A program made the position numbers and the translations under genes. Of a stretch of DNA of 49,725 nucleotides, positions 1-49,725 are shown piece after piece; within the stretch, counting starts at the first letter, position 1, and each line of letters starts with the position of its first letter. The notes under the pieces were generated by a model. The model ran no database searches. It saw only the letters and a program-made list of their open reading frames with translations, and was not told the DNA's origin. The DNA is from Gammaproteobacteria bacterium (GTDB lineage: Bacteria; Pseudomonadota; Gammaproteobacteria; Eutrophobiales; Eutrophobiaceae). Location: NCBI GenBank assembly GCA_028281365.1, contig JANQJZ010000022.1, forward strand, positions 1 to 49,725, written 5' to 3'.

Positions 1-1473
1 TTCAGGATACATGTAGACGTTAGCAAAGACGTAAACCGTGCCCTGTTGGGTATGCGTACGTTTTTGTGGTTCAAGTTCCATGCACCAGTTATTGGTTGGA
101 CAATAGAACATATTAGGTTCTTTTGGATCAACCGAACAAGGTTGTTGGTCCTTACCACCCATTGCTGAAGGACAAGTTTGAACATTCACACCAACTGCAA
201 AAGGTGAGTGTTTCTTGACCTTAACAGGACGACCGGTTTTCATGTCAACCTTTTCAGCCCAGTTAACGGTAACATACTTGTGTGCACGTAATAATGTTCC
301 ATCACGACGATCATGAACGTAGGCAAAACCGTTACGATCAAAGTGGGTCAGGGTTGGTACTTTCTTACCATCGATCGTCATTTCGGTAAGCATATTTTCA
401 TTCACACCGTCATAGTCCCATTGATCGTATGGCGTCATCTGATAGGCCCAAACCACTTCACCGGTATCAACCTTACGCGCAAAGGTCGTCATTGACCATT
501 TATTGTCATAGGTGCCATCGTTACAGTTTTCATGCGTATGCTTCTTGCCTTTATGACCACAACGATAAGAAGGACTCCAATGACCAGGGTTACCGGTAGA
601 CCAGTAGACCATTTTCAGTTTAGGGTCATAACTACCCCAGGCCCATGCCGCACCACCACCAATCTTGAACTCATCATTAGGGTAAGAAGAAAGACCTATA
701 TCCTTGCCGGCAGTACCGAATTGTGGATTGGCCTTGTTACTGTTCTTGGTTAGACACACATCTTTATCTGAACCGGTAGAGTGACATTTCCAGACTTCCT
801 TACCCGTCATGATGTCATAGGCAACCAGACGACCACGAGCGGCAAACTCATCACCACCAAAACCAGCAACAACATAATTTTCAGCAATTAAAGTCGGTCC
901 TGTGTGAGTCTCACCTTTTGGTGGATAAGCATGTTTCGTGACCCATTTTTCTTCACCGGTCTTCGCGTCAAGCGCAACGATAAACCCGTCAAGTGTATGA
1001 GTGATGATCATGCCTTTTGCATAGTTCAGTCCCCTATGAACCGTATCACAACAGGCACGAGGAACAGCGGTTTCATCACGATCCGTTTGTTTTTCCCAAC
1101 TCCAGACCTGTTCAGGGTTATCCGGATCACTGAGATCCAGTGCCTGAACAATATTTGGCCAAGCGCTGGAAAAATACATCATTGGTTTTCCACCGACTTC
1201 AACTACAATCGGTTGACCTTCATGACCACGCAAAGCACCCGTTGATTGACTCCACGCCAAATTCAACCGAGAAACATTCGCCTCATTGATTTGCTTTAAT
1301 TGACTATGACGAGTCAGTTTATTATCCCTTCCAGGTGCGGGCCATAAGTTAGGATTTTTTACCGCCTTATCAATCTCTTCAGATGCTGTGCCAGCTCCAG
1401 CATTCATGCCGGTTAATGCTAATGTTGCAATCATCGCAGCATAGGCTAACCGACGACTAATTAACTTTATCAT
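1..1473 (-). CDS. xoxF: XoxF-type PQQ-dependent methanol/alcohol dehydrogenase, 3' part cut by window edge
   Basis: The reading frame starts at an ATG preceded by a strong GAGGAGGT ribosome site and runs off the left edge, leaving 491 residues of an expected 600 or so. A Sec signal peptide occupies about residues 1-30. Visible landmarks of the quinoprotein beta-propeller are the vicinal disulfide Cys141-Cys142, the GGDEF-like segment with Glu209, TGNP with Asn295, and WDYDGVNEN with Asp353 and Asp355. Asp two residues after the catalytic Asp is the known marker of lanthanide-dependent enzymes of the XoxF class. The enzyme should oxidise methanol or other primary alcohols in the periplasm and pass electrons to a cytochrome c. 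Residues about 305-320 form a Cys/His-rich insertion that I do not know from typical XoxF proteins. Its cytochrome partner is not in the window. Confidence 0.9.
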   Translation of the reverse strand, partial: MIKLISRRLAYAAMIATLALTGMNAGAGTASEEIDKAVKNPNLWPAPGRDNKLTRHSQLKQINEANVSRLNLAWSQSTGALRGHEGQPIVVEVGGKPMMYFSSAWPNIVQALDLSDPDNPEQVWSWEKQTDRDETAVPRACCDTVHRGLNYAKGMIITHTLDGFIVALDAKTGEEKWVTKHAYPPKGETHTGPTLIAENYVVAGFGGDEFAARGRLVAYDIMTGKEVWKCHSTGSDKDVCLTKNSNKANPQFGTAGKDIGLSSYPNDEFKIGGGAAWAWGSYDPKLKMVYWSTGNPGHWSPSYRCGHKGKKHTHENCNDGTYDNKWSMTTFARKVDTGEVVWAYQMTPYDQWDYDGVNENMLTEMTIDGKKVPTLTHFDRNGFAYVHDRRDGTLLRAHKYVTVNWAEKVDMKTGRPVKVKKHSPFAVGVNVQTCPSAMGGKDQQPCSVDPKEPNMFYCPTNNWCMELEPQKRTHTQQGTVYVFANVYMYPE

Positions 1474-1561
1474 TTTCAGACCTCCTCAATTATTTTTATT
1501 TAGTTTAAGGACTACTCCCTATGCAAACAGATCAGATATAAACTCCTCATCATAAACAACT

Positions 1562-1592
1562 AAAAATGTCCGGCATCATTTGCCGGACATTT
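1562..1592 (-). terminator. intrinsic terminator-like hairpin, minus strand
   Basis: A perfect 12-bp inverted repeat (1564-1575 with 1581-1592) has a 5-base loop. Its core is TGTCCGGCA/TGCCGGACA. Read on the minus strand it is followed by TTTTTAG. It lies upstream of xoxF, so it would end a minus-strand transcript arriving from the right, or act as a leader hairpin of xoxF. No convincing gene lies to its right on that strand. Confidence 0.5.
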
Positions 1593-1812
1593 CTAAATCA
1601 AATAGAGGAGGTTAATGTTACTTATTTGCATCAGACAAGATTATCCCACTTTATATAACAGCAGATAATATGAAATTATCATTTTTCATATGGGATATAT
1701 TCACTAAAACCAACAATAATTAGCTCAATTAGTTAATATAAATTCCCAAAAACAATAGGACCTTTTCCTATATATTTTATGTTTTATCTAAAAATCAAAA
1801 CAAATTAATTAG

Positions 1813-1968
1813 TTACTTCAACACCTGCCAAACCTCTTCCATGATGATGGCGGAAATATCAACTGGATGTAATGCAGCATTTTCTCGACGTTGCTGACAC
1901 GATTTCATTAAGGAAAAATTCTCTTCGTTTAATCCGAAGCCGTCCCCGAATTCCTTTGCTCCAACCAT
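1813..1968 (-). CDS. possible 51-residue protein
   Basis: An ATG-to-TAA frame encodes a soluble 51-residue peptide that starts MVGAKEFGDG and ends EEVWQVLK. Its composition looks protein-like, with acidic and hydrophobic residues alternating. No clear ribosome site precedes the ATG, and a stop codon lies immediately upstream in frame. It sits between two hairpins whose better T-tracts lie on the minus strand, which hints at a minus-strand transcript. I recognise no family. It could be a gene remnant or chance. Confidence 0.22.
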   Translation of the reverse strand: MVGAKEFGDGFGLNEENFSLMKSCQQRRENAALHPVDISAIIMEEVWQVLK

Positions 1969-2018
1969 CTATATATGATCGACTCTTAAGTTTTTCCTTA
2001 TTTATTGAAGTTAATAAA

Positions 2019-2040
2019 GCCTTCCAAATTACTGGAAGGC
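2019..2040 (-). terminator. hairpin, weak terminator candidate
   Basis: GCCTTCCA and TGGAAGGC pair perfectly over 8 bp around a 6-base loop. On the minus strand the stem is followed by TTTATT, a poor T-tract, and on the plus strand by no T-tract. It may be a terminator, a leader structure or a protein-binding site. Confidence 0.3.
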
Positions 2041-2288
2041 ATCATAGAAAAGCCTAATAGAACTTTTGAGAGCAGAAATCCACAAAAGACTATTAACACA
2101 TTTTGTCATCTATAAAAAAATAAATAGATATTATTTTTCTTAATAATATTGAGAATTTTTACGCCGTTATATGGAAATTCATCCTTAATATGACTTATTC
2201 AGGACTGAAATAGGAAGTCTTTCTGAAATAAATCATTCTATATTAAAATTAGGCTAATAATTTTTATTTTAATAAAACGAATTACTAA

Positions 2289-3026
2289 ATGAACGTGCCT
2301 TATTATCTGATACCTCAGTTTAATACTGTCCTTAAATCAACAGGATATATATTTTCAATTTTTGTATTAGCATCATGTGAGTCAAGTATAGACCCCGATG
2401 ATTTTTTTCCTCTCCAAAATAATACGCAATGGATCTATTCCGGTTATCAAAATAACTGGCGCCTGACTGATAGTGACTTCATCCATATCGTACGAAATAT
2501 AGAACATCATGAAGACAAGAATGGCATTTTACTCAAACGCACACGACAAGATAAAAATGAATTAATCTATCGAATTGATGAATCCGGTGTCTATTTTTTA
2601 AAAAATACAGATGGTTCGATGGAAGATTCCGGTGAATTGATATTTCCACTACCGCCTAAAATGAGTGATAGGTGGACACGCAAGATAAAAACCCGGTTCA
2701 TACCTGAGTTTGCCTGTGGTTACTGTACTAGCACTGATACACTAAAACACCCGTTAGTCGTTGAATTTTCAGTTATTAAAATTAATGCCAATATAAAAAC
2801 TCCTGCAGGCAAATTTAAAAACTGTGTTGTAATTGAAGGAATTGGCAAGGCAGAAATTGACGCCGGAGATTCCATGGGCAATGTCAATGTTGAACTACAT
2901 ATACGCGAATGGTATGCACCGGGAGTTGGCCTGGTTAAACTGGAATGGCGAGAACAAACGGATCAGGATATTTTAATGACTGGCGACTATCGCCTGGAAC
3001 TGAAGGACATATATTATAATCAATAA
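2289..3026 (+). CDS. putative lipoprotein of unknown function
   Basis: The 245-residue product begins with a hydrophobic segment ending in the lipobox-like VLASC (Cys near residue 30), so it is probably lipidated and anchored in an envelope membrane. The mature part is hydrophilic with a beta-rich look. It includes a CGYC pair near residues 143-146 and a C-terminal stretch reading WYAPGVGLVKLEW. That stretch recalls a phrase I have seen in uncharacterised secreted or lipoprotein families where the sentence-like 'aPGvGlVk' recurs, though I cannot name the family. It is followed 22 bases later by a Sel1-repeat protein on the same strand, probably in one operon. It diverges from xoxF. Confidence 0.7.
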   Translation: MNVPYYLIPQFNTVLKSTGYIFSIFVLASCESSIDPDDFFPLQNNTQWIYSGYQNNWRLTDSDFIHIVRNIEHHEDKNGILLKRTRQDKNELIYRIDESGVYFLKNTDGSMEDSGELIFPLPPKMSDRWTRKIKTRFIPEFACGYCTSTDTLKHPLVVEFSVIKINANIKTPAGKFKNCVVIEGIGKAEIDAGDSMGNVNVELHIREWYAPGVGLVKLEWREQTDQDILMTGDYRLELKDIYYNQ

Positions 3027-3048
3027 GATTGATTAATATCTAAAACCG

Positions 3049-3534
3049 ATGATATTCAATAACAAGTTCCTGTTAATTATATTATTATTTTTTCTGCAAA
3101 CAGCTTGTTTTCAAGAAACGAATTACTCTAAAGCATTTCAGAATGGAGACTATGAACGATCATTCTACTTGCTAAAACAAGCAGAAAGAAATTCACCAGA
3201 TCCTTTTGTACACAATTTGCTTGGGGCCCATTATGAATTGGGGCTGGCAACACCGCGTAATTATTCTAAAGCCTACAAATATTATGAAAGAGCCGCCATT
3301 GCCGACCTGCCACAGGCGCAAGTCAACCTGGGCAGGATGATTGAGAATGGCAGGGGCACAGTGCTAGATCCAGCCTTGGCCTATGGCTGGTATTGGGCGG
3401 CATTCCATTCCGGACATGATTCAGCCCTTCCCTATGTTCAAAATTTATCTGGTCAATTGTATGCGCACTTGATCAATGAAGCCCGAAAGAAAGTTAGCAA
3501 AATCCTTAATAAAGATTTAACCGTTGTGAAATAA
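3049..3534 (+). CDS. secreted Sel1-like (TPR-type) repeat protein
   Basis: The product has 161 residues. The first 20 are a signal sequence ending in TAC, so lipidation is possible although the preceding Gln is atypical for a lipobox. At least two Sel1-like helical repeats follow, recognisable by NLLGAHYELGL...NYSKAYKYYERAA and VNLGRMIENGRG...DPALAYGWYWAA. Such repeats bind other proteins, often in the periplasm, and no enzymatic role is expected. It is probably co-transcribed with the lipoprotein upstream and ends 14 bases before the stop of the convergent minus-strand cluster. Its partner is unknown. Confidence 0.75.
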   Translation: MIFNNKFLLIILLFFLQTACFQETNYSKAFQNGDYERSFYLLKQAERNSPDPFVHNLLGAHYELGLATPRNYSKAYKYYERAAIADLPQAQVNLGRMIENGRGTVLDPALAYGWYWAAFHSGHDSALPYVQNLSGQLYAHLINEARKKVSKILNKDLTVVK

Positions 3535-3548
3535 GTCTATTTAAAAAA

Positions 3549-4067
3549 TCATTTATCAGGCAAGACCGTCTCAGGCAGATCAAAAAACTCCAGTGCATCT
3601 GATACATCGCCACCCTGATAAGCATCAGTCGGTTGGAGCATGTCAAAATCATTTCCATCGGAAACTTCGCCTATCTGGGGCACACCTTTTCTGGCTTTGT
3701 TTCCCGCCTCAATCACCATTTTATGTAATTTAGCACTATACGGTATTCGATAGGCTCTGGGTTCTACATTATCGGAGGTACTTTGCACATCAGTAACCCA
3801 TAAATATATTTCGCCACTGGTACCTTTTGCCTTATTGGGTTCCTTGACCATTTCGGATACCAGTTTAAACCTGTCCGGTATCGTTTCCGAGGTCGGCCAA
3901 CCGAGTAGTGGTGGAAACGAAAAGTAAGAAAGCAGATAAAAACAAAACATAATAATAACCATAACCAGCTTGATTACCCATGGCCAATGAGAGTAAATAG
4001 CCATTAGTACCAGTAGCGCAGCAGTTACAACATAACATGCAATAAGACCTGACTGGGCAAGTAACAT
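3549..4067 (-). CDS. inner-membrane protein of the ExbB/ExbD-like cluster, unknown function
   Basis: The 172-residue protein has two predicted membrane helices in the first 60 residues and a hydrophilic C-terminal domain of about 110 residues. That domain contains TSGEIYLWVTD and PRAYRIPYS and ends in an acidic tail. I do not recognise the family. It is the last gene of a tight minus-strand run that begins with the sensor kinase, 14 bases after the ExbD-like gene. Its position suggests it is a third membrane component of the proton-channel complex. That is inference from context only. Confidence 0.7.
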   Translation of the reverse strand: MLLAQSGLIACYVVTAALLVLMAIYSHWPWVIKLVMVIIMFCFYLLSYFSFPPLLGWPTSETIPDRFKLVSEMVKEPNKAKGTSGEIYLWVTDVQSTSDNVEPRAYRIPYSAKLHKMVIEAGNKARKGVPQIGEVSDGNDFDMLQPTDAYQGGDVSDALEFFDLPETVLPDK

Positions 4068-4081
4068 AATAATCCCCTTTT

Positions 4082-4687
4082 TTATAATCTAACTATACTT
4101 TTCTGAATATGGTTGATGCTGGCAATATCACCGGCTTTGTTTATTGAAAACCTCACCGCTGTTTTTTCAGCACCACGATTATCTAGCTTAACTTCTCCGT
4201 AATATACAATTTCCAGTGCAGGATTTACTTTCATGACTTTAACATTCACATTAACCGGTTGTCTGTTTACAGTCGCATAGTAATGAAGGTTGACTACATA
4301 CTCACCAGAGACCACACCCCGGATGGTAACCACTTCCTGATTCAATGGATTTTGGATTTCGATTCCATCAACTATAATAGTATCGTTAGCGGTACCACGA
4401 TCATCCCGATCAAGATGCACTAAACCCGCTTCCCGATCACGGAACCAGACTAAATTACCTTTAGGATCCTCTACCCATATGTCTATATCATTAGGATTAT
4501 TATCCTCCCAATTGATAGTAATAATATATTCTGCCTTTGGGTCAATAATCCCGGTTTTTGCTTCCGGGTTCATAAAGATAATGGCGATCAAAAATAGAAA
4601 AGTAAATCCTAACAGACCATTAAACAAAAGATCGGTAAAAGGATCCGATAATTTTTTTTCTCTATGCCAACGATTACTAAAAGCCAT
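4082..4687 (-). CDS. ExbD-like single-pass membrane protein with a large periplasmic domain
   Basis: The 201-residue protein has a short cytoplasmic tail and one membrane helix at about residues 22-42, introduced by DPFTDLLFN. An Asp at the cytoplasmic edge of the helix is what ExbD, TolR and MotB proteins use for proton flow. Here the acidic residue in PFTD is the candidate. The periplasmic part starts with DIDIWVEDPKGNLVWF and looks like a beta-sandwich resembling DUF2135/pre-peptidase-type domains, not the ExbD/TolR fold. It is 24 bases downstream of the TolQ/ExbB-like gene, its likely partner. The family assignment rests on topology, the Asp and context. Confidence 0.6.
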   Translation of the reverse strand: MAFSNRWHREKKLSDPFTDLLFNGLLGFTFLFLIAIIFMNPEAKTGIIDPKAEYIITINWEDNNPNDIDIWVEDPKGNLVWFRDREAGLVHLDRDDRGTANDTIIVDGIEIQNPLNQEVVTIRGVVSGEYVVNLHYYATVNRQPVNVNVKVMKVNPALEIVYYGEVKLDNRGAEKTAVRFSINKAGDIASINHIQKSIVRL

Positions 4688-4711
4688 GTTAATTATTATT
4701 AAACGTTATCA

Positions 4712-5452
4712 CTATTCCAGGCCCGTATCAGAAAATTCCAGGATCTGTTCGATCAATTTATCTGCTCCCTTATCCAATACCAGATATTGCAGACCAAGTA
4801 ATAAACTACAGGTTAATCCTGTCAAAGTAGTGAATAGAGCGGTACCCATACCTAAGCTCATTTGTTGTAATATATTTTGCATAGTATCAACATTGAGCGT
4901 TTCAGCATTGGCAACTGAACCAAGCATTAGAACAAAACCAACAATTGTCCCCATTAATCCAAGTTTCAAAAGCACATCTACAAGAAACCAGCCAATATCA
5001 TGCGACCCCTTGGTTCTGGCTATGAGAATATCAACTGTATTTGAACTATTAATAGTGTCATCAGTACGTTCAGATATATTTTTTAAGCTGGCCAGGTAAT
5101 TACCAAATAAACTATTAACAGGGACCTTCTCATCGCCGACTTTTACCTGTTCGTTTTCTATATTTAGCGAATTCGACTTGCTCTTACACTTATTAATCAC
5201 ATTAAAAGCAATGTTAATTTGTGATGACAAATATATCGTTCTGATAGCGCAGTGAACTAAACCTACAAAAAATAAAAAGCCTATTGCAAAACAAAGACGA
5301 CTTTTATCCACAAATATCAATGTAGAAATAAGACCTTCATGCCAACATATAATTAAACCAAACAATATCAGGCTGAAAACCAAACTCCCTATAAGAAACA
5401 ACCCATGTGTATAATCCCATAAAGAAGGTAAATCTTGTCTGTCCAATATCAT
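4712..5452 (-). CDS. MotA/TolQ/ExbB-family proton channel protein
   Basis: The 246-residue protein has two membrane helices in the first 75 residues, a cytoplasmic stretch, and two C-terminal helices. The signatures are LGLMGTIVGFVLMLGS and GMGTALFTTLTGLTCSLL, which match the conserved third and fourth helices of TolQ/ExbB/MotA proteins that form the proton path. Such proteins work with a single-pass partner, here the ExbD-like gene immediately downstream. No TonB, TolA or OmpA-type partner is visible nearby, so the output of the motor is unknown. It starts 3 bases after the preceding gene, showing a shared operon. Confidence 0.8.
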   Translation of the reverse strand: MILDRQDLPSLWDYTHGLFLIGSLVFSLILFGLIICWHEGLISTLIFVDKSRLCFAIGFLFFVGLVHCAIRTIYLSSQINIAFNVINKCKSKSNSLNIENEQVKVGDEKVPVNSLFGNYLASLKNISERTDDTINSSNTVDILIARTKGSHDIGWFLVDVLLKLGLMGTIVGFVLMLGSVANAETLNVDTMQNILQQMSLGMGTALFTTLTGLTCSLLLGLQYLVLDKGADKLIEQILEFSDTGLE

Positions 5453-5455
5453 TTG

Positions 5456-5896
5456 TTATTCCACTTCGATTTCGAATCGTGTACCTTTGTCAGAAAGATC
5501 CCTGTCAGTGATCATGTATTTACCCGGTTTTACTGCGAGAAAATACAGCACGGCGGTAACTGGGCCGTCGAAATCAATCGATCTCAGACTGTTTATACCT
5601 ATTTCCATTTGTGCTATGTCCAGCTTTCTAATGTATATGTGCGAGAAAAATTTTGCTCCCTGTAATATATATTCATGCTTACCGCTGGATGTAATCGGTA
5701 ACTTGTAACATTGCCCTGTTTCTATTTTGTATTTTGGAACTGAGACTGAAAAGCCGGCATCATCAAAACCCAGTTTTTGTTCCTCGAGTTTTTCACAGCG
5801 AGCAATCAAATTTCCCTTTGCAAAAACCGAATTAGAAAAAAAAAGGACAGAAAGAATAACTAAAATATATTTTTTGTTCCTAAACTGCATAAACAT
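5456..5896 (-). CDS. secreted protein of unknown function, first gene next to the proton-channel pair
   Basis: The 146-residue product has a clear signal peptide (positively charged start, hydrophobic core, cleavage near SVFA). AAGGGG lies 6 bases before the ATG. The mature domain of about 120 residues looks all-beta, with an end reading AVKPGKYMITDRDLS. This resembles the closing strands of cupredoxin-like folds, but I see no clear copper-ligand set (Cys/His/Met). It lies 3 bases upstream of the TolQ/ExbB-like gene and 31 bases downstream of the response regulator, so it is probably translated with the membrane proteins and acts in the periplasm. Function unknown. Confidence 0.7.
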   Translation of the reverse strand: MFMQFRNKKYILVILSVLFFSNSVFAKGNLIARCEKLEEQKLGFDDAGFSVSVPKYKIETGQCYKLPITSSGKHEYILQGAKFFSHIYIRKLDIAQMEIGINSLRSIDFDGPVTAVLYFLAVKPGKYMITDRDLSDKGTRFEIEVE

Positions 5897-5927
5897 TTTT
5901 TACCCCTTATTTATTTTCTCATAAAAG

Positions 5928-6605
5928 TTATACATCTTGGATGGCCTTAACAACTCCTTTTTTAATAGCAATCAACATAAGTTCACGTGTATTTTTTACA
6001 CGTAACTTTCTTAAAATGCGAGAACGATAATTAGCGATAGTCTTCGGAGAAAGGCACATCTCGTCAGCAATCTCTGTGGTTTTTCGACCCTCTGACACCA
6101 ACTTGAAAATAGAAAACTCTTTTGCTGTTAATGTATCAAGTTGTGTAAAAGGTTCCGGCGACTCCCAATCATCTTTATTATCTATTCCCATTAACGCAAT
6201 TCTCTGCGCATATTTTTCTCCAAGGTAATAGTTTCCACTATATACCTTGTTTATCGCTTCTACCATTATTGAAAGAGAGTTTGCTTTCGTAATAAAACCC
6301 TTTGCACCACAACGAATGACCTGTGCGGCAATTTGTGTCTCATCGAACATTGTGCATACAATTATCCTGGCCATTGGGTCAAACTTGATTATTGTTTCTA
6401 TACAACTAAAACCACTTTTACCTGGCATTGAGATATCTACCAGGCAAACATCCGGTCTTAATTTTTTATATAGCATATAGCCATCGTTAGCATTATTTGC
6501 ACAGCCTAAAACATTAAAACCTTCTGCTTCCAGAAGATTTTTATATCCATCAGAAACTATTTCGTGATCATCAATTATCAGTAAATTTATTTTTCCATTA
6601 TCCAT
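5928..6605 (-). CDS. NarL/LuxR-type response regulator (ExaE/PedR-like by context)
   Basis: The 225-residue protein has a receiver domain (about 1-120) with the acidic pair at IDDHE, the phosphorylation Asp57 in CLVDISMPG and Lys107 in GFITKA. A LuxR-type helix-turn-helix (about 155-220) reads EGRKTTEIADEMCLSPKTIANY. It should bind DNA as a dimer when phosphorylated. It starts 2 bases after the kinase stop, so the two are coupled. In Pseudomonas, regulators of this class (ExaE, PedR1) control exaA-type alcohol dehydrogenases. The same role here is inferred from the two PQQ dehydrogenase genes on either side. Confidence 0.9.
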   Translation of the reverse strand: MDNGKINLLIIDDHEIVSDGYKNLLEAEGFNVLGCANNANDGYMLYKKLRPDVCLVDISMPGKSGFSCIETIIKFDPMARIIVCTMFDETQIAAQVIRCGAKGFITKANSLSIMVEAINKVYSGNYYLGEKYAQRIALMGIDNKDDWESPEPFTQLDTLTAKEFSIFKLVSEGRKTTEIADEMCLSPKTIANYRSRILRKLRVKNTRELMLIAIKKGVVKAIQDV

Positions 6606-6607
6606 AA

Positions 6608-7642
6608 TTATTGATATACAATATCTCTCGGTATTAATATTGAAAGTTCTGTCCCTTCCTGCTGTGCAGTGACGATCTCGAATGAACCTTCCAGATTATT
6701 GACCCGCTCGCGGATTCCGATCAGACCCAGTCCTTCAGTTTCAGGTGGATAGACAAAACCACAACCATTGTCACTCAATAGCATGAATATCCAGTTATTA
6801 CTCTCATCATCACCAATACTCTGGTAATCAACAAACAGACTGACTTCCGTTGCACCGGAATGCTTCAAAATATTAGTCAATCCTTCCTGTACAGAACGGT
6901 ATATTACCAGCGCAACAGAAATATTAATTCGCCTGTCATCACCGTTGCTTGAAAATTCGATCTGGTAGGCAGGATTGTTTTCCTGCCACTCGGCGACTAA
7001 ATTACTCAGCGCTGCATCCAGGCCTATCTTTTCCAGTATCGTCGGGCGCAACTCATTTAACATTAGCCGGGTTAGCCGGCTTAATTGTTCAGAATTTGAA
7101 ATAACCTTATCTACGATCTTTATTAATGCTGGATCATTTTGCAAACCGGTCTTGATTGTTGACGCATTGGCATGAATTGCTGTTAAATATTGTCCGAATA
7201 TATCATGTAAATCAGAAGCAATTCGTTTTCTTTCAGCTTCCTGGATCTCAGAGATACGATTTAACAACCTGCGGTTTTCATTTAATGTATCTGCTTGTTG
7301 CCTCTGGCTTGACTCCAGGGAAGCCTGTACTTTCAGACTTTTATTTAATGCATATCTCGCATCTTTCCAGCGCCGGTGACTAAACCACACCAAGCCTGGA
7401 AAAAAAACCAGGGTTGTAATAATTAATTCATCGATTTCAAACCAGTCATATTGACGGGTCCAATGGAATAAAAATTCATAGAAATCAAAGTAAGCAGAAA
7501 AAAATAATGTGATCAGACTGATTAATATGATTAAAATCATATCCTGTCTGGCTTTAAATTTTTTTTCACTTTTATCGATAAAGATATCAAGTGAATTTCT
7601 TTTCGATGAATTATCCTGTAGACGACGATAGCTAAGAGACAT
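6608..7642 (-). CDS. membrane sensor histidine kinase, HisKA_3 (NarX/DegS) type
   Basis: The 344-residue protein has two membrane helices (about 35-52 and 72-88) with a very short loop outside. A coiled-coil follows, then the dimerisation domain with His146 in ASDLHDIFGQ, and an ATPase domain with SDNGCGF and GLGLIGIRER. The small external part suggests it senses a membrane signal or a partner protein instead of binding a ligand in a periplasmic domain. It is the first gene of the minus-strand run that continues with its response regulator and the proton-channel genes. Pseudomonas ExaD/PedS kinases share this output type. The signal here is unknown. Confidence 0.88.
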   Translation of the reverse strand: MSLSYRRLQDNSSKRNSLDIFIDKSEKKFKARQDMILIILISLITLFFSAYFDFYEFLFHWTRQYDWFEIDELIITTLVFFPGLVWFSHRRWKDARYALNKSLKVQASLESSQRQQADTLNENRRLLNRISEIQEAERKRIASDLHDIFGQYLTAIHANASTIKTGLQNDPALIKIVDKVISNSEQLSRLTRLMLNELRPTILEKIGLDAALSNLVAEWQENNPAYQIEFSSNGDDRRINISVALVIYRSVQEGLTNILKHSGATEVSLFVDYQSIGDDESNNWIFMLLSDNGCGFVYPPETEGLGLIGIRERVNNLEGSFEIVTAQQEGTELSILIPRDIVYQ

Positions 7643-8079
7643 AGTTAGTAACTGGATATATTCAAAATTTCGTCGCCGAAATATAAATCAATTATTGACT
7701 AATTTATATTAGTGGCAGGAAAGAAATGAAATACTCCTGAATAATTTGGGCACTTATCCTCACATTAGTAAACCAAGTCACCATACTTTGGAACTGTTCA
7801 AGGTTTATTGCCTGAGATAAATTATGATCGGTGGTTTATAGAAGACACAATAATTCTGATCCTGAGCCATTTATTTTCGCAGGCAGGAAAGCTTACAACG
7901 TTAAAATCTCTGCTTCGCATAAACTCGCAGGGATATTTTCATCACTTACTAACTGACTTTTTCCTATTGACTGTTCTACTCATTTCTCGATAGTGTATTT
8001 CTAATAATTAAATTTATTATACATTTTGGATCAACTTTTTTTTTGAATTGATTGAATGGACAATAGAAGAACTATACCA
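7643..8079. other. intergenic region between divergent kinase and MxaD-like genes
   Basis: This A+T-rich stretch of over 400 bases separates the divergent kinase operon and the SRPBCC gene. A 61-codon plus-strand frame at 7808-7993 has no ribosome site or recognisable domain. I see no strong inverted repeat. It presumably holds the promoters of both directions. Confidence 0.5.
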
Positions 8080-8559
8080 ATGCTAAAATATGCTCCAGTA
8101 ATTTTATTTCTTTACCTCCTGAACCAGGCTGCTTACGCAGGTCAAACCTTGCAGGTCACCAAGACAATGAAGCTTGAAACAAGTTCGGAAATAGTTTGGG
8201 ATTACGTTGGTGATTTTTGTGCTATTAAAGAATGGCACCCTGCTGTTGCAAAATGTGATATTACAGAAGAGGATAATGGTAAGTTTCGTACCCTCACCTT
8301 ACAGGATGGAGCAATTATAAAAGAAAAGCATGGCGGTAATAACCCGACTGGTTATATGTATTCGATCACTGAAAGTCCATTACCAGTCAAAAACTATAAT
8401 GCCTTGTTTGAAGTTGACTCGAATGGAGACCATTCAGTTATCACATGGACAGCTACTTTCCTGGCTAAAGACAAACCGGATAACGAGGCTAAGGAAGTAA
8501 TCAGTGGAATTTTTGACGCTGGTCTCGCTTCTATTAAAGAAAATTTAAAGCAAAAATAG
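8080..8559 (+). CDS. MxaD-like periplasmic SRPBCC-family protein
   Basis: Starting at the ATG at 8080 gives a standard signal peptide ending AAYA; an in-frame ATG at 8056 would add eight residues. The mature 140 or so residues form an SRPBCC (START-like) domain, with VTKTMKLETSSEIVWDYVGDF at its start and the phrase IKEWHPAV. These features match MxaD-type proteins that occur with methanol dehydrogenases. MxaD of Methylobacterium is reported to help transfer electrons from the dehydrogenase to its cytochrome. It probably serves the XoxF- or ExaA-type enzymes here. It stands alone on the plus strand, convergent with the next gene. Confidence 0.82.
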   Translation: MLKYAPVILFLYLLNQAAYAGQTLQVTKTMKLETSSEIVWDYVGDFCAIKEWHPAVAKCDITEEDNGKFRTLTLQDGAIIKEKHGGNNPTGYMYSITESPLPVKNYNALFEVDSNGDHSVITWTATFLAKDKPDNEAKEVISGIFDAGLASIKENLKQK

Positions 8560-8648
8560 ATCAAATATCGATTATCCAGTTTAGTTCCGAATAATCGGCA
8601 TTTATTTTAAATTAATTATTCAGTTTTATTACCTCTACTTAAAAACCA

Positions 8649-9098
8649 TTACCAGCAACTATCATAGCTCTCACTGATACCGCGAACATCCAACAATAAA
8701 TGATACCAGTCTTCTCCACAGGTAATATATCCTGCGTTTAATTGCGTAACGCCTTCCAAAGTATGCGTCATAGCTGACTTATCATTACAAAGATCCTTGG
8801 TGCCTGATAACAAAGATTTCAGTACTACTTTCCCATCAGAATTGATTTCTGTTTCAAAACGGGCAGAAAAATCAAACCCCCTCCCACCAACAAAGCTGCG
8901 AGGACCCTTGGTCGTAAATGGAAGTAACAAGGTGATAACTTCAACAGGCAAACCATTCCATTTGACCGTTGCCCCAATATTTAAACATTGCTCTGACCAG
9001 GCCAGGGATGGTGTTGATATAGCTAGGACCAACGTTATCAGGGACATAATCCTGTTTGAGTTTATTTTCCCAATAATTTTTGATGCTCTTTCAGTCAC
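8649..9098 (-). CDS. small secreted Cys-containing protein, unknown function
   Basis: The 149-residue product begins at a GTG; an ATG at 9047 is an alternative start with AGGA close before it. A hydrophobic signal segment ends near SLAWSEQ. The mature part has five Cys residues, including a C-terminal one in YDSCW, so disulfides are likely in the periplasm. I do not recognise a family. It is the most distal gene of the minus-strand series behind the ExaA-type dehydrogenase, but 142 bases separate it from its upstream neighbour, so a separate transcript is possible. Confidence 0.6.
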   Translation of the reverse strand: MTERASKIIGKINSNRIMSLITLVLAISTPSLAWSEQCLNIGATVKWNGLPVEVITLLLPFTTKGPRSFVGGRGFDFSARFETEINSDGKVVLKSLLSGTKDLCNDKSAMTHTLEGVTQLNAGYITCGEDWYHLLLDVRGISESYDSCW

Positions 9099-9239
9099 TG
9101 GAAACGTACTAAAGAATTTTGAAAGAGAGTTATTCTCTTATATCTGGAGCCAAATCAAAATAGTAATTTAAAATATACTGTCTGAAGGCATAATTTACGC
9201 ATTGTTGAGAGGAATAATAAGCTCTGATTATATCGGTAC

Positions 9240-9830
9240 CTACTCTATGCTAAGTCTTGGAAACACATGAGAACCTGGCTTTGTCTTATGCAGCATGTTT
9301 GCTGATACCGGCCTTAAGTCGCCATCCTTGGGCGGTGCTACTAATACATTTAGGTCGACTTCCCTTAACTGCCCTTTAATTGTTTCATTCTCGATCGTTA
9401 ACTGATAGTACAGGCCATTCCAGGGGTTAATTCCATATTCTTCTGGTGTTTTATGTAAAAACATCAAGTCATATTCAAGATCGACAAGATTATCTTTTGT
9501 TATATAACCTTGTTTCTGATACAGGTACTCAAAATGACAGATCATTTTTCCTTCCCGGTGAATACACTTGAAGGGTCGCATCGACAAAAATTCCTGTTGA
9601 AAAACACTTTCTTCAAAATTGATTTCGTATGTAATCTTCTCACCTTCATGTGAGAAGATTATCTCTGCTATTTTAGTTTTTATATTCTTGTTATCTATAA
9701 GTATTATTGATTTATTTCCCTCAGGTATTTCACTGGCAAACAGGTCAAATGAAATACTAAAGATGAAAGGAATTAATAATAAAAATGAAAAAATATAATC
9801 CCGGTTTTTGCTAATTTTAATTAGGGTCAT
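9240..9830 (-). CDS. secreted protein of unknown function in the alcohol dehydrogenase cluster
   Basis: The 196-residue product has an N-terminal hydrophobic signal segment ending near LFASE. It contains two Cys residues (KCIHREGKMICHFEY) that could form a disulfide. The later part includes PEEYGINPWNGLYY and a C-terminal PGSHVFPRLSIE. No family was recognised. No ribosome site is obvious before the ATG. It lies 44 bases after a pair of duplicated small proteins and is likely part of the same transcript, hence a periplasmic accessory protein by location. Confidence 0.6.
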   Translation of the reverse strand: MTLIKISKNRDYIFSFLLLIPFIFSISFDLFASEIPEGNKSIILIDNKNIKTKIAEIIFSHEGEKITYEINFEESVFQQEFLSMRPFKCIHREGKMICHFEYLYQKQGYITKDNLVDLEYDLMFLHKTPEEYGINPWNGLYYQLTIENETIKGQLREVDLNVLVAPPKDGDLRPVSANMLHKTKPGSHVFPRLSIE

Positions 9831-9874
9831 AGTTGCAATTTTTATTATGTATTAAGGCTTAAGTTATACATTCT

Positions 9875-10192
9875 TCAATTTTTTTCCTGTTGTAATAATT
9901 TCAAATCAAACGATTGACTTTCAGTTTTAACATTACAGGACGTTTCATCATCTTCATCACTACAATGTACAAGTACCCCATCCGGATAAAAAGACAGGTT
10001 CTCACAATTAATCAAAAAGTTGACGCTTCCGTCAGAAACAGGCTGTCTTGAAAGCGAATCGAGTTTGCAATCAGTTTTATATAGAATCAGGCGGCGTATC
10101 TGATAGTCATTTATTTGAGCTTCTGAGGAGGAGGCCAGAATAAATATACATACCATCAAGATACTGCCGCCCTTAAACTTGACTGAACTCAT
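9875..10192 (-). CDS. small secreted protein, copy 2 of a tandem pair
   Basis: The 105-residue product has a signal peptide ending SSEAQ and a mature domain of about 80 residues. It shares with the next gene upstream the phrases INDYQIRRLILY, FYPDGV and DETSCNVKTES. Four Cys residues of the mature part are at matching places in both proteins, indicating two conserved disulfides. I do not know the family. The pair arose by tandem duplication and has diverged to roughly half identity by eye. It lies 41 bases downstream of its paralogue. Confidence 0.65.
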   Translation of the reverse strand: MSSVKFKGGSILMVCIFILASSSEAQINDYQIRRLILYKTDCKLDSLSRQPVSDGSVNFLINCENLSFYPDGVLVHCSDEDDETSCNVKTESQSFDLKLLQQEKN

Positions 10193-10233
10193 TTGTCTAT
10201 TCTTTTACACTTAGAGTATTTTTTTAATAAAAA

Positions 10234-10557
10234 TTATCGCGTTCTATCTCTATGTAAAATATCGAGCAAATTGAACTTACGACTTTCCGTTTTAATTACA
10301 CAACTGGTTTCATCTGTATCGCTACTACAATGTATGTCCACGCCATCTGGATAAAAAGAAACATTTTTACAAGTAACATAAAAATTTTCTTCATCTTTAA
10401 CAATGTCTTTTCGCATTATCGTAGCTAACTCACAATCTGATTCATACAGTACCAATCGTCGAATAAAATAGTCGTTAATCTCCGCATGCAATGTTGTATT
10501 TAAACTACTTAGAAGCAGGCAATATAATATTCCCTTGCGAAAGAAGTCATTTATCAC
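10234..10557 (-). CDS. small secreted protein, copy 1 of a tandem pair
   Basis: This 107-residue protein begins at a GTG that overlaps the TGA of the cytochrome gene by 4 bases (GTGA), so it is translationally coupled to it. A signal segment ends at TTLHAE. The mature part carries INDYFIRRLVLY, FYPDGV and DETSCVIKTES, shared with the downstream paralogue, along with four matching Cys residues. Coupling to the PedF-type cytochrome suggests a function in the periplasmic electron-transfer step, for example assembly or docking. That is inference only. Confidence 0.65.
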   Translation of the reverse strand: MINDFFRKGILYCLLLSSLNTTLHAEINDYFIRRLVLYESDCELATIMRKDIVKDEENFYVTCKNVSFYPDGVDIHCSSDTDETSCVIKTESRKFNLLDILHRDRTR

Positions 10558-10979
10558 AATCCATCTTTTGGTAGAGAATTGATATACGTTCTAATCGCCC
10601 ACATGGCTTCCTGGCTTATCAGGCCTTCAAACCTGGGCATATAGGTAACACCGTTACGAATCGATCCTCCCCGTGCGCGATAGATAAACCACTCATCATC
10701 TTCTGCAGTGTCTTTAAGTGCACGTAAATCAGGTGCAATTCCACCGGATCTCGCATCCAGACCATGACAACGGGCACAATTTGAGCCGTAACCGGAAGCA
10801 CCGATCTGAATCGCCAACTCATTTCCTTTGTATGGATTCTTGGTGAGCCATTCCTCACCAAGCGCTTCAAGACCTTCTGTATCAACCGGCTGTGGTGCCC
10901 CATCTCCATGAGCAAACACATTATTTAGTAAACATAAATTTAAAATGCTGATGATTAATAAATTACAACTTTTTTTCAC
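10554..10979 (-). CDS. pedF: cytochrome c550 partner of PQQ alcohol dehydrogenase (PedF type)
   Basis: The 141-residue protein has a signal peptide ending VFAHG and one c-type heme site, CARCH (Cys68, Cys71, His72). Met114 in YMPRFEG is the likely axial ligand. Other landmarks are GGIAPDLR and ISQEAMWAIRTY, which I know from PedF/ExaB-group cytochromes that take electrons from ExaA/PedE-type dehydrogenases. It is encoded downstream of the ExaA-type gene on the same strand, with two genes between. It should act in the periplasm between the quinoprotein and a terminal oxidase. Confidence 0.88.
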   Translation of the reverse strand: MKKSCNLLIISILNLCLLNNVFAHGDGAPQPVDTEGLEALGEEWLTKNPYKGNELAIQIGASGYGSNCARCHGLDARSGGIAPDLRALKDTAEDDEWFIYRARGGSIRNGVTYMPRFEGLISQEAMWAIRTYINSLPKDGL

Positions 10980-11011
10980 TTTTTAATTACCTCTTGTCTG
11001 TTCTTTGTAAA

Positions 11012-11440
11012 TTAATTAATTTCCATTGGCTCTAACCAGATATCCCAACCGGCACTACCATCTATTTTTAAAGAATATTGTCCAGGTGTATCGATCAAAT
11101 ACTCGTCTTCTCCTCGACCACCAACATGTAAATTTTGTAAAACGTTTCCTTTTCCATCTCTTAAATACAGCACAAAAATCACACCTTGACTGCGATAGCG
11201 CAGAAGGTGCGGTACGTCTAATGTAAAAACTTCAGTAACATGCCCCAGTTTTCCAGATAATGTTGGCGGTGCGAATCGTCTGGCTTTGTCATCAAAACAA
11301 TCAAGCCTTTGTTCCGGGTTTTCTATTTTTCTACAAAGCCGCAATGCAGAAATAACATCTTCAGCAGCCCATGATTGAAATACAGGGACAAAAGTGAAAC
11401 AAAATAGAATCAAGGCAACGTTAGTTACCTTACCAGTCAT
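11012..11440 (-). CDS. small secreted protein with RLDCFD motif, unknown function
   Basis: The best start is the ATG at 11440, which overlaps the pentapeptide gene's stop by 11 bases and follows GAAGG. A longer frame reaching 11581 lies inside that gene and is unlikely. The 142-residue product has a signal peptide ending SWAAE and then CRKIENPEQRLDCFD, a short Cys-containing motif seen at the start of several secreted gammaproteobacterial proteins. The C-terminal half (DEYLIDTPGQYSLKIDGSAGW) looks like a beta-sandwich. Translational coupling puts it in the dehydrogenase operon. Function unknown. Confidence 0.62.
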   Translation of the reverse strand: MTGKVTNVALILFCFTFVPVFQSWAAEDVISALRLCRKIENPEQRLDCFDDKARRFAPPTLSGKLGHVTEVFTLDVPHLLRYRSQGVIFVLYLRDGKGNVLQNLHVGGRGEDEYLIDTPGQYSLKIDGSAGWDIWLEPMEIN

Positions 11441-12041
11441 GCGGACAACCTTCGCAGCCCTCCATAAAAGCACCCTGAAAGATCGTGTACGTAATTTTTG
11501 CCCCATCCATAACTGCATTTGACATATTCGCTTCGTATAATTTGGCTTCCTGTAAATCCGTATAGATAATCTTTGCACCAACCAATTGAATACGTTTGGC
11601 TCGCACCTTCTCTAAACTAGCAGCGGTTAAGTCTGCATAGTTCATATCTGCCTTCATCGCCCTGGCAAACATCATGTTCGCACCTCTTAAATTTGCACGA
11701 ACAAACTTTGCATTTTTCAACATAGTAACACGCATATCAGCTGACTCCAGATTAGCGCCAGATAAGTCCGCGCCGATTAATTTAACACCACGTAAATCAG
11801 CCCTGGCCAGGTTGGCACCTCTCAAATCCGCACCGCTTAAGTCAGCATTTTTAAGATCCGCAAAACGAAGATCAGCATTTTGGCAAACCGTTTTCGGTTT
11901 TATTTCACATCCATTGATAACCCATGGATCAGGTCTCGGTACTTTATTAACGATCTTATCGTAAGCGTAAACAGAGATACTTTGTGTAGATAGTGAAAAC
12001 AGTATTGTTAAACCTAACAGGTTTCCAATCATTCCGTTCAT
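11430..12041 (-). CDS. secreted pentapeptide-repeat protein
   Basis: The ATG at 12041 has GAGG 8 bases upstream; an ATG two codons earlier is too close to it. A signal peptide ends near SVYAY. From about residue 60 to the end, the A(D/N)LxX repeat runs almost without break (for example ADLSGADLRGANL, DLRGVKLIGADL), predicting a right-handed quadrilateral beta-helix of some 25 pentads. The tail has CEGCPHDW. Such proteins are scaffolds, not enzymes. It lies 157 bases downstream of the ExaA-type gene, past a terminator-like hairpin, and I recall similar genes beside exaA elsewhere. A role with the dehydrogenase is inferred. Confidence 0.85.
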   Translation of the reverse strand: MNGMIGNLLGLTILFSLSTQSISVYAYDKIVNKVPRPDPWVINGCEIKPKTVCQNADLRFADLKNADLSGADLRGANLARADLRGVKLIGADLSGANLESADMRVTMLKNAKFVRANLRGANMMFARAMKADMNYADLTAASLEKVRAKRIQLVGAKIIYTDLQEAKLYEANMSNAVMDGAKITYTIFQGAFMEGCEGCPHDW

Positions 12042-12103
12042 TTTCATTACCTCTTAACGTCTTAAAATTATTTTTCAAGATTAATTGTTAAGATTAAAAG
12101 AGA

Positions 12104-12134
12104 TAGCTAGCAGAGTCGTAAACCCTGCTAGCTA
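12104..12134 (-). terminator. hairpin between exaA and downstream genes
   Basis: TAGCTAGCAG and CTGCTAGCTA pair perfectly over 10 bp around an 11-base loop, and the minus strand continues with TCTCTTTTAA. It can act as a partial terminator that leaves the dehydrogenase mRNA in excess over the pentapeptide and cytochrome genes, or as a 3' stabilising structure. Confidence 0.55.
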
Positions 12135-12197
12135 TAATCAAGGTCCAACTAGTAGTAAAAGCGGAACTTGAGGAGTTATCTTTATTGAATTTCCATA

Positions 12198-14132
12198 TTA
12201 TTTTGCTGCGACTTCCTTACCACTCTCAACAGCTGCAACTTCTTTAGGGATTTCAAATACCCAGAAGGATCCACCTTGTGAAACTGGCTTGGTCAGGTCA
12301 GCGACATCACCACCCCAAAGTGGAACAGCACCACCATAACCTGAACCTATGCCGATATATTGTTTACCGTCCATTTCCCAGGTTACGGGTACAGAAACGA
12401 CACCTGAACCGGTCTGGAAAGACCAGAGTTCTTTACCGTTCTTGGCATTAAAAGCCTTGACGTAACCATCGCTGGTCCCGGTAAACACAAGATTACCTTT
12501 AGTGGTTAAGGTGCCAGCCCAAAGAGGTAGCTTTTCTCTATGTTCCCAGATTGTTTTTCCTGTAAGAGGATCCATTGCTTTTAATGAACCAATGTGATCA
12601 TCGAATTGCTTGTGGATTCTGAAACCCTGACCCAGATAGGCAGCACCTTTTTTATAGGTCACGTTTTCTGTCCAATAATCTTCAGACCAGTGGTTTGAAG
12701 GGATATAGAACAATCCGGTATCCGGATGGTAAGACATTGGATTCCAGTTTTTACCGCCCAGGAAGTTAGGGGTAACCTGGATTTTCTTGCCTTGCTTTTC
12801 ACCTGGAGCAGGTTCCGGCGGGTATTGATCAAAATCAACGATCGGACGACCTGTTTTTAGATCCCAGCCTTTTGCCCAGGTAATGCTCGGAACGAATGGC
12901 CAGACTTTAAGCAGGGAAGTCGGTTTATTTGCTTCCTTGACACCCCGTTTGGCCAACTTTTCACGATCAGTTATAAACAGAAAACCATTTCGGTCAGCAT
13001 GTGCACCGGCCTTAACCATTTTGCCTGATTTAGGATCCTTGTATTCGAACAGAATAATTTCATTATTACCCGAATAGTCCCAGGCATCGTTTGGTGTGTG
13101 CTGGAAAAAACCTACCAATTCACCTGTGCTTGGTTCGATATAAGCCTGCCCTGAAGTGTAAAGACTATCCCAATTACGCGGGTCTTTGTCCGGGCCGGTT
13201 CGCTTCCAGGTATTCCAAGGTGCAGGGTTACCCGTACCAATGACTATGGTATTGGTTTCTTCGTCAAATGTAGCCGTCTGCCAAGGGGCACCGCCGCCGT
13301 GGCTCCAGGCTTCAACTTTTCCTGTTCCTTTATAATCACCATCAGGCCATGAAGGTGCTTTAGGATTACCGGTCGTTGTTGAATCCGCGCCATTTAATTT
13401 ACCCATATGTCCTTCAACAAATGGACGCATCCAGAGTTCCTTACCAGTATCCACATCCCGAGCAAATAATTTACCAACAACACCAAATTCATCACCTGAT
13501 GAACCATGGATTAACATAACCTTGCCAGTTTTTTTGTCTTTGACGATAAAAGGTGCGCCGGTCATGGTGTATCCCGCAGTGTGATCACCAAATTTTTCTT
13601 TCCAGACAACTTCACCGGTTTTCTTGTTCAGCGCCACAACAGAGGCATCAAGTAAACCCATGAATACCTTGTCACCATAAATAGCAGCACCACGATTAAC
13701 TACATCACAACAGGGACGAATGTCTTCCGGTAAACGTGCGGTATATTGCCAGAGTTTCTTGCCCGTTTTGGCATCCAGTGCAAACATGCGAGAGTAGGAA
13801 GCGGTCATGTAGATGACACCATCATGAATCAATGCTTGTCCTTCCTGGCCACGTTGCTTCTCATCACCAAAAGAGAACGACCATTTAGGTCGTAACTTGC
13901 CAACGTTTTTGCTGTTGATTTGATTCAATGAACTATGACGCTGTGCCTTCAACCCAAGACCATACATCAAAACATCATCTGTTGTTTTATGATCATTTTG
14001 AAGATCTTTCCAGCTTACACCAGTACCAGCCATTACTGGAGAAGAAGTTATTGAAATAATGGAAACGGTTACTGCTGTTACTGCACCCAATGATGCCTTG
14101 CGCAAACCATTGGGTAATGATTTATTCAACAT
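12198..14132 (-). CDS. exaA: PQQ-dependent alcohol dehydrogenase, ExaA/PedE type
   Basis: The ATG at 14132 follows AAGGAGG by 9 bases; a TTG further upstream is not needed. The 644-residue protein has a signal peptide ending SPVMAG. Landmarks are Cys141-Cys142 (vicinal disulfide), SSGDEFG with Glu215, TGNPAPWN with Asn302, and the catalytic Asp352 in NDAWDYSGNNE. Ser354, where lanthanide enzymes have Asp, together with HADRNGF, matches Pseudomonas ExaA and PedE, which use calcium. It oxidises ethanol or related alcohols in the periplasm. The cytochrome c550 gene downstream is its likely acceptor. Full length for the family, no defects. Confidence 0.9.
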   Translation of the reverse strand: MLNKSLPNGLRKASLGAVTAVTVSIISITSSPVMAGTGVSWKDLQNDHKTTDDVLMYGLGLKAQRHSSLNQINSKNVGKLRPKWSFSFGDEKQRGQEGQALIHDGVIYMTASYSRMFALDAKTGKKLWQYTARLPEDIRPCCDVVNRGAAIYGDKVFMGLLDASVVALNKKTGEVVWKEKFGDHTAGYTMTGAPFIVKDKKTGKVMLIHGSSGDEFGVVGKLFARDVDTGKELWMRPFVEGHMGKLNGADSTTTGNPKAPSWPDGDYKGTGKVEAWSHGGGAPWQTATFDEETNTIVIGTGNPAPWNTWKRTGPDKDPRNWDSLYTSGQAYIEPSTGELVGFFQHTPNDAWDYSGNNEIILFEYKDPKSGKMVKAGAHADRNGFLFITDREKLAKRGVKEANKPTSLLKVWPFVPSITWAKGWDLKTGRPIVDFDQYPPEPAPGEKQGKKIQVTPNFLGGKNWNPMSYHPDTGLFYIPSNHWSEDYWTENVTYKKGAAYLGQGFRIHKQFDDHIGSLKAMDPLTGKTIWEHREKLPLWAGTLTTKGNLVFTGTSDGYVKAFNAKNGKELWSFQTGSGVVSVPVTWEMDGKQYIGIGSGYGGAVPLWGGDVADLTKPVSQGGSFWVFEIPKEVAAVESGKEVAAK

Positions 14133-14463
14133 GGCGTTAAACCTCCTTAAACTTATCAATAATATTTATAGTTTTTTGCAAGAAGCGTTTATACGCCTTA
14201 AAATTTTTATAATCTATGCATGTTAATTAAATCAGGAACTATTAATTATCTATTTAGGAAAATTTCTGAAGATATAATTCCAAATTTGCAATTTTTGTTG
14301 CAATCTGCAACAGAAAAAAATACGCAAATTCATTACTAAACATAACTATAATTTTAACTGGTACAATTTCCTGTTATTAAAATTAAATCTTTCTAATGTT
14401 TTGAATGTTTTCTTATTATTCAATTGTTAATATACTTTTTTATTAACAATAAAAATTTCTGTA
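14133..14463. promoter_or_regulatory. divergent promoter region of exaA and the SoxYZ-like gene, with inverted repeats
   Basis: This 331-base A+T-rich spacer carries two notable symmetric sites. One is GTTGCA-ATC-TGCAAC at 14297-14311, preceded by another TTGCAA at 14286, a plausible operator for the LuxR-type regulator. The other is a perfect 10-bp inverted repeat ATTGTTAATA / TATTAACAAT (14423-14450) with 8 bases between, ending 13 bases before the SoxYZ-like start. No promoter boxes are clear enough to name. Regulator identity is inference. Confidence 0.5.
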
Positions 14464-15234
14464 ATGCTTATGATCATTATTAAGTTACTTGTGTTAATCG
14501 GCTGGGTTCTCATAGGCACCCAGGCACACGCAACAAACAACAACCTTGATCCTCTGGATTCACCAGGCTGGAATGTTATGCATGAATTCATACTGGGTGG
14601 TGAGCCTGTAGTTTTTGATGATCGTGTCATTATAAATATTCCCGAGTTTGCGGAAGATCCATTAAATGTCCCTGTATCCATCAGAATAGAAGGGATAAAA
14701 GATATTCAGGACATTGTTATATTTGCCGATATGAACCCTATTCAAAAAGTACTTAATTTCAAGCCTGTTAAAATAGAACCTTATATTGCCTTCCGTATTA
14801 AAGTTGAACAGTCAACACCTATCAGGGCAGCAGTAAAAACGTCTGATGGCGTATGGCATGTCGGTGGTAAATGGCTGGAAGCTGCTGGTGGTGGATGTTC
14901 TGCCCCGAGTCATGGCATGGTACATGGTGACTGGCAACAAACCCTTATGAATGTCTCATCACGTTATTGGAGTAAAGGTGATATCAACCGGTTACGATTC
15001 AGAATCATGCACCCTATGGATACCGGACTCGCACCAGGCATCCCGGAATTTTATGTGAAAAATTTCTCTATCCTGAATGAAGCTGGGCAGACACTCGCTT
15101 TACTCAACACTTATCAGCCCATTAGTGAAAACCCGGTCTTCACGTTTGAATTAAAAAAGAATTCATCAGTGGAACAACTGCATCTCGTTGGCATGGACAA
15201 TAATGGAAATCGCTTGACCGCAACTATACAATAA
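14464..15234 (+). CDS. quinoprotein dehydrogenase-associated SoxYZ-like carrier protein
   Basis: The 256-residue protein has a signal peptide ending QAHAT. A SoxY-like domain (about 30-150) ends in the Cys-bearing AAGGGCSAPS (Cys145), and a SoxZ-like beta domain (about 155-256) includes RFRIMHPMDTGL and FTFELKKN. In sulfur oxidation SoxY carries intermediates on the Cys of a GGCGG arm. This fused form belongs to a group named for its association with quinoprotein dehydrogenases, not with sox genes. No other sox gene is in view. It diverges from exaA, so co-regulation is likely. What its Cys carries is unknown. Confidence 0.88.
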   Translation: MLMIIIKLLVLIGWVLIGTQAHATNNNLDPLDSPGWNVMHEFILGGEPVVFDDRVIINIPEFAEDPLNVPVSIRIEGIKDIQDIVIFADMNPIQKVLNFKPVKIEPYIAFRIKVEQSTPIRAAVKTSDGVWHVGGKWLEAAGGGCSAPSHGMVHGDWQQTLMNVSSRYWSKGDINRLRFRIMHPMDTGLAPGIPEFYVKNFSILNEAGQTLALLNTYQPISENPVFTFELKKNSSVEQLHLVGMDNNGNRLTATIQ

Positions 15235-15260
15235 CTGGCAATGGGAAGGTGTTGTATTTA

Positions 15261-15935
15261 CTAACTTAATCGACTTACCTGTAATATCACGCCAAACATC
15301 GGATGATCAAAATAATGAATCTCATTAAGCTTCATCTTGCGGGTCTCTTTTAGTTTTATCACTGTCTTCTCTGTTGCATCATTAAACGACTCTTCACCGG
15401 TGCGAATGATTTTATTTTCAGGTGGGAGTTGTTTGAAATAAGATAAGTCGATATCGGCGTGTAGATAAAACCCGCTTCTGATTCTAATGGAACCATCAAC
15501 AATACGATCCGGGAATATTATTTCTTCCAGAAACTCAGGTTCTTCTGTTGTTGCTACAGGAACAGACGCATCACCTTCCAGGCGTTGCAGGTGAACAAAC
15601 CTTGAGCTCCTGCGTTTTGTCGCAGGTTGTTGCCAGGATAAATGAATTAAAGGTCGGAATTCACTCGATAATTTAAAGTATTGATAGATACCCCCCAAAC
15701 GATTACGACTTTTTTCCAATACCATAAATGGGATCCGTCCCTGGTTGGAATCAGAAGGTTCTAACTCAACCATATTTTCTCTTGGCTTATATTCTTCATT
15801 CTGCCATTGCTCGCCATCAAGGTTGGGATATAAGCGATCGAATATAACAACTTCAACCTGATACCAGGACTCAGCAGTAACAATTTGTGAAAAAAAGATA
15901 AGAACAATGACAATTAAACTTTTATATATCTTCAT
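15261..15935 (-). CDS. csiV: CsiV-family periplasmic protein
   Basis: The 224-residue protein has a signal peptide ending IVTAE, then WYQVEVVIFDR, which is the family's opening motif. A later part contains SGFYLHADIDLSYF and ends IHYFDHPMFGVILQVS, also typical. In Vibrio cholerae CsiV binds peptidoglycan and affects LpoA, the activator of the PBP1A wall synthase. It begins 7 bases after mfd, the neighbour I know for this gene in other Gammaproteobacteria. It is the last gene of the long minus-strand core block. Confidence 0.82.
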   Translation of the reverse strand: MKIYKSLIVIVLIFFSQIVTAESWYQVEVVIFDRLYPNLDGEQWQNEEYKPRENMVELEPSDSNQGRIPFMVLEKSRNRLGGIYQYFKLSSEFRPLIHLSWQQPATKRRSSRFVHLQRLEGDASVPVATTEEPEFLEEIIFPDRIVDGSIRIRSGFYLHADIDLSYFKQLPPENKIIRTGEESFNDATEKTVIKLKETRKMKLNEIHYFDHPMFGVILQVSRLS

Positions 15936-15942
15936 GGTGTTA

Positions 15943-18900
15943 TTATGCCGCTTTTTTTAGTGCAATTTCATTAAAAAGAAATTCCAGCATATTTAATCGA
16001 CTCTCCAGATCGGGTAGTTCCTGATTGATCCTTAATTTATCCTGGCCATCCAGTTTATAGTTTGATGGTTTAGATTGTATTAATGCAATAATTCGAGCTG
16101 GATCAATGTTTGCTTTTGGCTGAAAAATAATTCTACCGCCTTTTTGTCCCAAATCGAGTTTACGAATTCCTAATGGTCTCGCTAATTGCTTTAGACTACT
16201 TATATTGAATAAATTCCTAACGGGTTCGGGTAATAAACCAAAACGATCAATCATTTCTTCTTTTAGATCATTTAATTCAGAATCTGATTTTGCACTGGCG
16301 ATGCGTTTATACATTATTAAACGTAAATGCACATCGGGTAAAAAATCTTCGGGAATTAAAGCCGGAACATGTAAGTCTATCTCTGCACCATGATCCAAAG
16401 GTCGATCCAGTTCAGGCTGTTTACCTTCTTTCATGGCATGAACTGCCCGGTCGAGTAATTCCATATACAATCCAAAACCTATCTCCTGGATATGCCCACT
16501 CTGCCCTTCGCCCAGGATTTCACCCGCGCCTCTGATTTCAAGATCATGCGTGGCCAAAGTAAAACCTATGCCAAGTTCTTCCAATGCCTCAATGGCTTCA
16601 AGACGTTTGATCGCATCGGCAGTCATGAACTTTCTTGGCGGAACAATTAAATAAGCATAAGCACGATGGTGTGACCGTCCAACCCGGCCACGTAATTGAT
16701 ATAGTTGAGCCAATCCAAACTTATCAGCACGATTAATTATGATCGTATTTGCTGAAGGAACATCAATACCCGTTTCGATAATAGTCGTACAGACTAATAC
16801 GTTAAAACGTCGATGATAAAAATCCAGCATAATTGATTCGAGTTGTTTTTCCGGCATTTGTCCATGCGCAAACTCGACTCGCGCCTCTGGTAACAGTCTG
16901 TTGATTTCCTCTGTTGTTTTTTCAATCGTTTTGACATCATTATGTAAATAGAAAACCTGGCCACCGCGTTTTATTTCTCTGAGCATTGCTTCTTTTAGCA
17001 ATACATCATTGCGTTCCCTGACAAATGTCTTCACCGCTAATCGTCGGGAGGGTGGTGTGGCAATAATAGAAAGTTCGCGCAAATCAGATAGCGCCATATT
17101 TAATGTTCTGGGTATTGGTGTAGCTGTCAGTGTTAACACATCAATCTCGGCACGTAATGATTTAAATTTTTCTTTCTGACGCACACCAAAGCGGTGTTCC
17201 TCATCAATAATTACTAACCCCAGGTTTTTAAAATTGATATCACTTTGCAATAATTTATGCGTACCTATAACAATATCAGCCTTACCATCAAGCATTGCAT
17301 CAAGCGCAATACTCTGTTCTTTTTTGGTTCTAAATCGTGATAATAATTCAATGCGTACCGGCCAATCAGCAAATCGATCAATAAAATTCTGGTAATGTTG
17401 TTGTGCAAGTAAGGTTGTTGGTACTAATAACGCAACCTGTTTACCATTCTGGATAGCGATAAAGGCAGCACGCATTGCGACTTCTGTTTTACCAAAGCCG
17501 GCATCTCCACAAATTAACCGATCCATTGGTTTAGTATCACGCATATCATCGATCATAGCTTGTATAGCATCCTGTTGACCGGGAGTTTCTTCAAATGGAA
17601 AGTTTTGAATAAATACATGATAGGCATCCTGATCAAATTCATAGGATTGTCCCTGTCTGGATGCACGCCGTGCATGTAATTCCAGTAATTCCGCTGCAAC
17701 ATCATAAACTTTTTCTGCTGCTTTTCTTTTTGCTTTTTGCCAATGCCCGCTACCCAATTTATGCAATGGTGCATGTTCCGGATCAATACCGGTATAACGA
17801 GAGATAAGATCTAATGCTGCAACCGGGACATAAAGCTTGTCCCCTTCAGCATATTCAAGGTGAATAAACTCACCTTCTATTTCGCCTGTTTTTAATGTAA
17901 TTAAACCACAGTAACGTCCAACACCATGGTCTTCGTGTACAACAGGTGAACCAATTCTTAGTTCGGTTAAGTTTCGGACAACGGCCTCGGCATCTTGTTG
18001 CTTACGTTTGCGTAAACGACGTTGCATTACACGTTCGCCAAATAACTGTGCCTCTGTGATGATAGCGATATTCGGATCACGGATGATCAAGCCATTTTCT
18101 ATTGGCATGATGGCGATGCCAAATTTAACATCGCTGTTTAAAAACTCATGCCAATTTTCAACCTTGTCCGGTAGTCGAAGTTGTTTTAATAACTCCAGAA
18201 TCGTTTCACGCCGCCCTTGTGTCTCAACAGCAATAAGCACACGACCATCAAACTCATTAAGGAACCGACTTAATAAAGCTAATGGTTGTTTCGAACGGGC
18301 ATCAATAGAAAGGTTAATGGGTAATTCAGAGTCATATTCAGTCAATCCTGACCTGGCATCAGAAGATAGATTTGAAATATAAATCTGGGGAAATATTTTA
18401 AGTACTGTATAAAGATCGTTTGTATTTAGAAAAACATCCTGTGGCGGCAATATAGGACGTTCAATATCATATCTTTCCTGTTCATACCTGGACTCAATAT
18501 CTTCCCAGAAAGCATCTGCAGCATCATTAATTCCTTCATCCATAACCAGCAATGCTTCATCACTGACATAATCGAAAAGTGTACTGGTCTCTTCATAAAA
18601 CAGGGATAAATAATATTCGATGCCCGCCGGTGCTAATGCCTGGCTTACATCCCGATATATCGGGCACTGGTTTGGATTGCCTTCAAAACGAGCACGCCAG
18701 TTTGCCCTAAATCGTGCAATACCTTCATCAATGAGTGCTACTTCACGTGCCGGTAAAACACGGATCGAATCTACCTTATCAATAGAACGTTGTGTATCGA
18801 TATCAAATGTACGAATACTGTCAATCTCATCATCAAATAAATCGATTCTGTATGGGGTAATCGATCCCATTGGAAAGATATCCAATAACGATCCTCTGAT

Positions 18901-19416
18901 CGATACCTCTCCATGTTCAGTTACTTGATCGACAAATCTATAGGCCTGCTGGTTTAACTGCTTTTTGAACTGATCGAGATTAATAGTTTGCCCGACATCC
19001 ATTACCAGACTATTCGCCATTAAATAGTTTATCGGCAACAGACGATGCATGGCCGTTGTAACGGGGACAACAACGATACCTTGCTTTAAACCAGGCAAAT
19101 TAAATAATGTTTGAAGTCTCTCGGAAATAATATCCTGATAAGGAGAAAAAAGATCATAAGGTAAGGTTTCCCAATCAGGAAAAGAAATTATTGGTATGTT
19201 TGGAGAATCATGAACATAGACTTTAAGCTCATTAATTAAATTTACCGAGCTAATAGAATCTGCAGTAACAACAACAATTGGTTTTTCACTTTGTCCTGCA
19301 AGATTAGCTATCGCTAATGATTTTGCACTCCCATATAAACGTGACCAATAAATTCTCGATTGCTTCGATGTTGGTAGTACTGGAGACAATACATTTTGTC
19401 GTACAGAATCTGACAT
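15943..19416 (-). CDS. mfd: transcription-repair coupling factor Mfd
   Basis: The 1157-residue protein is full length for the family (about 1150). The N-terminal UvrB-like part is followed by the RNA polymerase-binding domain (RIGSPVVHEDHGVGRY, about residue 490). The RecG-like motor has the Walker A GDAGFGKTEVA, the DEEH box (VIIDEEHRFGV), TATPIPRTL and the QLRGRVGRS motif, and a C-terminal TRCF domain follows. It displaces stalled RNA polymerase and recruits UvrA to DNA lesions. It follows pyrF by 12 bases, suggesting shared transcription. Confidence 0.97.
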   Translation of the reverse strand: MSDSVRQNVLSPVLPTSKQSRIYWSRLYGSAKSLAIANLAGQSEKPIVVVTADSISSVNLINELKVYVHDSPNIPIISFPDWETLPYDLFSPYQDIISERLQTLFNLPGLKQGIVVVPVTTAMHRLLPINYLMANSLVMDVGQTINLDQFKKQLNQQAYRFVDQVTEHGEVSIRGSLLDIFPMGSITPYRIDLFDDEIDSIRTFDIDTQRSIDKVDSIRVLPAREVALIDEGIARFRANWRARFEGNPNQCPIYRDVSQALAPAGIEYYLSLFYEETSTLFDYVSDEALLVMDEGINDAADAFWEDIESRYEQERYDIERPILPPQDVFLNTNDLYTVLKIFPQIYISNLSSDARSGLTEYDSELPINLSIDARSKQPLALLSRFLNEFDGRVLIAVETQGRRETILELLKQLRLPDKVENWHEFLNSDVKFGIAIMPIENGLIIRDPNIAIITEAQLFGERVMQRRLRKRKQQDAEAVVRNLTELRIGSPVVHEDHGVGRYCGLITLKTGEIEGEFIHLEYAEGDKLYVPVAALDLISRYTGIDPEHAPLHKLGSGHWQKAKRKAAEKVYDVAAELLELHARRASRQGQSYEFDQDAYHVFIQNFPFEETPGQQDAIQAMIDDMRDTKPMDRLICGDAGFGKTEVAMRAAFIAIQNGKQVALLVPTTLLAQQHYQNFIDRFADWPVRIELLSRFRTKKEQSIALDAMLDGKADIVIGTHKLLQSDINFKNLGLVIIDEEHRFGVRQKEKFKSLRAEIDVLTLTATPIPRTLNMALSDLRELSIIATPPSRRLAVKTFVRERNDVLLKEAMLREIKRGGQVFYLHNDVKTIEKTTEEINRLLPEARVEFAHGQMPEKQLESIMLDFYHRRFNVLVCTTIIETGIDVPSANTIIINRADKFGLAQLYQLRGRVGRSHHRAYAYLIVPPRKFMTADAIKRLEAIEALEELGIGFTLATHDLEIRGAGEILGEGQSGHIQEIGFGLYMELLDRAVHAMKEGKQPELDRPLDHGAEIDLHVPALIPEDFLPDVHLRLIMYKRIASAKSDSELNDLKEEMIDRFGLLPEPVRNLFNISSLKQLARPLGIRKLDLGQKGGRIIFQPKANIDPARIIALIQSKPSNYKLDGQDKLRINQELPDLESRLNMLEFLFNEIALKKAA

Positions 19417-19428
19417 GACAGTTTGGAC

Positions 19429-20151
19429 TTAATTAATCGAATTAATCTCGGAATTAATTTTATCCAACACTGCAAATGGATCATCAGCACGGGTTATGGG
19501 TCGGCCGATAACCAGGTAATGACTTCCGGCATTGATAGCATCTGTTGGTGTCATAATTCGTTTTTGATCATCATTACTTGTATTGGCTGGACGAATTCCC
19601 GGCGTTACCAGACAAAATTCTTTCCCCAGTTCTTTGCTTAGCCGGCTTGCTTCCATTGCAGAACAAACAACACCATCTAAACCGGAACGCTTTGCCAGAT
19701 TCGCCAATAATGAAACTTGCTGATCAACTGGCTTATTAATATCCAGTTCCCCAAGATCTTCTTTAGATAAACTGGTCAGTACCGTTACACCTATTAATAA
19801 AGGTGAATTGGCTGATTGTTCGATTGCTTCTCGTGCGGCTTCCATCATGGCACGCCCTCCGGAAGCATGTACATTTAACATCCACACGCCCAAATCAGCC
19901 GCAGCACGACAGGCACTGGCAACCGTATTAGGAATATCGTGATATTTCAGATCCAGGAAGATATCAAAACCTTTTGCAATAAGTTGTTCAACCAGGACAG
20001 GGCCTTCACGGGTAAAAAGTTCTTTACCTATCTTCAGTTTACAAGCTGATGAATCAAGTTTTTCACAAAGTGTCACTGCCTGTTTTGCGTCTGGAAAATC
20101 AAGAGAAACAATGACGCGACTTCTATTCCTGGACAGTATTCTATCACTCAC
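19429..20151 (-). CDS. pyrF: orotidine 5'-phosphate decarboxylase
   Basis: The likely start is a GTG at 20151, overlapping the lapB stop by 8 bases with GGAG 6 bases upstream. It gives 240 residues, near the usual 230-240, while the longer open frame would run into lapB. The catalytic segment DLKYHDIPNTV holds the Asp-Lys-Asp set, and the phosphate-binding end reads TPGIRPA and VIGRPITRA. It makes UMP from OMP in the last step of pyrimidine synthesis. The lapA-lapB-pyrF order is common in Gammaproteobacteria. Confidence 0.96.
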   Translation of the reverse strand: MSDRILSRNRSRVIVSLDFPDAKQAVTLCEKLDSSACKLKIGKELFTREGPVLVEQLIAKGFDIFLDLKYHDIPNTVASACRAAADLGVWMLNVHASGGRAMMEAAREAIEQSANSPLLIGVTVLTSLSKEDLGELDINKPVDQQVSLLANLAKRSGLDGVVCSAMEASRLSKELGKEFCLVTPGIRPANTSNDDQKRIMTPTDAINAGSHYLVIGRPITRADDPFAVLDKINSEINSIN

Positions 20152-21319
20152 CGGCAACTCCAAATACGGGCCTGACCGTGTCCCAATGTTTACATCCCGG
20201 ACATTGCCAATGTAAAAGCTTTGCATCAAAACCACAATTATTACATTTATACATCGCCCTGCCTTCGATTAATTGTCCGGTCAGTTCCTTGATTGTTTTA
20301 AGATGTTCATACGTTTCACCTTCGGATTTTGATAAGGTGTATTCGATTAACCTGTCAACACCTTTTACAGTAGGCCGGTTCTTTAATTCATTAGAAATAA
20401 AACGAATCGCTGCATTTTCACCTTCACGTTCTGCAATCAGCTCCGTTAACATTAATAATATTGATATACCGCCATAGATATTAACCAGGGTTACAAGATA
20501 ATCGACAAATTCATCAACACGATCGAGCTTTCGATAGCATTCATAAAGTGGTCCTATAATCTCAGTTATATAGTCGCTATTTTGTGTTTCAACACGTTTA
20601 TAAGATTTTATCGCCAGCTTATCTTTACCTGTGTGCTGATGCATTTTCGCTTCTATCAAACTGGCCCGTACACAATCCGGATAGAATGTCATTGCTTTAC
20701 GAATAAAATCTTTAACAGCACGAGTATTACCATCATCCAATGCAGTTTGTGCCTGTTCGCAATAAAATTGAGCTATTATGGGATTGAGTTTATCGCCTGA
20801 AACTAACTCCAGTTTTCTTGCAATATTTATTGCATTTTCCCAGTCTTTTTCCTGCTGATATATCTCCAGTAGTTCTGTATAGGCCTGGTTGAGATGCATA
20901 TCTGATTCAACCAGCTCAAGAAATAAACCCTCTGCCCGATCTAATAAACCAGACCGCATATAATCCATACCAAGCTCCAGTAGCGCATGTGCGCGTTGTT
21001 CACGGTTTAGTGTAGGTCGAGCAATTAAATTCTGGTGAATTCGAATTGCACGGTCTACCTCTCCGCGTCTTCTGAATAAATTTCCCAATGCAAGGTGTGT
21101 TTCTACTGTTTCACTATCCACCTCTAACATTTTGATGAATACTTCAATTGCTTTATCCGGTTGTTCATTTAAAACAAAGTTTAATCCTTTAAAATATTCA
21201 GGATGGATTGCCCTGGATGAATTATCGTTATGTGAATTTGTAACACGACGCCCAATCCACCAGCCGCTGAATGCTGCAACTGGCAGCAATAACCAGAAAA
21301 TGTTTAACTCGCTTAACAT
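20144..21319 (-). CDS. lapB: lipopolysaccharide assembly protein LapB (YciM)
   Basis: The 391-residue protein has an N-terminal membrane anchor (about 5-23, ending GWWIGRR) and then about 300 residues of TPR helices in the cytoplasm. A C-terminal rubredoxin-like metal site has CNNCGF and CPGCKHW. LapB controls LPS synthesis by guiding FtsH proteolysis of LpxC. The length matches the E. coli protein (389). It follows lapA by 3 bases and overlaps pyrF, so the three are one operon. Confidence 0.96.
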   Translation of the reverse strand: MLSELNIFWLLLPVAAFSGWWIGRRVTNSHNDNSSRAIHPEYFKGLNFVLNEQPDKAIEVFIKMLEVDSETVETHLALGNLFRRRGEVDRAIRIHQNLIARPTLNREQRAHALLELGMDYMRSGLLDRAEGLFLELVESDMHLNQAYTELLEIYQQEKDWENAINIARKLELVSGDKLNPIIAQFYCEQAQTALDDGNTRAVKDFIRKAMTFYPDCVRASLIEAKMHQHTGKDKLAIKSYKRVETQNSDYITEIIGPLYECYRKLDRVDEFVDYLVTLVNIYGGISILLMLTELIAEREGENAAIRFISNELKNRPTVKGVDRLIEYTLSKSEGETYEHLKTIKELTGQLIEGRAMYKCNNCGFDAKLLHWQCPGCKHWDTVRPVFGVAGE

Positions 21320-21322
21320 TAA

Positions 21323-21610
21323 TTAATCTTTTACAGGCATTACCCGAAGGTTGTTAATTTCTTTTTCGCTATTTTGTATCTGTTTTTCAAGCCTAAGCTT
21401 TTGTTGCTTCAATTTTATGATAAGGGGAAGACTGGCAAGAATTCCCAATAATGCACCCAATATTAAAACCAGAACGATCACTAATGACATTGGAAGCTCT
21501 ATAGCACCAACATAATAATTTAATGCAACGAGCTGATTATTCTTTAGATGAAAGGCGAGTCCAAATAATAATATCACTAATATAAGAATTAATTTGGCAA
21601 TACGAGACAT
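21323..21610 (-). CDS. lapA: LapA family inner-membrane protein
   Basis: The 95-residue protein has two membrane helices (about 5-20 and 40-65) with the family phrase NNQLVALNYYVG between them, and a C-terminal coiled coil (KLKQQKLRLEKQI). LapA (DUF1049) works with LapB at the inner membrane in LPS assembly. AGAT and GGAGAT-like bases precede the ATG. It lies 151 bases downstream of ihfB and 3 bases upstream of lapB. Confidence 0.93.
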   Translation of the reverse strand: MSRIAKLILILVILLFGLAFHLKNNQLVALNYYVGAIELPMSLVIVLVLILGALLGILASLPLIIKLKQQKLRLEKQIQNSEKEINNLRVMPVKD

Positions 21611-21761
21611 ATCATCTCCAATTTAATATTCAGGTTTAGCGGCTAAAATCTAACAAGTTAACTAAACCATTTTTCATGGTTTTCAGTCAGCTACGATAGA
21701 CAGTCTGACAGTTCATGACAAGAGTCATACAGACAGACAAATACACCAAGGGAGGTAGAAA

Positions 21762-22061
21762 TTATTCTGTGATCGGGCTATGGCTGTTATTAACTCTTTC
21801 CCGCATTTGCTTTCCTGGTTTGAAATGTGGCACATATTTAGCGGGTAGTGAGACTGGTTCACCAGACTTCGGGTTACGACCAACTCTCGGGGGGCGATAA
21901 TGTAAAGAGAAACTGCCAAATCCCCTGATTTCGATACGCTCACCATTTGAGAGCGTTCCTGACATGTGTTCAAGTATTGTCTTTACCGCCAGCTCAACAT
22001 CCTTATAAGCCAGTTGGGATTGTCGTCTCGCCAGCACTTCGATAAGTTCAGATTTTGTCAT
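21762..22061 (-). CDS. ihfB: integration host factor, beta subunit
   Basis: The 99-residue protein carries the DNABII fold: [11 protein letters not shown] at the start, [21 protein letters not shown] for the beta arm with the Pro that wedges into DNA, and [11 protein letters not shown] near the end. IhfB pairs with IhfA to bend DNA at specific sites. The tail is a few residues longer than in E. coli (94). The rpsA-ihfB-lapA order is the standard one. Confidence 0.96.
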
Positions 22062-22169
22062 GCTTGTTATCTCGGTATGTGTGTTCAGATCCCTAGTCTA
22101 TACACGTCCAAACCATTGTTATTATTCCTAAATCCTATCAAGAACATAGAGATAGTAACAGCAATTTTT

Positions 22170-23840
22170 TTAATTATTATCCAAATGTTCCTTCAAAATG
22201 TCGCCCAATTTGGTACTTCCACCGGTTTCAGGAGCATATTCCTTTACTGCTGCCTGCTCATCATCTGATTCCTTGGCCTTGACTGACAGATTAATCGTAC
22301 GTTTTTTACGATCAATTGCTGTTATCTTAACCTCCAGTTCTTCACCCTCTTTTACAGCAGTCCGGGCATCATCAATGTCTTTCTCTAATGATATTTCACT
22401 TGCTTTCAGTGTCCCTTCAACCCCATCACCCAAGGCAACGGTAACAAACTTTTGATCAATGTTTTGTGCTTTACCTTTAACTATAGTGCCTTTTGGATTT
22501 TCTGCGACAAAACTGGAGAAAGGATCTTTTTCCAGTTGTTTTACACCAAGTGAAATACGTTCACGTTCTGCATCAACTGCTAATACGACTGTTTCTATTT
22601 CTTCACCCTTACTAAAATTACGGATCGCTTCATCTGCATTATCGGCCCAGGAGACATCAGATAGATGTACCAGACCATCTATACCACCGTCCAGGCCGAT
22701 AAAGATGCCAAAATCCGTGATCGACTTGATTACCCCGACAACACGATCACCTTTATTATGTGTGGCGGCAAATTGCTCCCAGGGATTGGTAACGCATTGC
22801 TTCATACCCAGGGAAATACGACGGCGTTCCTGGTCAATATCCAGAATAACCACATCGACTTCCTGACCAATATGAACCAGCTTTGAAGGATGCACATTCT
22901 TGTTAGTCCAGTCCATTTCCGATACATGCACCAGGCCTTCAACACCTTCCTCAAGTTCAACGAAACAACCATAATCTGCCAGATTGGTAACCTTACCGTG
23001 CAATCGTGCCCCCTCTGGATAACGTCGGGTTAAATCTAACCAGGGATCTTCACCCATCTGCTTCAAACCTAATGAAACACGGTTCTTTTCGCGATCGAAT
23101 TTCAGGACCTTGACTTCAATCTCATCACCGATATTGACAATCTCGCCTGGATTCTTGACGCGTTTCCAGGCCATATCCGTGATATGTAACAGACCATCAA
23201 TACCGCCCAGATCCAGGAATGCGCCATAGTCTGTAAGATTTTTAACTACACCTTTAACTAATGCACCTTCGTTAAGAGATTCGAGCAATGCATCACGTTC
23301 GACACTATTTTCAGTTTCAACTACTGCACGGCGGGAAACGACAACATTATTTCGTTTTTGATCGATCTTGATAACTTTAAATTCGAGGGGCTTGCCTTCA
23401 AGATAAGAAGTGTCACGCACAGGTCTCACATCAACCAACGATCCAGGCAAGAACGCACGGACTTTATCTACATCAACCGTAAAACCACCTTTTACACGTT
23501 CTGTTATAACACCTATTACTGTCTCATTTGCTTCATGCGCTTTTTCCAATACTGTCCAGGCAATTTTTCGTTTTGCCTTTTCACGGGAAAGTCTGGTTTC
23601 ACCATAACCATCTTCCAGCGAATCAAGAGCAACATCGACTTCATCGCCCACGGCAACCTCGAGCTCACCATGCTCATCATAAAATTGTTCTATCGGGATA
23701 ATTCCTTCGGACTTAAGACCGGCATTGACTATGACGGTATCGGGTTTGACATCGACGACGGTGGCACTGACTATCGTACCGGGTCGCATTTTATTTTCTA
23801 TTTGGCTCTGTTCAAATAATTCGGCAAAACTCTCGCTCAT
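22170..23840 (-). CDS. rpsA: 30S ribosomal protein S1
   Basis: The 556-residue protein has six S1 OB-fold repeats, as in E. coli (557). Repeats are marked by phrases such as [25 protein letters not shown], here split into [14 protein letters not shown] and [10 protein letters not shown], and by ISLGMKQ and RISLGVKQ repeat ends. It helps the 30S subunit bind and unfold mRNA leaders. It follows cmk after 98 bases, with possible promoters there, and precedes ihfB by 108 bases. Confidence 0.97.
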
Positions 23841-23938
23841 GTAAGATGGTTCCTGGACCCTGCCCGGACTACAGCAGGATGAATTTAAAAATGTTAAGTT
23901 AATCTTCAGTTAATCACTAACCGCAAGTGACTAACCCC

Positions 23939-24634
23939 CTATTTTTCTGGCAGACCGGGAATTTTCTTTCTAACTAATTCCGTGATCCTGGCCACGACCG
24001 CATCAATATCGAGCAAACTGGTATCAACAACAATCGCATCTTCTGCAGGTTTTAAAGGTGAGGCTGAACGGGTACTATCTCGCTCATCTCTGGCCTCTAT
24101 GGCTGCGGAAAGGTCGCGGAGATTAGCACTAATGCCCTTTTCCTTCAACTGTTTATAGCGTCTTTTGGCCCTTTCCTCAGCACTGGCCGTTAAAAATATC
24201 TTCAATCTCGCATCGGGAAATACAACTGTTCCCATATCACGACCATCTGCCACCAGACCAGGCTCCTTATGAAAGGCACGTTGTCTCGATAACAAGGCCT
24301 GACGCACAGCTGCTATAGGGGCTATAACGGATGCAGCGTTACCACATTCCTCGGTACGGATTTCTTCGGTAGCAGGTTCATTATTTAAAATGACATCGAC
24401 CAATGCACCAACTCCGGCAACCTTAAATTCAACATTCAAATTCTCTGCCAAATCGACTAATGCTGCCTCATCGTCATTTTGAATTCCTTTTCGTTTAGCG
24501 GCCAAAGCCAACAGCCGATAAAGTGCACCACTATCTAAAAAATTCCAGCCTAGCCAATCGACCAGATAACTGCAGATCGTGCCTTTTCCTGTCCCGCTCG
24601 GTCCATCGACAGTAATGACTGGAATATCAGGCAT
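23939..24634 (-). CDS. cmk: cytidylate kinase
   Basis: The ATG at 24634 overlaps the aroA stop by 8 bases and gives 231 residues, normal for Cmk. The upstream extension of the frame lies inside aroA. The P-loop DGPSGTGKGT is at residues 9-18, DGRDMGTVVFPDA holds substrate-binding residues, and ARDERDSTR the lid. It phosphorylates CMP and dCMP. Coupling to aroA and position before rpsA match the usual cluster. Confidence 0.96.
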   Translation of the reverse strand: MPDIPVITVDGPSGTGKGTICSYLVDWLGWNFLDSGALYRLLALAAKRKGIQNDDEAALVDLAENLNVEFKVAGVGALVDVILNNEPATEEIRTEECGNAASVIAPIAAVRQALLSRQRAFHKEPGLVADGRDMGTVVFPDARLKIFLTASAEERAKRRYKQLKEKGISANLRDLSAAIEARDERDSTRSASPLKPAEDAIVVDTSLLDIDAVVARITELVRKKIPGLPEK

Positions 24635-25928
24635 AGTTAATATTAATCCCCGCTTGTTTAGCGATATCAACAAAACCAGGAAATGAGGTAGTAACATTGT
24701 CACAGTTAGAAATAGTGACTGGCTGTTTCGCAACTGTACCACTGATTGCAAATGCCATTGCGATACGGTGATCAGCGTAACTATTTACGCTACCTCCATT
24801 AAATTCACCACCGCTAACAATAATGCCATCATCTGTGACATCTGTCTGAATACCGATAGCCGTAAATCCATCCGACATGGCCTGCAAACGATCACTTTCT
24901 TTAACGCGTAACTCTGCGGCACCTGTTAATCGTGTTACGCCACTGGCACGGGCAGCCGCTATCAATATCGCTGGAAATTCATCAATGGCTATCGGTACCA
25001 GTTCTTCCGGGATATCGATTCCTTCTAATTGACTACTTTTAATATGTATATTTGCTACAGGTTCACCAGACAATTCCCGTTCATCCTCAAGTTCAATATC
25101 GGCACCCATTAACTTCATAATATCCAACATGGCTTTTCGGGTCGGATTAACACCGACATTTTTTAATAGTAAATCTGAATCCGGTGTTATGGTCGCCGCG
25201 ACAATGAAAAAAGCGGCTGAAGAGAAATCAGCCGGGATGATGATCTCGGTTCCGATTAATTTTTCTGCTTTTTTAACAGAGATTTTATTGCCATCTCTTG
25301 TAACAGGATGTGCAAATGTCGCCAGCATACGTTCCGTATGATCTCTTGTTGACTCATTTTCGGTAATTGTCGTTGTCCCATCAGCATAAAGTCCTGCCAA
25401 CAATAAACAGGATTTTAACTGGGCACTGGCCACAGGTAATTCGTAGTTGATCCCTTTTAGTTGGCTACCACCTGATATTCTTATTGGTAATGTACCACTA
25501 TCAGAACATTGAATATTCGCATGCATTAATCGTAATGGTTCAACAATGCGTTGCATCGGCCTGGTCATTAATGATTCATCACCAATCAACTCGGAATCAA
25601 ATGACTGTCCTGACAACAAACCGGTCATAAGGCGTGCAGACGTACCTGAATTTCCGAGATCAATAGGTTGACTACTTTGTTGTAGACCATTCAGACCGAC
25701 ACCTTCTACATGAACAATATCGCCGTCATTATCAATTCTTACTCCCAGTTTTCGAAATGCCTCGGCAGTTGCCAAGGTATCTTCGCCTTGTAGAAAACCT
25801 TGAATCGTCGTATTACCTTCAGCAATTGCCGCCAGTATTAACGCGCGATGCGATATGGATTTATCACCAGGCACCGTTAAATTTCCGGATAGCGCACCAC
25901 CTGGATTTACCTGATAAGTGGAAGTCAT
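24627..25928 (-). CDS. aroA: 3-phosphoshikimate 1-carboxyvinyltransferase (EPSP synthase)
   Basis: The 433-residue enzyme has GDKSISHRA near the start, LGNSGTSARLMTGLL around residue 90, the RVKESDRLQAM segment and the DHRIAMAFA end motif. It joins shikimate 3-phosphate and PEP in the pathway to chorismate. Unlike in several Pseudomonas genomes it is not fused to the prephenate dehydrogenase, whose separate gene ends 12 bases upstream. Confidence 0.96.
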   Translation of the reverse strand: MTSTYQVNPGGALSGNLTVPGDKSISHRALILAAIAEGNTTIQGFLQGEDTLATAEAFRKLGVRIDNDGDIVHVEGVGLNGLQQSSQPIDLGNSGTSARLMTGLLSGQSFDSELIGDESLMTRPMQRIVEPLRLMHANIQCSDSGTLPIRISGGSQLKGINYELPVASAQLKSCLLLAGLYADGTTTITENESTRDHTERMLATFAHPVTRDGNKISVKKAEKLIGTEIIIPADFSSAAFFIVAATITPDSDLLLKNVGVNPTRKAMLDIMKLMGADIELEDERELSGEPVANIHIKSSQLEGIDIPEELVPIAIDEFPAILIAAARASGVTRLTGAAELRVKESDRLQAMSDGFTAIGIQTDVTDDGIIVSGGEFNGGSVNSYADHRIAMAFAISGTVAKQPVTISNCDNVTTSFPGFVDIAKQAGININYA

Positions 25929-25940
25929 ATTGAACTATTT

Positions 25941-26831
25941 CTACTCAGTTGCATTATTCAGCTGATTTCTGCCTGCCGTGAATTTATCTCTGGCCTGTTT
26001 GGCACGCTGAAAAATTTTTAATAATTGATCGCTATCAGATTTTTCTATTGCATCCTTGATCTGATCGATATGCTTTGAAAAAACATCTAATGTGTTTAAA
26101 AGCGCTTCCCGATTAGAAAAACAGATGTCATGCCACATCTCCGGGCTACTGGAAGCAATACGGGTAAAGTCTGCAAAACCGCCTGCCGCATATTTAAATA
26201 TTTCATCGCGTTCCTGCATCCCCGCCAAACAATCAACCAATGCATAAGCCAGCATGTGTGGCAAATGACTCGTCGCAGCCAAAACTTCATCATGATGTTT
26301 CACCTCCAGATCGATAACATCCGCCCCGACCGCTTGCCACATATGGGTAATTAATTCATGTGCAGTTGTGTCAGTCTCTTCGAATGGCGTAAGAATGACT
26401 CGATGATCAACAAACAAATCAGCAAACGAAGCCTCGACCCCGCTTTGTTCGGTGCCGGCAATCGGGTGTCCTGGCACAAAACAGGAAAGACGATCGCCCA
26501 TGACTTCTCTTGCTTTATTTACAACGCCAGCTTTAGCACTACCGACATCGGTTAATACGGCACCCGGTTTTAAAGACTCTACAATTTGTGGTAACAGTTT
26601 TTCTGTCGTTGATAAAGGAGTACCGATCACAACAACATCGGCATTAGAAACTGCCTCATTTATGTTTAATGAATAGTCATCAATAACATCAAGCTCAATA
26701 GCTTTTTTTAATGTTGCTTCATGACGATTACAACCCGTCACCCGGTTCACCAATTTGGTTTTTCGTAAAGCACGTGCGAGCGAACCTCCAATAAGTCCAA
26801 CACCGATAATAGAAAGATGATCAATTAACAT
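25941..26831 (-). CDS. tyrA: prephenate dehydrogenase
   Basis: The 296-residue protein begins with a Rossmann nucleotide site (IIGVGLIGGSLARAL), has DVGSAKAGVV and the GHPIAGTEQSGVEA active-site segment with the catalytic His, and HLPHMLAYAL further on. It makes 4-hydroxyphenylpyruvate for tyrosine synthesis. No chorismate mutase or ACT domain is attached. It starts 5 bases after hisC in the aromatic amino acid operon. Confidence 0.94.
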   Translation of the reverse strand: MLIDHLSIIGVGLIGGSLARALRKTKLVNRVTGCNRHEATLKKAIELDVIDDYSLNINEAVSNADVVVIGTPLSTTEKLLPQIVESLKPGAVLTDVGSAKAGVVNKAREVMGDRLSCFVPGHPIAGTEQSGVEASFADLFVDHRVILTPFEETDTTAHELITHMWQAVGADVIDLEVKHHDEVLAATSHLPHMLAYALVDCLAGMQERDEIFKYAAGGFADFTRIASSSPEMWHDICFSNREALLNTLDVFSKHIDQIKDAIEKSDSDQLLKIFQRAKQARDKFTAGRNQLNNATE

Positions 26832-26836
26832 AAGAT

Positions 26837-27940
26837 TTATTGTGACATTATTTTGCCTAGCTCATTAACAAATTTTTTATTTTCTGACTCCAGGCCGATC
26901 GAGACACGTAAATAATTAGGCATACCATAATTTGCAATAGGTCTCACGATAACACCGGCTTTAAGTAAGGCCTGATAAATATCATCCGCTGCTTGTTCGA
27001 AATCAACACATATAAAGTTTCCTTTAGAGGGAATAAATTCCAACCCCATATCATCCAATGCAAGAACCAGTTGTTTCATACCGGACTTGTTTATCTGTAC
27101 ACTTTCATTTATATAGCTTTCATCCTGCAAGGCAGTTTCAGCCGCAAGCAATGCCAGGCTATTATTATTAAATGGCTGGCGTACCCTGTTTAACAGGTTG
27201 GCAATATCCGGGTGTGACAAGGCATAACCAACACGTAATCCGGCAAGACCATATGCTTTGGAAAAAGTCCGTGTGACGATCAGGTTTTTAAAATCATTTA
27301 ACCACAGGCTGCAATCGGGATAATTCTCTTCAACACGCGCATATTCAAAATAAGCTTCATCTACTAACACGATGAGATGTTCAGGTACATTTTCGATCAT
27401 TGCCCTTAACTCATTTTTATTAACCCATGTACCAGTCGGATTATTCGGGTTGGCAATAAATATTAAACGTGTCCTGTCCGTTATTGCATTTAACATCGCT
27501 GATAGATCATGTCCCCATTCAATAGCATCTATAACAACATGCTCTGCCCCTACTGCTTGAGTCACGATAGGATAGACGGCAAATGAATGTTGTGAATAGA
27601 TAACCTGATGTTCATTCGTAACAAAAGCACGTGCCGTCATCTCAAGCACATCATTTGAACCATTCCCTAAAGTAATTTGTTCCGGCTCAAGATTATGTTT
27701 TTCAGCCAGAGCGTTTTTTAAAGAGAAACCATTACCATCCGGATAGCGTGATAAGTCTTTATATGAAGCGATAGCATCTAGTACTTTTTTGCCAGGCCCC
27801 AGTGGGTTTTCATTAGAAGCAAGCTTAACGATTTCATCCAGACCCAATTCACGCTGTAACTCTTCAATTGGTTTTCCTGGATGATAAGGTTGAAGACCGG
27901 CAACACCTGGAGTGGCTAAGCTCAATAAATCACAGGACAT
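26837..27940 (-). CDS. hisC: histidinol-phosphate / aromatic aminotransferase
   Basis: The 367-residue PLP enzyme shows ASNENPLGP near the start, ANPNNPTGTW, VDEAYFEY, and the PLP lysine in RTFSKAYGLAGLRVGY. The start has AGGA 7 bases upstream. Its place between pheA and tyrA suggests it also acts on phenylpyruvate or 4-hydroxyphenylpyruvate, as hisC2 genes at this position do in Pseudomonas. A 250-base repeat element separates it from pheA, which is unusual in this otherwise tight operon. Confidence 0.94.
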   Translation of the reverse strand: MSCDLLSLATPGVAGLQPYHPGKPIEELQRELGLDEIVKLASNENPLGPGKKVLDAIASYKDLSRYPDGNGFSLKNALAEKHNLEPEQITLGNGSNDVLEMTARAFVTNEHQVIYSQHSFAVYPIVTQAVGAEHVVIDAIEWGHDLSAMLNAITDRTRLIFIANPNNPTGTWVNKNELRAMIENVPEHLIVLVDEAYFEYARVEENYPDCSLWLNDFKNLIVTRTFSKAYGLAGLRVGYALSHPDIANLLNRVRQPFNNNSLALLAAETALQDESYINESVQINKSGMKQLVLALDDMGLEFIPSKGNFICVDFEQAADDIYQALLKAGVIVRPIANYGMPNYLRVSIGLESENKKFVNELGKIMSQ

Positions 27941-27960
27941 TTCGTAATCCTAAAAATGAG

Positions 27961-28193
27961 ATAGTTTGTTTCAAGACGAGGCGCAACATTTTTTTCAATA
28001 TATCCTTGTATTTCGCCCTTTGAGCTAGCCTGCGGCTGGCCAAAATTTGTTTCTGCAATTTTGTGAGGAGCAGACGACTACATGGATGTAGGAGGTAGAG
28101 CAATGTCTGGAACAATTGCCGAGTCGTATATGATAATACATGAGCACCGGAGAACATGGAGCAACGAAGTATTGGGACAAAATAGCCATTTTT
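27961..28193 (-). repeat. dispersed intergenic repeat family A, copy 1 (pheA-hisC spacer)
   Basis: Read on the minus strand the element starts at the pheA stop with AAAATGGCTATTTTG, continues to a TTGCTCC segment and the core CTCATGTATTA, and ends in a hairpin-rich stretch. The first part aligns with the copy at 39,418-39,540 (AAAATGCCTACTTTT, CAGCTCC, CTCATGTATTA). Small hairpins inside are CTACAT-GG-ATGTAG (28078-28091), GTAT/ATAC (28126-28139) and AATATA-TCCT-TGTATT (27997-28012). Open frames across it (for example 28025-28243) look like by-products of the repeat. Confidence 0.6.
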
Positions 28194-29277
28194 ATAAAAC
28201 AGCTCGGGGGTAAGAACCCAGAAGTTTGACCATCGCTGCACAATCTTCAAGATCCTCTAAAGCCTTTTTAACAGCGTCGTCTTCAGCATGACCTTCAATA
28301 TCAACAAAGAAGACGTAATCCCACATCTCACGCCGTGATGGTCTGGATTCAATACGGGTCATACTGACATTATTTTCTGCAAAACAACTTAACATCCTGT
28401 GCAATGCACCCGGTTTATTTGGTGCAGAAAAGATCAAAGACGTTTTATCATTACCACAAGGCGGACACATATCTTTACCTATAACCAAAAAACGCGTTGT
28501 ATTATCCGGTTCATCTTCGATATTACTGGCAAGATTATTCAATTGATAAAGTTCTCCGGCAGCTTCACTCGCTATTGCAGCAGCATAATCTTCACTGCTG
28601 GCAACACGTGCAGCTTCTGCATTACTGGTTAAAGCAATGCGTTCTGCCTTGATTAAGTGTGTATCCAACCAGGCACGACATTGAGCTAATGATTGTTGAT
28701 GTGAATATACTTTCTTTAGTTTATCCAGCGTTTCTTCTTTACTTAGCAAGTGATGGTGTATTCGTAATTCCACTTCACCACAAATCGTTAAACTGGAATG
28801 ATTAAGCATATCCAGGGTATGGTTAACAACACCTTCAATGGAGTTTTCAACAGGGACAACACCATAATGAGAAGCGCCTGATTCAACTTCCCTGAATACC
28901 TGATCGATACTACCGAAGGCCGTTGTGTTAACCGAGTGCCCAAAATGTTTTAATGCTGCGGTTTGGGTAAACGTACCTTCAGGACCAAGATAGGCAATAT
29001 CCAATACCTGTTCTAATGCCAAACAAGCCGACATGATTTCACGGAACAATCGTGCCATTTCTTCTTCAGAGAGCGGGCCTTTGTTTTGCTCGATTATTTT
29101 TCTGAGAATTTGTGCCTCTCTTTCGGGACGATAAAAATTGCCTGACTCTTCCTGTGAATTTTTGACTTCAGCAACAGCCTTGGCCAGACGAGCACGTGAA
29201 CTAATCAGATCAAGCAGTTGCTTGTCCAGCTCATCAATTTCTGCACGAAGTTGTTTTAAAGTTTTATCGTCTGCCAT
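28192..29277 (-). CDS. pheA: bifunctional chorismate mutase / prephenate dehydratase
   Basis: The 361-residue protein has an AroQ chorismate mutase domain (about 1-90, LRAEIDELDKQLLDLI). The prephenate dehydratase domain (about 95-275) starts AYLGPEGTFTQ and carries the catalytic Thr in TRFLVIG. An ACT domain (about 280-360) has NKPGALHRML and ESRPSRREMWDY for phenylalanine feedback. It makes phenylpyruvate from chorismate. The gene starts 137 bases after gyrA; serC, expected between them, is missing. Its stop codon touches a repeat element. Confidence 0.96.
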   Translation of the reverse strand: MADDKTLKQLRAEIDELDKQLLDLISSRARLAKAVAEVKNSQEESGNFYRPEREAQILRKIIEQNKGPLSEEEMARLFREIMSACLALEQVLDIAYLGPEGTFTQTAALKHFGHSVNTTAFGSIDQVFREVESGASHYGVVPVENSIEGVVNHTLDMLNHSSLTICGEVELRIHHHLLSKEETLDKLKKVYSHQQSLAQCRAWLDTHLIKAERIALTSNAEAARVASSEDYAAAIASEAAGELYQLNNLASNIEDEPDNTTRFLVIGKDMCPPCGNDKTSLIFSAPNKPGALHRMLSCFAENNVSMTRIESRPSRREMWDYVFFVDIEGHAEDDAVKKALEDLEDCAAMVKLLGSYPRAVL

Positions 29278-29414
29278 GGTCTCAATAGATCAGCAAATTA
29301 ATCCGAATGCGACAGGATACGGTAGAGACACAAAATTGTTAACCCACATGTTATAAAACGATTTAAATGCGGCAATTTAGTGGCTTAAAAAATTTATACC
29401 AGGTTCGGCTTTTA

Positions 29415-31964
29415 TCAAGCGCCTACTTCGCCGTTATACTCGACAATCCTTTCCAGACCGGCAAGATGTTCTGACTCACCCAAACTGACCAGTCTAACCC
29501 CCTGCGTATTTCGACCAAAGACTGAAATATCCTTAACTGGTGTGCGGATTAATGTGCCTTGACTGCTGATCAACATAATCTCGTCGTCATTATCAACTGC
29601 AACAGCACCGACCACGGCACCATTTCTCTCTGAAACCTGGATTGATATAACTCCGACACCGCCACGGGATTTTTTAGGGTAGTCATCAATGGCTGTGCGC
29701 TTGCCATAACCATTCTCGGTCGCTGTCAAAATCGTGGTTTCATTGTTCTCAACAATAATCAAGGAAATGACTTTTTGTTTATCATGCAATCGAATTCCAC
29801 GAACACCTTTTGCTGTACGACCGACTGCCCTTACATGTGACTCAGGGAAGCGCACCACTTTACCGGCATCACTAAATAACATGACATCCTGATCACCATT
29901 GGTCACTTCAACGCCAATTAACTTATTGCCACCGGCAAGTTCAATGGCACGTATCCCGCTCGGACGCGGTCGTGAGAATTGTGACAATGCCGTCTTCTTA
30001 ACTGTACCATCGGCCGTGGCCATAAATACAAACTTGTCTTCAGTAAATTCCCGAATAGGTAATATTGCGTTGATTTGTTCACCCTCATCCAGGGGCAATA
30101 AATTAATGATCGGTTTGCCACGAGCGGTCCGGCTTGCTTGTGGTAATTCATAAACCTTAAGCCAATATAACTTGCCTCTACTTGAAAAACACAGGAGCGT
30201 ATCATGTGTACTGGCAATAAAAAGTTTATCAATAAAATCCTCATTTTTAACCGAAGTTGCAGTCTTACCACGCCCGCCACGACGTTGCGAACGATAGGTA
30301 TCAATTGGTTGTGATTTGGCATAGCCCGCATGTGACAGGGTGACAACTACATCTTCTTCAGTAATAAGGTCTTCCATGCTCAGGTCCTGTTGAGTTTCAA
30401 CAATCTCTGTCCGACGTTTATCACCATAACGTTCAAGGATCTCATCAAGCTCTTCCCTGATAACCTGCATTAACCTTTCAGGCCGCGAAAGAATATCAAG
30501 CAAATCGGCTATCGTTTCCAGTAAGTCACCATATTCTTTTAGTATCTTGTCTTTTTCGAGACCCGTCAGTTTTTGCAAGCGCAATTCAAGAATCGCCTGG
30601 GCCTGCTCCGGCGATAAACGATAACCATCATCCGTCAAACCGTATTCATCCGGTAAATCATCCGGACGTGATGCATCAGAACCGGCACGTTTTAACATTT
30701 CAACAACGGCATCTGATTTCCATATCTGAGCTAATAAAGCCTGTTTCGCTTCGGCAGGACTGGCTGATTGTTTAATTAACGCAATGACCGGATCAATATT
30801 CGCTAATGCAACAGCCTGACCTTCCAGGATATGTGCACGTGCACGTGCCTTGCGTAATTCGAATATAGTTCTTCTTGTAACAACCTCTCGACGATGACTG
30901 ATGAATGCCTCAAGCAAGTCCTTTAAGTTCATCAATCGTGGTTGATTATCAGCCAAGGCAACGATATTGATACCGAAGACAGACTGCATTGCGGTAAATT
31001 TATACAAGTTATTCAGAATAACTTCGGCAACTTCACTTTTACGCAATTCAATTACCACGCGCATACCATCTTTATCAGATTCATCGCGTAATTCTTTTAT
31101 GCCTGTGATCTTTTTGTCTTTAACCAGTTCTGCGATCTTTTCCAATAATCGAGCCTTGTTTACCTGATAAGGTAATTCGGTAATGATGATCTTGTTACCT
31201 GAATCATGTTCCTCGATATGACTTCTGGCTCTCACGTAGATACGGCCACGACCGGTTTCGTAAGCTTCCTTGATTCCGGATGAGCCATTGATAATAGCTG
31301 CGGTCGGAAAATCCGGGCCTGGAATATGCTGCATTAATTCCGGGATTGTACAATCAGGGTTATCAATTAATGCCAGACATGCTGCGACAACTTCAGATAA
31401 ATTATGTGGCGGTATATTTGTAGCCATCCCCACGGCAATACCACTGGAGCCATTGACCAAAAGATTAGGAATTCGTGTTGGTAAGACAACAGGTTCGTGT
31501 TCCGAACCGTCATAGTTAGGAACAAAGTCGACTGTTTCTTTATCAATGTCTTCGAGAATTTCATGTGCAATGCGCGACATACGCACTTCGGTATAACGCA
31601 TCGCTGCCGGTGCATCACCATCGACTGAACCAAAATTTCCCTGACCATCGACGAGCACATAACGTAAGGAAAAAGGCTGCGCCATTCGAACGATCGTATC
31701 GTAAACCGCAGTATCGCCATGTGGATGGTATTTACCGATGACATCACCGACAACACGGGCGGATTTTTTATAAGATTTATTCCAGTCGTTACCCATTTCC
31801 TTCATCGCATATAAAACGCGACGATGAACAGGTTTTAGTCCGTCACGAACATCCGGTAACGCCCGACCGACGATAACACTCATGGCATAATCCATATAGG
31901 ACTGCCGCATTTCGTCTTCTATATTGACGTGTGAAAGCGAACGCGCGAACTCAGATTCGGACAT
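29415..31964 (-). CDS. gyrA: DNA gyrase subunit A
   Basis: The 849-residue protein has the catalytic Tyr in AMRYTEVRM (near residue 122) and the quinolone region [13 protein letters not shown], with Thr at the E. coli Ser83 position as in Pseudomonas and Asp at position 87. The GyrA box QRRGGRGK is in the C-terminal DNA-wrapping domain. With GyrB it introduces negative supercoils. The C-terminal acidic tail of E. coli is short here, so the protein is slightly smaller (875 in E. coli). It is preceded by a terminator and so probably has its own promoter. Confidence 0.97.
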
Positions 31965-31987
31965 AAATCATTGATGGAAATGGGAGT

Positions 31988-32023
31988 AAAAAACGCCTTA
32001 ATTTCTAGTAGTTATTAAAGGCG
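31988..32023 (-). terminator. intrinsic terminator after mtnA, ahead of gyrA
   Basis: On the minus strand, CGCCTTTAAT and ATTAAGGCG pair with one bulge around an 11-base loop and are followed directly by six T. It lies 71 bases after the mtnA stop and 24 bases before gyrA, separating the two transcription units. Confidence 0.75.
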
Positions 32024-32093
32024 AAATTTTATCATATTTCGGCTCTTTGCCCTACTATTTTTTTGCTTTTAAGCTACTGATTTTAGGCCAGAT

Positions 32094-33149
32094 TTAGCCA
32101 AAAATTGCAAGCATTTTTTCGCTATTCGGCTGCTCAACAATTCCCTTCTCTGTAACGATGAAATCAACCAGTTTTGCCGGTGTAATATCGAAGGCCGGAT
32201 TGAGGGCGTTTATCTCATTTGGCGCGATTCGAGCACGATTAAAATCGGTAATTTCATCGGTCGCACGATTCTCGATAGGAATTTGATCACCTGACTCGAT
32301 TTGCATATCAACAGTCGATGCCGGTGCCACAACCATGACTTTAACGCCGTGAAATTTAGCCGCAACGGCATGAGAATATGTACCAATTTTATTTGCCACA
32401 TCGCCATTCGCAGCAATTCGGTCTGCACCCACGATTAGCCAATTAATATCACCCGATTTCATTAAATTTGAGGCAGCAGAGTCAATAAGCAGATTTACCG
32501 GTATAGCATCCTGTTGTAATTCCCAACTTGTTAAACGTGCACCTTGCAACCAGGGTCGTGTCTCTGATGCATATACTTTTGTTAATAAACCTTTATTAAA
32601 CGCATTACGAATTACACCTAAGGCAGTACCATAACCACCTGTTGCCAACGCACCGGCATTACAGTGTGTAATCACCTGGCTATTCGGTGCAATGAGTTCA
32701 GCACCCAGCCGTCCCATTTCATGATTTGCAGCGATATCATCATTATGAATCTGTGTGGCTAACTCGATTAATACCGGTTCCGGATCACCTTCAATCTGAT
32801 CAAACGTCTTACGCATTTCAGTGATCGCCCAATGTAGATTAACCGCGGTCGGTCTTGCATCAGTTAATAATTGCAGATCATCTTCTATCTTTTCACGCCA
32901 GGCTTCAGACGACTCTTGCCAGGCGGAACGAGCAGCCAATACGACCGCATAAGCTGCGGTGATTCCAATTGCAGGTGCGCCACGCACGACCATGCCTCTA
33001 ATCGCCTCAGCTACAGCCGGCGCTGAGTCATAATCAAGATATACGATCTCATTAGGTAATTTACGTTGATCCAATAACGTTAACATACCTGCATTCCATT
33101 GAACTGCGGCAAAGGAATCGGATGAATAATTAAAATTTTCGATGTTCAA
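32094..33149 (-). CDS. mtnA: S-methyl-5-thioribose-1-phosphate isomerase
   Basis: No ATG fits. The best start is a TTG at 33149, with AGGA 10 bases upstream; a TTG three codons earlier is too near that site. The 351-residue protein has RGAPAIGITAAY, THCNAGALATGGYGT with the active-site Cys, RPWLQGARLT and GADRIAANGDVANKIGTY, with the catalytic Asp. It converts methylthioribose 1-phosphate to the ribulose form in methionine salvage. It is divergent from mtaD, which makes its upstream substrate class, across a 226-base spacer with a repeat. Confidence 0.93.
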   Translation of the reverse strand: MNIENFNYSSDSFAAVQWNAGMLTLLDQRKLPNEIVYLDYDSAPAVAEAIRGMVVRGAPAIGITAAYAVVLAARSAWQESSEAWREKIEDDLQLLTDARPTAVNLHWAITEMRKTFDQIEGDPEPVLIELATQIHNDDIAANHEMGRLGAELIAPNSQVITHCNAGALATGGYGTALGVIRNAFNKGLLTKVYASETRPWLQGARLTSWELQQDAIPVNLLIDSAASNLMKSGDINWLIVGADRIAANGDVANKIGTYSHAVAAKFHGVKVMVVAPASTVDMQIESGDQIPIENRATDEITDFNRARIAPNEINALNPAFDITPAKLVDFIVTEKGIVEQPNSEKMLAIFG

Positions 33150-33231
33150 ACAACACAAATCCTAAATTAGTGAAAAATTGTAAAAACATGAATATAGTAT
33201 GTGTTTTATATTAATAAAACCCAAATAAACT

Positions 33232-33360
33232 TACGACGCAGCGAGCGAAGGCTAATCAAAGCGGAGAAACTCGAAAAAGCGGAGTGTACACGTTAGTACA
33301 TGAGCATTTTGAGAGTTTTCTTTAACGAAGAGTAGCCGAACGTAGTAGTCGTCCTAAAAA
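33232..33360 (+). repeat. dispersed intergenic repeat family A, copy 2 (mtnA-mtaD spacer)
   Basis: The plus strand has GGAGTGTACACGTTAGTACA and then TGAGCATTTTGAG. The reverse complement of the copy at 39,418-39,540 reads GGAGTGTATAACTAATACAT and then GAGGATT. Both hold a 5-bp stem at the same place: TGTAC/GTACA here (33285-33300), TGTAT/ATACA there, so the last pair has changed on both sides together. Further ends are less alike. Confidence 0.55.
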
Positions 33361-33375
33361 AGACGAAAAACTAAC

Positions 33376-34689
33376 ATGCAAGTTGATACCCTTATCCATG
33401 CTCGATGGATTATACCGGTTGAACCGGAAAATACCGTTCATGAGAATTATTCACTTGCAATCAATGAAGACAAAATTGAGGCAATAATTCCTGGCGATGA
33501 TGCGCGAAGTAAATTTAAAGCAAACAATGAAATAAACCTCGATCAACATGCACTTATCCCGGGATTAATTAACACACATACCCATGCGGCTATGAGCCTG
33601 TTTCGTGGTTTGTCCAACGATCTGCCGTTAATGGAATGGTTAAACGAGCATATCTGGCCTGCAGAACAGAAGTGGGTAAACCCGGATTTTGTCAGCGACG
33701 GAACGGAATTGGCTGTTGCGGAGATGATCCGTGGTGGCACGACATGCTTTAATGATATGTATTTCTTTCCCGGCCATACGGCCGAGGTCTGTGCAAACGC
33801 AGGTATGCGCGCTGTTGTCGGTTTAATCTTTATTGATTTTCCCACCGCCTGGGCCAATGATGCCGATGAATATTTAGTTAAGGGTGAAGAGGTGCATGAC
33901 GCCTATCGACATAATCCATTAGTAAACACAGCGTTTGCACCGCATGCGCCTTATACAGTTTCTGACGAACCGTTAAAACGGATTAATGTACTGGCTGAAG
34001 AACTTGATATCCCAATTCATATGCATATTCATGAAACGGCATTCGAGGTAGAACAAAGCATCGAGCAACATGGAAAACGGCCACTGCAGCGATTAAAAGA
34101 TCTGGGCATTTTGAGTTCCAGAATGTTAGCTGTACATATGACACAACTTGAATTAAACGAGATTGAAGAACTTGCGAAATTAGGCGTTAGTGTCGTTCAT
34201 TGTCCTGAATCAAACCTAAAACTTGCCAGTGGTTTTTGTCCTGCTGCGCAACTGGGTAATCTCGGTGTAAATGTTTGTATCGGTACGGATGGTACAGCAA
34301 GTAATAATGATCTGGATATGATTGGCGAGATGCGTACGGCAGCGATCCTTGCCAAAGCCGTTGCTAATGATTGCACTGTACTGGATGCACATACCACGTT
34401 GAGAATGGCAACATTAAATGGTGCAAAGGCCCTGGGTTTAGACGAATCAATCGGTTCATTAAAAAAAGGTAACCAAGCAGATATTGTTGCTATTGATCTT
34501 GAACAACTTGAAACCATTCCTTTATATGAACCTGTAGAACAGATTATTTATTCAGGTAATCGACAACAGGTTTCTGATGTCTGGATTGCAGGCAAACAAG
34601 TATTAAAGGATAGGGAATTAACAACGCTGGAATATTCAAGGTTGATGGATAAAGCGAAAGAATGGCAGGAGAAGATTAAAGAGAGATAA
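33376..34689 (+). CDS. mtaD: 5-methylthioadenosine/S-adenosylhomocysteine deaminase (TRZ/ATZ family)
   Basis: The 437-residue amidohydrolase shows the metal motif INTHTHAAMSLFRGL (about residue 65-80), HAPYTV, HMHIHET and the metal Asp in GTDGTASNNDLD. Proteins of this family beside mtnA deaminate methylthioadenosine or S-adenosylhomocysteine. The pairing with the divergent mtnA gene agrees with this and with Pseudomonas order. In Pseudomonas ubiG follows, but here a toxin-antitoxin pair follows instead. No strong ribosome site precedes the ATG. Confidence 0.9.
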   Translation: MQVDTLIHARWIIPVEPENTVHENYSLAINEDKIEAIIPGDDARSKFKANNEINLDQHALIPGLINTHTHAAMSLFRGLSNDLPLMEWLNEHIWPAEQKWVNPDFVSDGTELAVAEMIRGGTTCFNDMYFFPGHTAEVCANAGMRAVVGLIFIDFPTAWANDADEYLVKGEEVHDAYRHNPLVNTAFAPHAPYTVSDEPLKRINVLAEELDIPIHMHIHETAFEVEQSIEQHGKRPLQRLKDLGILSSRMLAVHMTQLELNEIEELAKLGVSVVHCPESNLKLASGFCPAAQLGNLGVNVCIGTDGTASNNDLDMIGEMRTAAILAKAVANDCTVLDAHTTLRMATLNGAKALGLDESIGSLKKGNQADIVAIDLEQLETIPLYEPVEQIIYSGNRQQVSDVWIAGKQVLKDRELTTLEYSRLMDKAKEWQEKIKER

Positions 34690-34724
34690 CAGCATTATGA
34701 TTTACCAAATATTTTCAGATGGTA

Positions 34725-34753
34725 TTAAGCAACGGCAATGATTGCGCTATACT
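34725..34753 (+). promoter_or_regulatory. candidate promoter of the toxin-antitoxin pair
   Basis: TTAAGC (34725-34730) and TATACT (34748-34753) are 17 bases apart. The -10 box matches 5 of 6 consensus bases and the -35 box only 3. The ribosome site AAAGGA follows at about 34785, ahead of the antitoxin ATG. Confidence 0.4.
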
Positions 34754-34799
34754 TAAAGAAACATTACTTGAATTAATCTTATCTTAAAGGAATAACTTT

Positions 34800-34988
34800 A
34801 TGCAAACTGCAAAACAAGAAGTCGAAACGATGCTTCAACATTTGCCTGACGAGAGTACGCTTGAGGATATCCAATATCACCTTTATGTATTGGAAAAAAT
34901 AAAGCGCGGACAAACAGACATCTCAGATGGGCGTAGTTGCAGCCATGAACAAGCGAAGGAACGCTTAAGCAAATGGTTAAAACTGTAA
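34800..34988 (+). CDS. antitoxin of a ParE/RelE-type module
   Basis: The 62-residue acidic protein follows AAAGGA with good spacing. It has a helical body (ESTLEDIQYHLYVLEKIKRG) and a C-terminal HEQAKERLSKWLK, a layout common in small antitoxins paired with RelE/ParE toxins, where an addiction-type 'hA..rl..Wl' end recurs. No DNA-binding domain is obvious. It overlaps the toxin gene by 16 bases, so the two are translationally coupled. It should bind and neutralise the toxin. Confidence 0.8.
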   Translation: MQTAKQEVETMLQHLPDESTLEDIQYHLYVLEKIKRGQTDISDGRSCSHEQAKERLSKWLKL

Positions 34989-35281
34989 CTTGGTCAAATG
35001 AATCACTAGAAGATATAGAAGAAATTGCTGAATTTATCAGCAGAGATTCTATCCATCATGCACAACGTGTAATCTCAGAAATTATTAATATTGTTGAAAC
35101 CCTGCAAACTCAGCCCCAAATGGGGCGAGTTGTTTCTGAATTAAATCAAGAAAATGTTCGAGAGCATTTTATTTATAGTTATCGAATTATCTATGAAATC
35201 AGAGATGAATACCTCCATATCCTTGCTGTTATTCATGGAGGAAGGTTGTTGGAAAATATGGATGATAGATTCGAAACATAA
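34973..35281 (+). CDS. ParE/RelE-superfamily toxin
   Basis: The 102-residue protein has the superfamily layout: VTWSNESLEDIEEIAEFI at the start, two helices (HHAQRVISEIINIVETLQ), then a beta sheet with MGRVV, EHFIYSYRIIYEI and ILAVIHGGRLL. The phrase RIIYEI...ILAVIHGGR is the usual core of the plasmid-stabilisation ParE/RelE family. Whether it cuts mRNA or poisons gyrase cannot be told from sequence. It ends 36 bases before a 26-base perfect palindrome. Confidence 0.87.
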   Translation: MVKTVTWSNESLEDIEEIAEFISRDSIHHAQRVISEIINIVETLQTQPQMGRVVSELNQENVREHFIYSYRIIYEIRDEYLHILAVIHGGRLLENMDDRFET

Positions 35282-35316
35282 TTTCTTTTAATCATCGCTT
35301 TTCGTCTTTGCGACGA

Positions 35317-35505
35317 GGTACTTCTTTTTAAAAAGAAGTACCCAAGAAAACTTTCCCCGGATGTCATGGCCTACGGCCCCCCCTCGTCAGTAATCAGTAA
35401 CAACGGGTCGCGTATACATTCGTCCATGAATGGATACGCTCAATTGTGCATCCCTGCACAATTGTCCCTGTTCCTGTTTACTTCCTCAGCATGACATAAC
35501 GGGAA
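35317..35505 (+). repeat. hairpin-rich repeat family B, left inverted copy
   Basis: The copy starts with a perfect 26-base palindrome (GGTACTTCTTTTT and its complement, 35317-35342) and then reads CCCAAGAAAA. Next come a 12-bp stem with one mismatch (35410-35439, loop GTCCAT) and a perfect 10-bp stem (35441-35464, loop TCCC), ending GACATAACGGGAA. The middle and end align with the inverted copy at 36268-36466. It fills the gap between the toxin and HNH genes and contains no gene. Confidence 0.65.
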
Positions 35506-35539
35506 TATAAAAATTATATTACTTACTCAATTAATTTTT

Positions 35540-36160
35540 TTAAGATTCAGATTCCAAGCTTTTAGTGAATTTCATTATGGAATTAAATCGTTTTGTTATT
35601 ATTTTCCTTGATTTAATAATTCCATCTTTTTCCAGATTATTTATAAAGTATGAAACATTTTGATTACTTTTTCTGATATTACATCTAGAACAGGCTAATA
35701 CAATATTACTAATATGGTTTGAGCCACCATTAGAAAGGGGAATCACATGATCTTCATGCACTCCCGTTTCTTCTGAATATGGAGAACCACAGTATGCGCA
35801 TTTATATTCTTGAAATTTTGAAAGTTTGATAATTTGTTTTTTTGAATGTTTTCCTATCCTTTTCAGCCATTTTGAGCGACATTCAGATCTCAATTTGTGC
35901 CATTGTTTATCAACTAAACTTACAAACTCTTTTCTTTTATTAACAGGAATTGTAAAACTATACCAACCATCATTTAAAACGGGTTTAATCTTATAATTGT
36001 GTAATTTTTGCTTAAATTCATCTGAAAAATAATCATAAAATTCTGAATGAAAATTTAATTCAAACAAGTTACCTTCAAATTTAAATTCCATTAAATCAAT
36101 TTGAGATGGCATTAAAAAAGAATCATCTAAATCACTTAAAATTCTTTTAACTATATTCAT
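35540..36160 (-). CDS. HNH endonuclease
   Basis: The 206-residue protein has a C-terminal HNH domain: CAYCG (Cys121, Cys124), HEDHVIPLSNGG with the catalytic His138, and NIVLACSRCNIRKS with Asn152, Cys157, Cys160 and Asn161. Four Cys should bind a structural zinc. The first 100 residues are hydrophilic and match nothing I recognise. The gene is visibly more A+T-rich than its core neighbours and sits between two inverted copies of a structured repeat, next to a toxin-antitoxin pair, so recent acquisition is likely. It could be a homing-type or defence nuclease. No partner methylase or intron is visible. Confidence 0.85.
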   Translation of the reverse strand: MNIVKRILSDLDDSFLMPSQIDLMEFKFEGNLFELNFHSEFYDYFSDEFKQKLHNYKIKPVLNDGWYSFTIPVNKRKEFVSLVDKQWHKLRSECRSKWLKRIGKHSKKQIIKLSKFQEYKCAYCGSPYSEETGVHEDHVIPLSNGGSNHISNIVLACSRCNIRKSNQNVSYFINNLEKDGIIKSRKIITKRFNSIMKFTKSLESES

Positions 36161-36267
36161 ATCTTATAACTCTAACAGAGTAAACATTGTCTTTTTATAG
36201 TTTATAAATCTATACCATATTTAAAAACTATTTTCACAGAAATCAATTAATAAAATAATATGATTAG

Positions 36268-36466
36268 ATTTCCCCTTATGGCTTGCCGAGTTATGAAGTA
36301 ACGATAGCGGAAAAAATACAGGACGTGTGTTTTAGCGCATCCAGTCATGGAAGACTGTATGCGCGACGCGTAATCGGTATTGAATAACGAGGGTATCGCG
36401 TAGCGACAAGATATCGGGGTGGCCTTTCTTTTGGTTACATTTGACTTGATACATCCATGTATCAAG
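36268..36466 (-). repeat. hairpin-rich repeat family B, right inverted copy
   Basis: On the minus strand it reads from the perfect 10-bp hairpin CTTGATACAT/ATGTATCAAG (36445-36466) through AACCAAAAGAAAGG and CCCCGATATCTTG to a 30-base hairpin (36335-36364) and the end GCCATAAGGGGAAA. That hairpin is the same length as the one at 35410-35439. GCGCAT/ATGCGC replaces GCGTAT/ATACGC and CAGTC/GACTG replaces CATTC/GAATG, so two pairs changed on both sides together while the same single mismatch stays. Confidence 0.65.
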
Positions 36467-36487
36467 CTCTTCGAGCACTAACGTGTC

Positions 36488-36602
36488 CAATTTTGTTCCA
36501 GACAAAATTGTCTTTGACCATCCAAAGAAAAGTTCTGTACACGGATGTACTTATGCTGCGATCGCATGGATGCGAAAGAGCAGTGAACTCGCCATCAGGC
36601 GA
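36488..36602. repeat. series of short perfect hairpins next to repeat B
   Basis: Four stems follow in a row: CAATTTTGT/ACAAAATTG (36488-36510, loop TCCAG), GTACA/TGTAC (36537-36550, loop CGGA), TCGCAT/ATGCGA (36562-36575, apex GG) and TCGCC/GGCGA (36589-36602, loop ATCA). Three of the four have TCC or GGA at the apex, as do the hairpins of repeat B. They lie downstream of rnt on its coding strand and may affect its 3' end. Confidence 0.55.
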
Positions 36603-36621
36603 AAACAATCTTTAAAAAGAA

Positions 36622-37278
36622 CTATTCTTTAAACAACCCTGAATAGTCATTCCATCGATTAACAATCTCACAAAAGAGTAAAGCCGTTTGTTCTGCATCA
36701 TACCGTGCCGAGTGCGCTTCATTGGTATCAAATTTAAGACCGGCTGCTTTTACCGCACGTGATAAAACTGTTTGCCCATATGCGACGCCTGCCATCGTTG
36801 CGGTATCAAACACACTAAAGGGATGAAACGGATTGCGTTTAATTTCACAACGCTCAACTGCGGCATTTAGAAAACCTAAGTCAAAATGTGCATTATGTCC
36901 TACCAGTATCGCTCTATTGCAACCATGTTCTTTTATTTTTCTTCTTATGGGTTTAAAAATTGTGCCCAAGGCATCTTTTTCACTGACAGCGATCTGTTTA
37001 CGAAAAGGGTGTTCAGGATCAATACCGGTAAACTCTAATGATGCCTGATCAAGATTGGCCCCTTCAAACGGTTGTACATGTTTTGAAAAAACTTCATCGA
37101 TACACCATTGTTGATCTTCATTTACCGATACTGTGACAGCAGCAATCTCTAACAAGGCATCTGTGGCCGCATTGAAACCGGCGGTTTCTACATCAACAAT
37201 GACAGGAAGAAAACCACGAAAGCGTTTTGCAACTGCCGAGGTTGCTTTTTCATTTACTTCTTCAGTTGCCATGCGCAT
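36622..37278 (-). CDS. rnt: ribonuclease T
   Basis: The protein of 218 residues (or 216 from an ATG two codons in) is a DEDDh exonuclease. [19 protein letters not shown] holds the first Asp-Glu, [14 protein letters not shown] the second Asp, and [13 protein letters not shown] the His and last Asp. Length and order agree with RNase T, which trims 3' ends of tRNA and other stable RNA. The start overlaps the pyrC stop, and pyrC-rnt is a known pair in Pseudomonas. The 3' side is followed by a hairpin series. Confidence 0.93.
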
Positions 37279-38288
37279 GTTCCATTGGCACGAAACGGGA
37301 CAAGTTCATCATCACCAAATGAAAATTTTTCCGGAATAGTTTGTTCTTGTTTAACTAAAGTCAGTTTATCTGTATTACGTGGTAAGCCATAAAAGTCAGC
37401 ACCATAGTGACTGGCAAATGCCTCCAGTTTTTCCAATGCTCCTGCTGCTTCAAAGGCCTCGGCATACAGTTCTATTGCAATATGCGCGGAATAAATACCG
37501 GCACAACCACAACTTGTTTCTTTGGCTGTTTTTGAATGTGGCGCACTATCCGTACCCAAAAAGAATTTTGGGTTACCGCTAATTGCTGCGGCCAATACAG
37601 CCTGACGATTTTCTTCTGCTTTTAATACAGGCAGGCAATAATGATGCGGTTGTAAACCTCCTTTAAATAAATCATTTCGATTTAATAAAATATGTTGTGG
37701 TGTAATCGTAGCAGCAATGTTATTTCCGGCTTGCATGACAAAATCAACAGCAGATTTCGTTGTAATGTGTTCAAACACGATCTTCAATTCTGAAAATTCG
37801 TTTACTAACGGCGTTAATACTTTATCTATAAATACTGTTTCACGTTCAAATACATCAACATTATTATCCGTCACTTCACCATGCACTAACAGCAGCAATC
37901 CCTGCTTCATCATAGCTTCTAATGTGTCATAGGTTTTCTTTATGTCTGTTACAGCTTGATCTGAATTAGTCGTTGCGCCAGCAGGATAATATTTTATTGC
38001 TTTAACGCACTCACTATCTGCCGCCTTTTTTACTTCGCTAATCGATGTATTGTCCGTCAAATATAAGGTCATTAAAGGTTCAAACTGATATTTTTCATCG
38101 ACTGCTGATAAGATTCTTTCGCGATAGGCAATTGCATCATCTGTTGTCACAACCGGCGGCTTAAGATTAGGCATAATGATCGCACGAGCAAACTGACTGG
38201 CAGTGTGGTTTACCACACTACCCATCGCTGCACCGTCACGAACATGCAGGTGTAAATCATCCGGTCTTGTCAGGGTCAAAGTTTGCAT
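37254..38288 (-). CDS. pyrC: dihydroorotase, class II
   Basis: The ATG at 38288 gives 344 residues, the normal length; a TTG three codons earlier adds nothing. The metal-binding HLHVRDG is near residue 14, the lysine to be carboxylated lies in [14 protein letters not shown], and HGEVTD, EHITT and [13 protein letters not shown] follow with metal and substrate ligands. It closes N-carbamoyl-aspartate to dihydroorotate in pyrimidine synthesis. It is followed by rnt with overlap, and it diverges from the aldo/keto reductase gene. Confidence 0.96.
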
Positions 38289-38371
38289 GTCATACAAATT
38301 AAATATGAATATTGGTAATAGAAGGTATCATAAGAACGTTTATTTGTCCGCGACATAAAGAGAGATGATGT

Positions 38372-39412
38372 ATGGAATATAACAAGTTAGGTAATACCGA
38401 TATTAAAGTGAGTCGAATCTGTCTGGGAACCATGACCTGGGGTGAACAAAATACCGAAGCTGAAGCGCATGAACAACTGGATTATGCCGTTGATACCGGA
38501 ATCAATTTTATTGATACCGCAGAAATGTATCCGGTAGCGCCCAGGGCTGAAACACAAGGTCTGACTGAGACTTATATTGGTAATTGGCTAAGCAAACGTT
38601 CTGATCGGGACAAATTGATCATCGCCACCAAGGTTGCTGCCAGTGCTGATTGGTTACCTTATTTACGTGACGGCAAAAACAAACTGGATAAAAAAAATAT
38701 CAATGCAGCATTAAATGACTCACTGAATCGTTTGCAAACGGATTATATCGATCTGTATCAAATGCATTGGCCGGAACGCGATACCAATTATTTCGGTAAG
38801 CTTGGTTATTATCATGCTCCAGAGAAAGACGGTGTCTCTATTGAAGAAACAATGGATGTACTGGGTGATCTGGTAAAAGAAGGGAAAATCAGGACTATCG
38901 GTATTTCCAATGAAACCGCCTGGGGATGTTCTGAATATTTACGTGTTGCCATTGATAAAAATTTGCCACGAATTGTGAGTATTCAAAACCCCTATAATTT
39001 ATTAAACCGGACATTTGAAATCGGTCTGTCAGAATTTGCCCATCGGGAACAGGTCGGTTTATTGGCATACTCGCCGTTGGCCTTTGGTGTGCTAAGTGGT
39101 AAGTATTTAAATGATGCCAAACCTGCGGGGACACGTCTGGTTTTGTTTGACCGGTTTACCCGATACACAAACCCGCAAGCTATTGCAGCAACTGCAGCTT
39201 ATGTCAATCTCGCTAAAGAACATAATATTGATCCTTCACAAATGGCATTGGCTTACGTAAATAGCCGCTCTTTCCTGACCAGTAATATCATTGGTGCGAC
39301 ATCAATGGATCAGTTGAAGACAGATATTGAAAGTATCAACATCAATCTCTCAAAAGAGACCATTAGAGCGATCGAAGCGATTCATGTAGAACACCCAAAT
39401 CCGTCGCCATAA
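38372..39412 (+). CDS. NADP(H)-dependent aldo/keto reductase, Tas-like
   Basis: The 346-residue protein is an AKR barrel: GNTDIKVSRICLGTMTWGEQN at the start in two parts, the catalytic Asp-Tyr in FIDTAEMYP, Lys in IIATKVAA and His in YQMHWPERDTNYFG, and a C-terminal cofactor site IIGATSMDQLKTDI. The PVAPRAETQG loop is typical of E. coli Tas. Substrate cannot be told. It has its own promoter region of 83 bases shared with pyrC and is followed by a dispersed repeat. Confidence 0.9.
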   Translation: MEYNKLGNTDIKVSRICLGTMTWGEQNTEAEAHEQLDYAVDTGINFIDTAEMYPVAPRAETQGLTETYIGNWLSKRSDRDKLIIATKVAASADWLPYLRDGKNKLDKKNINAALNDSLNRLQTDYIDLYQMHWPERDTNYFGKLGYYHAPEKDGVSIEETMDVLGDLVKEGKIRTIGISNETAWGCSEYLRVAIDKNLPRIVSIQNPYNLLNRTFEIGLSEFAHREQVGLLAYSPLAFGVLSGKYLNDAKPAGTRLVLFDRFTRYTNPQAIAATAAYVNLAKEHNIDPSQMALAYVNSRSFLTSNIIGATSMDQLKTDIESININLSKETIRAIEAIHVEHPNPSP

Positions 39413-39417
39413 ATTTT

Positions 39418-39540
39418 CTGAAAATGCCTACTTTTAGCGATAGCTACGTCAGCTCCGTGCTCGAATCCTCATGTATTAGTTATACACTCCGGTTCTGTGC
39501 GCGGGGCTTCCTTGCTCTCACAAAAATTATGCTATTTTCA
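39418..39540 (+). repeat. dispersed intergenic repeat family A, copy 3 (between the reductase and purB)
   Basis: The element begins CTGAAAATGCC and ends GCTATTTTCAG, so its ends are inverted copies of each other apart from one base. Inside are AGCTACGTCAGCTCC, the core CTCATGTATTAGTTATACAC with the stem TGTAT/ATACA (39472-39486), and TCCGG. It aligns best with the reverse complement of the pheA-hisC spacer copy. No gene is present. Confidence 0.6.
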
Positions 39541-39573
39541 GTTTCCTTTTGAGATAAATACTGTTATTTGCAC

Positions 39574-39602
39574 AGTTAATCTAGATTACTTCATGCTATA
39601 AT
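39574..39602 (+). promoter_or_regulatory. promoter of purB with extended -10 box
   Basis: TGCTATAAT (39594-39602) is a perfect extended -10 element. A -35 box at the usual distance is weak (AGTTAA). The purB ATG lies 30 bases downstream of the -10 box, with AAGAGA before it. Confidence 0.55.
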
Positions 39603-39631
39603 CAAGTCTTTGATTCTTAAAGAGATAGTAA

Positions 39632-41008
<1,377 letters not shown>

Positions 41009-41032
41009 TCCGCTAAATCAGGATGGATAGCT

Positions 41033-41548
41033 ATGTATAATTTTGCTGACTATATATTAGGCGAATCTGCCGATGAAACTCTTAAGATAGAAACCAGGCA
41101 GGAAAATGCTAATGTTGCACTGGAATTGGTCAAACAATGCCAGCTAAAACTCGCCATTATCTCAAAAGACCTTGATCCCTTTGTTTATGACAATCTGGAA
41201 TTTCTGGAAGCCCTTAAATCGTTGGCGCTCAAGGGAAGACATGTCGATATACGTATTCTTATATTTGAACCTGAAATTGTTGTGCGTAGAGGACACAAAC
41301 TTCTTGATTTGGCAGGAAAAATGAGCAGTTATGTCGAGTTACGTAAACCTTCTCCTGAATATAATAAATTTGATGAAGCGGTACTTATTGCCGATGAAGT
41401 AGGCTATGTATTTCGTGATAACGCTGAACGTTATAATGGGAAAGTAAACTTCAATAGCCCTCGTGAGTCGAAATACATGTTAGAGGTCTTTAATGATATG
41501 TGGGAATCAGCAAAGCCTGACCCCAATTTACGTAGGATGCACATTTGA
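41033..41548 (+). CDS. conserved protein of unknown function (DUF7931-like)
   Basis: The 171-residue protein has no signal peptide or membrane helix. Phrases such as LKLAIISKDLDPFVYDN, RHVDIRILIFEP and VVRRGHKLLDLAGKMSSYVELRK resemble small gammaproteobacterial proteins that I think are now called DUF7931 and that have a fold related to phospholipase D domains. The expected HxK catalytic motif is not clear. It follows purB by 24 bases and overlaps the next gene by 4 bases, so they are translated together. Confidence 0.68.
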   Translation: MYNFADYILGESADETLKIETRQENANVALELVKQCQLKLAIISKDLDPFVYDNLEFLEALKSLALKGRHVDIRILIFEPEIVVRRGHKLLDLAGKMSSYVELRKPSPEYNKFDEAVLIADEVGYVFRDNAERYNGKVNFNSPRESKYMLEVFNDMWESAKPDPNLRRMHI

Positions 41549-42408
41549 AAAAACTGGCTTTAACCTGTTTGTTAATCTTCACGATCGGTATTTCACCTGT
41601 CGTGGCAGAATCAATGAAAATCGAAATCATCCCGATGAAAAGCAGACCGGTTAATGATGTTATTCCAATTCTCAAACCACTGGTAGTTGAAGGTGGTACC
41701 GTTACAGGAATGAATAACCAGTTAATTATTAAAACAACCCCGTCCAACCTCAAGCAAATTAAGTCTGTTCTTGCACAACTTGATCAAGCGCCTCGTAATT
41801 TGATGATTAGCGTTAAACAGGATGTCGACGGAAATATTAATATTAAAGAAGGTGGTGTATCTGGTCGTTATAACTCTGATAATGTCAGGATTGATGTACC
41901 GGATGATGGACGAGGCGGAACGATTATTCAGGGAACCGACTCTGATGGAAATGTAATTCGTTACCGCAGGCTTGATACGCAGTCCCGGCTGGAGGACAGA
42001 AATGTCTTTCGCATCCAGACATTGGAAGGATCACCTGCATACATTAATACCGGGCATTCTGTTCCATTACCAACACAAACGACAGTCGTAACAGGTGGGG
42101 GAGTCGTTGTTCGGGACGGAGTGGAGTATCGTGACGTCACTTCCGGGTTTTATGTTTTACCCCGACTGAGCGGCGATAATGTAACACTTCTGGTATCGCC
42201 CCAATTATCCCGGGTTACACCCAACCAGGCAGCAACGTTTGATGTACAAAATATTGAAACCACCGTCAGCGGCAAACTGGGGGAATGGATAGCTATTGGA
42301 GGTGCAACACAACGTTTTAGTGACGACTCCAAAAGAAATTTAATAACAACCAAACGTCGGGGACAGGAACAACGCAATGTTTTGATTAAGGTAGAGGTTA
42401 TTAAATAA
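41545..42408 (+). CDS. short secretin-like secreted protein
   Basis: The start is a TTG overlapping the previous stop (TTGA), with AGGA 7 bases before it. The 287-residue product has a signal peptide ending VVAES. An N-domain of the secretin type (about 22-90) follows: IPMKSRPVNDVIPILKPLV, NNQLIIKTTPSNLKQI, QLDQAPRNLMI. A C-terminal region (about 145-287) resembles the start of the secretin barrel domain (GFYVLPRLSGDNVTLLVSPQ). At this length it cannot be a normal secretin channel. It may assist an outer-membrane secretin or a pilus system not in this window. Confidence 0.75.
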   Translation: MKKLALTCLLIFTIGISPVVAESMKIEIIPMKSRPVNDVIPILKPLVVEGGTVTGMNNQLIIKTTPSNLKQIKSVLAQLDQAPRNLMISVKQDVDGNINIKEGGVSGRYNSDNVRIDVPDDGRGGTIIQGTDSDGNVIRYRRLDTQSRLEDRNVFRIQTLEGSPAYINTGHSVPLPTQTTVVTGGGVVVRDGVEYRDVTSGFYVLPRLSGDNVTLLVSPQLSRVTPNQAATFDVQNIETTVSGKLGEWIAIGGATQRFSDDSKRNLITTKRRGQEQRNVLIKVEVIK

Positions 42409-42481
42409 TTTTCGCGTGATTTATTAAGGACTGATAAAATAACATTTTTTATTCCTTCACCCATTTATAACCAAAACATAG

Positions 42482-45400
42482 ATGTTAATATTACCCGGCT
42501 GTAATGCCCTTTCAGAATTTCGAATTCAAAAACTTTCAGGCCTGTTACAATCTTCTGTCCCGGAAATATCCTCTGTCAGCTCTTGTTTTGTACATTTTGC
42601 CACTACCAATTCCGACATCAATAAACAGGAACGGGAACAACTGGATGCCCTCCTGAGTTACGGTTCTTTCAAGGAATCGACTACCAATAATTCATTAAAA
42701 TTGATTGTGATTCCACGACCGGGGACTATTTCACCCTGGTCCAGCAAGGCAACTGATATTGTCCATAACTCGGGTTTGAATAAGATTGAACGTATAGAAC
42801 GAGGCAAAATTTATGAATTCAGTTTGTCTGATGGAAACAGTTTAAACGCTGATCAGATTGACAAAATTCTACCTTTATTACACGACCGTATGACAGAACA
42901 TGTCATTCAATCTGAACAGGAAGCAAATATATTATTCATAAAGACCGATCCTGCTGAATTAGAAACTATTGATATATCAAATGGTATCGGCGCTCTGGAA
43001 AGTGCCAATACGGGATTGGGTCTGGCTTTATCCAAAGATGAAATCAGTTATCTGTTTACATCATTTAAAGATCTGGGACGTAACCCTACTGACGTAGAAC
43101 TTATGATGTTTGCCCAGGCAAATTCAGAACATTGCCGTCATAAAATCTTCAATGCAGAATGGACTATAGATAATACAAAACAGAAACATACATTGTTTAA
43201 TATGATCCGGCAGACACATGAAGTAAATCCAGGCAACGTGTTATCTGCCTATCATGATAATGCAGCTGTCATGGAAGGGTTTAAAGGGACACGTTTTTTC
43301 ACCGATCCGGAAAATCACCATTACCAATATAAGGAAGAAGACATTCATATTTTAATGAAAGTCGAAACTCACAATCATCCTACAGCCATATCACCTTATC
43401 CTGGTGCAGCGACAGGTTCAGGTGGTGAAATTCGCGATGAGGCTGCAACCGGACGAGGCGCAAAACCCAAGGCAGGTTTAACAGGATTTACTGTATCGAA
43501 TTTGAATATTCCTGAATTTAAACAACCCTGGGAAGAAGATAATGGAAGACCTGATCGAATAGTTTCTGCATTGGATATTATGATCGAAGGTCCTATCGGT
43601 GCTGCAGCCTTCAATAATGAATTTGGTCGACCTGCATTGTGTGGATATTTTCGATCTTATGAACAGAGTGAATCTGATTCATTAATCTATGGTTATCATA
43701 AACCAATCATGTTGGCCGGCGGTTACGGCATGATTCGTGAGTCACATATACACAAACAGAGAATTCCGGCTGGCGCTAAACTTATTGTACTTGGTGGCCC
43801 GGCAATGTTGATTGGATTAGGCGGCGGCGCAGCGTCGTCGATGGCAACGGGAACCAGCGATGCTGAACTTGATTTCGCATCGGTACAACGAGATAACGCA
43901 GAGATGCAAAGACGTTGTCAGGAAGTTATCGATCGTTGTTGGTCACTTGGAAAAAATAACCCGATCCTGAGTATTCACGATGTAGGTGCCGGTGGATTAT
44001 CCAATGCCTTACCTGAACTAGTTAGCGCCAGTAATCGTGGCGCAAAACTCGAACTTCGTGCGATACCCAATGATGAGCCTGGAATGTCACCAATGGGAAT
44101 CTGGTGTAATGAATCTCAAGAACGATATGTATTAGCAATTTCACCTGACAGGCTTGAACAATTTATTCAACTCTGCCAGAGAGAACGTGCTCCGTATGCA
44201 ATACTTGGTGAGGCTACTGATGAAGAACAATTACAATTAAACGATACACATTTTAATAACCAGGCTATTAACATGCCAATGTCTTTATTACTTGGCAAGA
44301 TGCCTAAAATGCAACGAAACATTCTTGGCCAAACAAATGAACACCCTGATATAGTTACAAAAGACATAGATCTGTTCGATGCAATCGATCGAATACTTTA
44401 TTTACCTGCTGTTGCCAGTAAAAACTTTTTAATCACCATTGGTGATCGTTCTATTTCCGGTCTTGTTGTACGTGATCAAATGGTTGGTCCCTGGCAAGTT
44501 CCAGTAGCTGATTGTGCAGTTACAAGCTCTGCCTTTCATGAATATATAGGTGAAGCCATGGCTATTGGAGAGCGCACGCCAATCGCCATAATCAATGCCC
44601 CGGCATCAGGCAGAATGGCTGTTGCAGAAGCGATTATGAATATTGCAGCGGCACGAATTCTAAAAATTGATGATATTGTTCTTTCTGCAAACTGGATGGC
44701 CGCCTGTAATGAACCCTTACAGGATGCAATGTTATACGATACCGTTAAAGCGGTTAGTACACTTTGCCAGGAATTGGGTATCGCTATCCCTGTTGGTAAA
44801 GATTCATTATCAATGAATACGATCTGGTCAGAAGATGGAAGACAGAAAAAAGTAACTGCACCTTTATCACTTAATATTTCTGCCTTTGCCCGTGTTATTG
44901 ATGCACGTTTATCTTTAACCCCACAATTAATTAACAATGATGATTCAATACTTTTATTTATTGATTTAGCAAATGGAAAACAGCGCCTTGGTGGTTCTGC
45001 CCTGGCGCAGGTTTATAACCAAACGGGGAATGAAGCCCCTGATTTGGAATCACCGGAACAATTGGCAGGTTTCTTTCAGGCACTACAGTTATTAAATGAA
45101 TCCGGTCTAATATTATCTTATCACGATCGTTCTGATGGAGGTCTTTTTGTAACGCTATCTGAAATGGCATTTGCAGGTCATTGCGGGATCGATGTTGATC
45201 TAGGCCAGGCAGAATGTTTAGTCAGTACTTTATTCAATGAAGAGCTTGGTGCAGTTATACAGATCAAACAGGAACATGAACAAAGTATCAGGGAAACTTT
45301 TATTCAATCCGGTATCCCAAAAAATGCAATTCAATCTATAGGTAAACTTAACAAGCAATATAAATTCAGATTAATACATAATGATAAGGAAATTTTCTGT

Positions 45401-46345
45401 ATTGATATCGAGTCATTGCATAAAAAATGGTCACGCACCAGTTATCAAATACAAACCTTACGCGATAACCCGGAATGTGCTGACCAGGAATTTGATCTAA
45501 CTGGTAATAAAACTAATCCGGGAATATTTATCGAAACGAGTTTTACTATTGATAGTAATACAGCTACTTATATTAATACGAATAAAAAACCCAGGATGGC
45601 CATATTGCGTGAACAAGGCGTTAATGGTCAGATAGAAATGGCTGCTGCATTTGATCGGGCCGGATTTGAATGTGTTGATATACATATGCAGGACCTGATT
45701 GAAAAGCAAACAACCCTGGAATCATTTAATGGACTTGTAGCATGCGGTGGTTTTTCTTATGGCGATGTCCTGGGCGCAGGTGGCGGCTGGGCAAAAACTA
45801 TTTTATTTAATGAACAGCTTAGTAATATGTTTGAGACTTTCTTTAAACGTAAAGATACTTTTGCGTTAGGTGTCTGTAATGGTTGTCAAATGATGTCTCA
45901 ATTACGCCAATTGATACCCGGAGCGGAAAATTGGCCAGAATTTAATCGCAATCTTTCAGAACAATTTGAAGCTCGACTTGTAATGGTTGAAGTATTGGAG
46001 TCATCTTCAATCTTGCTTAATGATATGGCTGGTTCAAAAATTCCAATAGTAGTTGCCCATGGTGAAGGTCGTGTTATAAATGCAGCAAAAGAATCCGGCG
46101 CTAATGCAGTAATGCGTTATATTGATAATTTTGGTAAACCTACAGAATCATATCCCCTGAATCCAAATGGTTCCATAAATGGATTAACAGGATTTACAAA
46201 TGAAGATGGTCGTATCACTATCATGATGCCACATCCCGAAAGAGTATTTTTAAGTAAACAATTTTCCTGGATACCTCCCGAATGGAACAATGAATTCAGT
46301 CCCTGGATGCAACTTTTTCTGAATGCCAGAAAATGGCTTGATTAA
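42482..46345 (+). CDS. purL: phosphoribosylformylglycinamidine synthase
   Basis: The 1287-residue protein is the large single-chain form of Proteobacteria. An N-terminal linker is followed by two AIRS-like synthase halves ([34 protein letters not shown] split around residue 460, and [11 protein letters not shown]). The C-terminal glutamine amidotransferase (about 1035-1287) has the nucleophile Cys in [12 protein letters not shown] and a His-Glu in MPHPERVF. It makes FGAM in purine synthesis. It starts 73 bases after the secretin-like gene. Confidence 0.97.
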
Positions 46346-46450
46346 CGTCAAAATATTTAAATTACTCTTTTCAATCAAATTTTTTTATTTCAATACACTG
46401 ACATTGTCAGTTCCATAAGCTAGACTCGATATTTTTAAATATCAAAATAC

Positions 46451-46993
46451 ATGGGCCGATCAACAAAATTATCTGATGAAGAAATTGCATTATTTCGAAA
46501 TGCAGTTGCTGATAGTCAACCGATAAAACAGAACCAAGTAATCCCCGATACGCCAAAACCGTCTCCTTCACCTGCACAAACTGAAGCCGATAATCAGGCT
46601 GTTGTCGATGAGATGCAAAACGCTGAATACGATGACACTCACCTGGAGAGAGGAGATGAACTTTTATTCTCGAAACCTGGACTGCAAAAACAAACTTTAA
46701 GAAAGCTTCGTCGTGGTCAATTCAATATTGAGGGAGAACTGGATTTACATGGTATGACCACTGTTATGGCCAAAGAGGCCCTGTCTACATTTTTAAAACG
46801 CTGCAAAAGTCAGAACAAGCGATGTATCCGAATTATTCACGGCAAGGGGCTAGGCTCAAAAGACAAAAAACCGGTGATAAAAAACAAACTCAATAATTGG
46901 TTGCAAAAAAGAGACGATATTCTTGCTTTCTGCTCGGCACGCCAGGTCGATGGCGGAACCGGTGCTATTTATTTATTATTAAAACGAAATTGA
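46451..46993 (+). CDS. Smr-domain protein (SmrA/SmrB-like)
   Basis: The 180-residue protein has a disordered Pro-rich first half and a C-terminal Smr domain (about 95-180) with the motifs ELDLHGMTTVMAKEAL and RIIHGKGLGS, ending GGTGAIYLLLKR. The LDLHG and HGKG motifs are those of Smr endonucleases. Some, such as E. coli SmrB, cut mRNA at collided ribosomes, while others act on DNA. Which applies here cannot be told. It has its own upstream spacer of 105 bases after purL. Confidence 0.85.
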   Translation: MGRSTKLSDEEIALFRNAVADSQPIKQNQVIPDTPKPSPSPAQTEADNQAVVDEMQNAEYDDTHLERGDELLFSKPGLQKQTLRKLRRGQFNIEGELDLHGMTTVMAKEALSTFLKRCKSQNKRCIRIIHGKGLGSKDKKPVIKNKLNNWLQKRDDILAFCSARQVDGGTGAIYLLLKRN

Positions 46994-47038
46994 TTGTCTA
47001 TAATTAAGATTAAAATCAATAAATTATGGTAAAAAAAG

Positions 47039-48085
47039 ATGACAGCATTATATAAAGGTGTCCCGGAAGATCTGGCCAAATCGTCAGTTGTTATAGTTGA
47101 TGATCAATCTACAAGTCGTAATATTCTCAGTGAAATCGTCAAGACAATTGATACCGGTATTTCGGTAAAAGCTTTTCAAAGTGCCCCTTATGCACTAACC
47201 GATATAGCAATATCACCGCCTGATCTGATCATTACCGATTATAAGATGCCCGATATGGATGGAATCGAATTTGTACAAAAAATCCGCCAAGTTCCCGATT
47301 GTCATGACATACCCATAATTATGGTTACTATCCTGGATAAAAAATCGATCCTGTACCGTGCATTGGAATGTGGCGTAACCGACTTTCTAAATAAACCCTT
47401 TGATCGAATAGAATGTACTGCAAGGTGTAAAAATTTGTTAACTCTCGGAAAACACCAAACGAAGTTAAGGGAAAAAAAAGAATTTTTAGAGCAAAAAGTA
47501 ACGGAATCAACTGAAGAGATACTTGCACGCGAAAGAGAAACACTACAACGATTAACTACAGCTTGTGAATACAAAGACTGTGTGACTGGAAAACATCTCT
47601 ACAGGATTGGTCGGCTCAGTCGCTTAATAGGGCTCGAACTGGGCCTTAGTGAAGAACAGGCAGATATACTGGAAATCGCTTCTCCGCTACATGATATCGG
47701 AAAAATTGCTATCCCTGATGAAATTCTTTTACGGAAGGGACGTTTAAGTAACGAAGAATTTGAAACTATGAAAACTCATACGACAATTGGTTATAACATT
47801 CTTAAGGACAGCCCTTCACCTTACTTACAGATGGGAGCAACAATAGCTTTAAACCATCACGAAAAATATGATGGTACCGGTTATCCTAATGGAATTGCAG
47901 CTGATGAAATTCCGATAGAAGCAAGAATCGTAGCAGTTGCTGATGTATTCGATTCATTAACTAACCATAGACCGTATAAAAAAGCATGGCCGTTAGATGA
48001 AACGTTAATATATATTAAATCAGTTACAAATAAACACCTGGATCCGGATTGTGTTGCAGCACTCCTAAGCAAGACTGATCAATAA
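47039..48085 (+). CDS. rpfG: RpfG-like response regulator with HD-GYP phosphodiesterase domain
   Basis: The 348-residue protein has a receiver domain (about 15-135; VVIVDDQS, phosphorylation Asp67 in IITDYKMPDMDG), a coiled linker, and an HD-GYP domain (about 175-345) with HDIGKIAIPD and HHEKYDGTGYPNG, all expected metal ligands in place. Such proteins break down cyclic di-GMP. The RpfC-like kinase 23 bases downstream is its probable partner, as in Xanthomonas cell-cell signalling. No rpfF synthase gene is in view. SD-like bases (GGTAAAAAAAG) precede the ATG. Confidence 0.9.
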   Translation: MTALYKGVPEDLAKSSVVIVDDQSTSRNILSEIVKTIDTGISVKAFQSAPYALTDIAISPPDLIITDYKMPDMDGIEFVQKIRQVPDCHDIPIIMVTILDKKSILYRALECGVTDFLNKPFDRIECTARCKNLLTLGKHQTKLREKKEFLEQKVTESTEEILARERETLQRLTTACEYKDCVTGKHLYRIGRLSRLIGLELGLSEEQADILEIASPLHDIGKIAIPDEILLRKGRLSNEEFETMKTHTTIGYNILKDSPSPYLQMGATIALNHHEKYDGTGYPNGIAADEIPIEARIVAVADVFDSLTNHRPYKKAWPLDETLIYIKSVTNKHLDPDCVAALLSKTDQ

Positions 48086-48108
48086 TAAACTGAATACATG
48101 AGAAATTC

Positions 48109-49725
48109 ATGATCAATAGCCTGACAAATACTATTAAAAACCGCCTTAGTGAACGGCAGGATTCTGAACACGAACAATCAAATGTAAGGTTTGCTCTAAG
48201 TATTATATGGCTTGTTTACATTATTTACCTGGATTCAATTGGCCATGAAGTAACTGAAATTATAAATTATACATACGCATATTTATTTGCAAATATATTT
48301 ATTTTTATATGGTTAGTTCTTGATACAAAAATATCTGTAATTCGTAGAAGTTTTGGTCTGTTATTGGATATGTTCTCCATAACTTTCTTTATGTTATTAG
48401 CAGGAGAAATAGGTTCACCTTTATTTGGTGCTTATTTATCTGTCACATTTGGTAATGGTTTCCGGTATGGTAATAGATATTTATTCGCAAGTTTGATTCT
48501 AAGTATAATAGGATTTTCATATGTTATTTCTAGTAACCCTTATTGGATAAACCAACCTACATTAAGCGCTGGACTTTTAATAGCATTGGTTATCCTTTCT
48601 GGATATGTTTCTGTCTTAATCAAACGATTACAAGTTGCTATAGATGATGCAAAAGCTGCTAATGAAGCAAAAAGTCATTTCCTGGCAAATATGAGCCATG
48701 AAATTCGAACACCACTTAATGGTGTTATTGGCATGAGTTCTCTTCTTTCAGGTACAAGACTCACAAAAAAACAAAAAGATTATGCTTCTACAATTAATGC
48801 TTCTGCTAAATCCTTACTCGCATTAATAAATGATATATTGGATATATCTAAAATCGAAGCTGGGAAAGTTTCTACCGAAATTGTCGATTTTGATTTACAT
48901 GCACTTATTAATTCAACCGCGAAAATGTTATCTCCTCAAGCAATAGATAAAGGATTAGATTTTAATATTCATATCTCACCAAGTGCATCTTTTCTATTAA
49001 AAGGTGATGAACAACATCTGCGTCAAATTATTATCAACCTTATAAGTAATGCAATTAAATTCACCGATACTGGATCAATTGATATTTTTGTAAATAGTAT
49101 TGCTTCAACCAGTAATAAAGAAATATTGCGATTTGAAGTTATTGATACTGGAATAGGAATTGCCGAAGAAGCTAAATCAAAGTTATTTGATAAATTTACT
49201 CAAGCCGATGAATCAACAACCAGAAAATTTGGTGGGACTGGGCTTGGAACCGCTATCGCTAAACAATTAGTAGAAACTATGGGTGGAAGAATTGATTTTG
49301 ATAGTAAACTTGGGGAAGGAACCAGGTTTTGGTTCGAACTTGAATTTGAAAAACAATCTACATTATCTGAAGAAAAAGAATCACTCAAACAACTAGATGA
49401 TATTAAATTAATACTTGTTGGGCCATCAAATGATCATAAATGTCTTATTGATAAACTCCTTGATAATTGGAAACTAAATTATACTTATATTAATAGTGCT
49501 GATATTACCCTTAAAAAAATTGAAACAACAGAGATTGAAAATAGACAAATTATCGTTTTAGTATTTCAAAAATATCTTGATACTGAACCAATTAATTTTA
49601 TAACAGAACTAAAGTCCAGGATTGATCATTTAAAATTTATTTTAATTAATGACGAAAATCTTGATTTAATCATAAAAAATAAATTCTACCATGCGGGATA
49701 TTCAACAATATTAGGTAGTAACCCG
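48109..49725 (+). CDS. rpfC: RpfC-like sensor histidine kinase, 3' part cut by window edge
   Basis: The frame is open from an ATG at 48109 to the window end, 539 codons without a stop. About five membrane helices fill residues 27-170. The kinase core has His197 in ANMSHEIRTPLNGVIGM, then the N-box NLISNAIKF, DTGIGI and FGGTGLGTAIAK. From about residue 425 comes a region like a degenerate receiver domain (LILVGPSND), and further receiver and Hpt domains are expected beyond the edge. The layout and the RpfG-like neighbour suggest RpfC, which senses a fatty-acid signal. The signal here is not known. Confidence 0.85.
   Translation, partial: MINSLTNTIKNRLSERQDSEHEQSNVRFALSIIWLVYIIYLDSIGHEVTEIINYTYAYLFANIFIFIWLVLDTKISVIRRSFGLLLDMFSITFFMLLAGEIGSPLFGAYLSVTFGNGFRYGNRYLFASLILSIIGFSYVISSNPYWINQPTLSAGLLIALVILSGYVSVLIKRLQVAIDDAKAANEAKSHFLANMSHEIRTPLNGVIGMSSLLSGTRLTKKQKDYASTINASAKSLLALINDILDISKIEAGKVSTEIVDFDLHALINSTAKMLSPQAIDKGLDFNIHISPSASFLLKGDEQHLRQIIINLISNAIKFTDTGSIDIFVNSIASTSNKEILRFEVIDTGIGIAEEAKSKLFDKFTQADESTTRKFGGTGLGTAIAKQLVETMGGRIDFDSKLGEGTRFWFELEFEKQSTLSEEKESLKQLDDIKLILVGPSNDHKCLIDKLLDNWKLNYTYINSADITLKKIETTEIENRQIIVLVFQKYLDTEPINFITELKSRIDHLKFILINDENLDLIIKNKFYHAGYSTILGSNP

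Follow-up and report, generated by a model that had tools for sequence, protein, structure and literature searches.

We identified a conserved three-gene module of Pseudomonadota that probably encodes a general proton-driven envelope motor of the 5:2 type, recruited to PQQ gene clusters and taken up by phages. It was found in the window, by which we mean the whole stretch of 49,725 nucleotides that was analysed. The module consists of the genes for a channel protein (P3), an axle-like protein (P2) and a third membrane protein (P1), and in the window it is accompanied by a gene for a small secreted protein (P4). The four genes occupy positions 3549-5896 of the minus strand, and the gaps between P1 and P2, P2 and P3, and P3 and P4 were 14, 24 and 3 bases, respectively. 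An earlier note on this DNA had described four genes with gaps of 3-24 bases that follow a kinase-regulator pair and encode a TolQ/ExbB-like protein, an ExbD-like protein, a two-helix membrane protein and a secreted protein; this layout was recovered in full. The features of the window that are needed below are as follows.

1-1473, minus strand: second PQQ dehydrogenase, truncated by the window start, with WDYD, the motif with the extra Asp of lanthanide-type enzymes
2289-3026, plus strand: DUF3108-like lipoprotein (PF21347, 28.9 bits vs cut-off 27)
3049-3534, plus strand: Sel1-repeat lipoprotein adjoining the module, lipobox LQTAC (PF08238, 9.2e-13), also present in the sister locus
3549-4067, minus strand: P1, 172 aa, two TM helices
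4082-4687, minus strand: P2, 201 aa, one TM helix and a beta-sandwich
4712-5452, minus strand: P3, 246 aa, MotA/TolQ/ExbB-type channel protein, about four TM helices
5456-5896, minus strand: P4, 146 aa, small secreted protein with a signal peptide (hydrophobic N-terminus)
5928-6605, minus strand: LuxR-type response regulator (Response_reg and GerE) of the operon's two-component pair
6608-7642, minus strand: HisKA_3 sensor kinase of the same pair (PF07730, 6.4e-13)
10554-10979, minus strand: cytochrome c550 PedF of the PQQ cluster (TIGR04494, 183.5 bits vs cut-off 122)
12198-14159, minus strand: PQQ-dependent alcohol dehydrogenase with WDYS (TIGR03075, 714.5 bits vs cut-off 480)
14464-15234, plus strand: quinoprotein-dehydrogenase-associated SoxYZ-like carrier (TIGR04557, 207.8 bits vs cut-off 140)

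No match above cut-off was found for P2, P1 or P4 in Pfam or NCBIfam. Besides the window, a P4 homologue was present only in the closest sister locus (L008/L077). Being confined to the window and one sister genome, P4 lies outside the conserved core and is a lineage-specific addition to the operon. The exact kinase-regulator pair was likewise shared with the nearest sister locus only. The window also encodes a secreted Polyketide_cyc2 (SRPBCC) protein (8056-8559), and in 10 loci with a transpeptidase-linked module, SRPBCC genes of similar look were seen at a distance of about 6 kb from it. Between PedF and the module there is a tandem pair of paralogous genes for small secreted proteins of 105 and 107 aa (9875-10192 and 10234-10557), and a secreted pentapeptide-repeat protein (11430-12047) lies within the PQQ cluster.

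HMM scans of the bacterial loci detected P2 in 99, P3 in 99 and P1 in 97, in the order P3-P2-P1. Each P2 in the first 30 loci examined had P3 before it and P1 behind it, and the same order was seen in 20 context regions, where one P1 was too divergent for the HMM. The recurrence of this order in practically every bacterial P2 locus indicates that the cluster is not a chance arrangement. Among 96 relatives, P2 was present in 44; the same family accounts for 40 of these, a count that takes in the genome of the window. Carriers of the module included uncultured Gammaproteobacteria, an Olavius symbiont, Methylohalomonas lacus, a Burkholderiales MAG and marine Alphaproteobacteria. When 398 Pseudomonadota genomes were sampled, about 16 carried the module, including nine of one alphaproteobacterial genus with genomes of 6-9 Mb, which is perhaps Bradyrhizobium. 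None of the searched libraries had a name for the P3-P2-P1 module, and no description of it was found in the open-licence literature.

P3 is a member of the MotA/TolQ/ExbB channel family. It matched PF01618 (MotA_ExbB) at 4.5e-7 with 30.1 bits against the Pfam curated cut-off of 22.9, it was also recovered in a search of its own genome, and its profile matched MotA, TolQ and ZorA chains in the PDB. Helix 2 is followed by a long loop in the cytoplasm, and helices 3 and 4 contain the motifs LGLMGT and FTT, respectively. Residues G165, G168, T209 and G212, the conserved Gly and Thr of the two core helices, were invariant in bacterial and phage homologues. P1 is a two-TM hairpin with a basic loop, to which a small domain rich in beta strands is joined (AlphaFold pLDDT 85); its PR motif is almost invariant. 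As the loop is basic, the positive-inside rule suggests that the C-terminal domain is probably periplasmic. OB-like structural matches of P1 reached only Z up to 6 and were not trusted, and no known fold could be clearly assigned to P1.

P2 begins with a single TM helix that opens with PFTD (D19), at the place where the TolR/ExbD proteins of the same genome have PYID or PLID. D19 was kept in 99 of the 102 aligned homologues and in all 37 viral ones. Bradyrhizobium-like copies and three exceptions have none at position 19 and carry the Asp one helical turn earlier (FDPLG or FDPIT), suggesting that proton use may differ there. In the AlphaFold model built with 102 sequences (mean pLDDT 89.5), helix 16-39 is followed by a predicted sandwich of 11-12 strands, and no match of P2 to the ExbD family was obtained at E up to 1. 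D19 and this model bear out the proposal of the earlier note that an ExbD-like protein here carries a beta-sandwich head in place of the ExbD fold.

The head itself is predicted to be a TerD-like beta-sandwich. When Foldseek candidates were re-aligned with a second aligner, the best PDB matches were four TerD-family structures with Z of 11.5, 10.0, 9.9 and 9.6 (next 6.1), and since plain Foldseek of the P2 model gave no PDB match at E up to 0.001, this fold match comes from one aligner. The alignments covered 129-133 residues at 14-16 percent identity, the best (Z 11.5) extending over 133 residues. 9a6r was presumably of the TerD family, judging from its GLPD title. A Foldseek search of the head against a viral library placed a 'tellurium resistant like protein' within the top ten. 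Pfam TerD (PF02342) had no match in P2 and none in its own genome, and a profile-profile comparison of P2 with TerD (hhalign) gave a probability under 1 percent, the same as the shuffled-column control. Sequence homology of the head to TerD was therefore rejected, and our claim is one of a TerD-like fold and not of TerD membership. Klebsiella TerD binds Ca2+ according to a passage in PMC8123226 that cites Pan 2011. D67, D69, D95 and D96 are invariant in P2 and, compared by eye, would fit a Ca2+ site resembling that of TerD; the acidic loops also look similar by eye (LHLDRDDRGTANDT vs EHMGDNRSGVGEGDDE). Unlike P2, TerD proteins have no such membrane helix. P2-like sandwich domains were also seen inside large proteins (frames of 577-1150 aa) of three other genomes (L062, L063 and L064).

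The module was compared with the known systems of this class. As in ExbBD-TonB and TolQR-TolA, a protein of the channel family is encoded next to a single-helix partner with a membrane Asp in P-x-x-D, and force would be transferred across the periplasm. It differs from both in that P3 has about four TM helices and theirs three, in the beta-sandwich head in place of the ExbD/TolR fold, in a third gene for a two-TM protein instead of TonB or TolA, and in that no TonB-dependent receptor, TolB or Pal is encoded in the cluster. No TonB-like ORF was found in window positions 1-12000, and tolA, tolB and pal were absent from the cluster. The TonB gene of this genome lies elsewhere with its own ExbB/ExbD, and a separate tolQR is located at L001. 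A TonB or Tol system was thus rejected, since partners are missing and the genome has its own sets. P3 resembles MotA in having four helices, and GldM is a precedent for an axle protein whose large periplasmic domains differ from the ExbD fold (PMC9389320). Unlike MotAB and GldLM, the module has no peptidoglycan-binding OmpA domain and no flagellar or type IX secretion genes. Neither Pfam nor the AlphaFold model revealed an OmpA-like peptidoglycan-binding domain in P2, and a flagellar stator was rejected for this reason. With Zorya ZorAB the module shares a MotA-like subunit and a possible anti-phage role; P3 lacks the long ZorA tail. The ZorA score of P3 was 15.5 bits against a cut-off of 500, no ZorB, ZorC, ZorD or ZorE was found in the cluster, and PADLOC gave no match to P2 or P1. 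Zorya was rejected because the scores are far under the cut-offs and partners are lacking. The absence of TonB, Tol, flagellar and Zorya partners, already remarked in the earlier note, was thus confirmed. Elsewhere in the same genome (L006, C61, 1231-3185), a MotA-like protein of 348 aa is encoded ahead of a protein with a single helix and a long coiled coil, and the two resemble ZorAB- or MotAB-like pairs.

The genes next to the bacterial modules fell into more than one setting. In 48 of 99 bacterial loci, an L,D-transpeptidase, a DUF302 lipoprotein or a vWA-FHA protein was encoded around the trio on the same strand, a count that, like the other neighbour counts, depends on a home-made gene finder and on BLAST markers from few loci. 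These operons, about half of the bacterial loci, contain no PQQ gene. Clustering placed the L,D-transpeptidase upstream of the module and in the same orientation in 43 of 97 loci (YkuD 2.7e-21), and the DUF302 lipoprotein lies upstream of the trio in the transpeptidase operons. A DUF3108-like lipoprotein gene was found in 19 of 99 loci. In 17 of them it follows P1 immediately and in the same orientation; the other two, the window and its sister locus, have it convergent with the module. The 17 loci with a homologue directly 3' of P1 make this lipoprotein a likely outer-membrane partner. A lipoprotein gene beside the trio in two operon types suggests work towards the outer membrane, as in Tol-Pal, and it is from gene order that we infer a contact of the motor with a lipoprotein. 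No such lipoprotein gene adjoins the Bradyrhizobium-like loci. In one family member (L084, 5291-8970) a Ser/Thr kinase gene and an XdhC-like gene precede the module; this arrangement and the FHA domain that the vWA partner contains hint at phosphothreonine signalling.

The transpeptidase operons could mean that the trio is a cell-wall motor, serving peptidoglycan or outer-membrane attachment alongside the L,D-transpeptidase, with the PQQ neighbours incidental. The upstream same-strand transpeptidase argues for this, as do mreB-, mreC- and pbp2-like genes near the module in marine alphaproteobacterial loci and an amidase gene near the Azospirillum copy. We consider it unlikely, however, since it leaves the repeated, independent PQQ linkage described below unexplained, and since the Bradyrhizobium-like and phage modules have no wall genes.

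PQQ genes lie close to the module in the window and in L077, L065-L067, L072, L076 and L157, and perhaps in L148; in L067, pqqB, pqqC and pqqE (TIGR02109) are directly upstream. In three further family members (L247-L249), genes for a PQQ dehydrogenase, a cytochrome c and XoxJ lie at a distance of about 7 kb from the trio and its lipoprotein gene. In several lineages the module is thus located within clusters of PQQ dehydrogenase, pqqBC(D)E, SoxYZ-like, XoxJ and relay-hydrolase genes. On the P2 tree the PQQ label corresponded to five changes, four of them forced by supported branches, indicating that the PQQ linkage arose at least four times. In the 398-genome sample, 14 of the 15 genomes with a non-prophage P2 had a PQQ alcohol dehydrogenase, compared with 81 of the 383 that lack such a P2 (Fisher p about 1e-8, a value that is too small because related genomes were treated as independent, the data covering 6 genera only and most of the 14 coming from one genus). 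The co-occurrence with PQQ dehydrogenases called for by the proposal in the earlier note was therefore found. Since 81 of the 95 genomes with a PQQ dehydrogenase lacked the module, it is not essential for PQQ enzymes generally. Among the relatives, two genomes (G094 and G016) had P2 but lacked a good PQQ dehydrogenase. P2 was missing from 13 family members, of which almost all had PQQ-dehydrogenase-like genes. In L065 (1-3100) and L247 (13346-16987), loci of two different families, the PQQ-linked module adjoins a gene set for an aldehyde ferredoxin oxidoreductase (AOR, Fe-S protein and FAD protein).

These data bear on the proposal that the motor powers a step of alcohol oxidation. The link to PQQ dehydrogenases is real, and the repeated recruitment of the module by PQQ clusters suggests that it is useful for periplasmic alcohol oxidation. 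As a general function, however, the proposal is too narrow: about half of the loci in a transpeptidase operon, modules without a PQQ dehydrogenase and the phage copies together indicate that the general job is not alcohol oxidation. The PQQ linkage is a minority of loci, yet real for the window copy.

A stricter version would make the trio a dedicated energiser of PQQ enzymes, driving the uptake or insertion of calcium or lanthanide (or of PQQ), with the acidic head handling the metal. Its repeated placement in PQQ clusters, the best fold match to TerD with the Ca2+ binding of the Klebsiella protein, and the four invariant Asp residues of P2 would all agree with this. Against it are the operons without a PQQ gene in about half of the loci, the presence of the module in phages, the lack of a sequence-profile connection between P2 and TerD, and the type of dehydrogenase. 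The linked enzymes mostly carry the lanthanide-type Asp, as do 25 of 40 unlinked ones, so that no choice between calcium and lanthanide can be made. Without clear enrichment over this base rate, and with Ser at the lanthanide Asp position of the window's main enzyme (12198-14159), lanthanide specificity was rejected. We give a dedicated role in PQQ enzymology rather little credence and regard the PQQ clusters as one employer of a general envelope motor.

The module was also found in phages. A search of GenBank phage proteins with P2 gave 27 records, all from Rhizobium or Sinorhizobium phages, and two scans of viral contigs gave 77 further contigs. Among the viral loci, HMMs detected P2 in 86, P3 in 80 and P1 in 72, and the gene order was the same as in bacteria. 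The trio was plain in Pootjesviridae such as RHph_I1_9 and RL38J1, in RHph_N3_13 and in RHph_I1_18, and it also occurred in smaller phages, including temperate 16-3, RHph_TM3_3_14B and NV1.1.1. Both lytic and temperate phages bear it. Contamination is no explanation, as the trio lies among replication genes in complete annotated phage genomes. Phage P3 has only 138-158 residues but retains a resemblance to MotA_ExbB, with one match of 9e-5 that narrowly misses the cut-off and one of 7e-6 that passes it. Many phages have the trio flanked by lysis genes on one side and a metallophosphoesterase on the other, and a trypsin-like peptidase was encoded just upstream in 40 loci (PF13365 3.6e-20). Homing endonucleases (HNH or GIY-YIG/Seg-like) were seen between module genes (L042 7535-8077, L043 6225-6983 and L044 6252-6989), at different places in different phages. 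No description of complete motor modules in phage genomes was found in the open-licence literature. Its presence in phages shows that the module also serves outside any metabolic context.

That the phage trio might act in superinfection exclusion is an idea drawn from analogy with Zorya and with the Ter genes of jumbo phages, which were proposed to exclude rivals (PMC7824862). The module as a whole could then be a device of phage-host conflict that senses envelope disturbance and blocks superinfecting phages, with domesticated or defensive copies in bacteria; its place beside lysis genes and the protease in lytic and temperate phages and the weak matches of P3 and the phage homologues to ZorA models would fit, but we hold it to be quite improbable, as neither ZorB/C/D/E nor another defence gene could be recognised nearby and as its near-universal presence in one sampled bacterial genus and its stable operons with cell-wall and PQQ genes are unlike a patchy defence island.

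For the general envelope motor we propose the following working model. A ring of P3 channel subunits would enclose the membrane helices of two P2 chains, and P1 would be the constant third subunit. Protons would cross the P3/P2 interface at Asp19 of P2, causing the P2 dimer to turn or tilt, and the TerD-like heads would carry this motion into the periplasm. The motion would most likely reach an outer-membrane lipoprotein, the DUF3108-like protein here and a DUF302-type protein in other operons. In PQQ clusters it would probably serve a periplasmic step such as metal or cofactor loading or passage through the outer membrane. A broader reading, which we offer tentatively, is that of a three-subunit class of proton motors with a TerD-like, metal-binding periplasmic head, which may perform envelope and PQQ work in bacteria and may reshape the infected envelope for tailed phages, for example by excluding rivals or timing lysis.

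To our knowledge, only a small number of ion-driven 5:2 motors exist, and all those known drive processes of major importance. The 5:2 class would be widened by another motor family that differs in its head, has a third subunit and works with partners of its own, and the module is a gene set that could be deleted in culturable relatives. The phage trios pose the question of what a phage gains from a proton-driven motor in the envelope. That the module has entered PQQ clusters repeatedly provides a handle on metal and cofactor supply to periplasmic quinoprotein enzymes.
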